From: Candidatus Acidulodesulfobacterium acidiphilum
Lineage (GTDB): Bacteria; SZUA-79; Acidulodesulfobacterales; Acidulodesulfobacteraceae
Length of the DNA: 64,000 nt
Assembly: GCA_008534395.1 (NCBI GenBank)
Contig: SHMQ01000013.1
Coordinates: forward strand, 1-64,000
Reading direction: 5' to 3'
Positions 1-64,000 of this stretch are shown piece after piece; within the stretch, counting starts at the first letter, position 1; each line of letters opens with the position of its first letter. The position numbers and the translations under genes were made by a program. Under the pieces are notes generated by a model. It did no database searches, was not told where the DNA came from, and worked only from the letters and a program-made list of their open reading frames with translations.

Positions 1-1
1 G

Positions 2-37
2 TATTACGACGAATCTTTGAATAAAGCTTATGCATGA
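2..37 (+). CDS. Possible C-terminal tail of an upstream gene (partial)
   Basis: Reading from base 2 gives eleven codons (YYDESLNKAYA) and then TGA at 35-37. It could be the end of a rightward gene cut by the window edge. The opposite strand is also open from an ATG at 33-35 towards the edge, so strand and reality are both uncertain. No ribosome-binding site or domain can be judged. Confidence 0.2.
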   Translation, partial: YYDESLNKAYA

Positions 38-104
38 TTAAATTATAAATTCAGCGGCGATATAAAAAATAAAACTAAAATTATAACAAAATAAAATAGA
101 TAAA

Positions 105-143
105 AACAAAAAAAGGACTTATTGGATAAATACCAATAAGTCC
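105..143 (-). terminator. Intrinsic terminator (leftward transcription)
   Basis: A perfect 11-bp inverted repeat (GGACTTATTGG / CCAATAAGTCC, 115-143, 7-nt loop) is followed on the minus strand by a run of seven T (108-114). On the plus strand the T-run is missing, so it acts on leftward transcripts. No leftward gene lies directly upstream of it. A second inverted repeat (TCCTGAA 141-147, TTCAGGA 168-174) shares its base and could pair instead. Confidence 0.6.
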
Positions 144-207
144 TGAAATGCAGATTTAACAAATGGTTCAGGAATTAAATAATATAGTTGACTTTTTCTT
201 TAAGAAA

Positions 208-236
208 CTTGAAAAAAAAAAAATTTATGGTATATT
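208..236 (+). promoter_or_regulatory. Promoter of the small heat-shock gene
   Basis: TTGAAA at 209-214, a 16-bp spacer and TATATT at 231-236 form a fair sigma70-type promoter. With the preceding C, the -35 reads CTTGAAA, which is also the sigma32 -35 consensus, but the -10 lacks the CCCAT core of heat-shock promoters. No CIRCE (HrcA) repeat is seen. Heat control is therefore possible but not shown. Confidence 0.45.
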
Positions 237-288
237 TTAAACAGGAAGTAAAAATATTCAAATATCAAAGAATAAGGAGGTTTGAATT

Positions 289-714
289 ATGAAAAAACTT
301 GTTAAATTTGACCCTTTTTATCCTATTAGGAATGAGATTGAAAAAAGCTTTTTTGACTTTTTTAGTCCTGCGGTTAGAAATACGGCCGGTTATATAGAGC
401 CTGCCGTGGACGTCGTCGAGCAAGACGAAAATATTATCGTAAAAGCGCAAGTTCCGGGAATACCTAAAGAAAATATAGTAATAGAGGTTAACGGCGACCA
501 GCTGACGATAAAGGGCGAACACAAACAGGAAAAGGAAGAAAAAAAAGAAAATTTCTACCGGCAGGAGATTCAGTACGGTTCTTTTTACAGAATAATAGAC
601 CTTCCGTCGGAAGTAGACAAAGAAAACGCGAATGCCGAACTTAAAAACGGTGTGCTTGAAGTTACCCTGAAAAAGAGTAAGGCTTTGTCGCCGAAAAAAA
701 TTGAGATTAAATAA
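289..714 (+). CDS. hsp20: Small heat-shock protein, Hsp20/alpha-crystallin family
   Basis: ATP-independent holdase that binds unfolding cytoplasmic proteins and keeps them competent for refolding. The 141-aa length is typical. A short N-terminal arm (about 1-38) is followed by the alpha-crystallin domain (about 39-130) with VPGIPKENI near the first strands and the conserved NGVLEVTLKK near its end. The C-terminal tail carries the I-x-I dimer-docking motif as IEI. A perfect AAGGAGG (274-280) sits 8 nt before the ATG, making the start firm. It is a single-gene unit converging on ftsY; only 27 bp separate the two stop codons. Confidence 0.95.
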   Translation: MKKLVKFDPFYPIRNEIEKSFFDFFSPAVRNTAGYIEPAVDVVEQDENIIVKAQVPGIPKENIVIEVNGDQLTIKGEHKQEKEEKKENFYRQEIQYGSFYRIIDLPSEVDKENANAELKNGVLEVTLKKSKALSPKKIEIK

Positions 715-741
715 AATGCATCTGCGGTAATGAATAGACCG

Positions 742-1653
742 TTAAAGCAGATTATCCTTAAAGATTTCGGGGGAAAATTCCGATATGTCATCGGGAGATT
801 CTCCCGTTCCTATAAATCTTACCGGCAAGTTCATCCTGCTTATTATGTCTATTATAATGCCGGCTTTTGCGGAACCGTCCAATTTCGTAACTATAACTCC
901 GGTAATATTTACTATTTCCTTAAACTGTTCTACCTGCACCAAAGAATTTTGCCCTAAACCTGCATCTATAACTATAAAAATTTCGTCCGGTTCGCTGCCG
1001 TAAGATTTTGATATTACTCTTTTGATTTTGGCTAGTTCTTCCATCAGATGTTTTTTGTTATGAAGCCTTCCTGCGGTATCTATAAGCAAAATATTATAAT
1101 CTTGTTCTTTAAATTTCTGGACGGCGTCGTGGGCTACGGACGCCGGGTCTTGATTTTCCTTGCCGGACACGACTTCTATTCCCGTTCTCTGCCCCCAGAC
1201 CTCTATCTGCTCCTTTCCCGCAGCCCTGAAAGTATCGCACGCCGCTATAATAACTTTTTTGCCCCTGTCTGCGTAATACTTGCCGAGCTTTCCCACGGTC
1301 GTCGTTTTTCCTACTCCGTTAACGCCGACTATTATAAAAATATTTTTGTCGTTTCCGTCTTTAATTTCCGGAAATTCAACGGATATTTTATCCCCTACTT
1401 CGTCTTTTAATGCCTGTTTTATAATATCGGTAGTCAAGTCTTTATTTTTTGCAAGTCTTTTTTTAACGCTTTCTATTAATTCTACGGCAGTTTTATATGA
1501 AATATCCGACAAAACCAGCGCTTCTTCTATTTTTTCGATATCGGCGGCATCAATTTTGCCGGCGCCGAAAATAGAACTTATCTTATTCGATAGTTCCTGC
1601 TTAGTTTTTTTAAGGCTTTCACCTAAATTTTTAAATTTTTCGAATATTTTCAT
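742..1653 (-). CDS. ftsY: Signal recognition particle receptor FtsY
   Basis: SRP receptor GTPase that docks ribosome-SRP complexes at the inner membrane next to SecYEG. The 303-aa protein is a bare NG core with no long acidic A domain. A helical N domain (1-90) precedes the G domain with P-loop GVNGVGKTTT, DTFRAAG, DTAGR and TKLDG. Small departures from the usual consensus are AAG for AAA after DTFR and SAKAG where SAKGG or TAKGG is common. The gene is downstream of smc (56-bp gap) and is the last gene of the leftward smc block. No terminator is obvious in the 27 bp shared with the heat-shock gene. Confidence 0.95.
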   Translation of the reverse strand: MKIFEKFKNLGESLKKTKQELSNKISSIFGAGKIDAADIEKIEEALVLSDISYKTAVELIESVKKRLAKNKDLTTDIIKQALKDEVGDKISVEFPEIKDGNDKNIFIIVGVNGVGKTTTVGKLGKYYADRGKKVIIAACDTFRAAGKEQIEVWGQRTGIEVVSGKENQDPASVAHDAVQKFKEQDYNILLIDTAGRLHNKKHLMEELAKIKRVISKSYGSEPDEIFIVIDAGLGQNSLVQVEQFKEIVNITGVIVTKLDGSAKAGIIIDIISRMNLPVRFIGTGESPDDISEFSPEIFKDNLL

Positions 1654-1709
1654 TATGTCGCCTCCCGTTTATCTTGTTTTATATTTTCTTAAATATCGCG
1701 CTTAACGGC

Positions 1710-4700
1710 TTAATTCATAGCAACCGACACTATTCCGGAAATACCCGGATGTTTAGAGGTTACGCCGAAAATGTTTTTACCGACTTCCATAGTTTTTTTA
1801 TTATGCGTTATCATAATTATCTGGGAATAGTTAGATATTTCCTCAATTAATTTATTATACCTTGCGTTGTTGGCAAAATCTAACGGAGCATCGACCTCGT
1901 CTATAACGCAGAACGGAGTTTTTTTCGTTAAAAAAATAGCGAATAAAAGGCTTACGGCTACCAGAACCCTTTCGCCCTGAGATAAAATATTAATTCCGGT
2001 AAATTTCTTTCCCGGTATCTGGACGTTTATTTCCATTCCCTGAGTTTCTTCGGCATCCGCTTCTTTTTCATTTAATTCGGGTTTTTGGCTCGCTTCAAAT
2101 TCTATTTCTTCCGAAACCTTAGAAACTACGCTTAATATATCTGCGTTTCCGCCTCCAAACAAAAAAACGAAAAGCTCTTTAAATTTTTGCCTTATATCGC
2201 TCATGCTTGATTTAAATTTTTCTTTGGACACTGCATCCAATTTTTTAATAATACCGTTGAGCGTTTCGATTGAGTTTTCTAAGTCTTTTTTCTGTTTTCC
2301 AAGAAAATCGAAACGTTCCAGCGCCGTTTTGTATTCTTCGGCGGCATTCATATTTACGTTGCCTATTTCTAGAATTTTTACCGAAAGTTGTTCTATATTT
2401 TTTTTAATATTATTATCGCTTAAATCGGCTATGCCGTCTATAAAAATTTTATCTTCTTCGGAAAGTCCGCCGGCTAAACGGACTGCGGCACTATTTGAAT
2501 CTATTTCGGCAAGTTTTTCGTTATTAATATTTATATAAGCCTGCAAAGAGTTCTGTTTTTTTTCTATATCAGACTTGCGTTCGTTTGCTCTTTCAATATC
2601 CTTTTCGGCTGCCGAAATCTTTTCTTTTAAAGATTCTAATTTAGCTTCGGACTCTTTAATAAGAATGTCGGCTTCTTTAACCGATAAATTAAGAGCCTCG
2701 ATGTTTTTTCTTTTTGCGGACAAATCTTCCGATGCGGCATTAATCTCGCGAGCATATTTTTCGTTCTGTTCGCGCAATGAGTTAATCCTTTTATCGTAAT
2801 TCGACAGGTTGTATTCCAAGTCTTTTATCTGTTTTTTTAAAAAATTAATATTCTGTCCCGCCGAGTTAATCTCTATCCTTAAAGCAGTTTCTTCCTCTTT
2901 GATTTTTTCAATATCTTTTTCCGCAGCCGCTAATTTTTGCTCTTCTTCATTTTTTGCGGCATTTTTTAATTTATACTCGCTTTCCAATAAAATTATTTCG
3001 TCCTGCAATTCCTCTTTTTCCCCGTATTCGTTCTGTTTTTCTTTTTCTAAGTTTGCAGATTCTCTTATTAATATATTGTATCTTTCTTTTGATTTTTCGA
3101 CTATGTTTTTAATATGCTTCAGGTCGCTTTCGATAGCAAACCTCGCCATTTCCAAAGCCCTGATTTTGCCGCTTATCTTTTCTTTATTTTCCTTATGTTC
3201 TTTAATTTTGGACTGAACGGAAGCCAAAGAGGTTTCTATCGATTTAAGTTCCTCTTTTTTCACCGATTCTAATGCGGAATATTCGGACAGTTTATTCTTA
3301 TTTATAAAAAGATTTGCTCCGTCGTCGTCTTTATCTTTTCCTGCCGATATAAAACCGTCCGACGTAAATATCGACCCGTCATCCGTTATTATATTAACTT
3401 CAGGAAAAAAATTATTGCGCTCTATATAGTCTAAAATTTTATTTTTGTCTTCGCAGTAATAAAAATCTTTACCTATATCCTCAAACGATATATTTTTATA
3501 ATTTAATTTAATTTTTTCTTTTATCGGAACAAGGTTTAACTCTCTGCAAACTTCGCATTCTAAGCCGCCGTTTTCGGAATCGTTTTTATTTTTATTTTTT
3601 CCCGGAATAAAAATTTTAATTTTTCCTCTTTTATCGGCGTTAATGTATTCTATCGCCTTCCTTGCGTAGCCGATATTATCTAATATAACCGTTTCCACGG
3701 CATCTCCGAAACTCGCCGCCGCCGCATTTTCAAAACCGGGTTCGATTTCTATCGCGTCGTATAAAGGGAATGTCTCGTAGTCTTTTTTTGATTTAAGAAA
3801 ATCTTTGACGCCTTCGGAAAATCCTTCCCTGTTTCCGATAAACTCTTTAAGTTTAGTTATTTCAACATTAACTTTTATAAGCTCTTTTTCTAAAGCGTTT
3901 TTTTGGGAGAAATATTCATTGAATTCTTTGTCTAACCTTATAAGTTCGGCTTCGTTATCCGAATATCTCTTTTTAACGGTTTCGGCGGACAGTTCGTTAT
4001 CTTTTAAATCCAAGTTTTTTTGGCTAAAAGAAACTTCCGCATCTTTTAATTCTGCGGAAATTTTATCTGCGTTATTTTGCGTTTCTATAATTTTTGCTTC
4101 TATGTTTTTAATATTTTTATCTATAAAAATAATTTTGTTTTTTCCGTTTTGCGATTTTTCGATGATATCTAAAATCTCGTCTTCGATATCCGCAAGGATA
4201 CCTTTGGCTTTCAGCATAAACTCTTTTTTTTCGGAAAGAGATTTTGCCGTTATATTTAATTTTTCGTTAAGGTTTTTGAAATTAGATTCGTCGTTCAAAA
4301 GTTTTTCCTTCAACCCCGTCAATTTTTCGGCGTTTCTTTTGCGTGATTCGTCCTGCTCGTCCGCTTCTTTGGTTTTTTTTGTTATTTCTGATTCCATATC
4401 TTTAATTTTTATTTCTAAATATTCTATATCGGAACCAAGCTTTGCAAGTTCTATCAAGCGACTGTTTTTTTCGTTTGCCGCTGTTTTATAAGTTTTTTCT
4501 ATATCGTCAAACGAAGTTTTAGCATCGGTTAGCATGTCTAATAAAGAAGCGATGCGCGCGCCCGCTTCCGCAAGCTGAGCCGAATAAATTTCAAGCTCGG
4601 ACTTATACTTTTCTATATCGGAAATTATTTTATTTTTCGACCTGAAGTACAATACGTATTCATAACGGTTTTTTTCGGTTTCGGCGAGCCGGTATTCTTC

Positions 4701-5339
4701 TAATTTTTTAGCCGATTTCTCCAAATCTTCGAGACGGCTTTCGACTTCGCCCAGCAGATCGCCTATTCTTAAAAGATTATTGACGGCGGCCTCAAGTTTT
4801 TTAGAAGCCGATTTTTTCTGGATTTTATATTTGGTAATTCCGGAAGCTTCTTCAAAAAATAAACGTAATTCTGCCGGCTTAAAATTTAGCAAAGAGTTAA
4901 TTTTATAGGAATCTATTATGGAATAATGTTTCGATAAACCGCTTTCGTTAAAAAAATCTAAATATTCTCTGTACGGAACGGAAATCCCGTTTATTTTATA
5001 CTCGGTTTCTTTGTTTTTAAAATGCCTGCGTTCAACCATTATTTCCGAAAAATCTTTATATTTAAAACTTCCGCCTGCGCTGTTTTCAAAAACGCCCCTG
5101 CACAAAGCGACGGATGAACCGTTTCTTATGTTTGAGCCGTGGAATATTATATCGTTCATGCTTTTCAATCTTAATTCTTTGAGGTTCTGCTCTCCGAGAA
5201 TAAATCTTACGGCATCGACGATATTGGTTTTTCCGCATCCGTTAGGACCGACTATTACGTTTATACCTTTATCGAAAGGTATTCTTATTTTATCGGGAAA
5301 TGTTTTAAAACCGAAAAGCTCTATATATTTAAGATGCAT
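1710..5339 (-). CDS. smc: Chromosome partition protein SMC
   Basis: Condensin-type ATPase that organises and segregates the chromosome with ScpA/ScpB (not present here). The 1209 aa are full length: N-terminal ATPase half with Walker A GPNGCGKTN (about 32-40), a first long coiled coil, a hinge (about 500-650), a second coiled coil, and a C-terminal head with Walker B FCVIDEVDAPLD. The ABC signature reads LSQGER instead of the usual LSGGE(K/R). The essential serine is kept, and the glycine-to-glutamine change is unusual. ATG start; 15 bp separate it from rsmE upstream. Confidence 0.96.
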   Translation of the reverse strand: MHLKYIELFGFKTFPDKIRIPFDKGINVIVGPNGCGKTNIVDAVRFILGEQNLKELRLKSMNDIIFHGSNIRNGSSVALCRGVFENSAGGSFKYKDFSEIMVERRHFKNKETEYKINGISVPYREYLDFFNESGLSKHYSIIDSYKINSLLNFKPAELRLFFEEASGITKYKIQKKSASKKLEAAVNNLLRIGDLLGEVESRLEDLEKSAKKLEEYRLAETEKNRYEYVLYFRSKNKIISDIEKYKSELEIYSAQLAEAGARIASLLDMLTDAKTSFDDIEKTYKTAANEKNSRLIELAKLGSDIEYLEIKIKDMESEITKKTKEADEQDESRKRNAEKLTGLKEKLLNDESNFKNLNEKLNITAKSLSEKKEFMLKAKGILADIEDEILDIIEKSQNGKNKIIFIDKNIKNIEAKIIETQNNADKISAELKDAEVSFSQKNLDLKDNELSAETVKKRYSDNEAELIRLDKEFNEYFSQKNALEKELIKVNVEITKLKEFIGNREGFSEGVKDFLKSKKDYETFPLYDAIEIEPGFENAAAASFGDAVETVILDNIGYARKAIEYINADKRGKIKIFIPGKNKNKNDSENGGLECEVCRELNLVPIKEKIKLNYKNISFEDIGKDFYYCEDKNKILDYIERNNFFPEVNIITDDGSIFTSDGFISAGKDKDDDGANLFINKNKLSEYSALESVKKEELKSIETSLASVQSKIKEHKENKEKISGKIRALEMARFAIESDLKHIKNIVEKSKERYNILIRESANLEKEKQNEYGEKEELQDEIILLESEYKLKNAAKNEEEQKLAAAEKDIEKIKEEETALRIEINSAGQNINFLKKQIKDLEYNLSNYDKRINSLREQNEKYAREINAASEDLSAKRKNIEALNLSVKEADILIKESEAKLESLKEKISAAEKDIERANERKSDIEKKQNSLQAYININNEKLAEIDSNSAAVRLAGGLSEEDKIFIDGIADLSDNNIKKNIEQLSVKILEIGNVNMNAAEEYKTALERFDFLGKQKKDLENSIETLNGIIKKLDAVSKEKFKSSMSDIRQKFKELFVFLFGGGNADILSVVSKVSEEIEFEASQKPELNEKEADAEETQGMEINVQIPGKKFTGINILSQGERVLVAVSLLFAIFLTKKTPFCVIDEVDAPLDFANNARYNKLIEEISNYSQIIMITHNKKTMEVGKNIFGVTSKHPGISGIVSVAMN

Positions 5340-5354
5340 AATATACTAAAATTT

Positions 5355-6101
5355 TTAATACGAGTAGCATATTAAATTGGAAACCGAATAAATAGAAGCG
5401 GTAAAAGTACTCATGATGTAATCGGTCAACTTAACCTGCGTCAATCCGTATTTTTTGGAAAGTTCTAACTCGGATACCGAAAAATCGCCTTCGGGGCCTA
5501 TGAAAATTCCCATAGAAATATCTTTTTTGCTAAAATCAAAAGATTCTAAATATTTTTTAAGATACAAGTCTGCCTGAGGAGCAGCTATAAGTTTGACGCC
5601 GTAATTTTCGGTCGCTTTAAATGCGTCTTCTAATGTTTCCGGTTCTTTTATCTCCGTAGAAAAATTTTTTCCCGCAATTATCATGGCGCCTTTAGAAATC
5701 TTATCCCATTTAGACATCTTTGAGCTTATCTCTTTCCTGTTTTTTAAAGTTATCGACCTTTCGGTTATAACGGGAATCACGGCGCATATTTCAAGCTCGC
5801 AAATCCTGGCTATTAGCTGATCCATAATATGTGAAGTAATCAAAGGCAAAAAAATGTTTATTTTATGTCCGTCTTCCGTATACCTATCTACCGACAAGAG
5901 TTCTAACGTTACGCTTCTTTTGCCTATTGCTATAATTTCTGCGGAAAATACAGATCCTGCGCCGTCGTAAAGCAAAATTTTTGAACCGGCTTGTTTCCTA
6001 AAGGCTTTAATATGCGAAATTATAGACTCTAAAACTATTTTTTTTCCCGAAATTTTGCCGTCTGCTTCTATTTTTTCTTCGATAAAGAATCTGTTATGCA
6101 T
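5355..6101 (-). CDS. rsmE: RsmE-like 16S rRNA m3U1498 methyltransferase, atypical C-terminus
   Basis: Family members are SPOUT enzymes that N3-methylate U1498 of 16S rRNA from SAM. The 248-aa length and the knot motif IFIGPEGDFSVSELE (about 193-207) fit RsmE. The C-terminal cofactor motif, normally LG-x-RILR-x-ETA, reads LTDYIMSTFTA here, so the conserved arginines and the ETA glutamate are gone. The central E-x-S-x-R region before the knot is also weak (IIAGKNFSTEI). The frame is intact, so this is divergence rather than breakage. It may be inactive or changed in specificity. It sits between DUF502 (15-bp gap) and smc. Confidence 0.8.
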   Translation of the reverse strand: MHNRFFIEEKIEADGKISGKKIVLESIISHIKAFRKQAGSKILLYDGAGSVFSAEIIAIGKRSVTLELLSVDRYTEDGHKINIFLPLITSHIMDQLIARICELEICAVIPVITERSITLKNRKEISSKMSKWDKISKGAMIIAGKNFSTEIKEPETLEDAFKATENYGVKLIAAPQADLYLKKYLESFDFSKKDISMGIFIGPEGDFSVSELELSKKYGLTQVKLTDYIMSTFTASIYSVSNLICYSY

Positions 6102-6116
6102 TTTTCGTCAAAATTT

Positions 6117-6713
6117 TTATAAGCTATCGGGAAAAGCTATTCCGGCCGAAAGAACTATCTGGATACCCTGTTCTACTTTTAATCCGGTATCTATCACGTC
6201 TTCTTTTTTTGCTATAATATTCATTCCAATATATAAATGGTTAGTAGGTATATATACTACCGCATATTCGTCTTTGCCTCCGGTTTTTATTCCGGTAGCG
6301 GAAGTTAAAAAGCCGTATATAAATTTATCGTCGTTATATTTTACCAAAACGAATTTTTTAAATGAACTCTTGCCGGGAGAAAAAATATCTACCCACTGTT
6401 TCGTAGATTTATAAAGTAAATTTACTACCGGAATTTTTAACATTACGTTTTCGTAAAAGTTTATAATAGACCTTCCCGCTAAATTCGTAATAAGATAACC
6501 GGAAGCTAAAATTAAAATAAGCAAAAGTATTAACCCTATGTCCGGTATATAAATATGAATATAATTTTCGAGAAAAACGGAAAACGGATTAAAAATAAGG
6601 TTTATTTCCTTTAACAGCCAGACTATTATAAAAATAGTCAAAGCTCCCGGAATGACCACAGTTAAACCAGCAAGAAACCTGCTTCTTATTTTAGACAAAA
6701 AAGTTTTACCCAT
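6117..6713 (-). CDS. DUF502 family inner-membrane protein
   Basis: Belongs to the DUF502 (COG2928) family, whose function is not established. The 198-aa protein has two predicted transmembrane segments, at about 13-32 and 58-78. The second is followed by a soluble domain with VVYIPTNHLYIGM, the conserved late motif of the family. It is the first gene of the leftward block DUF502-rsmE-smc-ftsY. The terminator at 6743-6779, 30 bp upstream, isolates it from the rfb genes, so it needs its own promoter in that short gap. Confidence 0.85.
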   Translation of the reverse strand: MGKTFLSKIRSRFLAGLTVVIPGALTIFIIVWLLKEINLIFNPFSVFLENYIHIYIPDIGLILLLILILASGYLITNLAGRSIINFYENVMLKIPVVNLLYKSTKQWVDIFSPGKSSFKKFVLVKYNDDKFIYGFLTSATGIKTGGKDEYAVVYIPTNHLYIGMNIIAKKEDVIDTGLKVEQGIQIVLSAGIAFPDSL

Positions 6714-6742
6714 TAATTTTATGACATTTATTTTTTAAAAAA

Positions 6743-6779
6743 TTAAAGCGCTTTCACTATTATTAAGAAAGCGCTTTAA
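6743..6779 (-). terminator. Intrinsic terminator after rfbD
   Basis: A 13-bp inverted repeat (TTAAAGCGCTTTC / GAAAGCGCTTTAA, 11-nt loop) is followed on the minus strand by a T-rich tract. It lies 113 bp beyond the rfbD stop and 30 bp before DUF502, and marks the end of the long trp-acc-fol-lpt-rfb transcription unit. The stem contains AAAGCGCTTT, itself a palindrome. The 113 bp between (6780-6892) hold no gene I can support. Confidence 0.8.
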
Positions 6780-6892
6780 AATAGTTATAAAATTATATTT
6801 ATGCGGCGTCATAATTTAATTCCGGCACCGCCACAAAATGGCCTAAATTTACTGCTTTTATTATATATATTATATATCTTAATTTCTATTTT

Positions 6893-7771
6893 TCAAACAA
6901 TAAAGTATCCTATGTCGTTGCAATATTTTTTTAAAGCGTCTTTCCACGACCTTAATTCAATTCCGTAATCTTCCTTAATCTTGGCGTTATCAAGCACGCT
7001 GTAAACTGGTCTTTTCGCCGCTCTTGCCGATTTATCGGAACTTACGGGAATGATCTCGCAGTTTGTCCTTTTAAAAACATTTACTATTTCAAGGGCAAAC
7101 TTATACCACGTCGTATGTCCGTCGCTTGAATTAGTCAAATGATATATTTCGTTTTTCGAGTTATCCTTTATAATTATTTCGGATATTGCATAGGCTATGT
7201 CTTTAGTGTACGTCGGGCTGCCGAACTGGTCGTCTACGACTTCTATTTTTTTCTGGCTGTCGGCTAATTTTAGAATAGTATTTACGAAATTTTTCCCGTT
7301 TTTTCCGTAAAGCCAGGAAGTACGCAGTATTATATAGCTTGCGCCGGAATTTTTTAAAGATTCCTCCCCTCTCAGCTTAGACGAGCCGTATTCGTTTATC
7401 GGGTTAGTCACGTCGTCTTCATTATAAGGCGTTCTTTTTGAACCGTCAAAAACATAATCGGTGCTGATATGAATTATTCTGGCGCCGGTGTTTAAAGCCG
7501 CATCGGCTAAGTTTTGCACACCGACGTTATTAACGGCGTCCGCCAGCTCTTTATCAGCTTCGGCTCCGTCCACGTTAGTATAAGCCGCGCAATTAACGAT
7601 ATAATCCGGCTTGAAACTTTCGACGGCTGAATTAACCGCTTCCGAATTTGCAATATCCAAATTTTTTGAGTTAAAATTTTTGATTAAAAAGTTAACGCCT
7701 TTTAGGGCGGCATTTACGTCGATACCGAGCATGCCGGTCGAACCAATAAGGGCAATTTTAAGCATAATCAA
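6893..7771 (-). CDS. rfbD: dTDP-4-dehydrorhamnose reductase
   Basis: Last step of dTDP-L-rhamnose synthesis: NAD(P)H-dependent reduction of dTDP-4-keto-L-rhamnose. The 292-aa short-chain dehydrogenase has the Rossmann motif GSTGMLG (about 9-15), STDYVFDG (about 104-111) and the catalytic YGSSK (Y-x3-K, about 128-132). It lies 3 bp after rfbB and is the last gene before the terminator. rfbA and rfbC are not in the window, so the pathway must be completed elsewhere. Product would feed O-antigen or other surface polysaccharide. Confidence 0.93.
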   Translation of the reverse strand: MIMLKIALIGSTGMLGIDVNAALKGVNFLIKNFNSKNLDIANSEAVNSAVESFKPDYIVNCAAYTNVDGAEADKELADAVNNVGVQNLADAALNTGARIIHISTDYVFDGSKRTPYNEDDVTNPINEYGSSKLRGEESLKNSGASYIILRTSWLYGKNGKNFVNTILKLADSQKKIEVVDDQFGSPTYTKDIAYAISEIIIKDNSKNEIYHLTNSSDGHTTWYKFALEIVNVFKRTNCEIIPVSSDKSARAAKRPVYSVLDNAKIKEDYGIELRSWKDALKKYCNDIGYFIV

Positions 7772-7774
7772 ACC

Positions 7775-8785
7775 TCATCTGTTTTCATACATTTTTTTAT
7801 AATATTCTTTATAATCGCCGGATAATATTTTACGCCACCAGTTTTCGTTGTTTACATACCAGTCTATTGTATCGTCAAGACCTTTTTCGAGAAAATACTC
7901 CGGCAAAAAACCCATATTTTTATTTATTTTTGAAAAATCCATAGCATATCTTCTGTCGTGCCCTAATCTGTCTTTGACGTATTTTATTAAAGAATGCGGT
8001 TTATTGAGTTTATCGAGTATATATATAATTATATCTATATTTTTAGTTTCGGCATTGCCGCCTATATTATAAACTTCTCCAAAATCCCCTTTTTCTAAGA
8101 CTAAGCATATTCCTTTCACGTGGTCTAAAACGTGTATCCAGTCTCTTACGTTTTTACCGTCGCCGTAAAGAGGAATTTCTTTATCGTTTAGAGCGTTTAT
8201 TATTGTTAAGGGTATTAATTTTTCAGGAAACTGATACGGCCCGTAATTATTAGAACAACGCGTAATTAAAACCGGCATATTATAAGTGTGAAAAAACGAC
8301 ATGACAAGCATATCTGCGGCGGCTTTTGAAGCGGAATAAGGGCTTCTCGGCGACAAAGGAGTTTCTTCGGTAAATTTTCCGGCGTCTCCTAACGATCCGT
8401 AAACTTCGTCGGTAGAAATTTGCAAAAATTTTTCTACTTTATGTTTCATAGACAACTCAAGAAGATTTAACGTTCCTTCGACGTTAGTCCTTGTAAAAAT
8501 AGAAGGTTCCAGAATAGACCTGTCGACGTGGGATTCAGCCGCAAAATTTATTACGAAGTCTATTTTATTTTCGTTAAAAATTTTGGACAAAGTCTGCTTG
8601 TCGGCAATATCAGTTTTATAAAACCTGTAATTTTCGGTATAACCTGCAAGATTTTCCGGATTTGCGGCATAGGTTATGCTGTCTATGTTTATAATATCTA
8701 CGTCTTTTCGATTATCCAAAATATAACGTATAAAATTAGCCCCTATAAAACCGAACCCCCCCGTTACCAGATACGTCTTCTTCAT
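7775..8785 (-). CDS. rfbB: dTDP-glucose 4,6-dehydratase
   Basis: Converts dTDP-glucose to dTDP-4-keto-6-deoxyglucose with bound NAD. The 336-aa extended SDR shows GGFGFIGANF at the N-terminus, the catalytic triad region STDEVYG (T-D-E, about 124-130) and YSASKAAAD (Y-x3-K, about 150). Length and motifs are those of canonical RmlB. It follows lptD by 30 bp, with TCTTTCGTAA-like spacing and a GGAGG-type site (AGGAGGTAAG on the coding strand) ahead of the ATG. Pairing with rfbD next to lptD suggests a role in LPS sugars. Confidence 0.95.
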   Translation of the reverse strand: MKKTYLVTGGFGFIGANFIRYILDNRKDVDIINIDSITYAANPENLAGYTENYRFYKTDIADKQTLSKIFNENKIDFVINFAAESHVDRSILEPSIFTRTNVEGTLNLLELSMKHKVEKFLQISTDEVYGSLGDAGKFTEETPLSPRSPYSASKAAADMLVMSFFHTYNMPVLITRCSNNYGPYQFPEKLIPLTIINALNDKEIPLYGDGKNVRDWIHVLDHVKGICLVLEKGDFGEVYNIGGNAETKNIDIIIYILDKLNKPHSLIKYVKDRLGHDRRYAMDFSKINKNMGFLPEYFLEKGLDDTIDWYVNNENWWRKILSGDYKEYYKKMYENR

Positions 8786-8815
8786 AAAATTTATCTTACC
8801 TCCTTTCGTAAATTT

Positions 8816-11062
8816 TTAAAAACTATTGCTGAATCCCGGGCCGCTCATAGATAAACCTGAATTAGCCGCTCCGGGCGAAATCATATTGCCGAAACCGTAT
8901 GTGCCTATTCCCCTTAAAATTAAACCGAAAGAAAAAGCCCATTGATGAAAATACGGCAGATTCATATAATTTGCAATAAAACCTATACATCCGGTTTGAT
9001 ATAAGACGCCTATTGAATTAGATATATCTTTATGAACAGTCAAATCTATATTTTCCGTCGTATTAACGCTGAAACCGCCGATTATATTTAAATTAGCCGA
9101 TAAACTGGCATAAGACAAAGTGTTCAGGTCGGTTATAGCGGACGTCGTCTGCGGAAAAAGATTTGCGTTAGTCGAATTAAACATATTTAAAGCCGATATA
9201 TACCCCTGGACGTCGTTTATTTCGGTGTAGCCTATGCCGAAAGAATCTTTTCTAAAATCGGTAATTTGCGAGTTTATATTATAATCGTGAAATATATAAT
9301 TATAATCGTCGTAACTGGCGTTGCCGAAAAAATACAGATTGGAAATCGGATGTACTTTAATTCTCGTTATAATATCGGAATTTGCATTATCGTAATTAAA
9401 ATAATTAACCGGATTAATAAAATTTCCCGAAATAGAATGGTACTGGTATAAACTTAATCTCAGCAAATTGCTTATGCCTTTATCGTTATAACCTTCTAAA
9501 TTAAAATTTAATCCGTATTTAAATGCGCTTTCCTTTGGAATATAATCCGTCTGGTCGATTAACGGAAGACCCGACTGATTAACAGGCTTTACAAGATTAT
9601 AATTTAAATAAGGAGTTAAAAAAGCTAAATAACCTGCGTTGTTTTTAGGAGAAGTCAAGTAATTATTAAACAGGGTAGTATTGTCGTCTATAGAAGCATA
9701 ATAAATCTGTCTGTTCTTGTCAGTCGAAGAAACGTCGTTATAGCCGTCCGTTATATTAAAATAGCCTGTATCCCTCACTCCTATCCTCGGCGTTATATGA
9801 ACTCCTTTTATTATATTTAAAGGCATATAAACCGAAGGGTAAACATCCAACCTTTCATCGTTTAAGTATGCCGGACTCCTGAAGACGTCAAAAGAAGAAT
9901 GCAGATTGAAATATAAAGGATTATTAAAAAATTTACCGAGTTCGGACTGTCCGTCTAAAGAAAAAGCAGGATACTCGTTCACCGTAGCGTAGTTTGGAAT
10001 AAACAGGTTATCGAGCCTCAGGAAATTCATTCTCGCCGAATAACTTTGAAAATCGTAAGTAGCGGAAAAATTAGAAGACAGCCTGTTTTTCGTCATCTGA
10101 TAAACGCTTGTAGAAAAATCTGAATAAAACGCATTATCGGAAGGAATGTTAAGATTAGTCTTAACCGCAAGTTTACCGAAAAAATCTATATTATGCGAAA
10201 ACAGCAGATAGCGCGTTAAGCTTGGGGACTTAGAAAGGCTTTTTTGGTCGTCGTTCTCGTGCATATAAAAACCGTAAATAGAACCGTGCGAGTATGGATT
10301 TAGGCTGTATCTGTATTTTAAAGAGTTGCCGTATCCTAAATAGCTGTAATAATTAAGTTCGTAGGTTAAATCCTGCGAACGTCCCAAGTCGAAATAATAA
10401 CCTTCTCCTGCCTGATAACCAGTAAGAGAGCTGTATCCGGCGGTAGGTATTAAAAGCCCCGAAGATTTTTTGGTTTTAATAGGCGTAACCATAAAAGGAA
10501 AATAGAGGATAGGAACGTTATGGATATAAAATATAGAATTATAAGAATAAGCATAACTGCCTTCGTAAATATCGCAAAAGGAAGAATAAAGTTTCCATGA
10601 AGGCGGATGCATTTTACAGGAAGTTAAATATCCGTCTTTGACCTGATAAAAACCTTTTCCTTTATGATAAATTTTTTTGCCGTAAACGTAAATATTTTTG
10701 TCGATGTAATGTATATGGGTATTATAAGTAGTTCCTATGCGGCTTTTTAAATAAACCTTTATTTTTTTGGCCTTAGTAACCGTTCCCTTTGAATTTACTA
10801 CGACGCGCCCGACGGCGACGGCGTAACCGGTTTTAAAATAATAGACTACTTTTTCGGCTTTGAGAATAAATTTTTTTCTCGTTATTATAACGTCGCCGGT
10901 AAAAGTATATGTATGATTATGTTTATTATAAACTACCTTATCGGACTTTATGTAAATAGGAACGGCTTTGCTATTAAGAGCATTGGAATTATTAACGCTT
11001 AAAACAAAAACTATTATAAAAAACGCAATAAAAAAGTATAAGCAAAATACTGTTTTTTTCAT
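8816..11062 (-). CDS. lptD: LPS-assembly protein LptD (OstA)
   Basis: Outer-membrane beta-barrel that, with LptE, inserts LPS in the outer leaflet. The 748-aa protein begins with a signal peptide (basic MKK, hydrophobic 5-22, likely cleavage near residue 28). The OstA-type periplasmic domain (about 33-150) shows repeats of the form VYNKHNHTYTFTGDV. The barrel starts near residue 180 after VPILYFPFMVTPIK, a strongly conserved LptD stretch. Cysteines are few (SCKMHPP, SSFCDIYEG, QTGCIG), so the disulfide pattern of E. coli LptD is not obviously kept. Its ATG overlaps the folC stop by 4 bp. Confidence 0.93.
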   Translation of the reverse strand: MKKTVFCLYFFIAFFIIVFVLSVNNSNALNSKAVPIYIKSDKVVYNKHNHTYTFTGDVIITRKKFILKAEKVVYYFKTGYAVAVGRVVVNSKGTVTKAKKIKVYLKSRIGTTYNTHIHYIDKNIYVYGKKIYHKGKGFYQVKDGYLTSCKMHPPSWKLYSSFCDIYEGSYAYSYNSIFYIHNVPILYFPFMVTPIKTKKSSGLLIPTAGYSSLTGYQAGEGYYFDLGRSQDLTYELNYYSYLGYGNSLKYRYSLNPYSHGSIYGFYMHENDDQKSLSKSPSLTRYLLFSHNIDFFGKLAVKTNLNIPSDNAFYSDFSTSVYQMTKNRLSSNFSATYDFQSYSARMNFLRLDNLFIPNYATVNEYPAFSLDGQSELGKFFNNPLYFNLHSSFDVFRSPAYLNDERLDVYPSVYMPLNIIKGVHITPRIGVRDTGYFNITDGYNDVSSTDKNRQIYYASIDDNTTLFNNYLTSPKNNAGYLAFLTPYLNYNLVKPVNQSGLPLIDQTDYIPKESAFKYGLNFNLEGYNDKGISNLLRLSLYQYHSISGNFINPVNYFNYDNANSDIITRIKVHPISNLYFFGNASYDDYNYIFHDYNINSQITDFRKDSFGIGYTEINDVQGYISALNMFNSTNANLFPQTTSAITDLNTLSYASLSANLNIIGGFSVNTTENIDLTVHKDISNSIGVLYQTGCIGFIANYMNLPYFHQWAFSFGLILRGIGTYGFGNMISPGAANSGLSMSGPGFSNSF

Positions 11063-12366
11063 TTATTTATCGAGCCTTTCGTCAATTTTTTAAATTCCCC
11101 TATCAAATAAAGAGAACCGCATATCAATATAATATCGTCCGCGCTCTTAATTTTTAATGCGGTTTCAAGAGATTCTTTTATGCCGCTGGAAAGAAATATA
11201 TCTTTAAAATATTTATTGTCTAAGGAAATTTTTTTTAATTCTTTAATTTTAAGCGCTCTTTCGTTGTTGCGCAATCCGGTAAATATAATTTTTCCGCCGA
11301 GCGTCGAAAGCCTTTTTAAAATCATGTTGTAGTCTTTGTCTTTCATAACGGCAAAAATAGTCACGAAATTATTATTCGGAAAAATTTTCTTTAAAGAAGC
11401 GATAAGTTTTTTAATTCCGTCGGGATTATGCGCTCCGTCTAAAATAATATCGTTATTTTTATATTTTATTATCTCAAAACGGCCTTCATTTTTAAATTTA
11501 AGAACGGCACTCTTTAATAATCCTTCGTTTAAATTAAATTTAAGAGCCTTAGAATAATATTTAGAAATAATTTCGGCCGCTAAAACAGCCAATTTAAGAT
11601 TGTCGTTCTGATATAAAGCAAAATTAGGATTTTTTATATTTTTTATATCTATATTTAACCCTTTATACTCGAAAAAAAAACTTTTTTTGATTAATTTTAC
11701 GGTATCGGACGAAAAAAACAAAGAATTTACGCCTAAAGCGTAATATTGTATAATTTGTCTTATTTTTTTATTTTTTTCTCCGCAAACGGCTATCGAATTT
11801 TTTTTTATAATTCCGGCTTTTTCGAGCGCAATTTTTTTAAGCGAATTGCCTAGTATATCTTTATGATCCGCCGATATATTCGTAATAACGGAAACTAACG
11901 GCTTTTTAATTATGTTGGTTGCGTCTAATCTGCCTCCAAGACCGGTTTCTATTACTGCAACTTCTACTTTTTTTTCAAAAAAATATTTAAAACATATTGC
12001 CGTGGTAAGCTCGAAAAAAGTAGGCTTGCCTATGTTTTTAAAAATATTTTCTTTATTCGTTATTTCATCAAAAAAACTACTAAGCCTTGCAACATCCGAA
12101 TCGCTAATCGTATCTTCGCCGACTATTATTCTTTCGTTAAAATTATCCAGATGGGGAGAGGTATATAAACCGGTTTTTAAACCGTGTTCTTTTAAAATAT
12201 AATATAAAAACCTGCAGGTAGAACCTTTCCCGTTAGTTCCGGCTACATGTATTATTTTGAGCTTATTTTGCGGGTTGCCGGCAAAATTCATTAACGCTTC
12301 GATTCTTTCCAATCCGAAATCCATAAAAAAATCGTTTAACCCGTTAACCTTGTATAAGCTATTCAT
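11059..12366 (-). CDS. folC: Bifunctional folylpolyglutamate/dihydrofolate synthase
   Basis: Adds glutamate to dihydropteroate and to reduced folates, ATP-dependent, cytoplasmic. The 435-aa Mur-ligase-type protein has the P-loop [11 protein letters not shown] (about 40-50), [12 protein letters not shown], and DGAHNPDG in the second domain. Both junctions overlap: 8 bp with accD upstream and 4 bp with lptD downstream, so translation is probably coupled. The accD-folC pairing is widespread in proteobacteria. Confidence 0.94.
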
Positions 12367-13201
12367 TTATGAGAAGCGTCAACAATTTTTTTAAGACTTC
12401 ACGCAAGTTTTTTCTTTCGACTATCATGTCTATCATGCCGTGTTCCAGAAGGTACTCCGACCTTTGAAACCCTTCCGGAAGGCTTTGATGTATAGTTTTT
12501 TCTATAACCCTGGGCCCTGCAAATCCTATTAAAGCTTTAGGCTCGGCTATAATAACGTCTCCTATAGTCGCAAAACTTGCCGATACGCCGCCGGTGGTAG
12601 GGTCGGTAAGAACGGAAATATAAGGCATGCCCGTCCTGTTAAATTCGGAAACTAAAGCCACCGTTTTAGACATCTGCATAAGAGAATAAATGCCTTCCTG
12701 CATTCTTGCTCCGCCGGAAGAAGTAAATATTATTACGGGAAACTTGTTTTCTATGGCATACCGAAACGTCCTTGCAATTTTTTCGCCCGCGACTCTTCCC
12801 ATAGAACCGCCCATAAAATTAAAATCAAACACCGAAGCGGCAACGGATATTCCTAGTATTTTACCGATGCCCGAAACAACCGCATCCGAAAGGCCGGTTT
12901 TTTCGGTATCTTCCTTAAGTCTTTCTTTATATTTTTTTGTATCTACGAAATTAAGAAGGTCTTGAGGCTTGATATCGTCGAATAATTCCTGAAAACTGCC
13001 CTCGTCGAATATCATTTTTATTCTTTTTTCGGCTTCTATCCTGAAATGATAGTTGCATTTGGGACATACCTCAAGATTTCTTTCCAACTCTTTTTTATAT
13101 ATAATTTCGCTGCAGCTTGGACATTTAATCCATAAACCCTCGGACACCTTGCCAGGCTTACTTTGTTCTTTTTTACCGTTTTTTGATTTAAATAAAAGCA
13201 T
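12359..13201 (-). CDS. accD: Acetyl-CoA carboxylase, carboxyltransferase subunit beta
   Basis: Zinc-containing beta subunit which, with AccA, transfers the carboxyl from biotin to acetyl-CoA to give malonyl-CoA. The 280 aa include the N-terminal zinc ribbon (C-x2-C at KCPSCS, second pair VCPKCN, about 28-50) and a crotonase-fold domain with GGSMG and [10 protein letters not shown], the acyl-CoA oxyanion region. It starts 3 bp after the trpA stop. accA, accB and accC are not in the window. Confidence 0.96.
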
Positions 13202-13204
13202 AGA

Positions 13205-14023
13205 TTATAAAACCGACCTTATATCCTTCGAAAATTCCGCTATTTTCTTTAATATAAGCTCTTTATCGTTAATATTGTCTTCTATAAACTGAATTATGCG
13301 CGAACCTATTATTATTGCATCGGAATGTTTTGCGATATCTTTTGCCTGCTCCTTCGAAGATATGCCGAAACCCACTCCGACGGGAAGAGCTGTTATTTTT
13401 TTAATCTCTTTAACATTTGACTTGACGGTTTCCGGAAGATTTTTTCTAGCTCCCGTAACGCCGGTTACGCTGACGTAATATACGAAGCCTTTCGCATATG
13501 ACAGAACTAGACGCATTCTGTCCTTATCGGTAGTAGGCGCAAGCAGAAAAATCTGATATATATTTCTATCTTCTATATATTTAGTAAATTCTCCGCACTC
13601 TTCCGGCGGCAAATCCACTACAAGAACGCCTTCTACGCCGGCTTCTTCGGCTCCTTCCGCAAATTTTTCGCCCATTACGAAAACCGGATTATAGTATGTA
13701 AACAAAATTACCGGAATGTCCTTAAAATCTTTTAAGCGTTTTATAAAATTGAATGCATCTTCCATAGCAATTTTATTCTTCAACGCTCTTTCGTACGACC
13801 GCTGTATTACCTTGCCGTCTGCCATAGGGTCGGAAAACGGAAAACCTAGTTCTATTATGTCGGCTCCATTTTCGGCTAAAGTTTTAGCTATATCTAAAGA
13901 CGTTTCAATATCGGGATCGCCTATTGATATAAAAGGTATAAAAGCTTTCTTTTTTTCTTCTTTCAGTTTTTTAAATACGACGTCTATTTTATTATTATGT
14001 TTGAAATTTATATCGTTCCGCAT
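13205..14023 (-). CDS. trpA: Tryptophan synthase alpha chain
   Basis: Cleaves indole-3-glycerol phosphate to indole and glyceraldehyde-3-phosphate; indole is channelled to TrpB. TIM barrel of 272 aa with the catalytic ELGFPFSDPMADG segment (Glu and Asp). The frame is open 14 codons further upstream into trpB. I choose the ATG at 14021-14023 because it lies 1 bp after the trpB stop, with GGAGGA 14 nt ahead and the usual start-to-PFISIGDPD distance. A longer form starting at 14065 would overlap trpB by 41 bp. Confidence 0.93.
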   Translation of the reverse strand: MRNDINFKHNNKIDVVFKKLKEEKKKAFIPFISIGDPDIETSLDIAKTLAENGADIIELGFPFSDPMADGKVIQRSYERALKNKIAMEDAFNFIKRLKDFKDIPVILFTYYNPVFVMGEKFAEGAEEAGVEGVLVVDLPPEECGEFTKYIEDRNIYQIFLLAPTTDKDRMRLVLSYAKGFVYYVSVTGVTGARKNLPETVKSNVKEIKKITALPVGVGFGISSKEQAKDIAKHSDAIIIGSRIIQFIEDNINDKELILKKIAEFSKDIRSVL

Positions 14024-14024
14024 T

Positions 14025-15236
14025 TTAATTATGCTCGTCCTCCGCACCGCTTTTGACTTTACCAAATTTAGTCGCCGAAAGATACTCCGAAATAGTATGC
14101 ATATCTTTATCGCCTCTGCCGGAAAGATTTATTACTACGGTTTTACCTTTTATTTCTTTTTTTATTTTTTCTAAATATGCTATTGCATGAGAACTTTCTA
14201 AAGCAGGAATAATACCTTCAAGTTTGCAAAGTTTTTGAAAAGCTTTAACCGCCTCTTCATCGGTAACGCTGTCGAAAATAATCCTTTTTTCGTCTGCGAA
14301 ATAGCTGTGTTCCGGACCTATACCCGGATAATCTAATCCTGCGGCAATCGAATGGGCATCTTTAATTCTGCCGTATTCGTCCTGAAGAAGATAAGTTTTA
14401 TTTCCGTGAAGTACTCCCGGCTTTCCTCCGGTAATAGAAGCGGCGTGCATTCCGGTTTCTATTCCATAGCCTCCGGCTTCTACCGCATAAATTTTAATCC
14501 CGTCATATTTTAAAAACGGATAGAACAACCCTATAGCGTTGCTTCCTCCGCCGACGCAGGCTATTAAAATGTCGGGGAGTTTCTTTAATTGTTTTAATAC
14601 TTCTTTGCCGATGACCGATTGAAAATCCCTTACTATTAAAGGATAAGGATGGGGTCCGGCAACCGTCCCTATCATATAATAGGTCGTTTGAATATTGGTT
14701 ATCCAGTCTCTGATAGCTTCGTTCATAGCGTCTTTTAAAGTCTGCGAGCCCGCCTCTACGGAATTTACTTTTGCGCCGAGAAGCTCCATCCTGAAAACGT
14801 TCTGTTTTTGCCTTTCCACGTCTTTTTTCCCCATAAAAACTTCGCAGTCTAAGCCGAATAACGCACAAACAGTCGCAGTAGCGACGCCGTGCTGTCCCGC
14901 TCCGGTTTCGGCTATAATACGCTTTTTGCCCATTCTTACGGCAAGCAGAGCCTGTCCGATAGTATTGTTGATTTTATGCGCTCCGGTATGGTTTAGATCT
15001 TCGCGCTTAAGAAATATTTCGGCGTCGTAAACCTTGGATAGTCTCTCTGCAAAATAAAGAGGGCTCGGTCTTCCTACATAATTTTTCAGGTAATATTTAA
15101 AATCTTTAATAAATTCTTTATCGTTTCTTATCTTTTTATAAAATTTTTCAAGTTCTATTACGGCAGGCATTAAAGTTTCGGAAATATATCTTCCGCCGTA
15201 TTCGCCGAAGTGACCGTTGTCGTCAGGCAATTTCAT
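14025..15236 (-). CDS. trpB: Tryptophan synthase beta chain
   Basis: PLP enzyme that condenses indole with serine. The 403-aa protein has the PLP lysine in [10 protein letters not shown] (about 86-95), the phosphate loop GGGSNAIG, and an N-terminus ([18 protein letters not shown]) of the TrpB1 type that partners TrpA. The start overlaps the end of trpF by 14 bp. The C-terminus is followed at once by trpA, as expected for an alpha2beta2 complex. Confidence 0.97.
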
Positions 15237-15912
15237 CCGCCACCCTCCTGAGGTTTTGAAAAAATAAACTCATCTTATCTATATTCTTTTTGCCGGGAAA
15301 AGATTCTATTTTTGAAGAAAGATCCAAACCGTATGGCTTAACTGACTTAACTATGCTTTCCACGTTTGTTTCGTCTATTCCGCCTGCTAAAATTATATCG
15401 TTCATATTTAAACCGTTAAGTAAATCCGTACTTACCCTTATGCCCGTTCCGCCGAACTTGCCGCCGTCTGCGGAAGCATCTATCAGAACGCTAACGCCGG
15501 CTTTTTTATATAATAAAATTTTATCGACATCGTCTTTAGTTTTAACGTGCACGGCTTTTATTATAAATTTTTTGTCTATGCCGAGCTTTTCTATATATTC
15601 TACCGGCTCGTTTCCGGACAGCTGAACCAGGTCTATATCGGCATCTTTAATAATTTTTCTTAGTTTCAAAGGGTCTTCGTTAACAAAAACTCCCGCAACT
15701 ATAACATTTCTTTGTGCCGATAAAAATTTTTTTACGGCATTTTCGCTCAGCCTGAGGTCTTCTATTAAAAATTTAGCATCTTCAGGCCGTATGTATCTCG
15801 GCGATTTATCGTAAAAAATAAAACCTATAGCGTCCGCCCCCAGCCTTAATGCTTGGCGGGCATCCGCCGCATTAGTCAATCCGCATATTTTAACGCTTGG
15901 AATATCAGCCAT
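15223..15912 (-). CDS. trpF: Phosphoribosylanthranilate isomerase
   Basis: Amadori rearrangement of PRA to CdRP, third step of the tryptophan branch. The 229-aa TIM barrel starts with VKICGLTN, the conserved active-site strand with the catalytic cysteine. The aspartate expected later is in the VLIDAS strand, and the phosphate-binding strand ILAGGI follows. It is a separate gene, not fused to trpC as in enterics. It lies 25 bp after trpC and overlaps trpB by 14 bp. Confidence 0.94.
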
Positions 15913-15937
15913 AATTCCCGTAATCCATAATGTTCGT

Positions 15938-16768
15938 TTACTGGATATAATCGTTATCCAAGGAATACGGCGACAGAAAATTTTTTAACGTTTCGGCGGC
16001 ATTTGAGGAAACAACCAGCGCTTCGCCGACAAGAAAGGAGTTTACTCCTCTTTTCATAAGCATCTCGATATCGTTCCTGCCGTTAATTCCGCTTTCGGCT
16101 ACGATAAGTTTTCCGACAGGTATTCTTTCGGCTAAATTAGCCGTTTTAAATAAATCCGTTTTAAACGTTCTTAAATCCCTGCTGTTTATTCCTATAATTT
16201 CGGCATTATATTTATAAGCAATTTCCAACTCGCCTTCGTCCGATATTTCGGTAAGGACGTCTAACGAAAGTTCGTCTGCAAGTGCAAGCAATTTTTTATA
16301 TTCCGGTTCTTTTAACGCTTTAATAATCAATAAAATAGCGTCCGCTCCGATTAATTTAGATTCAAAAACCTGGATTTCGTCTATAATAAAATCTTTTCTC
16401 AAAACGGGAAGGCTTACCTTATCCCGAACTTTTGCAATATCGGACGGACTGCCCATAAAAAATTTTTTATCCGTAAGAACGGAGATAGCGCTTGCTCCTC
16501 CTTCCTCGTAAAGCAATGCAAGCTCTTCGGGTTTATAATTTGCCGAAAGAAGTCCTTTTGAAGGAGATGCCTTTTTAACCTCCGCTATAATACTGCAAAT
16601 CCGGTAAGAAACGGCCTCTCCGTTAGACCTTGGCTTTAAGGCGTCTTTTAAACTCCTTCTGCCGTTAAAAAAATTTAATGCCTTGCTTTTATAAGCAGAT
16701 TCGTCTATGGACGACTTAAATTTTTCTACTTCTTTCTTCTTTTCATTTAATATGTCGTCTAATATCAT
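15938..16768 (-). CDS. trpC: Indole-3-glycerol phosphate synthase
   Basis: Ring-closing decarboxylation of CdRP to indole-3-glycerol phosphate. The 276-aa TIM barrel has the N-terminal helical cap (MILDDILNEKKKEVE), the catalytic AEVKKASPSKG strand, VLRKDFIID, IGINSRDL and the phosphate site AESGI...FLVGEALV. It lies between trpD (24-bp gap) and trpF (25-bp gap) and is monofunctional. Confidence 0.95.
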   Translation of the reverse strand: MILDDILNEKKKEVEKFKSSIDESAYKSKALNFFNGRRSLKDALKPRSNGEAVSYRICSIIAEVKKASPSKGLLSANYKPEELALLYEEGGASAISVLTDKKFFMGSPSDIAKVRDKVSLPVLRKDFIIDEIQVFESKLIGADAILLIIKALKEPEYKKLLALADELSLDVLTEISDEGELEIAYKYNAEIIGINSRDLRTFKTDLFKTANLAERIPVGKLIVAESGINGRNDIEMLMKRGVNSFLVGEALVVSSNAAETLKNFLSPYSLDNDYIQ

Positions 16769-16792
16769 CGTTATATTTTTATATTCTATTAT

Positions 16793-17833
16793 TTAAGCAT
16801 TAGTTACTTCTATAAGATTTTGCAAAGCCTTTAACGCCCTGCCGGATTCTATAGAATTTCTCGCCTCTTTAAAAGCGTCGTTTAAATTATCAGCTTTACC
16901 GGCAACTATAATTGCAAAACCTGCGTTTAAAATTGCGATGTCTGTTTTAGGACCTTTTTTGCCTGTTATTATATCATATAAGATTTTTGAATTTTCGGCA
17001 ACAGATAAAGATTTAAAGTGTTCTTCGCTAAACAACTCAAAACCGTATTCTTCGGGGTTAAATTCAAAATATTCAACTTCCCCTTTATCGTTTAATTTAT
17101 AAATATCGGTCACCGAGGACAGACTTATTTCGTCCATTCCGTCTCTGCCGTGAACTACGAATGCCTGATCAATGTTTAACAGCTTCAACGCTTTTATAAC
17201 TTTTTCGGACAGGTCTCCGGAATATACTCCCATTATCTGTCTTTTTGCGCCAAAAGGATTCGTAAGAGGGCCAAGTATATTAAAAATCGTTTTAAATCCC
17301 AATTCTTTCCTGACCGGCGCCGCATATTTCATTGCGGAATGAAATTTAGGAGCAAATAAGAAACCTATATTTGCATACTCTATAGACTCGATTACCCGTT
17401 CTGCTTCCAAAGATATATTAACGCCAAGTTCCTTAAGGACGTCCGCGCTGCCGGATTTAGAAGATACCGCATAATTGCCGTGCTTTGCAATCTTTACGCC
17501 TGCGCCTGCCGCAATAAAAGCAGAACACGTCGAAATGTTAAACGTATTCTTGGAATCTCCTCCGGTTCCGCACGTATCCACCAAGTTTTTTTTATATTCT
17601 TCGCCGATGCCCGCAGATGACGACAGGGCATTTTCTCTCATAGCGATTGCCGCTCCGGCAATTTCTTCGACGGTTTCGCCTTTTATTTTTAGAGAGGTCA
17701 ATAACGATGCTATCTGCGCTTGCGTAAGCAGGCCTTTTAATATTGCGTTAAATATTTCGTAAGATTCATCCCTTTCTAAAGAATAGCCGGAAGCCGCTCT
17801 AAGCAGTATTTCTTTTATTAACTTTTCTTCCAT
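16793..17833 (-). CDS. trpD: Anthranilate phosphoribosyltransferase
   Basis: Transfers phosphoribose from PRPP to anthranilate. The 346-aa protein has the PRPP motif GTGGDSKNTFNIST (about 90-103), then KHGNYAVSSKSGSADVL and the KFHSAMKYAAPVRKELG segment that binds anthranilate. It is not fused to the TrpG amidotransferase; trpG is separate, 22 bp upstream. Length is normal. Confidence 0.95.
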   Translation of the reverse strand: MEEKLIKEILLRAASGYSLERDESYEIFNAILKGLLTQAQIASLLTSLKIKGETVEEIAGAAIAMRENALSSSAGIGEEYKKNLVDTCGTGGDSKNTFNISTCSAFIAAGAGVKIAKHGNYAVSSKSGSADVLKELGVNISLEAERVIESIEYANIGFLFAPKFHSAMKYAAPVRKELGFKTIFNILGPLTNPFGAKRQIMGVYSGDLSEKVIKALKLLNIDQAFVVHGRDGMDEISLSSVTDIYKLNDKGEVEYFEFNPEEYGFELFSEEHFKSLSVAENSKILYDIITGKKGPKTDIAILNAGFAIIVAGKADNLNDAFKEARNSIESGRALKALQNLIEVTNA

Positions 17834-17855
17834 AAAATCTCAATATATTACATTT

Positions 17856-18422
17856 TTAAACAGATAAAAAATTATTTATTAACTGTTTGCCGTGAGAGGT
17901 TAGAATAGATTCGGGATGAAATTGAACTCCGAATACTTTATAACCTTTTACCTCTATCCCCATTATTTCGTTATCGCCTAAACTTATGGCGGTAACCTTT
18001 ATAGCCTCAGGCACTTTTTCTTTATTAATTACAAGCGAATGATACCTCGTCGCTTCAAAAGGGCTTGGTATTCCGCCGTATATTATCGAAGAATCGTGTT
18101 CGATGGCGGAAACTTTGCCGTGCATTATGTTTGCGGCGCGTATTATTTCGCCGCCGAATGCATATCCTATGGCTTGATGGCCTAAGCATATTCCAAGTAT
18201 CGGTATTTCTTTATAGAAACTTTTAATAACGTCGACTGTAATTCCGGCATATTGCGGAGATTTAGGCCCCGGAGAAATAACTATTTTTTCCGGCTTCATC
18301 TTTGCGATATCGGAAACGTCTATAGCGTCGTTTCTGTATACGACGGTATCGTAGTTTAGTTCGCCTATATACTGCACTATATTGTACGTAAAAGAATCGT
18401 AATTATCTATTATTAGTATCAT
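17856..18422 (-). CDS. trpG: Anthranilate synthase glutamine amidotransferase component
   Basis: Class I glutaminase that supplies ammonia to TrpE. The 188-aa protein has the catalytic triad: the cysteine in GICLGHQAIGYAFGG (about 78-92), and His and Glu in FHPES (about 167-171). NYDSFTYN is at the N-terminus. The same subunit could also serve p-aminobenzoate synthase if no separate pabA exists. A 101-bp gap separates it from trpE, the loosest junction of the trp group. Confidence 0.95.
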   Translation of the reverse strand: MILIIDNYDSFTYNIVQYIGELNYDTVVYRNDAIDVSDIAKMKPEKIVISPGPKSPQYAGITVDVIKSFYKEIPILGICLGHQAIGYAFGGEIIRAANIMHGKVSAIEHDSSIIYGGIPSPFEATRYHSLVINKEKVPEAIKVTAISLGDNEIMGIEVKGYKVFGVQFHPESILTSHGKQLINNFLSV

Positions 18423-18523
18423 TTTAATATATTATATCGAAATAATGCCGTTGTCAAAGTATTCTTTAACCTTTAATTCTGTATTGAAAAAGATGTCAGA
18501 TAATTTTACGCCTTTTTTATAAT

Positions 18524-20059
18524 TCAGCTAAACCTTTCAACCATCTTTAACGCAGTTATTAAATGCTTTAATTTGTTTTCGGTCTCGGCAAACTCGTTTT
18601 CCGGGGTTGAATCGTAAACTATACCGCCTGCCGCCTGTATGTAAGCTGAATCTTTTTTAAATAGGGCGGTTCTTATAGTTATGCAGAATTCCATCCTTTT
18701 GCATAAACCTTCTTCTAAAAAACCGAAATAACCTATTCCCCCGCCGTAAATTCCTCTTTTCGATTCTTCTAATTCGTTTATTATTTCCATTGCCCTTACC
18801 TTGGGAGCGCCCGTAAGAGTTCCGGCAGGATAAGTCGCCTTTATAAGGTCGAATGCATCCATACCTTTTTTAATCTTTGAAACTACGCTCGTTACTATAT
18901 GCTGAACATGGGAATACTTTTCTATATACATAAGGTTGCCTATTTTCACCGAGCCTTTTTCGGAAACTCTGCCTATATCGTTTCGGCTTAAATCGACAAG
19001 CATTATGTGTTCGGCTCTCTCTTTAGGGTCTTTAAGGAGTTTTTCGGCAAAATATTCGTCTTCTTCCGGGTTTTCGCCTCTTTTTATAGTGCCGGCTATA
19101 GGCCGCGTCTCTATAGCGTCTCCTTCCAATTTAACTAAATTCTCGGGTGAAGAGCCGGTAATAACGAAATCGTCTATTTTTAGATAAAACATGTAAGGCG
19201 ATGGATTTACAATCCTGAGAGCCCTGTAAAAAAGAAAAGGGGCAGGGGGATTTATTATTTTCTTTCTTCTTGAAATTTGTACCTGAAATATGTCTCCGCG
19301 AAGTATATACTCTTTTGCCGCTAAAACTTTATTTTTAAATTGTTCGTACTCTATTTCGTCGATAATTTCAAAATTTAATTTATCGTTTCCGTTTGATTCA
19401 TTTTGTCCGGCATCTCTTTTTTGTATTTTATCGGACAGAGAATTTAATCTTGAAAGAGCGGATTCATATTCTTTTTTAAGTGTTTCTATATTTTTGACGT
19501 CTTTAAAAATAAACGACATTATTTTTATAGACTGTTCTATAGCGTCATATACTATGACATCCCTAGGCAGCATAAAAAAAAGGTCGTAAACGTCGGTAAC
19601 GTCTTTTTTATCTGGAGGGAGTTTTTCGATAAGTCCGCTTATTTCATATCCCAAATAACCAAACAAACCGCCTATAAAACCGTCTATAAGATTATTTTTA
19701 TAAATATTGAATTTTAAAAGGATTGTTTTTATATAAGAGAAAATATCCTGTTTTATATCGTCTAATTTTATATTTTCAGGATAGTTTATATCTAAGCCGG
19801 TTAGATTATCCGTACTCAGCACCTCTTTATATAAACGAAAAGTAAGCGCCGGATTTAGGCAAATAAATGAATACCTTCCCCACCTGCCTACGCCTTCCGT
19901 GCTTTCGAATAAAAAAGAATATCTTTCTTTTTTAAATGCGGAAAATATAGATACCGGAGTATCCATATCGCCGCTTATTTCTTTTATAATAGGAATTACG
20001 TTGTATGATTCCGGAGTTCTTAAAATATCGTCGTAGCTTAATACCGGCTTAATAGACAT
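18524..20059 (-). CDS. trpE: Anthranilate synthase component I
   Basis: Converts chorismate to anthranilate using TrpG ammonia. The 511-aa protein has the N-terminal regulatory region, with an LFES motif in place of the LLES tryptophan-feedback motif, then the chorismate-binding domain with IAGTIKRG, DLSRNDIGR and TYPAGTLTGAPK. It is the first trp gene. No Shine-Dalgarno precedes the ATG, and a -10 box ends only 9 bp upstream, so the message is likely leaderless or almost so. No leader peptide rich in Trp codons, T-box or TRAP-like repeat is visible in the 102 bp before it. Confidence 0.96.
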   Translation of the reverse strand: MSIKPVLSYDDILRTPESYNVIPIIKEISGDMDTPVSIFSAFKKERYSFLFESTEGVGRWGRYSFICLNPALTFRLYKEVLSTDNLTGLDINYPENIKLDDIKQDIFSYIKTILLKFNIYKNNLIDGFIGGLFGYLGYEISGLIEKLPPDKKDVTDVYDLFFMLPRDVIVYDAIEQSIKIMSFIFKDVKNIETLKKEYESALSRLNSLSDKIQKRDAGQNESNGNDKLNFEIIDEIEYEQFKNKVLAAKEYILRGDIFQVQISRRKKIINPPAPFLFYRALRIVNPSPYMFYLKIDDFVITGSSPENLVKLEGDAIETRPIAGTIKRGENPEEDEYFAEKLLKDPKERAEHIMLVDLSRNDIGRVSEKGSVKIGNLMYIEKYSHVQHIVTSVVSKIKKGMDAFDLIKATYPAGTLTGAPKVRAMEIINELEESKRGIYGGGIGYFGFLEEGLCKRMEFCITIRTALFKKDSAYIQAAGGIVYDSTPENEFAETENKLKHLITALKMVERFS

Positions 20060-20068
20060 AATATGATT

Positions 20069-20077
20069 ATTATAGCA
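20069..20077 (-). promoter_or_regulatory. Extended -10 promoter of trpE
   Basis: On the minus strand TGC followed by TATAAT (20074 down to 20069) makes an extended -10 element. No good -35 is found at 16-18 bp. The ATG begins 9 nt after the hexamer, which puts the expected transcription start within about 0-4 nt of the start codon. Confidence 0.5.
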
Positions 20078-20144
20078 TATTTTAATTCTTTAAAATTATT
20101 CTTACGCAAAATAAAATAAACCTTTCGATATTATCTTGCGCGGA

Positions 20145-20160
20145 TCTTTAATCTTAAAGA
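20145..20160. repeat. 16-bp palindrome after rplQ
   Basis: TCTTTAA-TC-TTAAAGA forms a perfect dyad directly after the rplQ stop codon (20162-20164). It has no T-run on either strand, so it is not a classic terminator. It may be a protein site or mRNA 3'-end structure. Read-through from rplQ into trpE is therefore not excluded. Confidence 0.35.
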
Positions 20161-20161
20161 A

Positions 20162-20533
20162 TTACGACTGTTTATCGTCTTTTGAAATAAACTCTATTAT
20201 GCCGAGAGGACTGGCATCGCCGGCTCTGTAACCGGTTTTTATTATTCTGACGTATCCTCCTGGCCTGTCGATAAATCTAGGTCCAAGGTCTTTAAAAAGT
20301 TTGGTCGTCGCTTTTTTGCTTCTTAATCTTGCAAAAGCCAATCTGCGTCTCGCGACGTTATCGGATTTTCCCAAAGTAATAAGCCTTTCTACGTAGCTTC
20401 TTAATACTTTAGCTTTAGGCAGTGTAGTCTCGATTCTCTCGTATTCGATAAGAGAAGAAGCCATGTTTCTTAAAAGAGCCGCTCTGTGCGAAGAAGTCCT
20501 GTTTAATCTTGTTTTTATTTTTCCGTGACGCAT
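20162..20533 (-). CDS. rplQ: 50S ribosomal protein L17
   Basis: Large-subunit protein near the peptide exit tunnel. The 123-aa length is typical. It has the family N-terminus [20 protein letters not shown] and the C-terminal [15 protein letters not shown] strand. Last gene of the alpha operon, 36 bp after rpoA. Confidence 0.97.
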
Positions 20534-20569
20534 TTTAACCTCTATATATATTTTTTATATATTTTATAA

Positions 20570-21580
20570 TTATTTATCTTTCTTTGCAATATTAGCCGGA
20601 ATATCAACCTTCATACCAAAACCTAAGCCCATAGTGGACAAAACTTCTTTGATTTCGTTAAGAGATTTTCTGCCGAAATTTTTTGTTCTGAGCATTTCTC
20701 CTTCTGTTTTTTGCACAAGTTCGCCAATAGTTTTTATATTGGCGTTTTTAAGGCAGTTTGCCGATCTTACCGACAGTTCAAGTTCTTCGACGGATTTCAA
20801 AAGATTTTCGTTTAAATTGCTCTCGTTAATCTTTTCCGTTTCCGGCAGTATTTTTCTTTCATTAGGCATATGGTCTAACTCGCCGAATAAAGAAAAAACG
20901 GAAATCTGGTCCTGCAATATAGTTGCGGCAGACCTTAAAGCATCTTCGGGAGTGATGTAGCCGTTCGTAAATATTTCCATTATAAGTTTATCGTAATCTG
21001 TAATTCCTCCGACCCTGGCATACGAAACGTCCATAGTCACTTTTTTAACCGGCGAAAAAGATACGTCTAAAGAAATAGTTCCTATCGGAGCTTCTTCTCG
21101 CGAATTTAATTCGCTGGGAACGTATCCTCTGCCGCCGGAAACAAGCATTTGTGCTTGAAAACGACCGCCTTTGGATATCGTTAATATCTTTTTATCGCCG
21201 TTTACTACCTGAACATTGTGCGGGGTTTTGATATCGGAGGCAAAAACTTCGCCTTCTTTGTCCGCGTCGATATATACCGTTTCCGGCTCTTCCGAATCCA
21301 TATTAAAATCTATATCCTTTAAATTTAATATAATTTCGGTAACGTCTTCCACTATACCGGGTACGGACGAAAATTCATGGGAAATGCCTTCAATCTTAAT
21401 TTCAACTATTTTGTAACCGATTATAGAAGATAAAAGTATTCTTCTTAAAGAATTCCCGATGGTTGTACCAAAACCTCTTTCCAGCGGCTCTACAATCATT
21501 TTTCCGTAATAGTCAGTATATGTATCTTTATCGAATTCTATTTTCTTTGGCTTAATAAGGGAAAGCCAATTTTTTTTCAT
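20570..21580 (-). CDS. rpoA: RNA polymerase subunit alpha
   Basis: Assembly platform for beta and beta' and target of activators. The 336-aa protein has the NTD dimer helix [20 protein letters not shown] (about 32-51) and the helix-hairpin-helix CTD (about 255-325) ending in [14 protein letters not shown]. The CTD arginine-containing surface [14 protein letters not shown] is kept, so UP-element binding and activator contact, including by a PhoB-type factor, are plausible. Confidence 0.97.
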
Positions 21581-21608
21581 ATTTCCTCCAAAAAATTTTA
21601 TTTGTAGC

Positions 21609-22235
21609 TTATTTAGAATAAAGCTCTACTATAAGCTTTTCATTTGCCGTAGATATAATTTCGTCTCTTAAAGGAATGCTTTTTAAATTACCGCTAAATT
21701 CTTCGGCAATCGCTTCGTAATATTCCGGACGCGTTTTTCTCGCGGACGAATCGACGGAATTTTTTATAACGTCTAATTTTTTGCCGTTTTCCGAAACGGA
21801 TATCTTTTCGCTTGGCCTTAATATGTATGACGGAATATTAACCTTTTTCCCGTTTACTAAAAAATGCCCGTGGGTAATCAAAAGTCTTGCCGACTTTCTA
21901 GAAACCGCAAATCCCATTGTATAAACGGCATTATCAAGCCTTCTTTCCAATAATGAAAGCAGATTTTCGCCGGTAATTCCCTTCATTCTTTCGGCTGTTT
22001 TATATGTTTTTTTGAATTGTTTTTCCATAAGTCCGTATGTTCTCTTTAATTTCTGTTTTTCTCTTAACTGCTCGCCGTATTCAGATAATTTTCTTCTTAT
22101 ACCCTTATGTTCGCCCGGCGCGTATTCTCTTTTGTCGTATGAACATTTATCCGAAAAACATCTGTCGCCTTTCAGAAACAGTTTTCCGCCTTCCCTCCTG
22201 CATAATTTACAAACAGGTCCTTTGTATTTAGCCAA
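21609..22235 (-). CDS. rpsD: 30S ribosomal protein S4, zinc-binding form
   Basis: Primary 16S binder and, in many bacteria, the translational repressor of the alpha operon. The 208 aa keep an N-terminal zinc knuckle (Cys9, Cys12, Cys26, Cys31), unlike the cysteine-free type. The S4 RNA-binding domain follows at about 98-160 ([20 protein letters not shown]). Confidence 0.96.
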
Positions 22236-22283
22236 TTTTCACCTCTTAATTTCAATATTACTTTATTTTTTATATTTTAAAAT

Positions 22284-22679
22284 TTAAACCCTTCTTCTTT
22301 TTGGAGGTCTGCATCCATTGTGAGGTATCGGCGTAACGTCTTTAATAAGGGTAATATTAAATCCGGAACTTTGAAGCGCCCTTAATGCAGATTCTCTGCC
22401 GCCGCCAGGCCCTTTTATATAAACTTCGATATTCGATACGCCGTAATCTGCAACTTTTTTAGCTGCTTGCTCGGCCGCTACCTGTCCCGCATAAGGCGTG
22501 CTTTTTCTTGAACCTTTAAACCCGCTGGTTCCTGAACTAGCCCATGCAAGAACGTTTCCGCTTAAATCGGTAATACTCACGATAGTATTATTAAAGGTAG
22601 ATTTTATATGTGCTACCGCATTTTGAATATTTTTTTTCTCTTTTCTTTTTTTTGGTGCGTTTTTCTTTATATTTGCCAT
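22284..22679 (-). CDS. rpsK: 30S ribosomal protein S11
   Basis: Platform protein at the mRNA exit. The 131 aa contain [33 protein letters not shown] and the conserved tail [13 protein letters not shown]. It lies between rpsM and rpsD in the standard alpha-operon order. Confidence 0.97.
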
Positions 22680-22715
22680 CGATACCTCTTTTTATTAATT
22701 TTTCCTCAAGTTAAA

Positions 22716-23090
22716 TTATTTTGCTTTAGCTGATGCTATAGTCGACTTTCTCGGACCTTTTCTTGTTCTTGCATTGGTTTTGGTTCTTTGGCCTCTTACC
22801 GGCAAACCTTTTTTATGTCTCAATCCTCTGTATGCGCCGATATCTATCAGCCTCTTAATATTCATCTGCACTTCTCTTCTTAAATCGCCTTCTACCTTAT
22901 GCTCCCCTTCTATAGACTGCCTGATATCGTTTACCTGAGCATCCGATAAATCCTTAACTTTAGTATCCAAAGATACGGCGGCTTTATTTAAAATTTTGAC
23001 GGATAAAGCGCGTCCAATTCCGTAAATATAAGTAAGCGCAATTTCTATCCTTTTATTTTTCGGTAAATCTATTCCTGAAATTCTTGCCAT
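22716..23090 (-). CDS. rpsM: 30S ribosomal protein S13
   Basis: Head protein contacting the P-site tRNA and forming subunit bridges. The 124 aa show the [19 protein letters not shown] start, the GIGR turn and the basic tail [17 protein letters not shown]. Regular alpha-operon position after rpmJ. Confidence 0.97.
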
Positions 23091-23141
23091 AATTATTCAC
23101 TCCTCACGTTATATCTAAATCTTTTATATTATAATTAGTTA

Positions 23142-23255
23142 TTAGCCCTGGCGCTGTTTATGCTTTGGGTTTTCGCATATTATCCTGATTACGCCTTTTC
23201 TTTTGATAACTTTACATTTATCGCAAATTTTTTTAACCGACGACCTGACTTTCAC
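23142..23255 (-). CDS. rpmJ: 50S ribosomal protein L36, GTG start
   Basis: 37-aa zinc-ribbon protein of the large subunit. Reading the minus strand from a GTG at 23253-23255 gives [20 protein letters not shown] and a second part with [11 protein letters not shown]. The zinc ligands are Cys-x2-Cys, Cys and His (C+ type). AAGGAGTTTACAA lies just ahead of the GTG and supports the start. Position between infA and rpsM is the usual one. Confidence 0.95.
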
Positions 23256-23283
23256 TTGTAAACTCCTTTTTAATTTATATTTA

Positions 23284-23505
23284 TTACTTTCCTCTAAAAA
23301 TAATCCTGCCTCTAGTTAAATCGTACGGCGAGAGCTGAACCGTAACCTTATCGCCGGCTAATATCTTTATGTAATGCATCCGCATTTTTCCGGATATGTG
23401 AGCCAGCACTTTATAACCGTTCTCCAATTCTACCCTAAACATGGCATTGGGCAAAGGCTCTACTACAGTTCCTTCAACTTCAATTAAATCTTCTTTATTA
23501 GACAT
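23284..23505 (-). CDS. infA: Translation initiation factor IF-1
   Basis: S1-like OB-fold factor that blocks the A site during initiation. I start it at the ATG 23503-23505 ([20 protein letters not shown]), giving the canonical 73-residue length, 7 bp after the map stop. A longer open frame to 23562 would run back into map and adds 19 residues without family counterpart. [17 protein letters not shown] and the DLTRGRI tail are conserved. Confidence 0.95.
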
Positions 23506-23512
23506 AAATTCC

Positions 23513-24253
23513 TTATGTAAGTATTTGAGGCCCTTCTTTCGTAACTGCGACGGTATGCTCAAAATGAGCCGACAACTTCTTGTCTTTAGTCGTTACCGTC
23601 CATTTATTCTGCTTTATCTTAACCTTATATGAAGACTCGTTAATCATAGGTTCGATCGCTATAACCAATCCCTCGTTAATCAAAACGTCGTTCGATTCAA
23701 TGTAATAGTTTGGAACCTGAGGATCTTCATGCAGCTTAAAACCTACGCCGTGTCCTACGAAGTCCCTTACTACCGAAAACTTATTCGTAACCGCATATTC
23801 TTCGACTGCTTTTGATATATCGTTTATTTTGTTGCCCATTACAGCCTTTGATATACCGATATTTAAAGCCTGCTGTGTAACTTCTATCAGCTTTGAAGCG
23901 TTATCGCTTATCTTTCCTACCGGTACCGTAATAGCGGCATCTGCATAATACCCGTTATAATAAATGCCGAAATCCAAACTTACTATATCGCCTTCTTTAA
24001 GCCTTCTCTGTGACGGAAACCCGTGTACGACATCTTCGTTTACGGATACGCACACCGAATAAGGAAATCCGCCGTACCCTTTAAACGCCGGCGACGCATT
24101 TAACGACGACGATATTTGTTCTGCCTTTATATCGTATTCAATAGTTCTTATTCCCGGCTTCGTTATTTCAGCGAGTTCATTTAATACTTTTCTGACTATT
24201 TGTCCTGATTTTTTTATGCCTTCTATATCTGTCTTATTTTTTAAACTGATCAT
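23513..24253 (-). CDS. map: Methionine aminopeptidase, type I
   Basis: Removes the N-terminal methionine from nascent proteins. The 246-aa pita-bread fold shows all five metal ligands: Asp and Asp (SLDFG...YYADAA), His ([12 protein letters not shown]), Glu (AIEPM) and Glu (HFEHTVAVT). It lacks an N-terminal zinc or SH3 extension (type Ia). It sits 8 bp after adk in the secY-adk-map-infA order. Confidence 0.96.
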
Positions 24254-24261
24254 TAATAAGG

Positions 24262-24909
24262 TTAAATCAGTGAAAGAATTTCGGTTTCCACCTCTTTCGG
24301 CGATTTCTCTCCGTTTACTCTTATTACTTTGCCTAATTTTTCAAAATGTTCTACGAGAGGATGGGTTACCTTATGATAAGTAGCTAATCTGTTTTTAATA
24401 ACTTCAGGTTTATCGTCGTCTCTCGTTATCAAAGGTACCCCGCAATCATCGCAAGTTTCGTCGTTCTTAGGCTTATTATATTTCATATGATAAACTTTTT
24501 TACATTTCGGACATACCCTTCTGTTGGTTAACCTGTCTAGAATCGCTTCGTCTTTAACGTCTATATAAATTACTCTATCGACTTCAATGTTAAACTCGTT
24601 GAGCATTTCGTCCAACAGCACGTTCTGAGAAAGATCTCTCGGAAACCCGTCAAATAAAAAACCTTTTTTGTTTAAATTCTGCTGAATATTAGTCTTTATT
24701 ATTTTAGCGACTAATTCGATAGGAACAAATTCTCCTTTATCCATATAAGATTTGGCTATTTGTCCGAGTTCGGTCTTTTTTTCCACATTTTCCCTTAATA
24801 AATCTCCGGTAGATATAAGTACGAAATCTTTTGTAACTGCAATATTTTTAGCCTGAGTGCCTTTTCCCGCCCCCGGAGGTCCTATAAGAATAAAGATTTT
24901 GCTTTTCAT
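24262..24909 (-). CDS. adk: Adenylate kinase with zinc-type lid
   Basis: Interconverts 2 ADP with ATP and AMP. The 215-aa protein has the P-loop GPPGAGKGTQ (about 10-19), the AMP site STGDLLRE and DGFPRD. The long LID domain carries a Cys4 zinc site (CPKC about 130-133, CDDC about 153-156), typical of Gram-positive and many deltaproteobacterial enzymes rather than enteric ones. Confidence 0.96.
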   Translation of the reverse strand: MKSKIFILIGPPGAGKGTQAKNIAVTKDFVLISTGDLLRENVEKKTELGQIAKSYMDKGEFVPIELVAKIIKTNIQQNLNKKGFLFDGFPRDLSQNVLLDEMLNEFNIEVDRVIYIDVKDEAILDRLTNRRVCPKCKKVYHMKYNKPKNDETCDDCGVPLITRDDDKPEVIKNRLATYHKVTHPLVEHFEKLGKVIRVNGEKSPKEVETEILSLI

Positions 24910-24940
24910 TTTTTTGCCCCTTTTTATATTTATATTATAG

Positions 24941-26239
24941 TTATTTTTTTGACGCTTTTTTTAACAAACTGTCGTAATTTCTGTATAACAGATGAGATTG
25001 TATCTGCACGATAGTATCCATTGCAACGACAACGACGATTAATAAACCGGTTCCGCCGAAATAAAACGGAACGTGAAATTTATTAATTAATATAGTAGGT
25101 ATTAAGCATATTAGCGAAACGTATATTGCACCTATAAAAGTAACTCTGTTCAATATTTTATCTATAAAAGAGGCAGTTGATTTTCCGGGTTTAATGCCGG
25201 GTACATTACCTCCGTATTTACGCAAATCGTCTGCGACGTCGTCGACTTTAAAAGTTATAGCCGTATAAAAATAACAGAAGAAAAAAATTAAAATTACAAA
25301 AAATATATTGTATATTAATCCGTTAGGATTAAGATACTCGGAAATTTTTTCAAAAACCGGAACTTTTATAAAATTTGCAATCGTTGCTGGAAATAAAAGT
25401 ATCGACATAGCAAATATAGGCGGTATAACACCTGGAGTATTAATTTTTAGAGGAAGATAGCTTGTCTGTCCTGAGTATAGTTTCCTGCCGACCATTTTTT
25501 TTGCGTACTGTATGGGAATTCTTCTCTGCGCAGATTCGACGAATACTATAAATCCTATAACTAATATCATAAATGCCACAATTAATATCAGCAGCATTAT
25601 ATTTATTTCTCCGGTCTGAACAAACTTTATAGTATTCATAAATGCGCCCGGAATTGCCGCTACGATTCCCGCAAATATTATAAGGGATATACCGTTTCCT
25701 ATACCGTGTTCCGATATTTCCTCGCCTATCCACATTACAAAAACAGTTCCCGCAGTAAGAGAAATTACCGATATAATAAGAAAGCTTAAGCCGGGATGCA
25801 TAACTACCCGCATTCCGTCGGGGCTTCTCATGGCCATAATTCCGTAACTTATGCCTATAGACTGAAATAACGATAGCAAAACTGTACCGTATCTCGTGTA
25901 TTGCATAAACTTTTTTCTTCCGGCTTCGCCTTCTTTTTGCAGTCTGTCAAGCGACGGAACTACCATAGGTAACATCTGAAAAATAATAGACGAACTGATG
26001 TAAGGCATAATACCGAGCGAAAATATGGAAAAACGGGCTAAAGCTCCGCCGGTAAACATATTGAAAAGTCCGAATAAATTGCTGTTTGTAGCGTTAAAAA
26101 ACTGCGATAAAGCAATAGGGTTTACGCCTGGCGTAGTAATATGCACCCCTACCCTGAAAACTATAAACATTAAAAGAGTATATAGTATCCTATTGCGTAA
26201 TTCAGGTATTTTCCCGATATTTTCGTAACTTTGAGCCAT
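24941..26239 (-). CDS. secY: Protein translocase subunit SecY
   Basis: Channel-forming subunit of SecYEG in the inner membrane. The 432 aa contain ten hydrophobic segments, the plug region after TM1 (VGVHITTPGVNP), YISSSIIFQML in TM2 and the cytoplasmic loop VESAQRRIPIQYAKKMVGRK that contacts SecA and ribosomes. Partner SecE is at 50949-51161; secG is not in the window. It lies 3 bp after rplO. Confidence 0.97.
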   Translation of the reverse strand: MAQSYENIGKIPELRNRILYTLLMFIVFRVGVHITTPGVNPIALSQFFNATNSNLFGLFNMFTGGALARFSIFSLGIMPYISSSIIFQMLPMVVPSLDRLQKEGEAGRKKFMQYTRYGTVLLSLFQSIGISYGIMAMRSPDGMRVVMHPGLSFLIISVISLTAGTVFVMWIGEEISEHGIGNGISLIIFAGIVAAIPGAFMNTIKFVQTGEINIMLLILIVAFMILVIGFIVFVESAQRRIPIQYAKKMVGRKLYSGQTSYLPLKINTPGVIPPIFAMSILLFPATIANFIKVPVFEKISEYLNPNGLIYNIFFVILIFFFCYFYTAITFKVDDVADDLRKYGGNVPGIKPGKSTASFIDKILNRVTFIGAIYVSLICLIPTILINKFHVPFYFGGTGLLIVVVVAMDTIVQIQSHLLYRNYDSLLKKASKK

Positions 26240-26242
26240 TTA

Positions 26243-26677
26243 TTATATTATCCTTACGCTTCCGCCGAGCGATTCAATTTTTTCTTTAGCGCTTTTAGAT
26301 ATTTTATTGCATACTATATTTATTTTTCTGTTAATATCTCCGGAACCGAGCATTTTAAATTTGCTCTCGTTTTTCTTAAGAATTCCGTTCTCTTTTAAAA
26401 TATCTATAGTAATATCGCCGGTTTTTATATTTTCGATAGCAGAAAAATTAATTACGGCATATTTTTCTTTAAGGGGGTTATTAAAGCCTCTTTTGGGAAC
26501 TCTCCTGCTGAAAGGCATTTGTCCGCCTTCGAAACCGGGTCTTACTCCTCCGCCTGCCCTGGCATTCTGTCCCTTATTTCCTTTGCCCGATGTTTGTCCG
26601 TGTCCGGAACCTGCGCCTCTTCCAAGTCTTTTGACCTTTTTATTATTATGTCTGCCGAATTCGCTTAAACTGATCAT
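26243..26677 (-). CDS. rplO: 50S ribosomal protein L15
   Basis: Late-assembly large-subunit protein. The 144 aa show the glycine- and arginine-rich N-terminus ([18 protein letters not shown]) and [18 protein letters not shown]. The gene immediately before it is rpsE, only 27 bp away; the usual rpmD (L30) between the two is absent. Confidence 0.96.
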
Positions 26678-26704
26678 TATAGTGTATTCCTCTTAATGTA
26701 AATA

Positions 26705-27202
26705 TTATTGTTTGTTTCTTCTCTTATTTAGTTCGCCTTTATAAAAAAAAGACGATATGCATTTTAAAGTAGCGTTTGCAACGTTATGAGGATTAGAAGA
26801 ACCTATGGATTTTGCGTAAACGTTTTTAACTCCCGAAAGTTCAAAAATAGCTCTCATTGCGCCGCCGGCTATAATTCCCGTACCTTCAGGCGCAGGTTTC
26901 ATAAATACGTATCCTGCTCCGCTTTTTCCATACTGCTCGTGAGGTATAGAATTTTTATGCACCTTAACCCGTATAAGATTTTTTTTTGCCTGCTCTGTTC
27001 CTTTTCTTATAGCTTCAGGCACTTCCTTTGCTTTGCCCAGCCCGATACCGACATAGTTTGCATCGGGATCTCCCGCGACTACTAAAGCAGAAAAACCGAA
27101 TCTTCTTCCGCCTTTAACAACCTTGGCTACTCTTGAAATATGAATTACTTTGTCCTTAATATTTAAATCTTCAGCGTTTAACCTATCCAAATTATCCTCC
27201 AA
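26705..27202 (-). CDS. rpsE: 30S ribosomal protein S5
   Basis: Decoding-fidelity protein at the mRNA entry. The 165 aa have the dsRBD-like N domain with the loop [16 protein letters not shown] and the C domain [19 protein letters not shown]. Followed directly by rplO with no room for rpmD. Confidence 0.96.
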
Positions 27203-27213
27203 TTTTCATGTAT

Positions 27214-27570
27214 CTAAAATTTTAAACCGCTTTCTCTTGCCGCGTCGGCTAAAGCTTTGACTCTGCCGTGATAAATGTATCCGTTTCTGTCGAATGCAAC
27301 TTCCGTTATGGACCTTTGCAGGCACAGTTCCGCAATTTCTTTGCCTACTATTTTGGCAGTCTCTACGTTTCCCTTATGGCCTTTAATCTTGCCTTTAACT
27401 GCGGCATTGAGCGATGAGACTTGCGCAAGAACTTTATTGTCGAAAGAAAAAACCTGGACATAAATGTTGTTTAAACTCTTAAAAATGCACAAACGCGGTT
27501 TCGTGTTATTTTTCATTACGGTTTTAATATGCGCTTTTCTGCGAATTCTCTTTTCAATCTTATCTTTCAT
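27214..27570 (-). CDS. rplR: 50S ribosomal protein L18
   Basis: 5S rRNA binder of the central protuberance. The 118 aa contain the basic N-terminus, RLCIFKSLNNIYVQV and the tail FDRNGYIYHGRVKALADAARE. Standard spc-operon position, 36 bp after rplF. Confidence 0.96.
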   Translation of the reverse strand: MKDKIEKRIRRKAHIKTVMKNNTKPRLCIFKSLNNIYVQVFSFDNKVLAQVSSLNAAVKGKIKGHKGNVETAKIVGKEIAELCLQRSITEVAFDRNGYIYHGRVKALADAARESGLKF

Positions 27571-27606
27571 ATTTTATTCCTTATGTTTTTATTCTGTTTT
27601 TTTATA

Positions 27607-28146
27607 TTATTTTCCGGAAGCCTTTCCTACTTTCCGCTTAATAACTTCATCCGAATATTTAATTCCTTTGCCTTTATAAGGCTCCGGTTTTTTAAGTTCC
27701 CTTATTCTTGCCGCAACAAGACCGACAAGCTCTTTATCAAACCCGCTTATTTTCAGCAGAGTATTTTTTTCTACCGCTATTTTTATACCGTCCGGGATTT
27801 CAAAATTTACCTGATGCGAAAAACCGAGATTTAAAACTAAAATTTTATTTTTTACTTCAGCCCTGTAACCTACTCCTATTATTTCTAAATCCTTTACAAA
27901 CCCTTTAACTACCCCTATAACCGAATTAGCTATTATAGTTCTGGTTAATCCGCTGAATTTTTCAAATTCGGGATTATCGTTTTTTAATTTAACCGAAACG
28001 GATGAATCGGTCATTTCTAATACAATTCCTTCGGGAATTCTTTTAGAAACTTTTCCGAGAGGACCGGATGAAGTAAACACTCCTTCCTTCAGTTCTATTT
28101 TAACTTCTTTGGGAATTTCGATAATTTTCTTTCCTATTCTTGACAT
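27607..28146 (-). CDS. rplF: 50S ribosomal protein L6
   Basis: Two-domain protein near the sarcin-ricin loop. The 179 aa begin SRIGKKIIEIPKEVKIE and end in the conserved KPEPYKGKGIKYSDEVIKRK. The 98-bp gap to rpsH upstream is the widest within this ribosomal run and holds no gene. Confidence 0.96.
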   Translation of the reverse strand: MSRIGKKIIEIPKEVKIELKEGVFTSSGPLGKVSKRIPEGIVLEMTDSSVSVKLKNDNPEFEKFSGLTRTIIANSVIGVVKGFVKDLEIIGVGYRAEVKNKILVLNLGFSHQVNFEIPDGIKIAVEKNTLLKISGFDKELVGLVAARIRELKKPEPYKGKGIKYSDEVIKRKVGKASGK

Positions 28147-28244
28147 TTTATTATTCCTATTACCTTTAAGTTTAGTATAGCCTAAAATCTATACCTGTTA
28201 TTAAGCCGATTAATAAATACGACAGCGTTATTATACTATTTTAA

Positions 28245-28643
28245 TTAAAAAACTTTCAATAATGAAAGTCCGCCTATATTTTTTTCTTTGCATTCCGCAT
28301 CGGATAATATTCCGGCAGAAGTAGAAAAAACCTCCACGCCTAATCCGTTTTTATACGACCTTATATCTTTTACTTTTTTATAAAACCTTATGCCTGGAGT
28401 GCTCGTTGTCTCAATATCGATAATCGTCGGCTTTTTATTTTCAAAATAGGCTAATTTTACGTTTATCGACTTTAAAGGCACAGAGTCGGCATTTTCTATC
28501 GAATAATCTTCTATAAAACCTTTTTTCTTTAAAATTTCGCATAAATTTTCTTTTAATCCGGAATAAGGAATATTTACGTTTTCCTTTCCAGCCTTATAAG
28601 CGTTTTTAATTCTTACTACCATATCCGATACCGGGTAATTCAT
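28245..28643 (-). CDS. rpsH: 30S ribosomal protein S8
   Basis: 16S central-domain protein and the spc-operon translational repressor in E. coli. The 132 aa carry SDMVVRIKNAYKAGKENVNI, TPGIRFYKKVKDI and the C-terminal STSAGILSDAECKEKNIGG. Whether feedback control exists here cannot be told from sequence. Confidence 0.96.
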   Translation of the reverse strand: MNYPVSDMVVRIKNAYKAGKENVNIPYSGLKENLCEILKKKGFIEDYSIENADSVPLKSINVKLAYFENKKPTIIDIETTSTPGIRFYKKVKDIRSYKNGLGVEVFSTSAGILSDAECKEKNIGGLSLLKVF

Positions 28644-28685
28644 TTATTTTTCCTCTCGCAAATATTTATAAATATTATTATTTTA

Positions 28686-28871
28686 TTACCAACTGGATTT
28701 AGTGACCCCTGGAATTAATCCTTTGCTTGAATTTGTCCTGAAACATATTCTGCACATATCAAATTTTCTGTAATATCCTCTCGGTCTTCCGCAAATTGGA
28801 CACCTGTTATGCGCTCTTACTTTAAATTTCGGCGCTCTCTGCGCTTTCACTATCATCGATTTTTTAGCCAT
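28686..28871 (-). CDS. rpsN: 30S ribosomal protein S14, zinc-binding short form
   Basis: The 61-aa type Z form with two CxxC pairs ([10 protein letters not shown] about 24-33, MCRICFR about 39-45). The proteobacterial 101-aa zinc-free form is absent here. The terminal KSSW is conserved. Confidence 0.97.
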
Positions 28872-28881
28872 TTATTGTCTC

Positions 28882-29424
28882 CTAATTTCTAAAAGGAAAG
28901 TTAAAGCTTTTTAAAAGTTTATATCCGTCATCGTTATTTTCTGCGGACGTAACAATAGTTATATTCATACCTTTAATTTTTTCGATAAGTTCATAGCTTA
29001 TTTCCGGAAATATAACCTGCTCTTTTACTCCAAGGGTATAATTGCCTCGGCCGTCAAAAGCTTTTTTCGATAAACCTTTAAAATCTCTTACCCTTGGAAG
29101 CGATATATTTATAAGTTTGTCAAAAAAATCATACATCCTGTCGCTTCTTAGCGTAACGAAACAGCCTATTTCCTGATTTTCTTTTAATTTGAACGCCGCA
29201 ATAGATTTTTTAGCTTTAGATACTACGGGCTTTTGGCCAGCAATTTTGGTTAACTCGTTTAAAGACTGCTCGATAATTTTCGAGTTGGAAGTCGCCTCTC
29301 CAAGCCCCATATTTATTACAATTTTAACCAGCTTAGGTATCTGATTTATGTTTTTATAACCGGTTTCTTTAATCAAATTCGGAATTACCGAGTTCTTGTA
29401 AAATTCTTTATATCTTGATGACAA
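28882..29424 (-). CDS. rplE: 50S ribosomal protein L5
   Basis: 5S rRNA binder that contacts the P-site tRNA. The 180 aa include [32 protein letters not shown] and [16 protein letters not shown]. It lies 17 bp after rplX. Confidence 0.97.
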
Positions 29425-29441
29425 TTTTTAATCCTCCAAAA

Positions 29442-29756
29442 TTATATTTCGGATCCGCATTTCTTACAAATCCTTGCTTTTTTCCCTTTATCGTCTATAT
29501 TTACGGAAAACCTGACGGCTTTTTTGCATTTTTGACAATACAATTGAACGTTAGACAAATTTACTGGAGCTTCTTTATCTACAATTCCTCCCGGTTCTTG
29601 CGCGCTTCTCGGCTTTATATGCCTTTTAATCATATTGATTTTTTCGATATAGACTCTATTTTTTTCCGAATCTATACGAATTATTTTACCGGTTTTTCCT
29701 TTTTCCTTGCCTGCGGTAACCATTACGTTATCGTTCTTTTTTAATTTAATAGTCAT
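29442..29756 (-). CDS. rplX: 50S ribosomal protein L24
   Basis: Assembly initiator near the exit tunnel. The 104 aa contain a KOW motif (NDNVMVTAGKEKGKTGKI) and a C-terminal zinc-ribbon-like region with two CxxC pairs (YCQKC, ICKKCG). It lies 1 bp after the rplN stop. Confidence 0.96.
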   Translation of the reverse strand: MTIKLKKNDNVMVTAGKEKGKTGKIIRIDSEKNRVYIEKINMIKRHIKPRSAQEPGGIVDKEAPVNLSNVQLYCQKCKKAVRFSVNIDDKGKKARICKKCGSEI

Positions 29757-29757
29757 A

Positions 29758-30126
29758 TTATAGGACCTCTGGGGCTAAAGATATAATTCTCATAAATTTT
29801 TTTGCTCTTAATTCGCGTGCTACCGGACCGAAAATACGCGTACCTATAGGTTCATTCTGATTATTTATTAATACCGCTGAATTATTATCGAATCTTATAT
29901 AGCTTCCATCAGGACGTTTTACTTCTTTTACCGTCCTGACTATAACAGCCTTAGAAACGTCTCCTTTCTTTACTTTTGAATTTGGAATTGCCTCTTTGAC
30001 GGAAACTACTATTATGTCGCCTATCTCTGCATATTTTCTTTTAGATCCGCCAAGAACTTTTATGCACATTAGTTTTTTAGCACCGGAGTTATCGGCTGAT
30101 TTTAATACCGTCTGCATCTGAATCAT
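29758..30126 (-). CDS. rplN: 50S ribosomal protein L14
   Basis: Subunit-interface protein. The 122 aa start [20 protein letters not shown] and end with the conserved [19 protein letters not shown]. Confidence 0.97.
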
Positions 30127-30169
30127 TTTTATAGCCTCATAATTAAATTGTAATTATAAAATTGTTGCC

Positions 30170-30400
30170 TTAGATAACTTTTTTAAGATTCCACCTTTTA
30201 TCTTTTGAAAGCGGTCTTGTTTCTATAAATATAACTTTATCGCCTTCATGCGAAATGTTATTTTCGTCGTGAATTTTAAATTTTTTAATCTTTTTTACGT
30301 ATTTTTTATATACGGGATGTTTTACTATGTCCGAAACTATAACAACCCTCGTCTTGTCCATTTTATCCGATGAAACTATGCCGGTTAACGTTTTTTTCAT
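30170..30400 (-). CDS. rpsQ: 30S ribosomal protein S17
   Basis: OB-fold 16S binder. The 76 aa show [26 protein letters not shown] and the tail [17 protein letters not shown]. Confidence 0.96.
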
Positions 30401-30402
30401 AT

Positions 30403-30597
30403 TTATATCTCCTGCTTCCTTTCGTTAAAAATAGTTTTTATTCTTGCAATAGATTTTCTGACGGCTTTAATTCTTTTTGGATTTTCTAAAGCGCCTAACG
30501 ACTTTTGGACGACAAGATTAAATATTTCTTTTCTTAAGTCGGACTCTTTTACCTTCAGTTCATCTTCTTTCATGGCTTTTAATTCTTTGAATTTCAT
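30403..30597 (-). CDS. rpmC: 50S ribosomal protein L29
   Basis: Helical hairpin protein at the tunnel exit, docking site region for SRP and trigger factor. The 64 aa contain [20 protein letters not shown] and [18 protein letters not shown]. It lies 6 bp after rplP. Confidence 0.96.
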
Positions 30598-30603
30598 AAT
30601 ATG

Positions 30604-31017
30604 TTAAAATTCTCCTCTTTCGATAAATATAGTTTTAAGCGGCAACTTATGAGATGCAAGTCTGAGAGCTTCTTGCGCTACTTCTTTAGGAATACCCTCC
30701 ATCTCATATAGTACCAAGCCTGGTCTGGCTACGCAGACCCATTCTTCAACTGAGCCTTTGCCTTTTCCCATTCTGGTTTCGGCAGGTTTTTTAGTAATAG
30801 GTTTATCGGGAAATATCCTTATCCATACCTTTCCGCCCCTTTTTACGAATCTGGTCATTGCAATTCTGGCGGCTTCTATCTGTCTAGCCGTAATATATCC
30901 GCATTCCGTAACTTTTAAACCGTAATCTCCGAAGGCCAATGAATTACCGCGTGTAGCCTTGCCCTTCATTCTACCCTTCATCTGCTTCCTGTATTTTGTT
31001 TTAGCAGGCATTAACAT
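30604..31017 (-). CDS. rplP: 50S ribosomal protein L16
   Basis: Positions the A-site tRNA. The 137 aa start [19 protein letters not shown] and contain [19 protein letters not shown] and [20 protein letters not shown]. The start matches the family. Confidence 0.97.
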
Positions 31018-31041
31018 AATCTAATCACCTTTTATTGTTAT

Positions 31042-31677
31042 TTATAATACGTCTCTTTTATAAATCCAAACTTTTATACCGATTTTGCCGTATGTCGTAT
31101 TAGCTTCGCACGTACCGTAATCGATATCTGCTCTTAAAGTATGCAGGGGCACTCTTCCCTCTCTATACCATTCCGTTCTCGCTATTTCGGCACCCGCAAG
31201 TCTTCCTCCGCAGGTAATCTTTATTCCTTTTGCTCCGCTTTTCAATGCCATAGTTACGCTCTTTTTCATAGCTCTTTTAAATGCGACCCTTTTTTCAAGC
31301 TGGGAAGCTATGCTTTCGGCGACTAAAATTGAGTCTAATTCGGGTTTTTTAACCTCAAGCACGTTAATTTCTATATCTTTAGCTTTTATATTATTTATAT
31401 CGGCTATCTCTTTTTTAATGTTGTCGAATTCCGACGAACCTTTTTTCCCGTATATAATACCGGGTCTGGCCGCGAACACGTCTATTAATAATTTTTCGGC
31501 TTTCCTTCCTATATTTATTTTAGATATACCTGCCGAATACAGTTTCTTCTTTAAAAAATCTCTTGTTTTTAAATCGGCATGCAAAAATTTTGCATAATTT
31601 CTGTCGCTGTACCATCCTGAATCCCAAGTTTTATTGATGCCTATCCTAAGTCCTATTGGATTAACTTTCTGCCCCAA
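31042..31677 (-). CDS. rpsC: 30S ribosomal protein S3
   Basis: mRNA-entry helicase protein. The 211 aa begin [20 protein letters not shown], followed by a KH domain (about 40-110, [16 protein letters not shown]) and a C-terminal domain with [11 protein letters not shown]-like [18 protein letters not shown]. The C-terminus is the short form. Confidence 0.96.
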
Positions 31678-31691
31678 AATCTACCTCCGTT

Positions 31692-32024
31692 TTAAATTTC
31701 TTCTAGAACAATTTTTATATTGCTCATACGTTTTTTAACGGTTGCGCCGCGTCCCATTGCCTTAGGCATCAACCTCTTTAAAGATAACGACATATCTACG
31801 TTAATTTTAGATACTATTAAATTATCGACATCCACTCTTCCCGTCGTCGATGCGTTAGCTATGGCGGAATTTAAAAGTTTTAATACAGGATAGGCGGATT
31901 TCTTTTTAGTAAACTTCAGAACGTTAATAGCATCGTAAACTTTTTTGCCTCTAATCAAATCCACAACTAATCTTGCTTTCTGTGGAGACACTTTAATATA
32001 TTTTGCCTCTGCTTTAAACTGCAT
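31692..32024 (-). CDS. rplV: 50S ribosomal protein L22
   Basis: Its beta hairpin lines the exit tunnel. The 110 aa show KYIKVSPQKARLVVDLIRGK and the hairpin region LKRLMPKAMGRGATVKKR. No macrolide-resistance deletion in the hairpin is apparent. Confidence 0.96.
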   Translation of the reverse strand: MQFKAEAKYIKVSPQKARLVVDLIRGKKVYDAINVLKFTKKKSAYPVLKLLNSAIANASTTGRVDVDNLIVSKINVDMSLSLKRLMPKAMGRGATVKKRMSNIKIVLEEI

Positions 32025-32054
32025 TTTCTACCCCTTATATTTTGTTTTAATGGT

Positions 32055-32351
32055 CTATTTAGAACCGCCGCCTGTTTTTACTTTAGCCTTCCTGTCGCCG
32101 GAATGCATTGTAAATGTTCTTGTAGCGCTGAACTCGCCTAATTTATGACCAACCATATTCTCGCTTACAAAAACCGGAATAAATTTTTTTCCGTTATGAA
32201 CCGCAAATGTAAAACCTACCATGGAAGGTATAATGGTAGATCTTCTTGACCATGTTTTAATTATTTTTTTGTCGTTAGAGTCAAATGCTTTTTCTACTTT
32301 TTCTAAAAGCGATTTATCGGAAAACGGACCTTTTTTAATAGACCTTGCCAA
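32055..32351 (-). CDS. rpsS: 30S ribosomal protein S19
   Basis: Head protein paired with S13. The 98 aa start [17 protein letters not shown] and contain [20 protein letters not shown] and [20 protein letters not shown]. The C-terminus is slightly longer than the usual 92 residues. Confidence 0.96.
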
Positions 32352-32376
32352 CTTTCATTCTCCTTTATTAATAAAT

Positions 32377-33204
32377 TTATTTACCCTTTCTTCTTGAAAT
32401 TATATACTTAGAGGTTAATTTATTTTTTCTGGTTTTATAACCTTTAGTGGGTACGCCCCAAGGTGTAACAGGATGACGACCTCCTGAAGTTTTTCCCTCG
32501 CCTCCTCCGTGAGGATGATCGATTGGGTTCATGGCTACGCCTCTTACAGAAGGTCTGATCCCAAGCCACCTTGATCTGCCCGCCTTCCCGATGCTAATAT
32601 TTTCATGTTCTATATTTCCAATCTGTCCTATAGTTGCATAACATTTTTCTGGTACAGTCCTAAATTCGCCCGACGGCATTTTGAGCTGTGCATAACCTGC
32701 ATCTCTTCCGAGCAATTCGGCATACGCTCCTGCGCTTCTTACAAGTTTTCCGCCGTTATTTGGTTTCATTTCAATGTTGTGAATCATAGTTCCAACGGGT
32801 ATATTATACAACGGAATACAGTTTCCAGGCTGTATATCGGCCTTTTCGGACGATATTACCGAATCTCCTTTTTTTAAACCCGCCGGACAAAGAATATATC
32901 TTTTTTCTCCGTCGATATAGCTTAGCAGGGCAATCCTTGCAGACCTGTTAGGATCATATTCTATTTCTATTACTTTTGCGGGAACTTCTCTTTTATCCCT
33001 TTTAAAGTCGATAATTCTATATCTTCTTTTATGCCCTCCGCCTTGGTGTCTTGTAGTAATTCTGCCGTAATTATTTCTACCGGCATTTTTTTTATATTTA
33101 GCGAGAAGACTCTTTTCGGGAAAATCCCTTGTAATTTCAGAAAAATCGGAAACGCTTTGAAACCTTCTTGCGCTTGAAGTTGGTTTGTATTTTTTTATTG
33201 GCAT
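32377..33204 (-). CDS. rplB: 50S ribosomal protein L2
   Basis: Core large-subunit protein near the peptidyl-transferase centre. The 275 aa contain [20 protein letters not shown] and the conserved late loop [20 protein letters not shown] with the functionally important histidine. Confidence 0.97.
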
Positions 33205-33217
33205 ATTATTCTCCGAA

Positions 33218-33505
33218 TTAAACTTCTAATGCAGATATTCTCTGCCCTTCTTTAAGTTTTATATAGGCTTTCTTAGTATTTGGAAGTTTTCCATTGTACT
33301 TTCCGACTCTGCGAAACTTTCCTCTCGTAATTACGGTGTTCACGTCTTCTACTTTGACGTTAAAATACTTTTCTACTGCATCTTTTATATCTTTTTTATT
33401 TGCCGATTTATTCACGTTAAAGATAAAAGTATTGTTTAATTCTCTAAATTTTAAGCTTTTTTCCGATTGAACGGCTTTTTCAATGACTAAACTTAATTCT
33501 TTCAT
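33218..33505 (-). CDS. rplW: 50S ribosomal protein L23
   Basis: Tunnel-exit protein, docking site for trigger factor. The 95 aa carry [15 protein letters not shown] and [20 protein letters not shown]. Its ATG overlaps the rplD stop by 4 bp. Confidence 0.95.
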
Positions 33506-34137
33506 ATTGAAAGGTTCCTCTCTAATTCTTCGTTTGCTTTAAGCGTGATTATAATTTTTTCATATTTTAAAAGGTCTATAATATTAAGCAAATTTACTAA
33601 CACCGCTTTATAATTCATAAGATTTCTAGTAGATTTAATAATCTTAGAGTCGTTATTCGACGTAGGCAGTACAAGCAATCCTTTTTTTATCCCTAAATTA
33701 TTAAAAATACTTGCCATCTCTTTTGTTTTTATCGCAGGCAATTCAAAATCTTCCACAAATACGATTTTATCTTCTTTTAAAAGATGCGATAAGGCTGATT
33801 TTATAGCCGCCTTTCTTGCTTTTTTCGGCATATCTTTTTTATAATTCACTTCATTCGTCGGTCCAAAAACAGTACCGCCGCCTTTCCATATAGGCGATCT
33901 GGTAGAACCCGCCCTTGCTCTTCCTGTTCCTTTTTGCTTCCATGGTTTAATACCGCCGCCGGAAACTATTTTCCTGTTTTTTGTTGAAGCTAAACCAAGT
34001 CTTTTATTTGCTAAAGTCAACAAAACAAACTCTTTTATTAAAGGTTCTTTAACCGGATACATATAGACTGATTCGTTTAAGTCTAAATTTCCTACCGGTT
34101 TATTGCTTATATTTACGACACTTGCGCTTTGACCCAT
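33502..34137 (-). CDS. rplD: 50S ribosomal protein L4
   Basis: Tunnel protein and, in E. coli, S10-operon repressor. The 211 aa contain the tunnel loop GGGIKPWKQKGTGRARAGST and TRSPIWKGGGTVFGPT. The S10-operon leader structure seen in enterics is not evident, as tuf precedes rpsJ directly. Confidence 0.96.
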   Translation of the reverse strand: MGQSASVVNISNKPVGNLDLNESVYMYPVKEPLIKEFVLLTLANKRLGLASTKNRKIVSGGGIKPWKQKGTGRARAGSTRSPIWKGGGTVFGPTNEVNYKKDMPKKARKAAIKSALSHLLKEDKIVFVEDFELPAIKTKEMASIFNNLGIKKGLLVLPTSNNDSKIIKSTRNLMNYKAVLVNLLNIIDLLKYEKIIITLKANEELERNLSI

Positions 34138-34156
34138 TATAATAAACCTCTTTTTC

Positions 34157-34804
34157 TCACTTATTTAATTTTCTGCCGGACTTATCAGCCGCGTATATAT
34201 ATATTATGTTATTGTTTGCGCCCGGAACTGCGCCTTTAACATACATAAGATTTTGTTCGCCGTCAATCTTAACTAATTTTAAATTCAAGACGGTATTTCT
34301 TGCCATACCCATATGCCCCGGCATTCTCAAACCCTTAAATACTTTAGAAGGATATGAAGACTGTCCTATAGAACCCGGCGCTCTGTGAAACATGGAGCCA
34401 TGCGTATCTTTACCGCCGCCGAAACCCCATCTCTTTACTACGCCCTGATAGCCTTTACCTTTAGAAATGCCGGTTATAGATACGCTTTTTACATCGTTAA
34501 AAACGGATATATCGATAGTATCGCCTATTTTAATTTCATCGATTTCCGCACCTCTGAATTCCTTGAGAACTTTAAGAGGAGTTAAATTATTTTTAGTAAA
34601 TTTACCGAGAACAGGTTTGTTTAATCTAAAGGACTTTGCTTCTCCGTAACCTAACTGCAATGCGTCATAACCGTCAGACTGTTTATTTTTTTTTTCGACT
34701 ACCGTACATGGACCGGCTTCTATAACTGTTACGGGGACTATCATACCGTCCTGGTCGAATATCTGCGTCATTCCTATTTTTTTTCCAATTAGCGCTTTTA
34801 TCAT
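34157..34804 (-). CDS. rplC: 50S ribosomal protein L3
   Basis: Peptidyl-transferase-centre protein. I place the start at the ATG 34802-34804 (IKALIGKKIGMTQIFDQDG) because GGAG lies 8 nt ahead and this matches the family N-terminus. The open frame extends 7 codons further to 34825, abutting rpsJ. The 215-aa product has WGFGGGKDTHGSMFHRAPGS, with the site that PrmB methylates in other bacteria. Confidence 0.95.
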   Translation of the reverse strand: MIKALIGKKIGMTQIFDQDGMIVPVTVIEAGPCTVVEKKNKQSDGYDALQLGYGEAKSFRLNKPVLGKFTKNNLTPLKVLKEFRGAEIDEIKIGDTIDISVFNDVKSVSITGISKGKGYQGVVKRWGFGGGKDTHGSMFHRAPGSIGQSSYPSKVFKGLRMPGHMGMARNTVLNLKLVKIDGEQNLMYVKGAVPGANNNIIYIYAADKSGRKLNK

Positions 34805-34825
34805 TTTTAATACTCCAAGATTCAA

Positions 34826-35137
34826 TTATATCTGCTTAATATCGACGTCTATACCGGACGATAAATCTAATTTCATTAATGCATCTATCGTCGCTTGATT
34901 CGGTTCAAGTAAATCTATAATTCTTTTATGCGTTCTCATTTCGAATTCTTCCCTTGATTTTTTATCTACATGCGGCGATCTTAGAACGCAATATTTATTA
35001 ATTTTTGTAGGCAGAGGTATCGGTCCGCTAATTTTAGAACCAGTTTGCTTAGCGGTTTCCACTATTTCTGATACGGATTGGTCAAGTAAACGATGATCGT
35101 ATGCTTTCAGCCTTATTCTTATTTTTTGAATTTCCAT
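34826..35137 (-). CDS. rpsJ: 30S ribosomal protein S10 (NusE)
   Basis: Head protein and NusB-binding antitermination partner that also links NusG to the ribosome. The 103 aa have [17 protein letters not shown] and the conserved loop [21 protein letters not shown]. Its ribosome-binding site, AAAGAGGAAATA, lies inside the end of the duplicated tuf block. Confidence 0.97.
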
Positions 35138-35147
35138 GTTAATCTTA

Positions 35148-36400
35148 TATTTCCTCTTTATTTGTTATATTTCCAGATTACTGTATCCGTTGATTTATTC
35201 GATAACCTCTGTTATAACGCCTGCACCTACGGTATGTCCGCCTTCCCTGATTGCAAATCTTAATTCTTTCTCGGCGGCTATGGGAGTGATAAGTTCTACG
35301 GACATTGCGACGTTATCGCCGGGCATAACCATTTCGATGCCTTCGGGGAGCGTGCAGACTCCGGTAACGTCGGTAGTTCTAAAATAAAACTGCGGACGAT
35401 AGCCGTTAAAGAAGGGAGTATGGCGTCCGCCTTCTTCTTTGGTAAGTATGTATGCTTCGACTTTAAATTTTTTATGGGGAGTAATAGAACCGGGTTTGGC
35501 TAAAACCATACCTCTTTCTATCTCTTCCCTTTTTTTGCCTCTTAAAAGAACTCCTATGTTATCGCCTGCCTGACCTTCGTCAAGAAGTTTTCTGAACATT
35601 TCTACGCCGGTTACGACCGTTTTTGAAGTCGGAAGTATTCCTACTAGCTCCACTTCTTCTCCGACTTTGACGATTCCTCTTTCTACCCTGCCCGTTGCGA
35701 CAGTTCCTCTTCCCGAAATGGAAAATACGTCTTCTACCGGCATAAGGAAAGGTTTATCTATATCTCTTTTCGGAACGGGGATATATTCATCTACCGCATC
35801 CATAAGATCTACTATTTTCTGAGTCCATTCGTTATCGCCTTCAGACTCTAATGCTTTAAGGGCGGAACCTTTTATTACCGGAACGCTGTCTCCGGGGAAA
35901 TTATAGGAGGTTAAAAGTTCTCTTACTTCAAGTTCGACAAGCTCAAGAAGTTCGGGATCGTCAACCATATCGACTTTGTTTAAAAATACTACTATGTATG
36001 GAACGCCTACCTGGCGGGCTAAAAGGATATGCTCGCGGGTCTGAGGCATAGGGCCGTCCGCAGCGGAAACGACTAAAATTGCTCCGTCCATCTGTGCGGC
36101 TCCGGTTATCATATTCTTAACATAGTCGGCATGACCCGGGCAGTCGACGTGCGCATAGTGTCTTTTATCGGTAGAGTATTCTACGTGGGAAGTAGCGATG
36201 GTAATACCTCTTTCTTTTTCTTCCGGCGCGTTGTCTATCTGGTCGTATGATTTAAAAGTCGCCTGGCCTTTTTTTGCTAGTACTTTCGTGATGGCGGCAG
36301 TTAAAGTTGTTTTGCCGTGGTCAACGTGACCTATGGTTCCTATGTTGACGTGAGGCTTAGATCTGTCGAATTTCTCTTTGGACATTTAGTTCTCCTCCTA
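35148..36400 (-). repeat. tuf block copy 1 (identical to 51461-52713)
   Basis: Direct repeat of 1,253 bp, identical by eye to 51461-52713 at a constant offset of 16,313. It spans from the tuf Shine-Dalgarno (TAGGAGGAG) through the gene and 47 bp past its stop, up to the GAGGAAATA that serves rpsJ. Flanking bases on both sides differ at once between the copies. Confidence 0.9.
35195..36385 (-). CDS. tufA: Elongation factor Tu, copy 1 (str operon)
   Basis: GTPase that delivers aminoacyl-tRNA to the A site. The 396-aa protein has [10 protein letters not shown] (P-loop), DCPGHADY and NKVDMVDD in the G domain (1-205), then two barrel domains ending in [11 protein letters not shown]. Protein and DNA are identical to the copy at 51508-52698. 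It follows fusA by 17 bp and precedes rpsJ, the usual str-S10 junction. Confidence 0.98.
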
Positions 36401-36402
36401 AA

Positions 36403-38484
36403 CTATTTACCTTGTGATTTAGCAATAATTTCTTCCGATATAACCTTCGGAACTTGTTCATATTTTAAAAATTCCATGGTGTAATTAGCCCTGCCCTGCG
36501 TTTTAGATCTTAAATCGGTAGAATAACCGAACATTTGCGCAAGAGGTACTTCGGCATTTATAACCTGAATTCCGGCTCTTGCTTCAAGATTTAATATTTT
36601 ACCCCTTCTCGAATTTAAATCGCCTATAACGTCTCCCATAAACTCTTCCGGCACTAAAACTTCTACCTTCATAATAGGCTCAAGAAGAGCGGGGGCTGCT
36701 TTTTTTGCACCGTCTTTAAAAGCCATAGATGCGGCAATTTTAAAAGCCATCTCAGATGAATCGACGTCATGGAACGATCCGTCGAAAACGGCAACTTTTA
36801 CGTCGACTACTGGATAACCTGCAAGAACTCCCGTAGTTAAAGCTTCCTGTACCCCTTTATTTATTGCAGGTATATACTCTGCGGGAATAACGCCGCCTTT
36901 AATCTTATTTTCAAATTCATATCCGGCGCCTTTTCCAAGCGGTTCTATTTCAAGCCAAACATGACCGTATTGGCCTCTTCCGCCGGACTGGCGTATAAAC
37001 TTACCTTCCGATTCGACTTTTTTATTTATTGTTTCTTTATATGCAACCTGCGGTTTACCTACGTTTGCGTCGACTTTAAACTCGCGCGTTAATCTGTCTA
37101 CTATGATTTCAAGATGAAGTTCGCCCATTCCGGAAATTATCGTCTGTCCGGTTTCTAAATCCGTCTTAACTTTAAACGAAGGATCTTCTATGGTAAGCTT
37201 CTGAAGCGACAAACCTAACTTTTCCTGGTCGGCTTTAGTTTTCGGCTCTATGGCAACGGAAATAACGGGATCCGGAAATTCCATAGACTCAAGAACTATT
37301 ATGCTGGATTCGTCACAAAGCGTATCGCCGGTAGTCGTACTGCGCAATCCGACGGCTGCCGCTATATCTCCGGCATGTACCTCTTTTATTTCTTCCTTTT
37401 TATTTGCATGCATTTTTAAGAGCCTGCCGATTCTCTCTTTTGAATCTTTAACGGAATTATATACGTAAGAACCTGATGCAAGAATTCCGGAATATACTCT
37501 TATATATGTTAGTTGGCCTGTATAAGGATCGGAAGCAATTTTAAAAGCTAATGCAGAAAACGGCTCATCATCTGAAGGACGCCTTATTTCTTCTTTTTCT
37601 GTTTTAGGATTTATTCCCGTCATCGGCGAAACGTCTAACGGTGAAGGCAGATAATCGACTACTGCATCAAGCAGCGGCTGTACGCCTTTATTTTTAAAAG
37701 CCGAACCGCAAAAAACGGGCACTACTTTAAATTCTAAAGCAGCCTGCCTTATAGCTTTTTTGGCCGCATCGACGTCGACTTCTTCGCCGGCAAGATATTT
37801 TTCCATTAACGAATCGTTAAAATCACAGGCTTTTTCAATAAATTCGTCATGATATTTCTTTGATTCTTCTTTATACTCTTCGGGTATTTCGATTATGTCG
37901 TACTCAGCGCCCATAGTTTCGTCTTTATATAGATAAGCTTTCATTTTAGCAATATCTATAATCCCTTTAAAATTTTCTTCCAATCCCATCGGAATTTGCA
38001 TCACTACCGGAACTGCATTAAGCCTTGTTCTAATCATATCTACGCATCTAAAAAAATTGGCTCCGGTTCTATCCATTTTGTTTACGAAGCATATCCTTGG
38101 AACTTTATATTTGTCCGCCTGTCTCCAGACTGTTTCCGACTGAGGTTCGACACCGGCAACGCCGTCAAAAACTGCTACAGCGCCATCTAAAACTCTTAGC
38201 GACCTTTCTACTTCGATAGTAAAGTCGACATGCCCGGGAGTATCTATAATATTAATCCTGTGATTTTTCCAAAAACACGTCGTAGCGGCAGATGTGATAG
38301 TTATACCTCTTTCCTGCTCCTGCTCCATCCAGTCCATTGTTGCGGTTCCTTCATGGACCTCTCCTATCTTGTAATTAACGCCGGTATAATAAAGTATTCT
38401 TTCGGTGGTCGTCGTTTTTCCGGCGTCGATATGCGCCATGATACCTATATTTCTTGTTTTATCTAATGAAATTTTATCTGCCAT
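36403..38484 (-). CDS. fusA: Elongation factor G
   Basis: Translocase GTPase and, with RRF, ribosome recycler. The 693-aa length is canonical. It has [15 protein letters not shown] (P-loop), [16 protein letters not shown] and the domain IV tip [16 protein letters not shown]. It sits between rpsG (13 bp) and tuf. Confidence 0.98.
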
Positions 38485-38497
38485 TTATTTTAACCCC

Positions 38498-38968
38498 TTA
38501 CCATTTGAAATGGGCAAAAGCCTTGTTTGCTTCGGCCATCTTGAACGTGTCTTCTTTCTTTTTTATAGAACTGCCTCTGTTATTTGCCGCATCTAGTAAT
38601 TCAAGCGCAAGATTTTCTTCCATGGATTTTTCGCTTCTCAATCTTGCGTAGCCTATTATCCACCTGATTGCCAGATATAATCTTCTGTCCGGCCTGACTT
38701 CGACGGGAACCTGATAGTTTGAGCCGCCTATTCTTCTAGCCTTTACCTCTAAAACAGGCTTAACGTTTTCAATAGCCTGCTTAAAAATTTTAAAACCGTC
38801 GTCTTTTGTTTTTTCGGCAATTATGTCGAGCGATTTATAAAATATTTTCTCGCTGACGCTTTTTTTCCCGTCGTACATAAGTTTATTTAAAAACTTTTGA
38901 ACTACTTTATCGTTAAATTTAGGATCGCCTTCCACTATTCTTTTAACTGCTCTTTTTCTACGCGACAA
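38498..38968 (-). CDS. rpsG: 30S ribosomal protein S7
   Basis: Head-assembly protein. The 156 aa carry [38 protein letters not shown] and the C-terminal [19 protein letters not shown]. Normal str-operon position. Confidence 0.97.
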
Positions 38969-39010
38969 TTTTCCACTCCTTCGCTAAAATGCTGTTTTCT
39001 TTTTTATTAT

Positions 39011-39382
39011 TTATTTAGCTCTTTTAGTTCCGTATTTAGACCTGCTCTGTTTTCTGCCGTTAACTCCGACGCAGTCGAGAGCGCCCCTGATTATATGATA
39101 CCTGACGCCCGGCAAGTCTTTTACTCTTCCGCCTCTTATTAAAACAACCGAGTGTTCCTGCAAATTATGTCCTTCGCCCGGAATATAAGTAGTAACCTCC
39201 ATACCGTTAGTCAGCTTTACCCTTGCTACTTTTCTTAACGCCGAATTCGGTTTTTTAGGCGTCGTAGTATATACTCTGACGCATACTCCTCTTTTCTGAG
39301 GAGAGCCTTTCAACGCTGGCGAAGATGTTTTTTTTACCGATTTTTTTCTTGCATTCCTTATTAACTGATTTATCGTCGGCAC
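39011..39382 (-). CDS. rpsL: 30S ribosomal protein S12, GTG start
   Basis: Decoding-centre protein. The 123 aa begin at a GTG (39380-39382) with AAAGGAG just ahead and read [13 protein letters not shown]. The lysines of [11 protein letters not shown] and the [13 protein letters not shown] loop are wild type, so streptomycin sensitivity at this locus is expected. First gene of the str operon, behind a strong promoter. Confidence 0.97.
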
Positions 39383-39466
39383 TTTTACTCCTTTACTTTG
39401 TTATTATAGAACGATGCTTTTCTTTCGTCCTTCTTAATTTATTATTTATTAACAGTGGAATTATTG

Positions 39467-39495
39467 ATTTTAATACTTAATAAATTTTTTGTCAA
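39467..39495 (-). promoter_or_regulatory. Promoter of the str operon
   Basis: On the minus strand TTGACA (39495-39490), a 17-bp spacer and TAAAAT (39472-39467) make a near-consensus sigma70 promoter. Predicted start is near 39460, leaving an untranslated leader of about 80 nt before rpsL. It shows that rpsL-fusA-tuf and the S10/spc/alpha genes can be transcribed independently of rpoBC. Confidence 0.75.
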
Positions 39496-39523
39496 TATGT
39501 TTTTTATATATTTTTTACTTTTT

Positions 39524-42500
39524 TTAAATAACCTCGACATCAAGAGACGAATATTTTTCAAATCCCGTTCCGGCAGGAATGAGCCTTCCCATAATTACGT
39601 TTTCTTTTAATCCATTTAAGTTATCGATTTTGCAGTGTATAGCGGCTTCGGTCAACACCTTCGTCGTCTCCTGGAACGATGCAGCGGAAATGAAACTTTC
39701 AGTGCTTAGCGACGACTTTGTAATACCCATTAATTCTGGCTCGGCTATAGCAGGAATGCCGCCATCTTTTAAAACCCTTTCGTTTTCTGCGTCAAAAACG
39801 ATTTTATCTACGATTTCGTCTTCGAGAAATTTAGAATCGCCGGGGTTTTTAATCCTTACGTTTTTAAGCATCTGTTTAACTATAACTTCTATATGCTTAT
39901 CGTTAATTTTAACGCCTTGAAGCCTGTATACTTCCTGTATTTCGTCGACCAAAAATTTGGCTAGTTCCTTTTCTCCAAGAACCTTCAATATATCGTGAGG
40001 ATTAGGCGACCCGTCCATAAGAGGTTCTCCTGCATTTACATAATCGCCTTCGTGTACGCTGACGAGTTTTCCCTTAGGTATAAGATATTCTCTCGGTTCG
40101 CCGTGCGGAGGCGTAATAATAACGCGTCTTTTCCCTTTAAAATCACGGCCGAATGATACTTTTCCGTTTATCTCGGTAATGACTGCCCATTCCTTCGGCT
40201 TTCTGGCTTCAAAAAGTTCTACGACTTTCGGCAAACCTCCCGTTATATCCTTGGTTTTAGTAGTTTCTCGAGGAATTCTGGCTATTATATCGCCTGCAAA
40301 AACTTCATCTCCTTCCTGAACTGAAAGATGCGCTCCGATCGGCATCAAATATGACTTTTCCTGTTGAGCAGATTTAATTATTATCTTTGGCCTTAATGTC
40401 TGGTCCCTGGATTCTATAATAACCTTTCTCGACAATCCGGTCGTTTCGTCGACCTGTTCCTGCATCGTTTCATTTTCCCTAATGTCGTCGTATTTAATTT
40501 TACCGGATATATTAGAAATTATCGGATTAATATAAGAATCCCAGTCGGCAATAAGAGTGTTTTTCTTAACGGACGACTCCGGCTCCACTTTAATTTTAGA
40601 ACCGTAAGTAAGTTGTATTTTCTCAAGCTCCCTTCCCAATTCATCTAAAATAACTATATTGCCGTTTTTATTCATTACTACGTATTCATTTTCTCTATTC
40701 TTGATAACGTTTAGGTTATTAAATTTTACCTTACCTTCATATTTATTCTCTATGCTTGTCTGTTCCGTCCTTCTAGAAGCCGTACCTCCGACATGAAACG
40801 TTCTCATAGTAAGCTGGGTACCGGGCTCGCCTATAGACTGCGCAGCCATAATTCCTATTGCTTCGCCTATATTAACTAAATGCCCTCTGGCAAGGTCTCT
40901 CCCGTAACATTTTACGCAAACGCCTCTTTTTGTTTTACATGTCAAAACAGACCTTATTTTAACGCTTTCTATATGAGCATTGCTTATTTTATTGGAATGA
41001 AATTCCGTAATTTCTTCATTCGCTTTAACGATAAGTTCGCCTGAAAACGGGTCGACTATATCTTCAAGCGCAACCCTGCCGAGTATTCTCTCTTCTATAG
41101 GCTCTATAGTTTCTCCGCTTTCTACTAAGGTGGAAACTATTATGCCGTCCATAGTGCCGCAGTCTTCTTCGGTAATAATATTATCCTGCGAAACGTCGAC
41201 AAGCCTTCTCGTTAAATATCCGGAGTTTGCAGTCTTTAATGCTGTATCCGCAAGACCTTTCCTTGCTCCGTGAGTAGATATAAAATATTGGAGAACCGTC
41301 AAACCTTCCCTGAAATTTGCAGTAATAGGCGTCTCTATAATTTCTCCTGAGGGCTTTGCCATAAGCCCTCTCATTCCGGCCAGCTGCCTTATTTGAGTTT
41401 CGGAACCTCTTGAACCGGAATCTGCCATTATATATATAGAGTTAAAACTTTTGCCCTGTATTTTCTTATTATTTTTTTTGTCGGAATATTCCTGGATACC
41501 GAGCTTATTCATCATGACTCCGCCTATCTGGTCGGTTGCGCCTGCCCAAGTATCTACGACTTTATTATATCTCTCGCCTTTTGTTATTAATCCTTCTTTA
41601 TAGCTGTTTTCTATTTCTTCTACGGCTTTTGTAGCATCTTTAATAATTCTGTGCTTCTCTGCCGGAACTTCCATATCGCTTATACATATCGATATTCCGG
41701 ACTTTGTCGAGTATTCATAGCCCATAGATTTTAATCTGTCTGCAAGAATAACTGTTTTTTTAGGCCCGCATACCCTGAATGCATAATCGATTAAGTTAGT
41801 AATCTCTTTTTTAGTCATTACCGTATTAATTAATTCAAAAGGAATTTCCTCAGGAATTATTTCAAATAGAATAACCCTTCCTACCGTAGTGCTTTCTATT
41901 TTATTTTTTATCCTCACTTTTATGGAAGCATGAAGGCTTACATGTCCGTTGTCGTAAGCAAATTTTACTTCGTCCGGATCCGCAAAAATCTTATTTTCGC
42001 CTTTAACAAACGGCATTTCTCTCGTCATATAATAAAGTCCAAGGACTATATCCTGCGAAGGAACTATAATAGGTTTTCCGCTTGCAGGCGAAAGTATGTT
42101 GTTTGTCGCCATCATTAAAACTCTTGCTTCGACTTGAGCTTCTATAGATAACGGAACATGTACGGCCATTTGGTCTCCGTCGAAATCTGCATTAAAAGCC
42201 GCGCAGACAAGAGGATGTAAATGTATGGCCTTGCCTTCGACTAATATAGGTTCAAATGCCTGAATTCCAAGCCTGTGAAGGGTTGGCGCCCTGTTAAGCA
42301 TAACGGGATGTTCTTTTATAACCTCTTCCAATACGTCAAAAACTTCAGGAGCTTCCCTGTCGACTATTTTCTTTGTAGTTTTTAGAGTGTCCGTAATGCC
42401 TCTTTGCAGCAGTTTATTAAATATGAAAGGCTTGAAAAGCTCTATAGCCATTTTTTTGGGCAAACCGCACTGATGAAGTTTTAATTCAGGTCCGACGACG

Positions 42501-43726
42501 ATAACCGACCTTCCGGAATAATCGACCCTTTTTCCGAGAAGATTTAGCCTGAATCTGCCTGTTTTGCCTTTAAGCATGTCGCTTAAAGATTTTAGCGGCC
42601 TTCTGTTAGAACCCATTATAGTGCGTCCGCGTCTGCCGTTGTCGAAAAGAGCATCGACTGCTTCCTGAAGCATTCTTTTTTCGTTTTTAATAATAATTTC
42701 GGGAGCCGAAAGTTCCATCAGCTTCTTTAACCTGTTATTCCTGTTTATAACTCTCCTGTATAAATCGTTTAAATCGGAACTGGCAAATCTGCCGCCTTCA
42801 AGAGGCACTAAAGGACGCAAATCCGGCGGTATTACAGGAATAACGTCTAATATCATCCATTCCGGTTTATTGCCGGAAACCCTGAAAGCTTCAATTAATT
42901 TAAGCTGTTTCGCAAGCTTTTTCTTTTTTATGCCGTTAGGTAATTCGGCAATTTCTTCCTTCAGGCTTTTTGACAGCGATTCTAGGTCTATATTGCTAAG
43001 CAAAGATTTTAATGCTTCGGCGCCTATCCCAGCCTTAAAATTATAGCCCTCTTTATTTAGCTTTTGGTAATTCTCTTCATTTATTAAATCTTTATATTTT
43101 AAACCTAATTTTGCCGCATCTCCGGATTCCAATATAACGTAAGATTCAAAATAAAGAACTTTTTCGATATCTTTAAGTGTCATATCGAGAATACTGCCGA
43201 TTCTTGACGGCAAACTTTTAAAAAACCATATATGGGCAACGGGCGAAGCCAGTTCTATATGCCCTAATCTTTCTCTTCTAACTTTTGAAGATATGACCTC
43301 TACGCCGCATTTTTCACAGACTATGCCGCGATGTTTCATTCTTTTATATTTGCCGCAGTTGCACTCGTAATCCTTAATCGGTCCAAAAATTCTTGCGCAA
43401 AAAAGTCCGTCTCTTTCAGGCTTTAATGTTCTGTAATTTATAGTTTCCGGTTTCTTGACCTCGCCGTGTGACCATTTTTTTATAGTATCGGGAGAAGCAA
43501 TTCCAAGTTTTATTGCGTTGAAACTCAAAGGATCGCTGATTCCCTCGCCGTCGTTGAGGAAAAAATTTCTTTTACCCGATTTTTCAAATATTCTCTTAAG
43601 GTCTATATCTTTTTCATTCGTAACTGCGCTTTCTTCCTCGTCCTCCGCAATATCGTCAAGACTCACCGTTAATTCGTCGTCCGTCGGATTATCCGAATAT
43701 TTATCTATATCTTCATCAAACTGCAT
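39524..43726 (-). CDS. rpoC: RNA polymerase subunit beta'
   Basis: Catalytic subunit of RNA polymerase. The 1400-aa protein has the N-terminal zinc ribbon ([15 protein letters not shown]), the active-site [12 protein letters not shown] that holds the three Mg-binding aspartates, the bridge-helix and trigger-loop region [16 protein letters not shown], and a second Cys4 zinc site ([13 protein letters not shown]). The start overlaps the rpoB end by 11 bp, so the two are translationally coupled. Confidence 0.98.
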
Positions 43727-46700
43727 TATCTCCCTCCTTTAATAGCTCTACGTTGAGGCAAAGGCTCTGTAATTCTTTAATTAAAACATTAAAAGATTCT
43801 GGTAAGCCGACTTTAAATGAGTTATCGCCTTTAACTATAGCTTCATACATTCTTGTTCTTCCGACCGAATCATCGGATTTTACGGTAAGAAATTCCTGCA
43901 GAGTATGTGCGGCACCGTATGCTTCCATTGCCCACACTTCCATTTCTCCGAGCCTTTGACCTCCAAATTGAGCCTTGCCGCCCAAAGGCTGCTGAGTAAC
44001 TAAGGAATACGGTCCGGTAGACCTTGCATGTATCTTGTCGTCGACCAAATGATGCAGTTTAAGCATATACATTATTCCTACCGTAACCTTCCTGTCGAAA
44101 GACTCTCCCGTTCTTCCGTCAAAAAGCTCAACCTGTCCTGTTTCATCGACACCCGATATTTTGAGATAATTTTTAATATCGTTCTCTTTGGCTCCGTCAA
44201 AAACCGGAGTAGCCATATACACGCCTTTTTTATATTTTCTTGCTGTTTCTATTACTTCTTCGTCGTTCAATCCTTTAATAAAATTAGACATAGTAGGTTC
44301 GGTAAATATTTCTAACAGTTTTTGCCTTACCGCTTCCGGCCCAAAATTATCTTCGATAAGCTTATTTATTTGAACGCCTAAATTATGCGCGGCCCAGCCG
44401 AGATGAACCTCTAGTACCTGCCCTACGTTCATTCTCGAAGGAACGCCGAGCGGATTTAACACCATATCGACTATCCTGCCGTCCTTCATAAAAGGCATAT
44501 CGTTAAGCGGCAGTATTCTTGAAACTACGCCTTTATTGCCGTGCCTTCCCGCCATCTTATCGCCGACAGACAATCTTCTTTTTATAGCTATATATACTTT
44601 TATCGTTTTTAATACTCCAGGCGGAAGTTCGTCGCCTCTCTGAAGTCTTTCTATTTTTTCGTCATAGTAAGATTTAAGCAAATCGGCGTCTTCAAGCGAG
44701 TCGTCTTCAATTTTTTTTAACCTGTCGTAAATACCTTTTGAATTTCCTTCAAATTCTAAATTAAAAATATCCTCTTTGGTCAATTTAGCCGCTATAATCT
44801 CCGTTATAGCGTCGCCTTTTTTCAAAGAAATAGATTTATGACCGGCCGACGACAAAGTTATGCCGGATTTAACTTTTTTATTTACTATTAGATGCCTCAT
44901 CTTATGAAGCGCTTCATTTAAAACGGACTTTTGCTTTGATTCCATTTCTCTGTTTAAATTTGCAACTTCGACGTCTTCTATTTCTTTTTCCTTAACGTCT
45001 TTTTCTATGCCTTTCCTAGAGAAAACTCTTATATCGACTACTACTCCTGAAACCCCAGGCGGCACTTTCAAAGACGTATCTTTGACTTCCTTTGCTTTTT
45101 CTCCAAATATGGCGCGCAGCAATTTTTCTTCCGGAGTAAGGACGGTTTCGCCTTTAGGAGTAACTTTTCCTACGAGTATATCCTGGGCTTTTACTTCGGC
45201 GCCAATCCTGATGATACCGTTTTCATCGAGATTTTTTAGTGCGTCTTCGCTTACGTTAGGAATATCGGCGGTAATTTCTTCTTTTCCGGATTTAGTTTCC
45301 CTGCACGCAACTTCAAATTCTTCTATATGTATTGAAGTAAAGGCATCTTCATGGAGCAATTTTTCGCTTACGAGTATAGAATCTTCAAAATTATAGCCGT
45401 TCCATGGCATAAATGCTACAAGCACGTTATGTCCTAGAGCTAATTCTCCATTTTTGGTAGAAGTTCCGTCTGCTATAATCTGCCCTTTAACAACATTATC
45501 GTCGGCTTTAACAAGAGGCCTCTGATTTAAGCATGTATTTTGGTTCGACCTCTGAAACTTTACGAGATCATATTCATAATCTGTGCTTAATTCTTCATCA
45601 TGGCCGTTTCCGTCCGACTTTATTATAATCTTGGTCGAATCAACGTAACTTACCTTTCCGGACTGGTTAGCCGTAATGCTTACCCCTGAATCTTGCGCTA
45701 CTATTCTTTCTATACCGGTGCCAACTATAGGCGGGTCGGGCATTAACAACGGAACTGCCTGCCTTTGCATGTTTGAACCCATAAGTGCGCGGTTTGCGTC
45801 GTCGTTTTCCAAGAAAGGTATAAGCGAAGTAGCTACCGAAACGAGCTGCATTGGGGAAACGTCTATATAATCGACTTCGTTAGGATAAACCATTACGGTT
45901 TCTCCGCTATGCCTTACGGGAATCAATTCGTTCTTTAGATATCCGTTTTTATCTATTTCTGCATTTGCCTGGGCTATGACGTATTTTTCTTCTTCCATAG
46001 CCGTCAAAAAATGCACCTCGTCCGTTACTTGAGCTTTGTCTTCAGTTACGTTAACTTTTCTATAAGGCGTTTCGATAAAACCGTATTCATTTACTCTTGC
46101 GTAAGAAGAAAGCGAGGCTATCAGACCTATATTAGGGCCTTCGGGAGTTTCTATAGGACATATTCTTCCGTAATGGGTAGGATGAACGTCTCTGACTTCA
46201 AATCCTGCCCTTTCTCTTGTTAATCCCCCAGGTCCAAGAGCCGAAAGCCGTCTTTTGTGCGTTATTTCTGAAAGAGGATTAGTTTGATCCATAAATTGCG
46301 ACAGTTGGCTTCTTCCGAAAAATTCTTTCATTAATGAATTAACAGGCTTAGGATTAATGAGGTCGTTAGGCATGAGGGAATCTAATTTTTGAGCCGTCAT
46401 TCTCTCTTTTATAGCCCTTTCCATTCTCACCAAACCTATTCTGAATTGATTTTCTAACAGTTCGCCTACAGACTTGACCCTTCTGTTGCCGAGATGGTCT
46501 ATATCGTCGACGGATCCTCTTCCGTCCTTAAGCTCCATTAAATATTTTAAAACATTTAATATATCGTCCGGCGATAAGACTCTGTCGTTTAAGCTTTTAT
46601 TTAAATTTAGCTTATTATTGATTTTGAGCCTGCCGACTTCCGACAGATCGTATCTTTCGGGATTAAAAAACAGGTTTGCGAAATATGTAGCGGCAGACGT

Positions 46701-47888
46701 TAAATGAGGAGGCTCCCCGGGTCTCATTCTCTTATATATATCTATTATAGCTTCATCTTTAGTATTTACTTTATCGGACAGTAAAGTTTCTAAAATAGAT
46801 GATGAAACGTTCATATTGTCGATGTAGTAAACTTTAATTTCATTAATTCCTACGCTCTTTAATGTTTCTAAAAGCGCTGAATTTATGGGCTGTACCGATT
46901 TTGCGATAATTTCTTTTGCGTCCGTTATATCTTCGGCAATATATTTGCCGAAGATATCCGATTCATCGCAAGGCAAAAAATCTATTCCCAATTCTTCGAG
47001 CTTGTTAATTAGCTGTCTTGTAATCCTTCTGTTTTTTTTGATTATAACTTCATTAGTTTTTGGATCGATAATATCGTCGTAAGCCCTGGCTGATACAAGA
47101 AAATCTTTCGGTGTTTTTTTGAAATATTTTCCGCCTTCAATTTTGAAAGTTTCTATTTTGTAAAAATTTGCCAAAATATCTTCTTTAGAATATCCGACTG
47201 CTTTTAACAAAATCGTTGCGGGGAGTTTTCTTTTTCTGTCAATCCTGACAAAGACCATATCTCTCTGGTCGAATTCAAAATCTAACCATGAGCCTCTATA
47301 AGGAATAATTCTGGCGGTATAAAATGGTTTACCTTGCGCGTGGCTCCTAATTTTATCGCTGTCGTAAAATACGCCGGGAGATCTTTGCAACTGACTTACT
47401 ATAACTCTTTCTATACCGTTAATGATGAAAGAGCCGTTATTGGTCATTAGAGGAATTTCACCGAAATATATTTCCTGTTCCTTAATATCCTTTATATCTC
47501 TCTGCGTGCTTTCGCCTTCGTTAATTCCGTTTCCAACCTCGTATGTAACAAGATCGAACAATACTTTTAACGAAGCGCTGTAAGTAAGACTTTTTTGTTT
47601 GCATTCATATTCGCTGTATTTCGGGTCGCCTATAGTATATCCCTTATATTCCAACGAAAAATTTTTATTTAATCCTTCTATAGGAAATACAGATTTAAAA
47701 ACTCCCTCAAGACCGAAATTAAGTCTTTTATCTTGAGAGAGTTCTTTTTGTAAAAATCTTCCGTATGAATTCCTCTGAACCTCAAGAAGGCTTGGTATAT
47801 CTATAACCTTTTTGATTTTAGAGAAGTTCTTTCTTAATATAATGGGATTACCCATTCCTATATTTATTTCGGATTTTGCTTTTGACAT
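43716..47888 (-). CDS. rpoB: RNA polymerase subunit beta
   Basis: Forms the second half of the active-site cleft. The 1390 aa include the rifampicin pocket [20 protein letters not shown] with the sensitive-type Asp, His and Ser residues, [20 protein letters not shown], and the C-terminal [20 protein letters not shown]. No resistance substitution is apparent. It lies 51 bp after rplL. Confidence 0.98.
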
Positions 47889-47939
47889 TTAAATTTAAAC
47901 TCCCGTTTTTTTATAACTTAAATACGACTATATTTTAAT

Positions 47940-48329
47940 TTATTTCACTTCAACGGTAGCGCCGACTTCTTCTAATTTTGCTTTCATTTTTTGCGCATCT
48001 TCTTTGTTTACTCCGGTTTTAAGGGGTTTTGGCGCTCCGTCGACTAAATCTTTAGCTTCTTTTAATCCAAGGCTTGTAAGCTCTCTGACAACTTTAATAA
48101 CTTGAATCTTATTGGAACCTGCATTTGCAAGAACGACATCGAATTCCGTCTTTTCTTCAGCCTGTGCCGGAGCTGCAGCTGAGGCGGCGCCTCCTGCGGC
48201 GGGAGCAGCCATTGCAATCTGGTCGGCTTTAACTCCGAATTTTTCTTCTATAGATTTAATAAGCTCGTTCAATTCGATTATTGATACGTTTTCGATATAG
48301 TTTAAAACATCTTCTTTAGTTATGGCCAT
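47940..48329 (-). CDS. rplL: 50S ribosomal protein L7/L12
   Basis: Stalk protein that recruits translation GTPases. The 129 aa have the N-terminal dimer domain ([20 protein letters not shown]), an alanine-rich hinge ([16 protein letters not shown], about 42-57) and the C-terminal factor-binding domain ([17 protein letters not shown]). Confidence 0.97.
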
Positions 48330-48392
48330 TCTTTTTATCCTCCGATAATTATTTAATATTAAATGAATTAATTATTTTAAAATTTACGGCAT

Positions 48393-48911
48393 TTACGCAG
48401 CCGCTTTTTTTGCTTCCAACGCTTTCAACGTTCTTACGAAATTCACGACAGGCGCTTTTAACGTAAATACTAAGCGTACTTCCGGCGACTTAATAATAGA
48501 AATAAATCTTCCGATTAAGACGTCTTTGGAAGGCAGCGTGGCAAGAGTATCGATTGCGGCTTTATCAAGAACAGTTTGATAATAACCGGCTTTAATCTCG
48601 ATATTATCAGGATTTTCTTTGGCAAATTTCGACAGAGCTTTTGAACTTGCAAGCGGTTCGTTTGTAAATATCAAAAAATTAGGTCCGTTTAAGAATTCAG
48701 ATAAAGATTCTACGTGCGTTCCTTTGAATGCAATCTTACTCAGCGTATTTTTGAAAACTTTGAGCATTGCGCCGGCTTCCCGCGTCTGTTTTCTTAAAAA
48801 ACTAAATTTCTCTACCGTTAAACCCTGATATTTTCCTATGAATACCGCCTGGTTAGACTCAAGGCTTTGCTTTAGAAATTCAATTTCTTGACTCTTTCTT
48901 TCTTTTTTCAA
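48393..48911 (-). CDS. rplJ: 50S ribosomal protein L10, TTG start
   Basis: Stalk base protein that binds L12 dimers at its C-terminal helix and represses its own operon in E. coli. The 172 aa start from a TTG (48909-48911) behind AAGGAGG with 9-nt spacing. GKYQGLTVEKFSFLRKQTRE and LKVFKNTLSKIAFKG are family signatures. The rare start codon probably tunes its level relative to L12. Confidence 0.95.
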   Translation of the reverse strand: MKKERKSQEIEFLKQSLESNQAVFIGKYQGLTVEKFSFLRKQTREAGAMLKVFKNTLSKIAFKGTHVESLSEFLNGPNFLIFTNEPLASSKALSKFAKENPDNIEIKAGYYQTVLDKAAIDTLATLPSKDVLIGRFISIIKSPEVRLVFTLKAPVVNFVRTLKALEAKKAAA

Positions 48912-49075
48912 TTTTTTCTCCCCTCCTTTCTTTTAAATTTTCTTGAATACGTCAACAAACCAAGAGCAATTTAAAAGAAAATCAGGAAATTTAGCTCTTA
49001 TGTCTGGGCAGGATTTACTTGTTTTACCTGTCGTCATTGACGATAAAGAATTTTTTGAATTATTATTTTGTATGT
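48912..49075 (-). promoter_or_regulatory. rplJ leader region (L10 leader candidate)
   Basis: The 164 bp between rplA and rplJ can fold on the minus strand. A long hairpin pairs AAGAGC-T-AAATTT with AAATT-GCTCTT (48962-48999), and a small TCGTCA/TGACGA hairpin lies further 5' near 49040. In other bacteria the same place holds the L10(L12)4 autoregulatory site. The structural assignment here is inference. Confidence 0.5.
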
Positions 49076-49774
49076 TTAAATCATTTTAAGTTTTAAAGTA
49101 TCCACGTTGACTCCCAAACCCATAGTTGAAGATAAAGAAACTTTTTTTACGTACACGCCCTTGCTTGCAGCCGGTTTCAATCTGTTAACGACTTCGAGCA
49201 GTGCAGTAAAGTTTTCCTTAAGCTTATCGGCACCGAAAGATACTTTGCCTATAGATGCCTGAACTATGCCGTTTTTTTCGGCTTTGAATTCTATTTTTCC
49301 TTCTTTTAATTCTTTGACTATTTTACCTACTTCAAACGTTACGGTTCCGACTTTCGGATTCGGCATTAAACCCCTTGGACCTAATATTTTCCCGAGTTTT
49401 CCGACGCTTGCCATCATATCCGGCGTTGCGACGACTCTGTTAAAATCCATAAAGCCCTGCTGTACTTTTGCAATCATATCGTCTTGTCCTACATAATCAG
49501 CGCCAGCAGTCTGAGCTTCACGCTCTTTTTCGCCCTTTGCGAAAACTAAAATTTTAACCGTCTTTCCGGTTCCGTGAGGCAAAAGAACCGCTCCCCTAAC
49601 CTGCTGGTCGTTCTTCTTTACGTCTATCCCAAGATTTATTGCTACGTCTACCGCTTCATCGAATTTAGCATAGTGCGATTCGACCACGATTTTTATGGCA
49701 TCGTCCAACGTCATATTTTTATTGCCTGCGTCGGCTTTTTTTAATGCGTCTGTATATTTTTTTCCTCTTTTCAT
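49076..49774 (-). CDS. rplA: 50S ribosomal protein L1
   Basis: Mobile E-site stalk protein and, in E. coli, repressor of the L11 operon. The 232 aa contain [40 protein letters not shown] and [16 protein letters not shown]. Confidence 0.97.
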
Positions 49775-49809
49775 ATATTTATAGTCTCCTTTGATATTGA
49801 ATTCAATCT

Positions 49810-50238
49810 TTAATCGGTAATATCTATGCCCATGCTTCTTGCCGTTCCTTCAATAATCTTCATCGCCGGCGTTAAGTCGTTTGCATTCAGGTCGGGCATT
49901 TTTATTTTGGCTATTTCCATTACCTTAGCCCTTTTAAGAACCGCAACCTTATTTTTATTCGGCTCTTTTGAACCTTTTTCTATTCCTGCTGCCTGCTTCA
50001 ACATTACGGAAGCGGGCGGAGTTTTTAAAATAAAATCGAATGATCTGTCTGCATAAACAGTCAGTACTACCGGTATAACCGTACCTTCCTGCGATTTAGT
50101 GCGTTCGTTGAATTGTTTGCAAAATTCCATTATATTAACGCCATGCTGACCTAAAGCAGGTCCGACGGGAGGAGCCGGATTTGCTTTGCCCCCGACAATC
50201 TGCAATTTAACCATTGCTTGAACTTTCTTTACCGCCAT
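49810..50238 (-). CDS. rplK: 50S ribosomal protein L11
   Basis: GTPase-centre protein needed for stringent-response activation. The 142 aa show [20 protein letters not shown] and the C-terminal GTARSMGI. The N-terminal prolines that underlie thiostrepton action are intact. Confidence 0.97.
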
Positions 50239-50293
50239 ATTATTTATCCTCTTTATTAAGAAACGGATTAAATCCGCCTCGTTTATATTTTAA

Positions 50294-50920
50294 TTAATTT
50301 CTTTCTACCTGGGTAAAATCCAATTCGACCGGCGTTGCTCTGCCGAATATCGATACAAGAACTTCCAATTTGCTTTTATCGGGTTTAATTTCATTAATTA
50401 TACCGTTAAAACCAGAGAAAGGACCTTCCGTAATTTTAACGCCGTCCCCCTTGGAAAACTCGATTTTTGCTTTAGGTCTCTTGATTCCTTCGGTTATCTG
50501 TGCGACTATCTTTCCCATTTCAGATTCGTCGACGGGCATAGGATTTAGCTGATCTCCTACAAAACCGGTTACTTTCGGAGTCGCTTTAAGAAGATGCCAA
50601 GAATCGGTATTCACGTTCATTCTTATAAAAATATAACCGGGGAAAAATTTTCTTTTTATTTTTTTCTTTCCGCCTTTTGCGGTTTTTTCGATTATATCTT
50701 CTTTTGGAACAATTATATCGCCGAAATATTTTTTTAAACCGCTGGAAACAATTCTCTCTTCCAACGCCAGCTTAACGTTATCTTCAAAACCGGAATAAGT
50801 ATGGACGGCATACCATTTTTTCGGAATAGAGTCGTCTTCGGCGGATTCGATAATTGCGGCATTTTCTTCAGCTTCGCTTGCCGTATTTTCTTCCGATATT
50901 TCCTTTTCTTCTTTAGTCAT
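50294..50920 (-). CDS. nusG: Transcription termination/antitermination protein NusG
   Basis: Binds RNA polymerase and links it to Rho or S10. The 208 aa have an extra acidic N-terminal arm (1-36, mostly Glu, Ala and Ser), then the NGN domain (WYAVHTYSGFEDNV, RKFFPGYIFIRM) and a KOW domain (FSKGDGVKITEGPFSGFNG). It lies 28 bp after secE. Confidence 0.96.
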   Translation of the reverse strand: MTKEEKEISEENTASEAEENAAIIESAEDDSIPKKWYAVHTYSGFEDNVKLALEERIVSSGLKKYFGDIIVPKEDIIEKTAKGGKKKIKRKFFPGYIFIRMNVNTDSWHLLKATPKVTGFVGDQLNPMPVDESEMGKIVAQITEGIKRPKAKIEFSKGDGVKITEGPFSGFNGIINEIKPDKSKLEVLVSIFGRATPVELDFTQVERN

Positions 50921-50948
50921 TTATTTTTATTTTTATAATTACGATTAA

Positions 50949-51161
50949 TTAAATTTGAAAAAAATACGAAAATATTTTTGAGAAAAATATATCGGTTAAA
51001 CCAAGAAAAGCCGTGACAAGTACGATAAAAATTAACACGACGTAAGTAGTTTTAGTCGCTTTATCTCTTTCAGGCCATACTATCTTGCTTAATTCCGCCC
51101 TGACTTCATACAGGTATTGTTTGCTTTTTTTTATGAAATCAGAAACTGGATTGCTTTTCAT
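50949..51161 (-). CDS. secE: Protein translocase subunit SecE
   Basis: Single-span clamp of the SecY channel. The 70 aa have the amphipathic helix YLYEVRAELSKIVWPERDKA (about 17-36), followed by one membrane segment (VVLIFIVLVTAFLGLTDIFF). This is the short, one-TM form rather than the three-TM enteric form. tRNA-Trp lies 55 bp upstream. Confidence 0.95.
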   Translation of the reverse strand: MKSNPVSDFIKKSKQYLYEVRAELSKIVWPERDKATKTTYVVLIFIVLVTAFLGLTDIFFSKIFSYFFQI

Positions 51162-51216
51162 ATTTAATATACCGATTATTTTTATACAATTAAATTATAT
51201 CTACGTGCCGATTTAC

Positions 51217-51293
51217 TGGCAGGCCAGGAGGGATTCGAACCCCCAGCCCTCGGATTTGGAGTCCGATGCTCTAGCCGTTAGAGCTACTGGCCT
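51217..51293 (-). tRNA. trnW: tRNA-Trp (CCA)
   Basis: Cloverleaf with acceptor AGGCCAG/CTGGCCT, anticodon stem TCGGA/TCCGA and loop CTCCAAA giving anticodon CCA. The T-arm has GGTTCGAATCC. The 3' CCA is encoded (51217-51219). It lies between rpmG and secE. Confidence 0.95.
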
Positions 51294-51302
51294 ATAAAAG
51301 TA

Positions 51303-51452
51303 TTATTTTGTTTCTTTGTGCTCCGTATGAGTTTTACAAAATTTGCAATATTTTTTTACGGATAATTTTTCCGAAGAAAGTTTTTTATTTTTAGTGGTTG
51401 TATAGTTTCTTTGCTTGCATTCGCCGCATGCCAGCGTTATTATTTCTCTCAT
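51303..51452 (-). CDS. rpmG: 50S ribosomal protein L33
   Basis: 49-aa zinc-binding form. On the minus strand the ATG at 51450-51452 reads [20 protein letters not shown], then [16 protein letters not shown]. Both CxxC pairs are present (C+ type). It lies between tuf copy 2 and tRNA-Trp. Its ribosome-binding site GAGGAAATA is the end of the duplicated tuf block. Confidence 0.95.
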
Positions 51453-51460
51453 TGTTTATT

Positions 51461-52713
51461 TATTTCCTCTTTATTTGTTATATTTCCAGATTACTGTATC
51501 CGTTGATTTATTCGATAACCTCTGTTATAACGCCTGCACCTACGGTATGTCCGCCTTCCCTGATTGCAAATCTTAATTCTTTCTCGGCGGCTATGGGAGT
51601 GATAAGTTCTACGGACATTGCGACGTTATCGCCGGGCATAACCATTTCGATGCCTTCGGGGAGCGTGCAGACTCCGGTAACGTCGGTAGTTCTAAAATAA
51701 AACTGCGGACGATAGCCGTTAAAGAAGGGAGTATGGCGTCCGCCTTCTTCTTTGGTAAGTATGTATGCTTCGACTTTAAATTTTTTATGGGGAGTAATAG
51801 AACCGGGTTTGGCTAAAACCATACCTCTTTCTATCTCTTCCCTTTTTTTGCCTCTTAAAAGAACTCCTATGTTATCGCCTGCCTGACCTTCGTCAAGAAG
51901 TTTTCTGAACATTTCTACGCCGGTTACGACCGTTTTTGAAGTCGGAAGTATTCCTACTAGCTCCACTTCTTCTCCGACTTTGACGATTCCTCTTTCTACC
52001 CTGCCCGTTGCGACAGTTCCTCTTCCCGAAATGGAAAATACGTCTTCTACCGGCATAAGGAAAGGTTTATCTATATCTCTTTTCGGAACGGGGATATATT
52101 CATCTACCGCATCCATAAGATCTACTATTTTCTGAGTCCATTCGTTATCGCCTTCAGACTCTAATGCTTTAAGGGCGGAACCTTTTATTACCGGAACGCT
52201 GTCTCCGGGGAAATTATAGGAGGTTAAAAGTTCTCTTACTTCAAGTTCGACAAGCTCAAGAAGTTCGGGATCGTCAACCATATCGACTTTGTTTAAAAAT
52301 ACTACTATGTATGGAACGCCTACCTGGCGGGCTAAAAGGATATGCTCGCGGGTCTGAGGCATAGGGCCGTCCGCAGCGGAAACGACTAAAATTGCTCCGT
52401 CCATCTGTGCGGCTCCGGTTATCATATTCTTAACATAGTCGGCATGACCCGGGCAGTCGACGTGCGCATAGTGTCTTTTATCGGTAGAGTATTCTACGTG
52501 GGAAGTAGCGATGGTAATACCTCTTTCTTTTTCTTCCGGCGCGTTGTCTATCTGGTCGTATGATTTAAAAGTCGCCTGGCCTTTTTTTGCTAGTACTTTC
52601 GTGATGGCGGCAGTTAAAGTTGTTTTGCCGTGGTCAACGTGACCTATGGTTCCTATGTTGACGTGAGGCTTAGATCTGTCGAATTTCTCTTTGGACATTT
52701 AGTTCTCCTCCTA
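51461..52713 (-). repeat. tuf block copy 2 (identical to 35148-36400)
   Basis: Second member of the 1,253-bp direct repeat. It runs from the AGGAGGAG before tuf to the GAGGAAATA that serves rpmG. The sequence 5' and 3' of it (tRNA-Thr leader side and rpmG side) is unrelated to the flanks of copy 1. Confidence 0.9.
51508..52698 (-). CDS. tufB: Elongation factor Tu, copy 2 (tRNA-linked)
   Basis: Same 396-aa protein as copy 1, with no amino-acid difference. It sits in the classic tufB context: four tRNA genes upstream, then rpmG, tRNA-Trp, secE and nusG downstream. Co-transcription with tRNA genes would require RNase processing of the precursor. Full identity of DNA as well as protein indicates ongoing gene conversion. 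Confidence 0.98.
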
Positions 52714-52755
52714 TAAAAAAATATTCGTTTTTAAAATATTCTAAATTATTTTTAT

Positions 52756-52830
52756 TGGAGCCCATGATCGGGATTGAACCGATGGCCTCTTCCTTACCAA
52801 GGAAGTGCTCCACCACTGAGCTACATGGGC
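52756..52830 (-). tRNA. trnT: tRNA-Thr (GGT)
   Basis: Acceptor GCCCATG/CATGGGC, anticodon stem CTTCC/GGAAG with anticodon GGT, T-arm GGTTCAATCCC, encoded CCA (52756-52758). First tRNA upstream of tuf copy 2, separated from the tuf ATG by 57 bp. Confidence 0.95.
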
Positions 52831-52856
52831 ATACATCATAAACGTATCTTAAAAAA

Positions 52857-52932
<76 letters not shown>

Positions 52933-53021
52933 ATTAAAAAAAATATTAATATTTTAAATCATAACTTCATATTTCAATAATATTTACCGAATATGAAATA
53001 TATTTAAAATTAAGACTTAAA

Positions 53022-53107
53022 TGGTGGAGAGGGAAGGATTCGAACCTTCGTAGACTCGCGCCGACAGATTTACAGTCTGTTCCCTTTAGCCGCTCGGGCA
53101 CCTCTCC
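53022..53107 (-). tRNA. trnY: tRNA-Tyr (GTA)
   Basis: 86-nt class II tRNA with a long variable arm (CGGCGCGAGTCTACG). Acceptor GGAGAGG/CCTCTCC, anticodon GTA in ACTGTAAAT, encoded CCA (53022-53024). Confidence 0.95.
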
Positions 53108-53168
53108 TTAACACCCAACCCAATCAGATTTAAATCTTAATTATAGTAAAATTATTTCTAAAACTATA

Positions 53169-53243
53169 TGGAGCTGGCGATGGGAATCGAACCCGCAACC
53201 TGCTGATTACAAATCAGCTGCTCTGCCATTGAGCTACGCCAGC
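53169..53243 (-). tRNA. trnT: tRNA-Thr (TGT)
   Basis: Acceptor GCTGGCG/CGCCAGC, anticodon stem GCTGA/TCAGC with anticodon TGT, T-arm GGTTCGATTCC, encoded CCA (53169-53171). First gene of the tRNA-tuf unit. The array order Thr-Tyr-Gly-Thr equals that of the enteric thrU-tyrU-glyT-thrT cluster. Confidence 0.95.
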
Positions 53244-53288
53244 AAGTCAAAAAAATTCCCAAAAACCCCGCAATATTTAGAAACTTTA

Positions 53289-53318
53289 ATAATAACAAAA
53301 TCTTTAATAATTTGTCAA
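53289..53318 (-). promoter_or_regulatory. Promoter of the tRNA-tuf-secE unit
   Basis: On the minus strand TTGACA (53318-53313), an 18-bp spacer and TATTAT (53294-53289) form a strong sigma70 promoter. A GC-rich stretch (GCGGGG) follows near the expected start, like stringent discriminators of stable-RNA genes. The -35 overlaps the last codons of the galE-like gene. Confidence 0.7.
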
Positions 53319-54244
53319 CATTTTTTTTCCTTAAACCATTCATACGTCATTTTAATACCTTCGCCGAAATTTACTTTAGGCTTAAAACCAAGGTCTTTTT
53401 CTATCTTTCCGATATCTAAACAGCTTGTTTTCTGCTCTCCCTGCTTAGCAGGACCGTGAACCTGTTTAAAACTTTTATTAAAATTTTTATTAATTTCTTC
53501 AAATAAAGTGTTAACGCTGATTTCTATAGATGTTCCGACATTATATATGCCGACTTTATCGATATATTTAAGAGCTAAAATATTCGCCTCGGCAACGTCT
53601 TTAACGTATACATAATCTCTAGTCTGCTCCCCGTCTCCGTTTATTACCGGCTGCTCTTTTTTTAGCATTTTATTTAAAAAAATAGCGACTACCCCCGCTT
53701 CGCCGTGGGGATTTTGCCTTGGACCGTAAACGTTGCCGTAACGCAGAGAAATATATTTTAATCCGTAAACTTCATGATAAAAATTTAAAAATTTATCTGC
53801 AGTAAGCTTTGCTATGCCGTAAGGAGATAGCGGCCATTCCGCATGAGTTTCTTTTGTAGGCCTATCGTCCGTATCTCCATATATAGCTCCGCCGGTTGAA
53901 GAAAAAATGAACTTTTTAATCTTAAAATCGTTAGAAAGTTTAATTAAATTAATGGTTGCCATAATATTAGTCCTGGCATCGAAAATAGGATCGGCAACGG
54001 ACTTTCTGACGTCTATCTGGGCAGCTAAATGATATATTATATCCGGCTTTTCTTCCGAAAATATTTTTTCAATTCCGTTAAAATCGTTAATATCCGACCG
54101 TATTAATTTTGCAGTTTTATTGACGTTATATTCAAAACCGCTTGAAAGATTATCGATTATCGCAACCTCATGATTATTATCCGCAAGCATATCGACTATA
54201 TGGCTGCCTATAAATCCCGCTCCCCCAGTTACCAATATTTTCAT
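53315..54244 (-). CDS. NAD-dependent epimerase/dehydratase (GalE-like)
   Basis: Extended SDR of 309 aa, most like UDP-glucose 4-epimerase. It has GGAGFIGSH (about 7-15), the catalytic serine region SSTGGAIYGD and Y-x3-K in SPYGIAKL (about 142-149). Substrate cannot be told from sequence; UDP-glucose or UDP-GlcNAc epimerisation are both possible. Start supported by AAGGAG 11 nt ahead. It lies 140 bp downstream of hemB on the same strand. Confidence 0.88.
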   Translation of the reverse strand: MKILVTGGAGFIGSHIVDMLADNNHEVAIIDNLSSGFEYNVNKTAKLIRSDINDFNGIEKIFSEEKPDIIYHLAAQIDVRKSVADPIFDARTNIMATINLIKLSNDFKIKKFIFSSTGGAIYGDTDDRPTKETHAEWPLSPYGIAKLTADKFLNFYHEVYGLKYISLRYGNVYGPRQNPHGEAGVVAIFLNKMLKKEQPVINGDGEQTRDYVYVKDVAEANILALKYIDKVGIYNVGTSIEISVNTLFEEINKNFNKSFKQVHGPAKQGEQKTSCLDIGKIEKDLGFKPKVNFGEGIKMTYEWFKEKKC

Positions 54245-54321
54245 CGGTTAGTTTTCTCCTTAAATATTATAATTAAATTTTTTTATAGCTCTATAAATAG
54301 TACGATTAAGCGTATCCGGTA

Positions 54322-54359
54322 TAGAAATATATGTTGTATATATCCTCGCAATATTTCTA
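54322..54359. repeat. Inverted repeat between hemB and the galE-like gene
   Basis: A perfect 9-bp dyad, TAGAAATAT (54322-54330) and ATATTTCTA (54351-54359), with a 20-bp centre. No T-run follows on either strand, so it is more like an operator or RNA hairpin than a terminator. Confidence 0.35.
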
Positions 54360-54384
54360 AAAAATATTTAATATTGTTAGAAAT

Positions 54385-55365
54385 TTATCCGATCAGTTTT
54401 GCGGCATAAAGCGAAAAATAGGTTATAATAATATCGGCGCCCGCCCTTTTCATAGAAGTAAGCGTTTCTAAAACCGCAAGTTCTTCGTCGACGTAACCCA
54501 TTTTAGCGGCGGCCTTTACCATGGAATATTCTCCCGATACGTTATAAGCGGCAAGAGGTCTTTTAAAAGTCTGTTTTATTTTGTAAATTATATCCAGATA
54601 GCTTAACGCCGGTTTTACCATAATGATATCCGCGCCTTCTTCTAAATCAAGCTCGGTTTCCAGTACCGCTTCGTCTGAATTCGCCGGATCCATTTGATAT
54701 GATTTTCTGTCGCCGAATTTAGGGAAACAGTCGGCTGCATCTCTAAAAGGCGAATAAAATGCGGAAGCATATTTTGAAGAATAAGACATTATAGGTATAT
54801 TTACAAATCCTTCATCGTCTAAAGATTCCCTTATTTTTCTTATCCTTCCGTCCATCATATCCGAAGGGGCTATAATATCCGAACCTGCTTTTGCGTAAGA
54901 AACGCTAATTTTTGCAAGATATTCCAACGTTTCGTCATTTTTAACGTAACCTTTTTCATCGACTATACCGCAATGGCCGTGCGAAGTATAATCGCACATG
55001 CATACGTCGTTAATAATTAAAATATCGGGATATCCGTCTTTTACGGCTTTCACGGTCTGCTGCATTATTCCGTTATCAGAATAAGCCTCGGACGCAAATT
55101 CGTCTTTATGCTCCGGAATACCGAAAAGAAGTATGCCGCCTATTTTTAAATCTTCGACTTTTTGAAGTTCTTTTAAAAGTTCGTCTATAGAATAGCGAAA
55201 CTGCCCGGGCATAGTGCCTATAGGTTCCTTAATTCCTTTTCCGTGCGAAACGAAATAAGGCATAATAAATTTTGACGGGTCCAATTTAGTCTCTTGAACT
55301 AATTTTAATAATTGAGGCGAATTGCGAAGCCTTCTAGGTCTTACGAAAGGATAGTTTAAATTCAT
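54385..55365 (-). CDS. hemB: Delta-aminolevulinic acid dehydratase (porphobilinogen synthase)
   Basis: Condenses two ALA to porphobilinogen in heme synthesis. The 326-aa TIM barrel has the two Schiff-base lysines (SYSSKYASAFYSPFRDA and MVKPALSYLD) and three cysteines in VCMCDYTSHGHCG, the zinc-dependent type. TATAAT lies about 35 bp upstream of the ATG, with no clear Shine-Dalgarno. Heme supply matches the heme-binding sensor two genes away, though no link is shown. Confidence 0.96.
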   Translation of the reverse strand: MNLNYPFVRPRRLRNSPQLLKLVQETKLDPSKFIMPYFVSHGKGIKEPIGTMPGQFRYSIDELLKELQKVEDLKIGGILLFGIPEHKDEFASEAYSDNGIMQQTVKAVKDGYPDILIINDVCMCDYTSHGHCGIVDEKGYVKNDETLEYLAKISVSYAKAGSDIIAPSDMMDGRIRKIRESLDDEGFVNIPIMSYSSKYASAFYSPFRDAADCFPKFGDRKSYQMDPANSDEAVLETELDLEEGADIIMVKPALSYLDIIYKIKQTFKRPLAAYNVSGEYSMVKAAAKMGYVDEELAVLETLTSMKRAGADIIITYFSLYAAKLIG

Positions 55366-55497
55366 AATTTTAACCGTGTAATATAATTATTTTTTTCTAT
55401 TATACACTTATTTTAGAAATAATAAAATAAATTTGAAACAAGCGGTTGTATAAAAAACCCGTCAACGCTTTATTATTTCAATATTTCAAATGATTTT

Positions 55498-55574
55498 GTA
55501 ACACAAATTTAACATAAATTTAACATAATTGTAACAAAAATTTCATAATTTTTTAACTAAATTTATGATATAAA
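55498..55574 (+). promoter_or_regulatory. Six tandem 11-bp repeats plus -10: Pho-box-like activator promoter
   Basis: Hexamers GTAACA (55498), TTAACA (55509), TTAACA (55520), GTAACA (55531), TTCATA (55542) and TTAACT (55553) recur at exactly 11 bp. The 5-bp spacers are also alike (CAAAT, TAAAT, TAATT, AAAAT, ATTTT). A -10 (TATAAA, 55569-55574) starts 10 bp after the last hexamer, and the repeats stand in place of a -35. Such geometry is that of PhoB/PhoP-family sites, where TTAACA-type half sites repeat every 11 bp. The regulator is inferred. Confidence 0.65.
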
Positions 55575-55632
55575 TGAAAAACGCGCTTAAATTTATAATA
55601 TTAATTAAAAAAATAAAAAGGAGGTACTTATT

Positions 55633-55962
55633 TTGGACAAAAGAAAACTTCACAAAAGGAAAAAGACTGTGCTTAAGAAGAAAAAAATGGGCTATCAGGA
55701 ATTCATCGATAAAATAAATTTAATTCATAAAGAAAGACGCGAAATGGAAAATTTTTTGAGAAGAGTGTGGGTGTTTAACGCCGAAGACGTCCTCGAATAT
55801 ATGGAAATAAAGAAAAAAAACGAAAAAATTCTTGAAGAACATATAAGACAAAAAGCATTGAGAGAATCAGGCGGAAATCCGGATAATGCCGAATTAAATA
55901 CAAGTTTAAATGCCGAATCCGAATTAACGTCAGGCCTTCATATAGATAAAATGACCGAATAG
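55633..55962 (+). CDS. Unrecognised 109-aa basic, coiled-coil-like protein
   Basis: I do not recognise a family. The reading frame starts at a TTG (55633-55635) behind AAGGAGGT with 9-nt spacing, a strong site. Residues 1-20 are almost half lysine or arginine (DKRKLHKRKKTVLKKKKMG). Residues 21-80 are charged and helical, with heptad-like spacing around ERREMENFLRRVWVF and YMEIKKKNEKILEEHI. The tail (81-109) is polar. No signal peptide or membrane segment. A nucleic-acid or polyphosphate-binding role would fit the basic arm and the Pho-like promoter, but that is speculation. It is monocistronic and convergent with the GGDEF/EAL gene. Confidence 0.75.
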   Translation: MDKRKLHKRKKTVLKKKKMGYQEFIDKINLIHKERREMENFLRRVWVFNAEDVLEYMEIKKKNEKILEEHIRQKALRESGGNPDNAELNTSLNAESELTSGLHIDKMTE

Positions 55963-56109
55963 GATTCGCATTTCACATACAAAAAAAAACAAAAAGCATG
56001 ACCAAGCGGGCCAAAGGAAAAGCTGTTTATTTTCCGCATACGAAACAGTCAATTTAACATAAAAGTTATTTGCAGAAAATTAATCCGACGCTTTTTCCTT
56101 GGCTATCAT

Positions 56110-58722
56110 TTAACAAATAACAAAATTTTCTGCCGGTTTCCCCGTATAATAGCCCTGGGCGTAATCGACTTTAAACTCCTTAAGTTCGTTGAGAACTTCT
56201 TCGGATTCGATAAATTCGGCGATAGTTTTTATGCCCATTTCTTTTGCGATAGAAATAGAGCTGACGACGACTGCCCTGTCCATTTTATCTTCAAAGATGC
56301 CCATTATAAATTCGCCGTCTATCTTGAGAAAATCTATGGGAAATCTTTTAAGATACATAAACGAACTGAAACCGGAACCAAAATCGTCCACGGCAAACCT
56401 AAATCCTTCGTATTTAAGATTTGCTACGAACTTTTCGAGAAGGGAAATATTTTTGACGGTCTCTCTTTCCGTAAGCTCGAAAACTATTTTGGAAGTATCT
56501 ATGCGGTACTTTAAAGACAGCTGTTTTACGGTCTTGACGTAATCCGCCACTATCAAAGATTTAGGGGAAAGATTGATGAACATATCCAAAGAATAATTTT
56601 CGTCTTTAATTTTTTGAAAGGCTTTCTCGAGAAGTATTAAATCCAACTTGTGGGCGACTCCTATGCTTTCGGCTATTTCTATAAATTCTCCGGCGGATAT
56701 TATGTTGAAGGATTCATCGCCTTTGGAAGAGATAGATTCTAATTTTATCCTCATAAGCAGTTCGTGGGCGACGGGTCTTCCGGTTTTAATATCTATGATA
56801 GGCTGAAAATATGGCAATATTATATCTTTTTCCAAAGCGTCCATAACCATTTTGCTTTTTTCGGAAACTTCTTTAAAAGCCGCTACGGCGTCTTCCTCTT
56901 TGGCGATATATACCGTATCTTTTCCCGCTTTTTTTGCCTTATACATCATATTATCAGCCAATAAAAATAGGTCTTTGTCGTCGGAAGCGGAATTAGGATA
57001 AACCGATATTCCTATGGAAACGGTAGCGCCGACGGACTTCCCCGTTATTGGTTCTTTAAGCGTAAAAGCCTTTATATTTTCCCTTATATTATTTGCTATC
57101 ATATAAGACTGCTCTTCTCCCGCTCCGGGAAGAATCATTACGAATTCGTCTCCGCCGTACCTTGCGGCTATATCTTCGTTTCTTTTATCTTTTTCCAAGA
57201 TATCGGCAATACCCTTCAGGAATTTATCGCCGAAGTTATGTCCGTACATATCGTTTATAAGTTTAAAATTGTCGAAGTCTATAAATACTACCCCGAAGGT
57301 AGAATTATGCCTTTTCGACCTTTCTACTTCGTAGTGCAAAAACTCCATAAAAACGCGTTGATTATAAAGGTTGGTCAGTCCGTCCCTCGTCGCGTAATAT
57401 TCTAAGTCTTTAGTGTATTTATATATCGCCTTAATTGAGCCGATGACGTTTAAAAGGGTCGTGAGAACGCTGTTTATGACAAGGCCTTTTACTCCTTCGA
57501 CTTCGTCTTCGGACTGTACGCCGATGCCCACTATTCCGCCTATATGAGGGGCTTCTAGAATTATCTTTTTCGTCTGAACCATCAGATCTTCTTTTTTAAG
57601 ATCCGGCAGTTTAACGTTTCTATCCGATACGTTGTGAAATATTTCGTGTTTCCCCATTCCCTGAACGATAAAAGTGCTTAGTCCGTTGTGATATATGTTT
57701 TGGTAAATAATTTCGTCGAATATTTTCTTTGTTTTATCGGTAGGCTCTCCTTTCCAGAACACTTCTATTTCAATAGAACTTTCATCCTCCATAAATATGG
57801 AAAAAACGTTATAAACCTTAATAATCTTATTCATTTCGTTTAGCATGTTAAAAACATGCTCTTTCCAGTCTTTAACGACTTCGGAGGTAATAATGAAACG
57901 CTCCAATAGTTTAATTTCGAACTCCAAGACGTCTTTATCTACGGCTATATCCCTTAATCTTTCGGAAAGTCCGCTTACGCCATTATATATACGGTTAAAC
58001 TCTTCGAATTTTAAGTCTATCAGCTTGTTATCTAAAGTTTTTAAATCTTTCACGGTTTTAATGCTCTCTACAGCGCCGTTTATGCTTTTCATTCCGTTTT
58101 TTATGGAACGCCTTAAGATTAGCGTTACGAAGACGCCTCCAGCTATAGGGAGGATAAAGATAAGAAATATAATAAGTATAAAATAGCCTTCTAGTCTGCT
58201 TCTCAAAAACGACGGGTCGAAAGATACCTCTATGACTCCGTTTACGTCGCCTTTTTTTGCCATGGTATGGCATTTTAAACACATTTTTTGCGCTTTTAAA
58301 GGATAAGCATATACGATATTTCCGTTTACGACAGCGTGAAATGGGCGTTTAGTTTTGAATACTTTTTTGACTATAAAATTTTCTTTGCCCTGAGGAATTT
58401 TTCCGAACTGTTTATCGACTACGGCTCCTCTAAATATTGAAGTCTTTACTGTATTATCGTTTTTAGAGGATTTTTTTAAAGCATTCATAAAAGTCATAAC
58501 CTGCTTTTCGTTCCATCCCTTTTTCATAATCTGAAACATAGTATTGAAAGTTTGTCTGGAAATATATTCGGCCGTCGTGTCGCTTTCGTATTTAATTATT
58601 CTGTCTCCAAAATTAGACAACAGATAGGCGGATACTCCGGCGACTACTATGCTTGTAGAAACGGCTATACACAGTATGAATTTATCTAATCTTCTAAAAA
58701 ATTTCGGCAATTTGATTTGCAT
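56110..58722 (-). CDS. Membrane heme-binding GGDEF-EAL protein (c-di-GMP turnover)
   Basis: Two transmembrane segments (about 15-35 and 180-203) enclose a periplasmic sensor with a c-type heme motif CLKCH (148-152), as in DUF3365/Tll0287-type domains. The cytoplasmic part has a HAMP-like linker, a GAF-like region (about 270-440), GGDEF with intact RYGGDEF, and EAL (about 640-870). EAL keeps Glu in HELLMR, NLSP, ELTERE, DDFGSG and KIDG, so both synthesis and hydrolysis of c-di-GMP look possible. It probably couples redox state or a ligand at the heme to second-messenger level. No Shine-Dalgarno is visible before its ATG. Confidence 0.88.
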   Translation of the reverse strand: MQIKLPKFFRRLDKFILCIAVSTSIVVAGVSAYLLSNFGDRIIKYESDTTAEYISRQTFNTMFQIMKKGWNEKQVMTFMNALKKSSKNDNTVKTSIFRGAVVDKQFGKIPQGKENFIVKKVFKTKRPFHAVVNGNIVYAYPLKAQKMCLKCHTMAKKGDVNGVIEVSFDPSFLRSRLEGYFILIIFLIFILPIAGGVFVTLILRRSIKNGMKSINGAVESIKTVKDLKTLDNKLIDLKFEEFNRIYNGVSGLSERLRDIAVDKDVLEFEIKLLERFIITSEVVKDWKEHVFNMLNEMNKIIKVYNVFSIFMEDESSIEIEVFWKGEPTDKTKKIFDEIIYQNIYHNGLSTFIVQGMGKHEIFHNVSDRNVKLPDLKKEDLMVQTKKIILEAPHIGGIVGIGVQSEDEVEGVKGLVINSVLTTLLNVIGSIKAIYKYTKDLEYYATRDGLTNLYNQRVFMEFLHYEVERSKRHNSTFGVVFIDFDNFKLINDMYGHNFGDKFLKGIADILEKDKRNEDIAARYGGDEFVMILPGAGEEQSYMIANNIRENIKAFTLKEPITGKSVGATVSIGISVYPNSASDDKDLFLLADNMMYKAKKAGKDTVYIAKEEDAVAAFKEVSEKSKMVMDALEKDIILPYFQPIIDIKTGRPVAHELLMRIKLESISSKGDESFNIISAGEFIEIAESIGVAHKLDLILLEKAFQKIKDENYSLDMFINLSPKSLIVADYVKTVKQLSLKYRIDTSKIVFELTERETVKNISLLEKFVANLKYEGFRFAVDDFGSGFSSFMYLKRFPIDFLKIDGEFIMGIFEDKMDRAVVVSSISIAKEMGIKTIAEFIESEEVLNELKEFKVDYAQGYYTGKPAENFVIC

Positions 58723-58806
58723 GTAAAATATTATTTTAATTTAAGATGTTAATTATATTTATTTTTTTATTATACTTATTTATTAAATGAATTATATTCA
58801 CATTTA

Positions 58807-59484
58807 TTATGATACTAGAGCTTTCAATAAATATTCGTCTATATCCGGCTGTCCTTTTAACCATTCTTTATAATCTTTAGGCACGTCTTTAATAGGCATC
58901 CCTTTATGTTTACCGAACGGCATAGTATCGGGTATGCGTGCTTCTTCGGAAAACTTCCAAATAGAACCCCATGAAGTTAATTCCGGTTTTTCTTTTAATA
59001 TTAAACGTAAAATATCCAAGCAAAGTTTTGCATCGGTCAGCGCATTATGTCTGTCGACAAGAATTTTTCTTACTTCCGGCCTCCGTTCAGGTTCCGTCAA
59101 TGCATACGTCAATGCCGATAAATTATAAGAATCAAAACCTTGCCATATTTTTTTTGCCATTGCAAGCGTGTCTATTCTTTTGACTTGAGGTTTTCCTATT
59201 ACCTGCCAGTCGTAATCTATGTTATGCCCTATTATATAGGCAGTATTATCCGGAAGCTTAAATTCGGATGCGGGAGGGCAATCTTTTAATTCGCAGTCCA
59301 ATATATTATGAATAGCCATAGCGCCGAAAGAAATAGGCTTGCCGGGATTATAGCGTTTGACGAAAGTATCGTCCTGTTCGTTTAAAGGATTGCCGTTAAT
59401 AATAATACCTGCGGCTTCTATTAAAACAGGCTGGGTAAAGCCGGTTGTTTCGGTATCGAATATTACGGCGGTTTTATTTTCCAT
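58807..59484 (-). CDS. DEDDh 3'-5' exonuclease, ExoX-like
   Basis: 225-aa exonuclease. The DnaQ-type fold shows FDTETTG (about 9-15), GHNIDYDW (about 92-99) and HNALTDAKL (His and Asp of the DEDDh site, about 147-155). A C-terminal module MPFGKHKGMPIKDVPKDY matches the DUF3820-type tail seen in ExoX-like proteins. It may act in repair or DNA turnover. Its start overlaps the 71-aa gene upstream by 11 bp. Confidence 0.85.
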   Translation of the reverse strand: MENKTAVIFDTETTGFTQPVLIEAAGIIINGNPLNEQDDTFVKRYNPGKPISFGAMAIHNILDCELKDCPPASEFKLPDNTAYIIGHNIDYDWQVIGKPQVKRIDTLAMAKKIWQGFDSYNLSALTYALTEPERRPEVRKILVDRHNALTDAKLCLDILRLILKEKPELTSWGSIWKFSEEARIPDTMPFGKHKGMPIKDVPKDYKEWLKGQPDIDEYLLKALVS

Positions 59485-59689
59485 CGCTTTCGATATTTTT
59501 GAAATTTTTTTCTTCTATATACTTCCTTATCTCTTTTTTATCAATCTTTTCCATAATTTTTTCTTTTTCATCGGGCTTTATTCTTTCAAAAAGATTGCGA
59601 TAAGTCGTTCTGTTTTTTCTAAAACCTTCTGCATCTTTTCCGTCTCCGCGTTCTTCTTTATCAGCAAAAGAATAATTAACTTTTATCAT
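59474..59689 (-). CDS. Small hypothetical protein (71 aa)
   Basis: Charged, helical protein (KKEIRKYIEEKNFKNIE near the C-terminus) with no family I recognise. Its 11-bp overlap with the exonuclease start and the 36-bp gap after dut suggest a dut-orf71-exo operon. It may be a partner of the exonuclease, but this rests on position alone. Confidence 0.55.
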   Translation of the reverse strand: MIKVNYSFADKEERGDGKDAEGFRKNRTTYRNLFERIKPDEKEKIMEKIDKKEIRKYIEEKNFKNIESDGK

Positions 59690-59725
59690 TTTATATTATT
59701 AATTAATTTAACTGTATTTTTGTAT

Positions 59726-60160
59726 TTATAACCCTGTAGAACCGAATCCGCCGTCTTTTCTATCGGTATCTTCATCGACCTTATGTACTAGGTTAGGCTC
59801 TCCCGTCCATACCGGAACTATTAACATCTGGGCTATTTTTTGGCAAGGCAGTAACGTAATAATATCCTTAGACATATTTTTCGTTAAAACGATTATTTCC
59901 CCCCTGTATTCATGATCTATAACTCCAGCTTTAATTTCTATTGCTTTTAACGCCAAACCCGATTTTTCTTTTATAATCGCCGCATAACCCGCAGGAAATT
60001 CAATTTTGATTCCAGTATGCGCCGAAATTAAAACATTCGGTTTTAGTATGGTCTTTTCGCAGACAAACAGGTCTAATCCCGCATCGCCTTGAATAGCCCT
60101 CTTAGGCATTACGGCTTCCGGATGGAACAGTTCAATATTTAAATAAAAATCTGAAAACAT
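59726..60160 (-). CDS. dut: dUTP diphosphatase
   Basis: Hydrolyses dUTP to dUMP, preventing uracil incorporation. The 144-aa trimeric-type enzyme has motif 1 GDAGLDLF (about 25-32), motif 2 EKSGLALK, motif 3 GVIDHEYRGEI and motif 5 RKDGGFGSTG at the C-terminus. Motif 3 has HEY in place of the usual SDY/PDY. Confidence 0.94.
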   Translation of the reverse strand: MFSDFYLNIELFHPEAVMPKRAIQGDAGLDLFVCEKTILKPNVLISAHTGIKIEFPAGYAAIIKEKSGLALKAIEIKAGVIDHEYRGEIIVLTKNMSKDIITLLPCQKIAQMLIVPVWTGEPNLVHKVDEDTDRKDGGFGSTGL

Positions 60161-60265
60161 TATTTATTATTTAATCCATTTATATATTATATAAAGTTTA
60201 TTAAATAAAGGTAAATTAACAATTAATAAGTTACTATTATCGTTATCGCAGACCTATTCCCGGCA

Positions 60266-60823
60266 TTACAAACAATATTTGTTAAGACAGGCATATTCGC
60301 CTAACGATTTGCGCTGAGGACGTTTAATTTCGTCGTTTCTCTGTTTTTCGCTTAAAACCGGATCAATATCTTCTTTATGCTTGCCGAATATAATAAGAGT
60401 AACAACTTCCATGTCTTCCGGAGATTTTATAACTCCCTTAACTATCTCAGGGTTATAACCTGCTATAGGATGTGCGACGTAACCGAGTTCGGTAGCCTTG
60501 AGAATAAGAAAAGCAGAAGCCATTCCCGTGTCGAAAAGATAATATTTTCTATAATCAAGGACGCAGTCGTCGGCTGCTTTAGATAAAACTGCTATTATCA
60601 TAGAAGCGTTCTGCGCCCAAGCGTTGCCTTTCGCAAGAGCTGTTTTCAATTCTTTAAGAACCGTATCTTCATAAACGAACACAAACTTCCATGGCTGATG
60701 ATTATAACAGGATGCCGAAAGCGAAGCCGACTGGGCTAGCGTCTTTATAAGGTCTTCGCTTATTTCGGTTTTTTCCAACGACCTGTAAGCTCTTCTTGAT
60801 TCTATTATATCTGATAAGTCCAT
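60266..60823 (-). CDS. Nitroreductase family protein
   Basis: FMN-dependent oxidoreductase of the NfnB-like family, 185 aa. The N-terminus ESRRAYRSLEKTEIS and the LSASCYNHQPWKFVFV segment (FMN and substrate contacts) are diagnostic. The physiological substrate is unknown. It ends in CLNKYCL with two cysteines that may not be catalytic. It appears monocistronic. Confidence 0.88.
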   Translation of the reverse strand: MDLSDIIESRRAYRSLEKTEISEDLIKTLAQSASLSASCYNHQPWKFVFVYEDTVLKELKTALAKGNAWAQNASMIIAVLSKAADDCVLDYRKYYLFDTGMASAFLILKATELGYVAHPIAGYNPEIVKGVIKSPEDMEVVTLIIFGKHKEDIDPVLSEKQRNDEIKRPQRKSLGEYACLNKYCL

Positions 60824-60904
60824 TTTTATTCTCCGTATATTTAATTAATATGAAATGTGAATTTAATATAAATCTGAATATTTCTATGCAAAATTAAAAT
60901 TATC

Positions 60905-61126
60905 CTACCGATCATTCATGTCAACCTTTTCGCATCCTTCCATTATAGCGCTTTCAATAAGTTTTAAATCATCCGAAGAAATTGACCCTCTGAATTTGGA
61001 GAGTATATCTCCCTTCACGCCTTTGGGAGATAACGAATTTGCAAAATCCAGAACGCGAAGCTGCATATCGTACGGTAGTTGAGTCATCTGGATTAATATA
61101 TTTTCCTTTATATGATCATTCGCCAT
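60905..61126 (-). CDS. DUF2281-like antitoxin, no toxin partner visible
   Basis: 73-aa protein with the pattern of antitoxins that pair with PIN toxins: MANDHIKENIL, LPYDMQLRVLDFANSL, and a C-terminal FRGSISSDDLKLIESAIMEG with a GCEKVD ending. The expected downstream toxin is absent; the next leftward gene is the nitroreductase. Its promoter region (61151-61237) is a near copy of that of vapB at 62349-62436, and its first 12 codons resemble the 53-aa gene at 61556-61717. Likely a leftover from a duplicated TA locus. Confidence 0.65.
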   Translation of the reverse strand: MANDHIKENILIQMTQLPYDMQLRVLDFANSLSPKGVKGDILSKFRGSISSDDLKLIESAIMEGCEKVDMNDR

Positions 61127-61150
61127 ATGCGATCGCCTTTTATATTTTGC

Positions 61151-61237
61151 ATTAAAAATTATATGTTGATATTATTATTTTATCAGCTTTTTAAATAAAT
61201 TCCAAACTATAGAAAATTTTTTAAAGTATATACTAAA
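61151..61237 (-). repeat. Duplicated promoter repeat, copy 1
   Basis: About 87 bp matching 62349-62436 in the same orientation, with an exact 42-bp core (61170-61211). It holds a promoter on the minus strand: TTGGAA (61205-61200), 17 bp, TAAAAT (61182-61177). The next bases form a partly palindromic TATAGAAAATTTT stretch that may be the antitoxin operator. Confidence 0.75.
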
Positions 61238-61287
61238 ATGAAATTTTTCTAAAAATCATATATCCCGACAAAAGATTTAAAAAAATA

Positions 61288-61574
61288 ATGGGAGACAAAA
61301 AAACAAGAAAAACAATAAGTAGTAATTATATAGACGAGGAAGAAAAAGAAATTATAGAATCCTTAAAGGATTTAGATTTAAAATCCATAAAAAATGACAC
61401 GAAAAATATAAACAAGCTTAAGAATGCCGCAAAAGATTATATAAAAAACAAGATAAGACTATAACTCTTAGAATTTCTTCGGAAGATTTGGAGAAAATAA
61501 AAGTTATTGCTTCAAAAAAGGGACTAAAATATCAAACTTTCATTAAAAGTATTATTCACAGTTTCCTGGTATAA
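61288..61574 (+). pseudogene. CopG/ribbon-helix-helix antitoxin interrupted by a -1 shift
   Basis: Frame 1 runs from ATG 61288 for 58 codons to TAA at 61462-61464. Reading -1 from the heptamer A_AAA_AAC (61443-61449) continues without a stop to TAA at 61572-61574. That adds KTITLRISSEDLEKIKVIAS and a final YQTFIKSIIHSFL, a typical CopG-antitoxin DNA-binding domain. The N-part EEEKEIIESL also fits that family. One missing A in a six-A run explains it as decay or sequencing error. The slippery heptamer is correctly phased for programmed frameshifting. No toxin gene is adjacent. Confidence 0.7.
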
Positions 61575-61717
61575 GAAAATAAATAAATCTGTCCCCTTTT
61601 TGCTTCTTCATCCTTCAAACCGCGTTCAATTTTTTGTATCACATATAAATTATACTTTTCGTGCGGTAGTTTATCCGCCTGGTTTAATATATTTTCCTTG
61701 ATACGGGCATTTGCCAT
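61556..61717 (-). CDS. Short antitoxin-like protein (53 aa) after vapC
   Basis: ATG at 61715-61717, one base after the vapC stop, so translation is probably coupled. The first residues MANARIKENILNQADKLP match the 73-aa antitoxin (MANDHIKENIL). The second half (KDEEAKRGQIYLFSYTRKL) does not, and looks like a fused foreign end. It overlaps tail-to-tail with the ribbon-helix-helix gene by 19 bp. Probably a truncated antitoxin paralogue. Confidence 0.5.
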   Translation of the reverse strand: MANARIKENILNQADKLPHEKYNLYVIQKIERGLKDEEAKRGQIYLFSYTRKL

Positions 61718-61718
61718 G

Positions 61719-62090
61719 TTAGTATAATTTTAATTCCTTTATAAAATTAAAATCTTTTTTGTTGTAAGTAAATAAAGGTATTTTATAATAAAGGGATGTG
61801 GCGCCGATTAAGGCATCGGGTATTTTAAGGCTGTGGCTTTTGGAATAAATTTCTATTAAATTTAAGGATATATCAGTAATTTCTTCATTTAGTTTTAAAA
61901 TCTCAAAGGCTGAAAGGAATTTTTTAATAAGAATAAGCTCTTTTTTGCTTTTAGCCCCGAAATAGAGTTCCATCAAAGTGATGGCGCTTAAGGCAATATT
62001 TTTGGGCAGGATATCGTTTTCCAATATGTTTTTTGTAGAAACGTTTCCTTTGAAGAATTCTATCATTACATCGGTATCGCATAATACCAC
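61719..62090 (-). CDS. vapC: PIN-domain toxin, VapC family, GTG start
   Basis: 123-aa RNase-type toxin. Acidic active-site residues are in LCDTDVMIEFF (Asp, about 5-7), SAITLMELYFG (Glu, about 43), LKIPDALIGA (Asp, about 98) and TYNKKDF (Asp, about 116). The start is a GTG at 62088-62090, one base after the vapB stop. Targets of VapC toxins are tRNA or rRNA; this one's target is unknown. The active site appears complete. Confidence 0.88.
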   Translation of the reverse strand: MVLCDTDVMIEFFKGNVSTKNILENDILPKNIALSAITLMELYFGAKSKKELILIKKFLSAFEILKLNEEITDISLNLIEIYSKSHSLKIPDALIGATSLYYKIPLFTYNKKDFNFIKELKLY

Positions 62091-62091
62091 T

Positions 62092-62295
62092 TTAAAAACC
62101 CCACGCCTTTTCCCTGATTTCTTCTTTCGTAATAGCCCTTTTTTTCCATAATCCGAACATTTGGTTCATATCGAATGTTTTTTTCTTTTTCTCTATATTT
62201 TCGATATCTTTAATTTTTATATAAGGATTCTGGTTTAAAAAGTTTATGACGGTTTTTGCTTTTTCGATATCTTTTATTTCTAGTACTATCTTCAT
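62092..62295 (-). CDS. vapB: VapB-type antitoxin
   Basis: 67-aa protein with a short N-terminal strand-helix (KIVLEIKDIEKAKTVINFL) and the C-terminal toxin-binding tail MFGLWKKRAITKEEIREKAW, a pattern common in antitoxins of PIN toxins. AGGAG sits 9 nt before the ATG. The 5' untranslated part contains the duplicated promoter (62349-62436), the likely autoregulatory operator. Confidence 0.8.
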   Translation of the reverse strand: MKIVLEIKDIEKAKTVINFLNQNPYIKIKDIENIEKKKKTFDMNQMFGLWKKRAITKEEIREKAWGF

Positions 62296-62348
62296 TATTT
62301 AAATCTCCTGTTTGTATTTATAATTCTCTAATTCTTTTTATATCTTAT

Positions 62349-62436
62349 ATTAAAAATTATGTGTATTATATTATTATTTTATCAGCTTTTTAAATAAATT
62401 CCAAACTATAAAAAATTTTCTATAGGATATGCTAAA
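62349..62436 (-). repeat. Duplicated promoter repeat, copy 2
   Basis: Partner of 61151-61237. The exact 42-bp core is at 62369-62410. On the minus strand TTGGAA (62404-62399), a 17-bp spacer and TAAAAT (62381-62376) drive vapB, with about 70 nt of leader. The upstream edge reads TATAAAAAATTTTCTATA, close to a palindrome. Confidence 0.75.
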
Positions 62437-62440
62437 TACC

Positions 62441-63040
62441 TTATGCCTTGCTCGGTTTCTTAATCCCGAACTTTTTTGCCAGGAAGCTGATAAACTGTTT
62501 CGTATTTCCGATAGTCTTAGCCGCTTTTGTCATATTATAATCGTTCTCCTTAAGAATTTCTTCTACGCGCTCTTTAGTCCATTCTGTCTTTTTGCCAGGT
62601 TTTGAAGCCTTATAGATGTCGTTCCAATTTTTGACAAATAAGTAGGGTTCTTTTGGATTGTCGTTTCTTCCGAGCAGTCCTTCTTTTAAAAAAATATCTA
62701 TGGCATTTAACGCAAATTTCCGTTCTTCTTCCACGTCTTTAGAATCATCTATTTTAACAAAATATGCAACGGATGTCGGAAACATATGATTGCCTATATC
62801 GAAAGGGTTGAGTTCTTTATGTCTTGCTTTATTGGATTTCATCTGCAGTCTTCCCTCATTTTCAAATTTTGCGGTAAATAACAGCAGCTTAATCCATGAC
62901 GCAATTAATCTGTCTTTTTCGGGATATTTATCTAAAGCTTTTATTTCCGGCAACAAATAAAAGTTTAATGGTAGTTTTATATATTTCGGGGTATCTATAT
63001 CAACGCCTTGGTCTTCTAATGTTTCTTGTATATCGTCCAT
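62441..63040 (-). CDS. Phage replisome-organizer-like protein with C-terminal HTH
   Basis: 199 aa from the ATG 63038-63040. The N-terminal part (KYIKLPLNFYLLPEIKAL, LIASWIKLLLFTAKFENEGR, FLKEGLLG) resembles phage replisome organizer/DnaD-like N-domains. The end (KENDYNMTKAAKTIGNTKQF) is a Fis-type helix-turn-helix. Such genes belong to phages or plasmids, so this marks a mobile-element remnant. No Shine-Dalgarno precedes it. A consensus promoter ends 8 nt before the ATG, so it is probably leaderless. A TTG at 63047-63049 is an alternative start. Confidence 0.6.
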   Translation of the reverse strand: MDDIQETLEDQGVDIDTPKYIKLPLNFYLLPEIKALDKYPEKDRLIASWIKLLLFTAKFENEGRLQMKSNKARHKELNPFDIGNHMFPTSVAYFVKIDDSKDVEEERKFALNAIDIFLKEGLLGRNDNPKEPYLFVKNWNDIYKASKPGKKTEWTKERVEEILKENDYNMTKAAKTIGNTKQFISFLAKKFGIKKPSKA

Positions 63041-63044
63041 AATT

Positions 63045-63153
63045 GTCAATTATATAGAATAAAATTCAGCGTGTCAATTAGTCAATTATTTTTTTACTTG
63101 ACATTAAATAAATTTGATATATAATAATTGTAAAGTAATTATATAATTGACTA
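63045..63153. promoter_or_regulatory. Divergent consensus promoters with four GTCAATTA repeats
   Basis: GTCAATTA occurs at 63045-63052, 63073-63080 and 63081-63088 (plus) and 63144-63151 (minus). The third and fourth extend to an 11-bp inverted pair, TAGTCAATTAT (63079-63089) and ATAATTGACTA (63143-63153). Leftward promoter: TTGACA (63077-63072), 17 bp, TATAAT (63054-63049). Rightward promoter: TTGACA (63098-63103), 16 bp, TATAAT (63120-63125). Repeats overlap the leftward -35 and -10 and lie just past the rightward start, so a shared repressor is likely. Confidence 0.7.
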
Positions 63154-63157
63154 AATT

Positions 63158-63363
63158 ATGGATAAAGATATTTTAATTATAAACGAAGCCGCCGCATTTT
63201 TAAGGGTTTCTGCTACTACTTTAAGGCGCTACATAGCTTCAAGGCAGATAACTTTCTACAAACTTCAAGGAAAATCCTATTTAGAGAAGCCGATTTAGAG
63301 AAGTTTTTAGCTTCAAAAAAGGTTGAAAGTTTCGATGAATTTAGAAATAAAAATATTTTGTGA
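63158..63363 (+). pseudogene. Excisionase/MerR-like HTH gene with a frameshift
   Basis: From ATG 63158 the frame encodes NEAAAFLRVSATTLRRYIAS, a HTH_17/excisionase-type winged helix, and stops at TAG 63296-63298. Reading -1 after GGAAAA (63269-63274) continues as ILFREADLEKFLASKKVE to TGA at 63361-63363, exactly the expected second half. One A is missing from a four-A run. Divergent from the replisome-organizer gene, as lysogeny or excision regulators often are. Confidence 0.65.
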
Positions 63364-63369
63364 ATTTAA

Positions 63370-63555
63370 ATTTATATATTTTTACTGCAGATAACCCCGT
63401 TCGCTCATTCAAAAGCGAAAATATTCAATATTGATGATTCTATTGCTATGCAGCAGGGTAGAAAAAAGTCATCCGGAAGAACGTTGCGTCAATGGAAGAA
63501 CAGACCACTTACTTGGAATGCACCGCAATTTTATTTCAACTCAGATAATGCATAA
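63370..63555 (+). other. Open stretch of 61 codons, possible gene remnant
   Basis: An open frame from 63370 to TAA 63553-63555 encodes a basic, aromatic-rich end (SSGRTLRQWKNRPLTWNAPQ). The only ATG is at 63448, and no ribosome-binding site precedes it. A terminator-like hairpin follows 50 bp on, which would suit the 3' end of a real gene whose 5' part is lost. I do not recognise the family. Confidence 0.2.
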
Positions 63556-63607
63556 ACAATTTCAGGAGCCAGTCTAAAGCAGTTCTTCTAAACCGATGAA
63601 AAATTGA

Positions 63608-63629
63608 AGCCGATTAATTCGGTTTTTTT
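63608..63629 (+). terminator. Short intrinsic terminator
   Basis: AGCCGA (63608-63613) pairs with TCGGTT (63619-63624, one G-T wobble), followed by five more T (63625-63629). AACCGA at 63591-63596 could pair with the same TCGGTT perfectly as an alternative. Confidence 0.5.
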
Positions 63630-63705
63630 AAGTTAGTTTATTGAAAGTCCGCAGATTAAAATCGCCAGTCCGCATTGAGATTAGTGGTTTTGCATGGATT
63701 TTCAA

Positions 63706-63742
63706 GCGATATTTCTCTATGTTGTACATAGAAAAATATCGC
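63706..63742. repeat. 17-bp hairpin, 3-nt loop
   Basis: Arms 63706-63722 and 63726-63742 are complementary at 16 of 17 positions. The one mismatch becomes a G-U pair in the minus-strand transcript. The loop is TGT. No T-run follows on either strand, so it is not an ordinary terminator. Confidence 0.7.
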
Positions 63743-63809
63743 TACAATCGTGATAATTTCTTTATTTGCGCGAAGAGCGGTAGTAACGAACACGTACACA
63801 ATATATATA

Positions 63810-63890
63810 GTTCCGAAGTTTGGATTTGCCTTCCGTTGCGCAAGCATAAACAGGTTTAGTATTTAAAACCGGCAACGGTGTATTCGGAAC
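63810..63890 (+). ncRNA. Nested three-stem structure upstream of an edge-cut ORF
   Basis: Three inverted repeats lie one inside another: GTTCCGAA (63810-63817) with TTCGGAAC (63883-63890), CCGTTGC (63833-63839) with GCAACGG (63872-63878), and GGTTT (63853-63857) with AAACC (63866-63870). It ends 29 bp before the ATG at 63920. It may be a structured leader, a small RNA or the end of a mobile element. I cannot name it. Confidence 0.4.
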
Positions 63891-63919
63891 GCATAAGAAG
63901 ACAAGTATTAGAGGTAACT

Positions 63920-64000
63920 ATGGGAAAATTATTGGATTTTTATAAACAGCACCGCCGGCTATTTTTGGCGCAAAAGCACCAGAACACGTCTAAAACCCAA
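63920..64000 (+). CDS. Start of an unrecognised gene (cut by window edge)
   Basis: ATG at 63920 with GAGG 5 nt ahead opens 27 codons to the edge (MGKLLDFYKQHRRLFLAQKH, then basic/polar). Too short for family assignment. It stands directly behind the nested-stem structure, so its identity would decide what that structure is. Confidence 0.45.
   Translation, partial: MGKLLDFYKQHRRLFLAQKHQNTSKTQ

Follow-up and report, generated by a model that had tools for sequence, protein, structure and literature searches.

A putative PhoB operator-promoter of six half-sites upstream of a phylum-specific 109-aa gene in Candidatus Acidulodesulfobacterium acidiphilum

The array, its promoter and the gene downstream

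The window, by which we mean the whole 64-kb stretch of DNA that was analysed, contains a plus-strand gene for a basic protein of 109 aa, preceded by a series of direct repeats and flanked by a divergent neighbour. The features of the locus are as follows.

54385..55365, minus strand: hemB-like gene, the divergent neighbour; an open reading frame named from its own sequence
55498..55558, plus strand: PhoB-type half-site array, equal to three tandem Pho boxes (GTAACA 55498, TTAACA 55509, TTAACA 55520, GTAACA 55531, TTCATA 55542, TTAACT 55553); read directly
55566..55574, plus strand: putative extended -10, TG-A-TATAAA (TG 55566-55567, TATAAA 55569-55574), assigned by alignment with the regulon
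55619..55624, plus strand: Shine-Dalgarno sequence AGGAGG, 8 bases ahead of the start codon; read directly
55633..55962, plus strand: gene for the 109-aa basic protein, with a Lys/Arg-rich N-terminus, a predicted two-helix hairpin (residues 21-44 and 50-80) and a disordered C-terminal tail

An earlier, sequence-only reading of this DNA had described six hexamers at 11-bp steps with no -35 in phase, and this description is exact: no in-phase -35 hexamer occurs upstream of the 109-aa gene, and the last half-sites stand in its place. The array is not a product of chance. It differs from a TTAACA consensus at five letters, and in a pitch scan the six-copy TTAACA score reaches 31/36 at 11 bp, the other pitches between 7 and 16 bp giving 21 or less. 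Among 30 random sequences of 10 kb each that match the local dinucleotide composition, the best score was 26, versus 31 for the array. No second run of three consecutive half-sites is found in the window, where 0.00-0.05 would be expected per 64 kb.

A -10 element does appear to follow the array, as the sequence-only reading had proposed; its placement at the next position, however, has shifted, with TATAAA as the hexamer and TATGAT (55564-55569) probably part of the extended -10. The distance from the end of the array to TATAAA is 10 bp, and the phosphate promoters examined share this geometry to within 1 bp, a TGN-hexamer lying at an almost equal distance from the last half-site; the -10 of the 109-aa gene sits one base farther from its array than theirs. 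TGATATAAA is invariant or nearly so over seven genus lineages. Translation of the 109-aa gene begins at a TTG codon (55633), which is replaced by ATG at the equal position in some close orthologues. Toward the hemB-like gene the best two-half-site score is 8.1 bits, versus 23.1 bits toward the 109-aa gene; this neighbour is outside the system and is context of this genus only.

Orthologues of the 109-aa protein were found in 24 of 30 genomes of Ca. Acidulodesulfobacteriota, with all six genera represented. A scan of one genome per species, covering about 85,000 species, gave 19 loci, the assignable ones all from the same phylum, to which the sole species-level name among them ('Ca. Acididesulfobacter diazotrophicus') also belongs. 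The family is apparently confined to Ca. Acidulodesulfobacteriota. Its conserved core reads QEFID...ERKE.EEL..RV..L..EDVL.EMEIK.KN, and identity among more distant members is 28-46%. The structure model has a mean pLDDT of 70.6, rising to about 91-93 in parts of the hairpin. The protein has no trusted match in Pfam or NCBIfam and its model no match in a PDB fold search, in agreement with the earlier statement that the target is not a known Pho-regulon member; weak matches to Pfam SLBP_RNA_bind and Sec7 fell below the cut-off and were discarded. A viral origin of the family was also considered and rejected, no relative being found in IMG/VR. In close relatives (L005, L006) an earlier stop shortens the C-terminal tail and leaves the hairpin core untouched, which makes the tail look dispensable.

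Pho-type arrays across the genome and the phylum

A three-half-site pattern gave 21 matches in the genome from which the window comes (G000; 2.09 Mb, 70 contigs) and none for the reversed control, and 11 genomes of other families gave 0-1 matches each. The regulon described here was assembled from such pattern searches together with individual stretches and is probably incomplete. The sequence-only reading had taken the repeats for a Pho-box-like promoter, to be refuted if nothing similar stood before phosphate genes of this genome; in G000 such repeats do stand there. Arrays lie ahead of a PstS gene followed by PstC (pstA-pstB-phoU being located at the start of another contig), a CHAD-ppx-ppx-ppk1 polyphosphate operon, an MFS protein (closest to the phosphate:H+ symporter family, under the curated cut-off), Phosphoesterase-family proteins and an operon with an ExbD protein. 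In a second genus (G016, where phosphate genes were assigned by likeness to the G000 proteins) arrays of four or five half-sites in most cases precede pstS-pstC-pstA, the symporter, a phosphoesterase, an ExbB/ExbD-like operon and ppx-ppk. Several arrays in G000 comprise five to seven half-sites; because such arrays recur, six half-sites are not unusual here, and the earlier remark that an array of six is long for such sites has to be dropped.

With a matrix trained on all remaining G000 arrays, the window array left out, this array scored 52.1 bits over its six half-sites, the second best in G000. A matrix built only from phosphate promoters (29 half-sites from seven of them) also detects it, at p = 0.005, the floor set by 200 shuffles.

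The repeats are retained upstream of the 109-aa orthologues in six genera, the conservation on which the sequence-only reading had staked its proposal. All 24 orthologue upstream regions are significant with the phosphate-only matrix, 23 at p 0.005 and the weakest (G017) at 0.015. Exactly six half-sites are present in each of the 12 orthologues of the window's genus; elsewhere, counted by eye, there are two (g2, g6), four (g4, g5) or five (g3). Near-E. coli Pho boxes occur in other genera (TGTCATAAAACTGTAAT), and the box of g2, g5 and g6 is TGTCATAAAAYTGTAAYA or very near to it and resembles the E. coli Pho box.

Some arrays in G000 precede genes of other kinds. The top-scoring one, with seven half-sites, lies ahead of a 465-aa protein (L060:3690-5198) that contains an HNH-like stretch (EIHHINQLQDDGRENVANL) and is without a Pfam match. 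A Phd-type antitoxin and a PIN-domain protein are encoded directly 3' of a strong Pho-type array at L063:1033-1841, which suggests a phosphate-controlled toxin-antitoxin pair. Contigs C14 (L102:2927) and C19 (L103:3700) share a stretch of about 124 identical bases that contains the same six-half-site array ahead of similar coiled-coil proteins and represents a duplicated promoter and gene start.

The type IV secretion operon and other DNA-transfer genes

In representatives of five of the six genera (g2 to g6), the 109-aa gene is divergent to an operon encoding a pilin, a TraL-like protein and TraC/VirB4, and the two share a common intergenic region. The orphan gene of the sequence-only reading has a genomic partner in these five genera. 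In the window's genus the secretion operon is away from the 109-aa gene, on another contig, and carries its own six-half-site array.

L059:759-4274 (contig C11 of G000) and L113-L136: chromosomal F-like type IV secretion operon

The G000 operon encodes a TrbI/VirB10-like protein, a TraG/TraD-type coupling domain, a MoxR-type ATPase and a transglycosylase. Its pilin was found in 18 of 19 good genomes and is 93-100% identical between genera over the 86 queried residues; across six genera it is thus far more conserved than the 109-aa protein is among its more distant members. Promoters of the secretion operon have a stereotyped core, TTCATAATNCYGAAACATTAAAATGATATAAAT. Long arrays also occur in G000 ahead of ssb, YifB/ComM and secretin-PilB operons. 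With the phosphate-only matrix p is 0.005 for every one of the arrays at ssb, YifB, the secretin, the pilin and the 109-aa gene; pilin promoters of other genera match it less well.

The best lead on the function of the 109-aa protein is the position of its gene beside the secretion operon. The protein could serve the chromosomal F-like type IV machine as an accessory, a tentative assignment that we hold at somewhat less than even. No ComEC protein (PF03772) turned up in the genome of the window in a search that detected 10 of 14 controls, so classical transformation is not supported, and a ComEC-type natural competence regulon was discarded as an explanation. Conjugation, competence and type IV systems are absent from the main text of the paper describing this order, and a literature search on Pho-controlled conjugation or competence found no report for this phylum among the papers listed.

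Probable regulation by PhoB and comparison with known systems

G000 holds two PF00486 regulators. One of these is encoded at L071:5114-5836; its DNA-binding domain finds its best PDB matches in E. coli PhoB (3t72/1qqi/1gxp, 84 bits; next 63), its recognition-helix segment RTVDVHIRRLR is identical to that of E. coli PhoB, and EPRTVDVHIRRLR is unchanged in 20/20 PhoB orthologues read. The sequence-only reading had proposed a PhoB/PhoP-family regulator; because the domain matches E. coli PhoB best, PhoB is retained and PhoP rejected. The full-length protein scores 248 bits versus a TIGR02154 cut-off of 296, and its orthology therefore rests on the DNA-binding domain together with the regulon. For PhoR, G000 yielded no kinase above the curated cut-off, the best one reaching 145 bits versus 334. 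In G018 (genus g4; 99% complete, 80 contigs; L025) Pho-type boxes are present and no PF00486 regulator was found, possibly through an assembly gap.

Taken together, the array is very probably a PhoB operator-promoter that turns on the 109-aa gene under phosphate limitation. In the proposed mechanism, phosphorylated PhoB would bind the six 11-bp half-sites head-to-tail when phosphate is limiting, substitute for the -35 element and bring RNA polymerase to the extended -10 at 55566-55574, so that the gene would be turned on along with the pst, polyphosphate, phosphate-symporter and phosphoesterase genes. The sequence evidence gives this account of the regulation good support; what we infer is that PhoB is phosphorylated and binds, that the gene is induced and where its -10 element lies.

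An improbable alternative is a division of labour: the long arrays, which precede the 109-aa gene and the DNA-transfer genes, would be read by the second OmpR-type regulator (gene on contig C1) or by another factor of equal 11-bp pitch, and PhoB would read only the four-half-site phosphate arrays. Such a division would accommodate the different recognition helix of the second PF00486 regulator (RTVDVLIGRIRKK), the clustering of long arrays at DNA-transfer genes and the stereotyped core TTCATAATNCYGAAACATTAAAATGATATAAAT at the secretion-operon promoters. However, in four genomes (G017, G019, G020 and G022) PhoB is the only PF00486 regulator found, yet the 109-aa gene and the pilin operon both keep their boxes, which argues against the second regulator and has led us largely to reject it. 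The 109-aa box of other genera is, moreover, almost an E. coli Pho box, and a matrix derived solely from phosphate promoters detects the ssb, YifB, secretin, pilin and 109-aa arrays at p 0.005 each. A factor from a family other than OmpR is conceivable.

It is also conceivable, and very unlikely, that PhoB binds the repeats while the gene is in practice not under phosphate control, the Pho box being kept for another role such as the shared promoter of an ancestral divergent locus. Confirmed Pho boxes do exist at genes without obvious phosphate regulation (PMC4415409), and the intergenic region is shared with the secretion operon in five genera; in the window's genus, however, the gene lies away from the operon and six half-sites are nevertheless present in 12 genomes. 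The 82% A+T of the array region could be taken to indicate a functionless AT-rich repeat, but dinucleotide-matched null models fall short of the array, and its conservation over genera together with recurrence across the regulon (21 matches versus 0 in the genome) refutes this reading, to which we give almost no credence.

Activation by PhoB under phosphate limitation is thus the reading we prefer. A Pho regulon can now be read for an experimentally uncharacterised phylum of acid-mine bacteria, and the phylum-specific 109-aa gene should serve there as a reporter of phosphate starvation. Should the boxes shared by the secretion, pilus and single-strand-binding operons prove functional, phosphate starvation would be tied to DNA transfer. 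Through PhoB it might then switch on a chromosomal DNA-transfer apparatus comprising the F-like type IV secretion system, secretin-PilB, ssb and YifB/ComM, with the 109-aa protein as a phylum-specific basic accessory, coupling phosphorus hunger to DNA export or import; we regard this wider scheme as speculative and rather unlikely.

The secretion system resembles F-type (TraC/VirB4) systems in that a VirB4/TraC ATPase is among the products of the operon adjoining the 109-aa gene in other genera, to which the G000 copy adds a TrbI/VirB10-like protein, a TraG/TraD-type coupling-protein domain and a transglycosylase. Unlike these systems, it is chromosomal, occurs in almost every good genome of the phylum and has Pho-type half-sites at its promoter, and its ATPase shares only some 22-28% identity with plasmid TraC. 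The E. coli Pho box consists of two 11-nt direct repeats of the CTGTCAT type (PMC4415409). The array described here shares with it the 11-bp pitch, the half-sites TGTCATA/TGTAACA and the replaced -35, and with the E. coli PhoB system an E. coli-like recognition helix and arrays at pst genes; it differs in that three boxes stand in a row, the half-sites have drifted to TTAACA, the -10 is of the extended type and the target gene is not known from any described Pho regulon. Cyanobacterial SphR Pho boxes contain at least three tandem repeats, CTTAACCT (PMC1906773). The present array likewise has three or more tandem repeats of 8 bp plus a 3-bp linker with TTAAC-type half-sites, although it belongs to another phylum and another regulator orthologue and extends to six half-sites.
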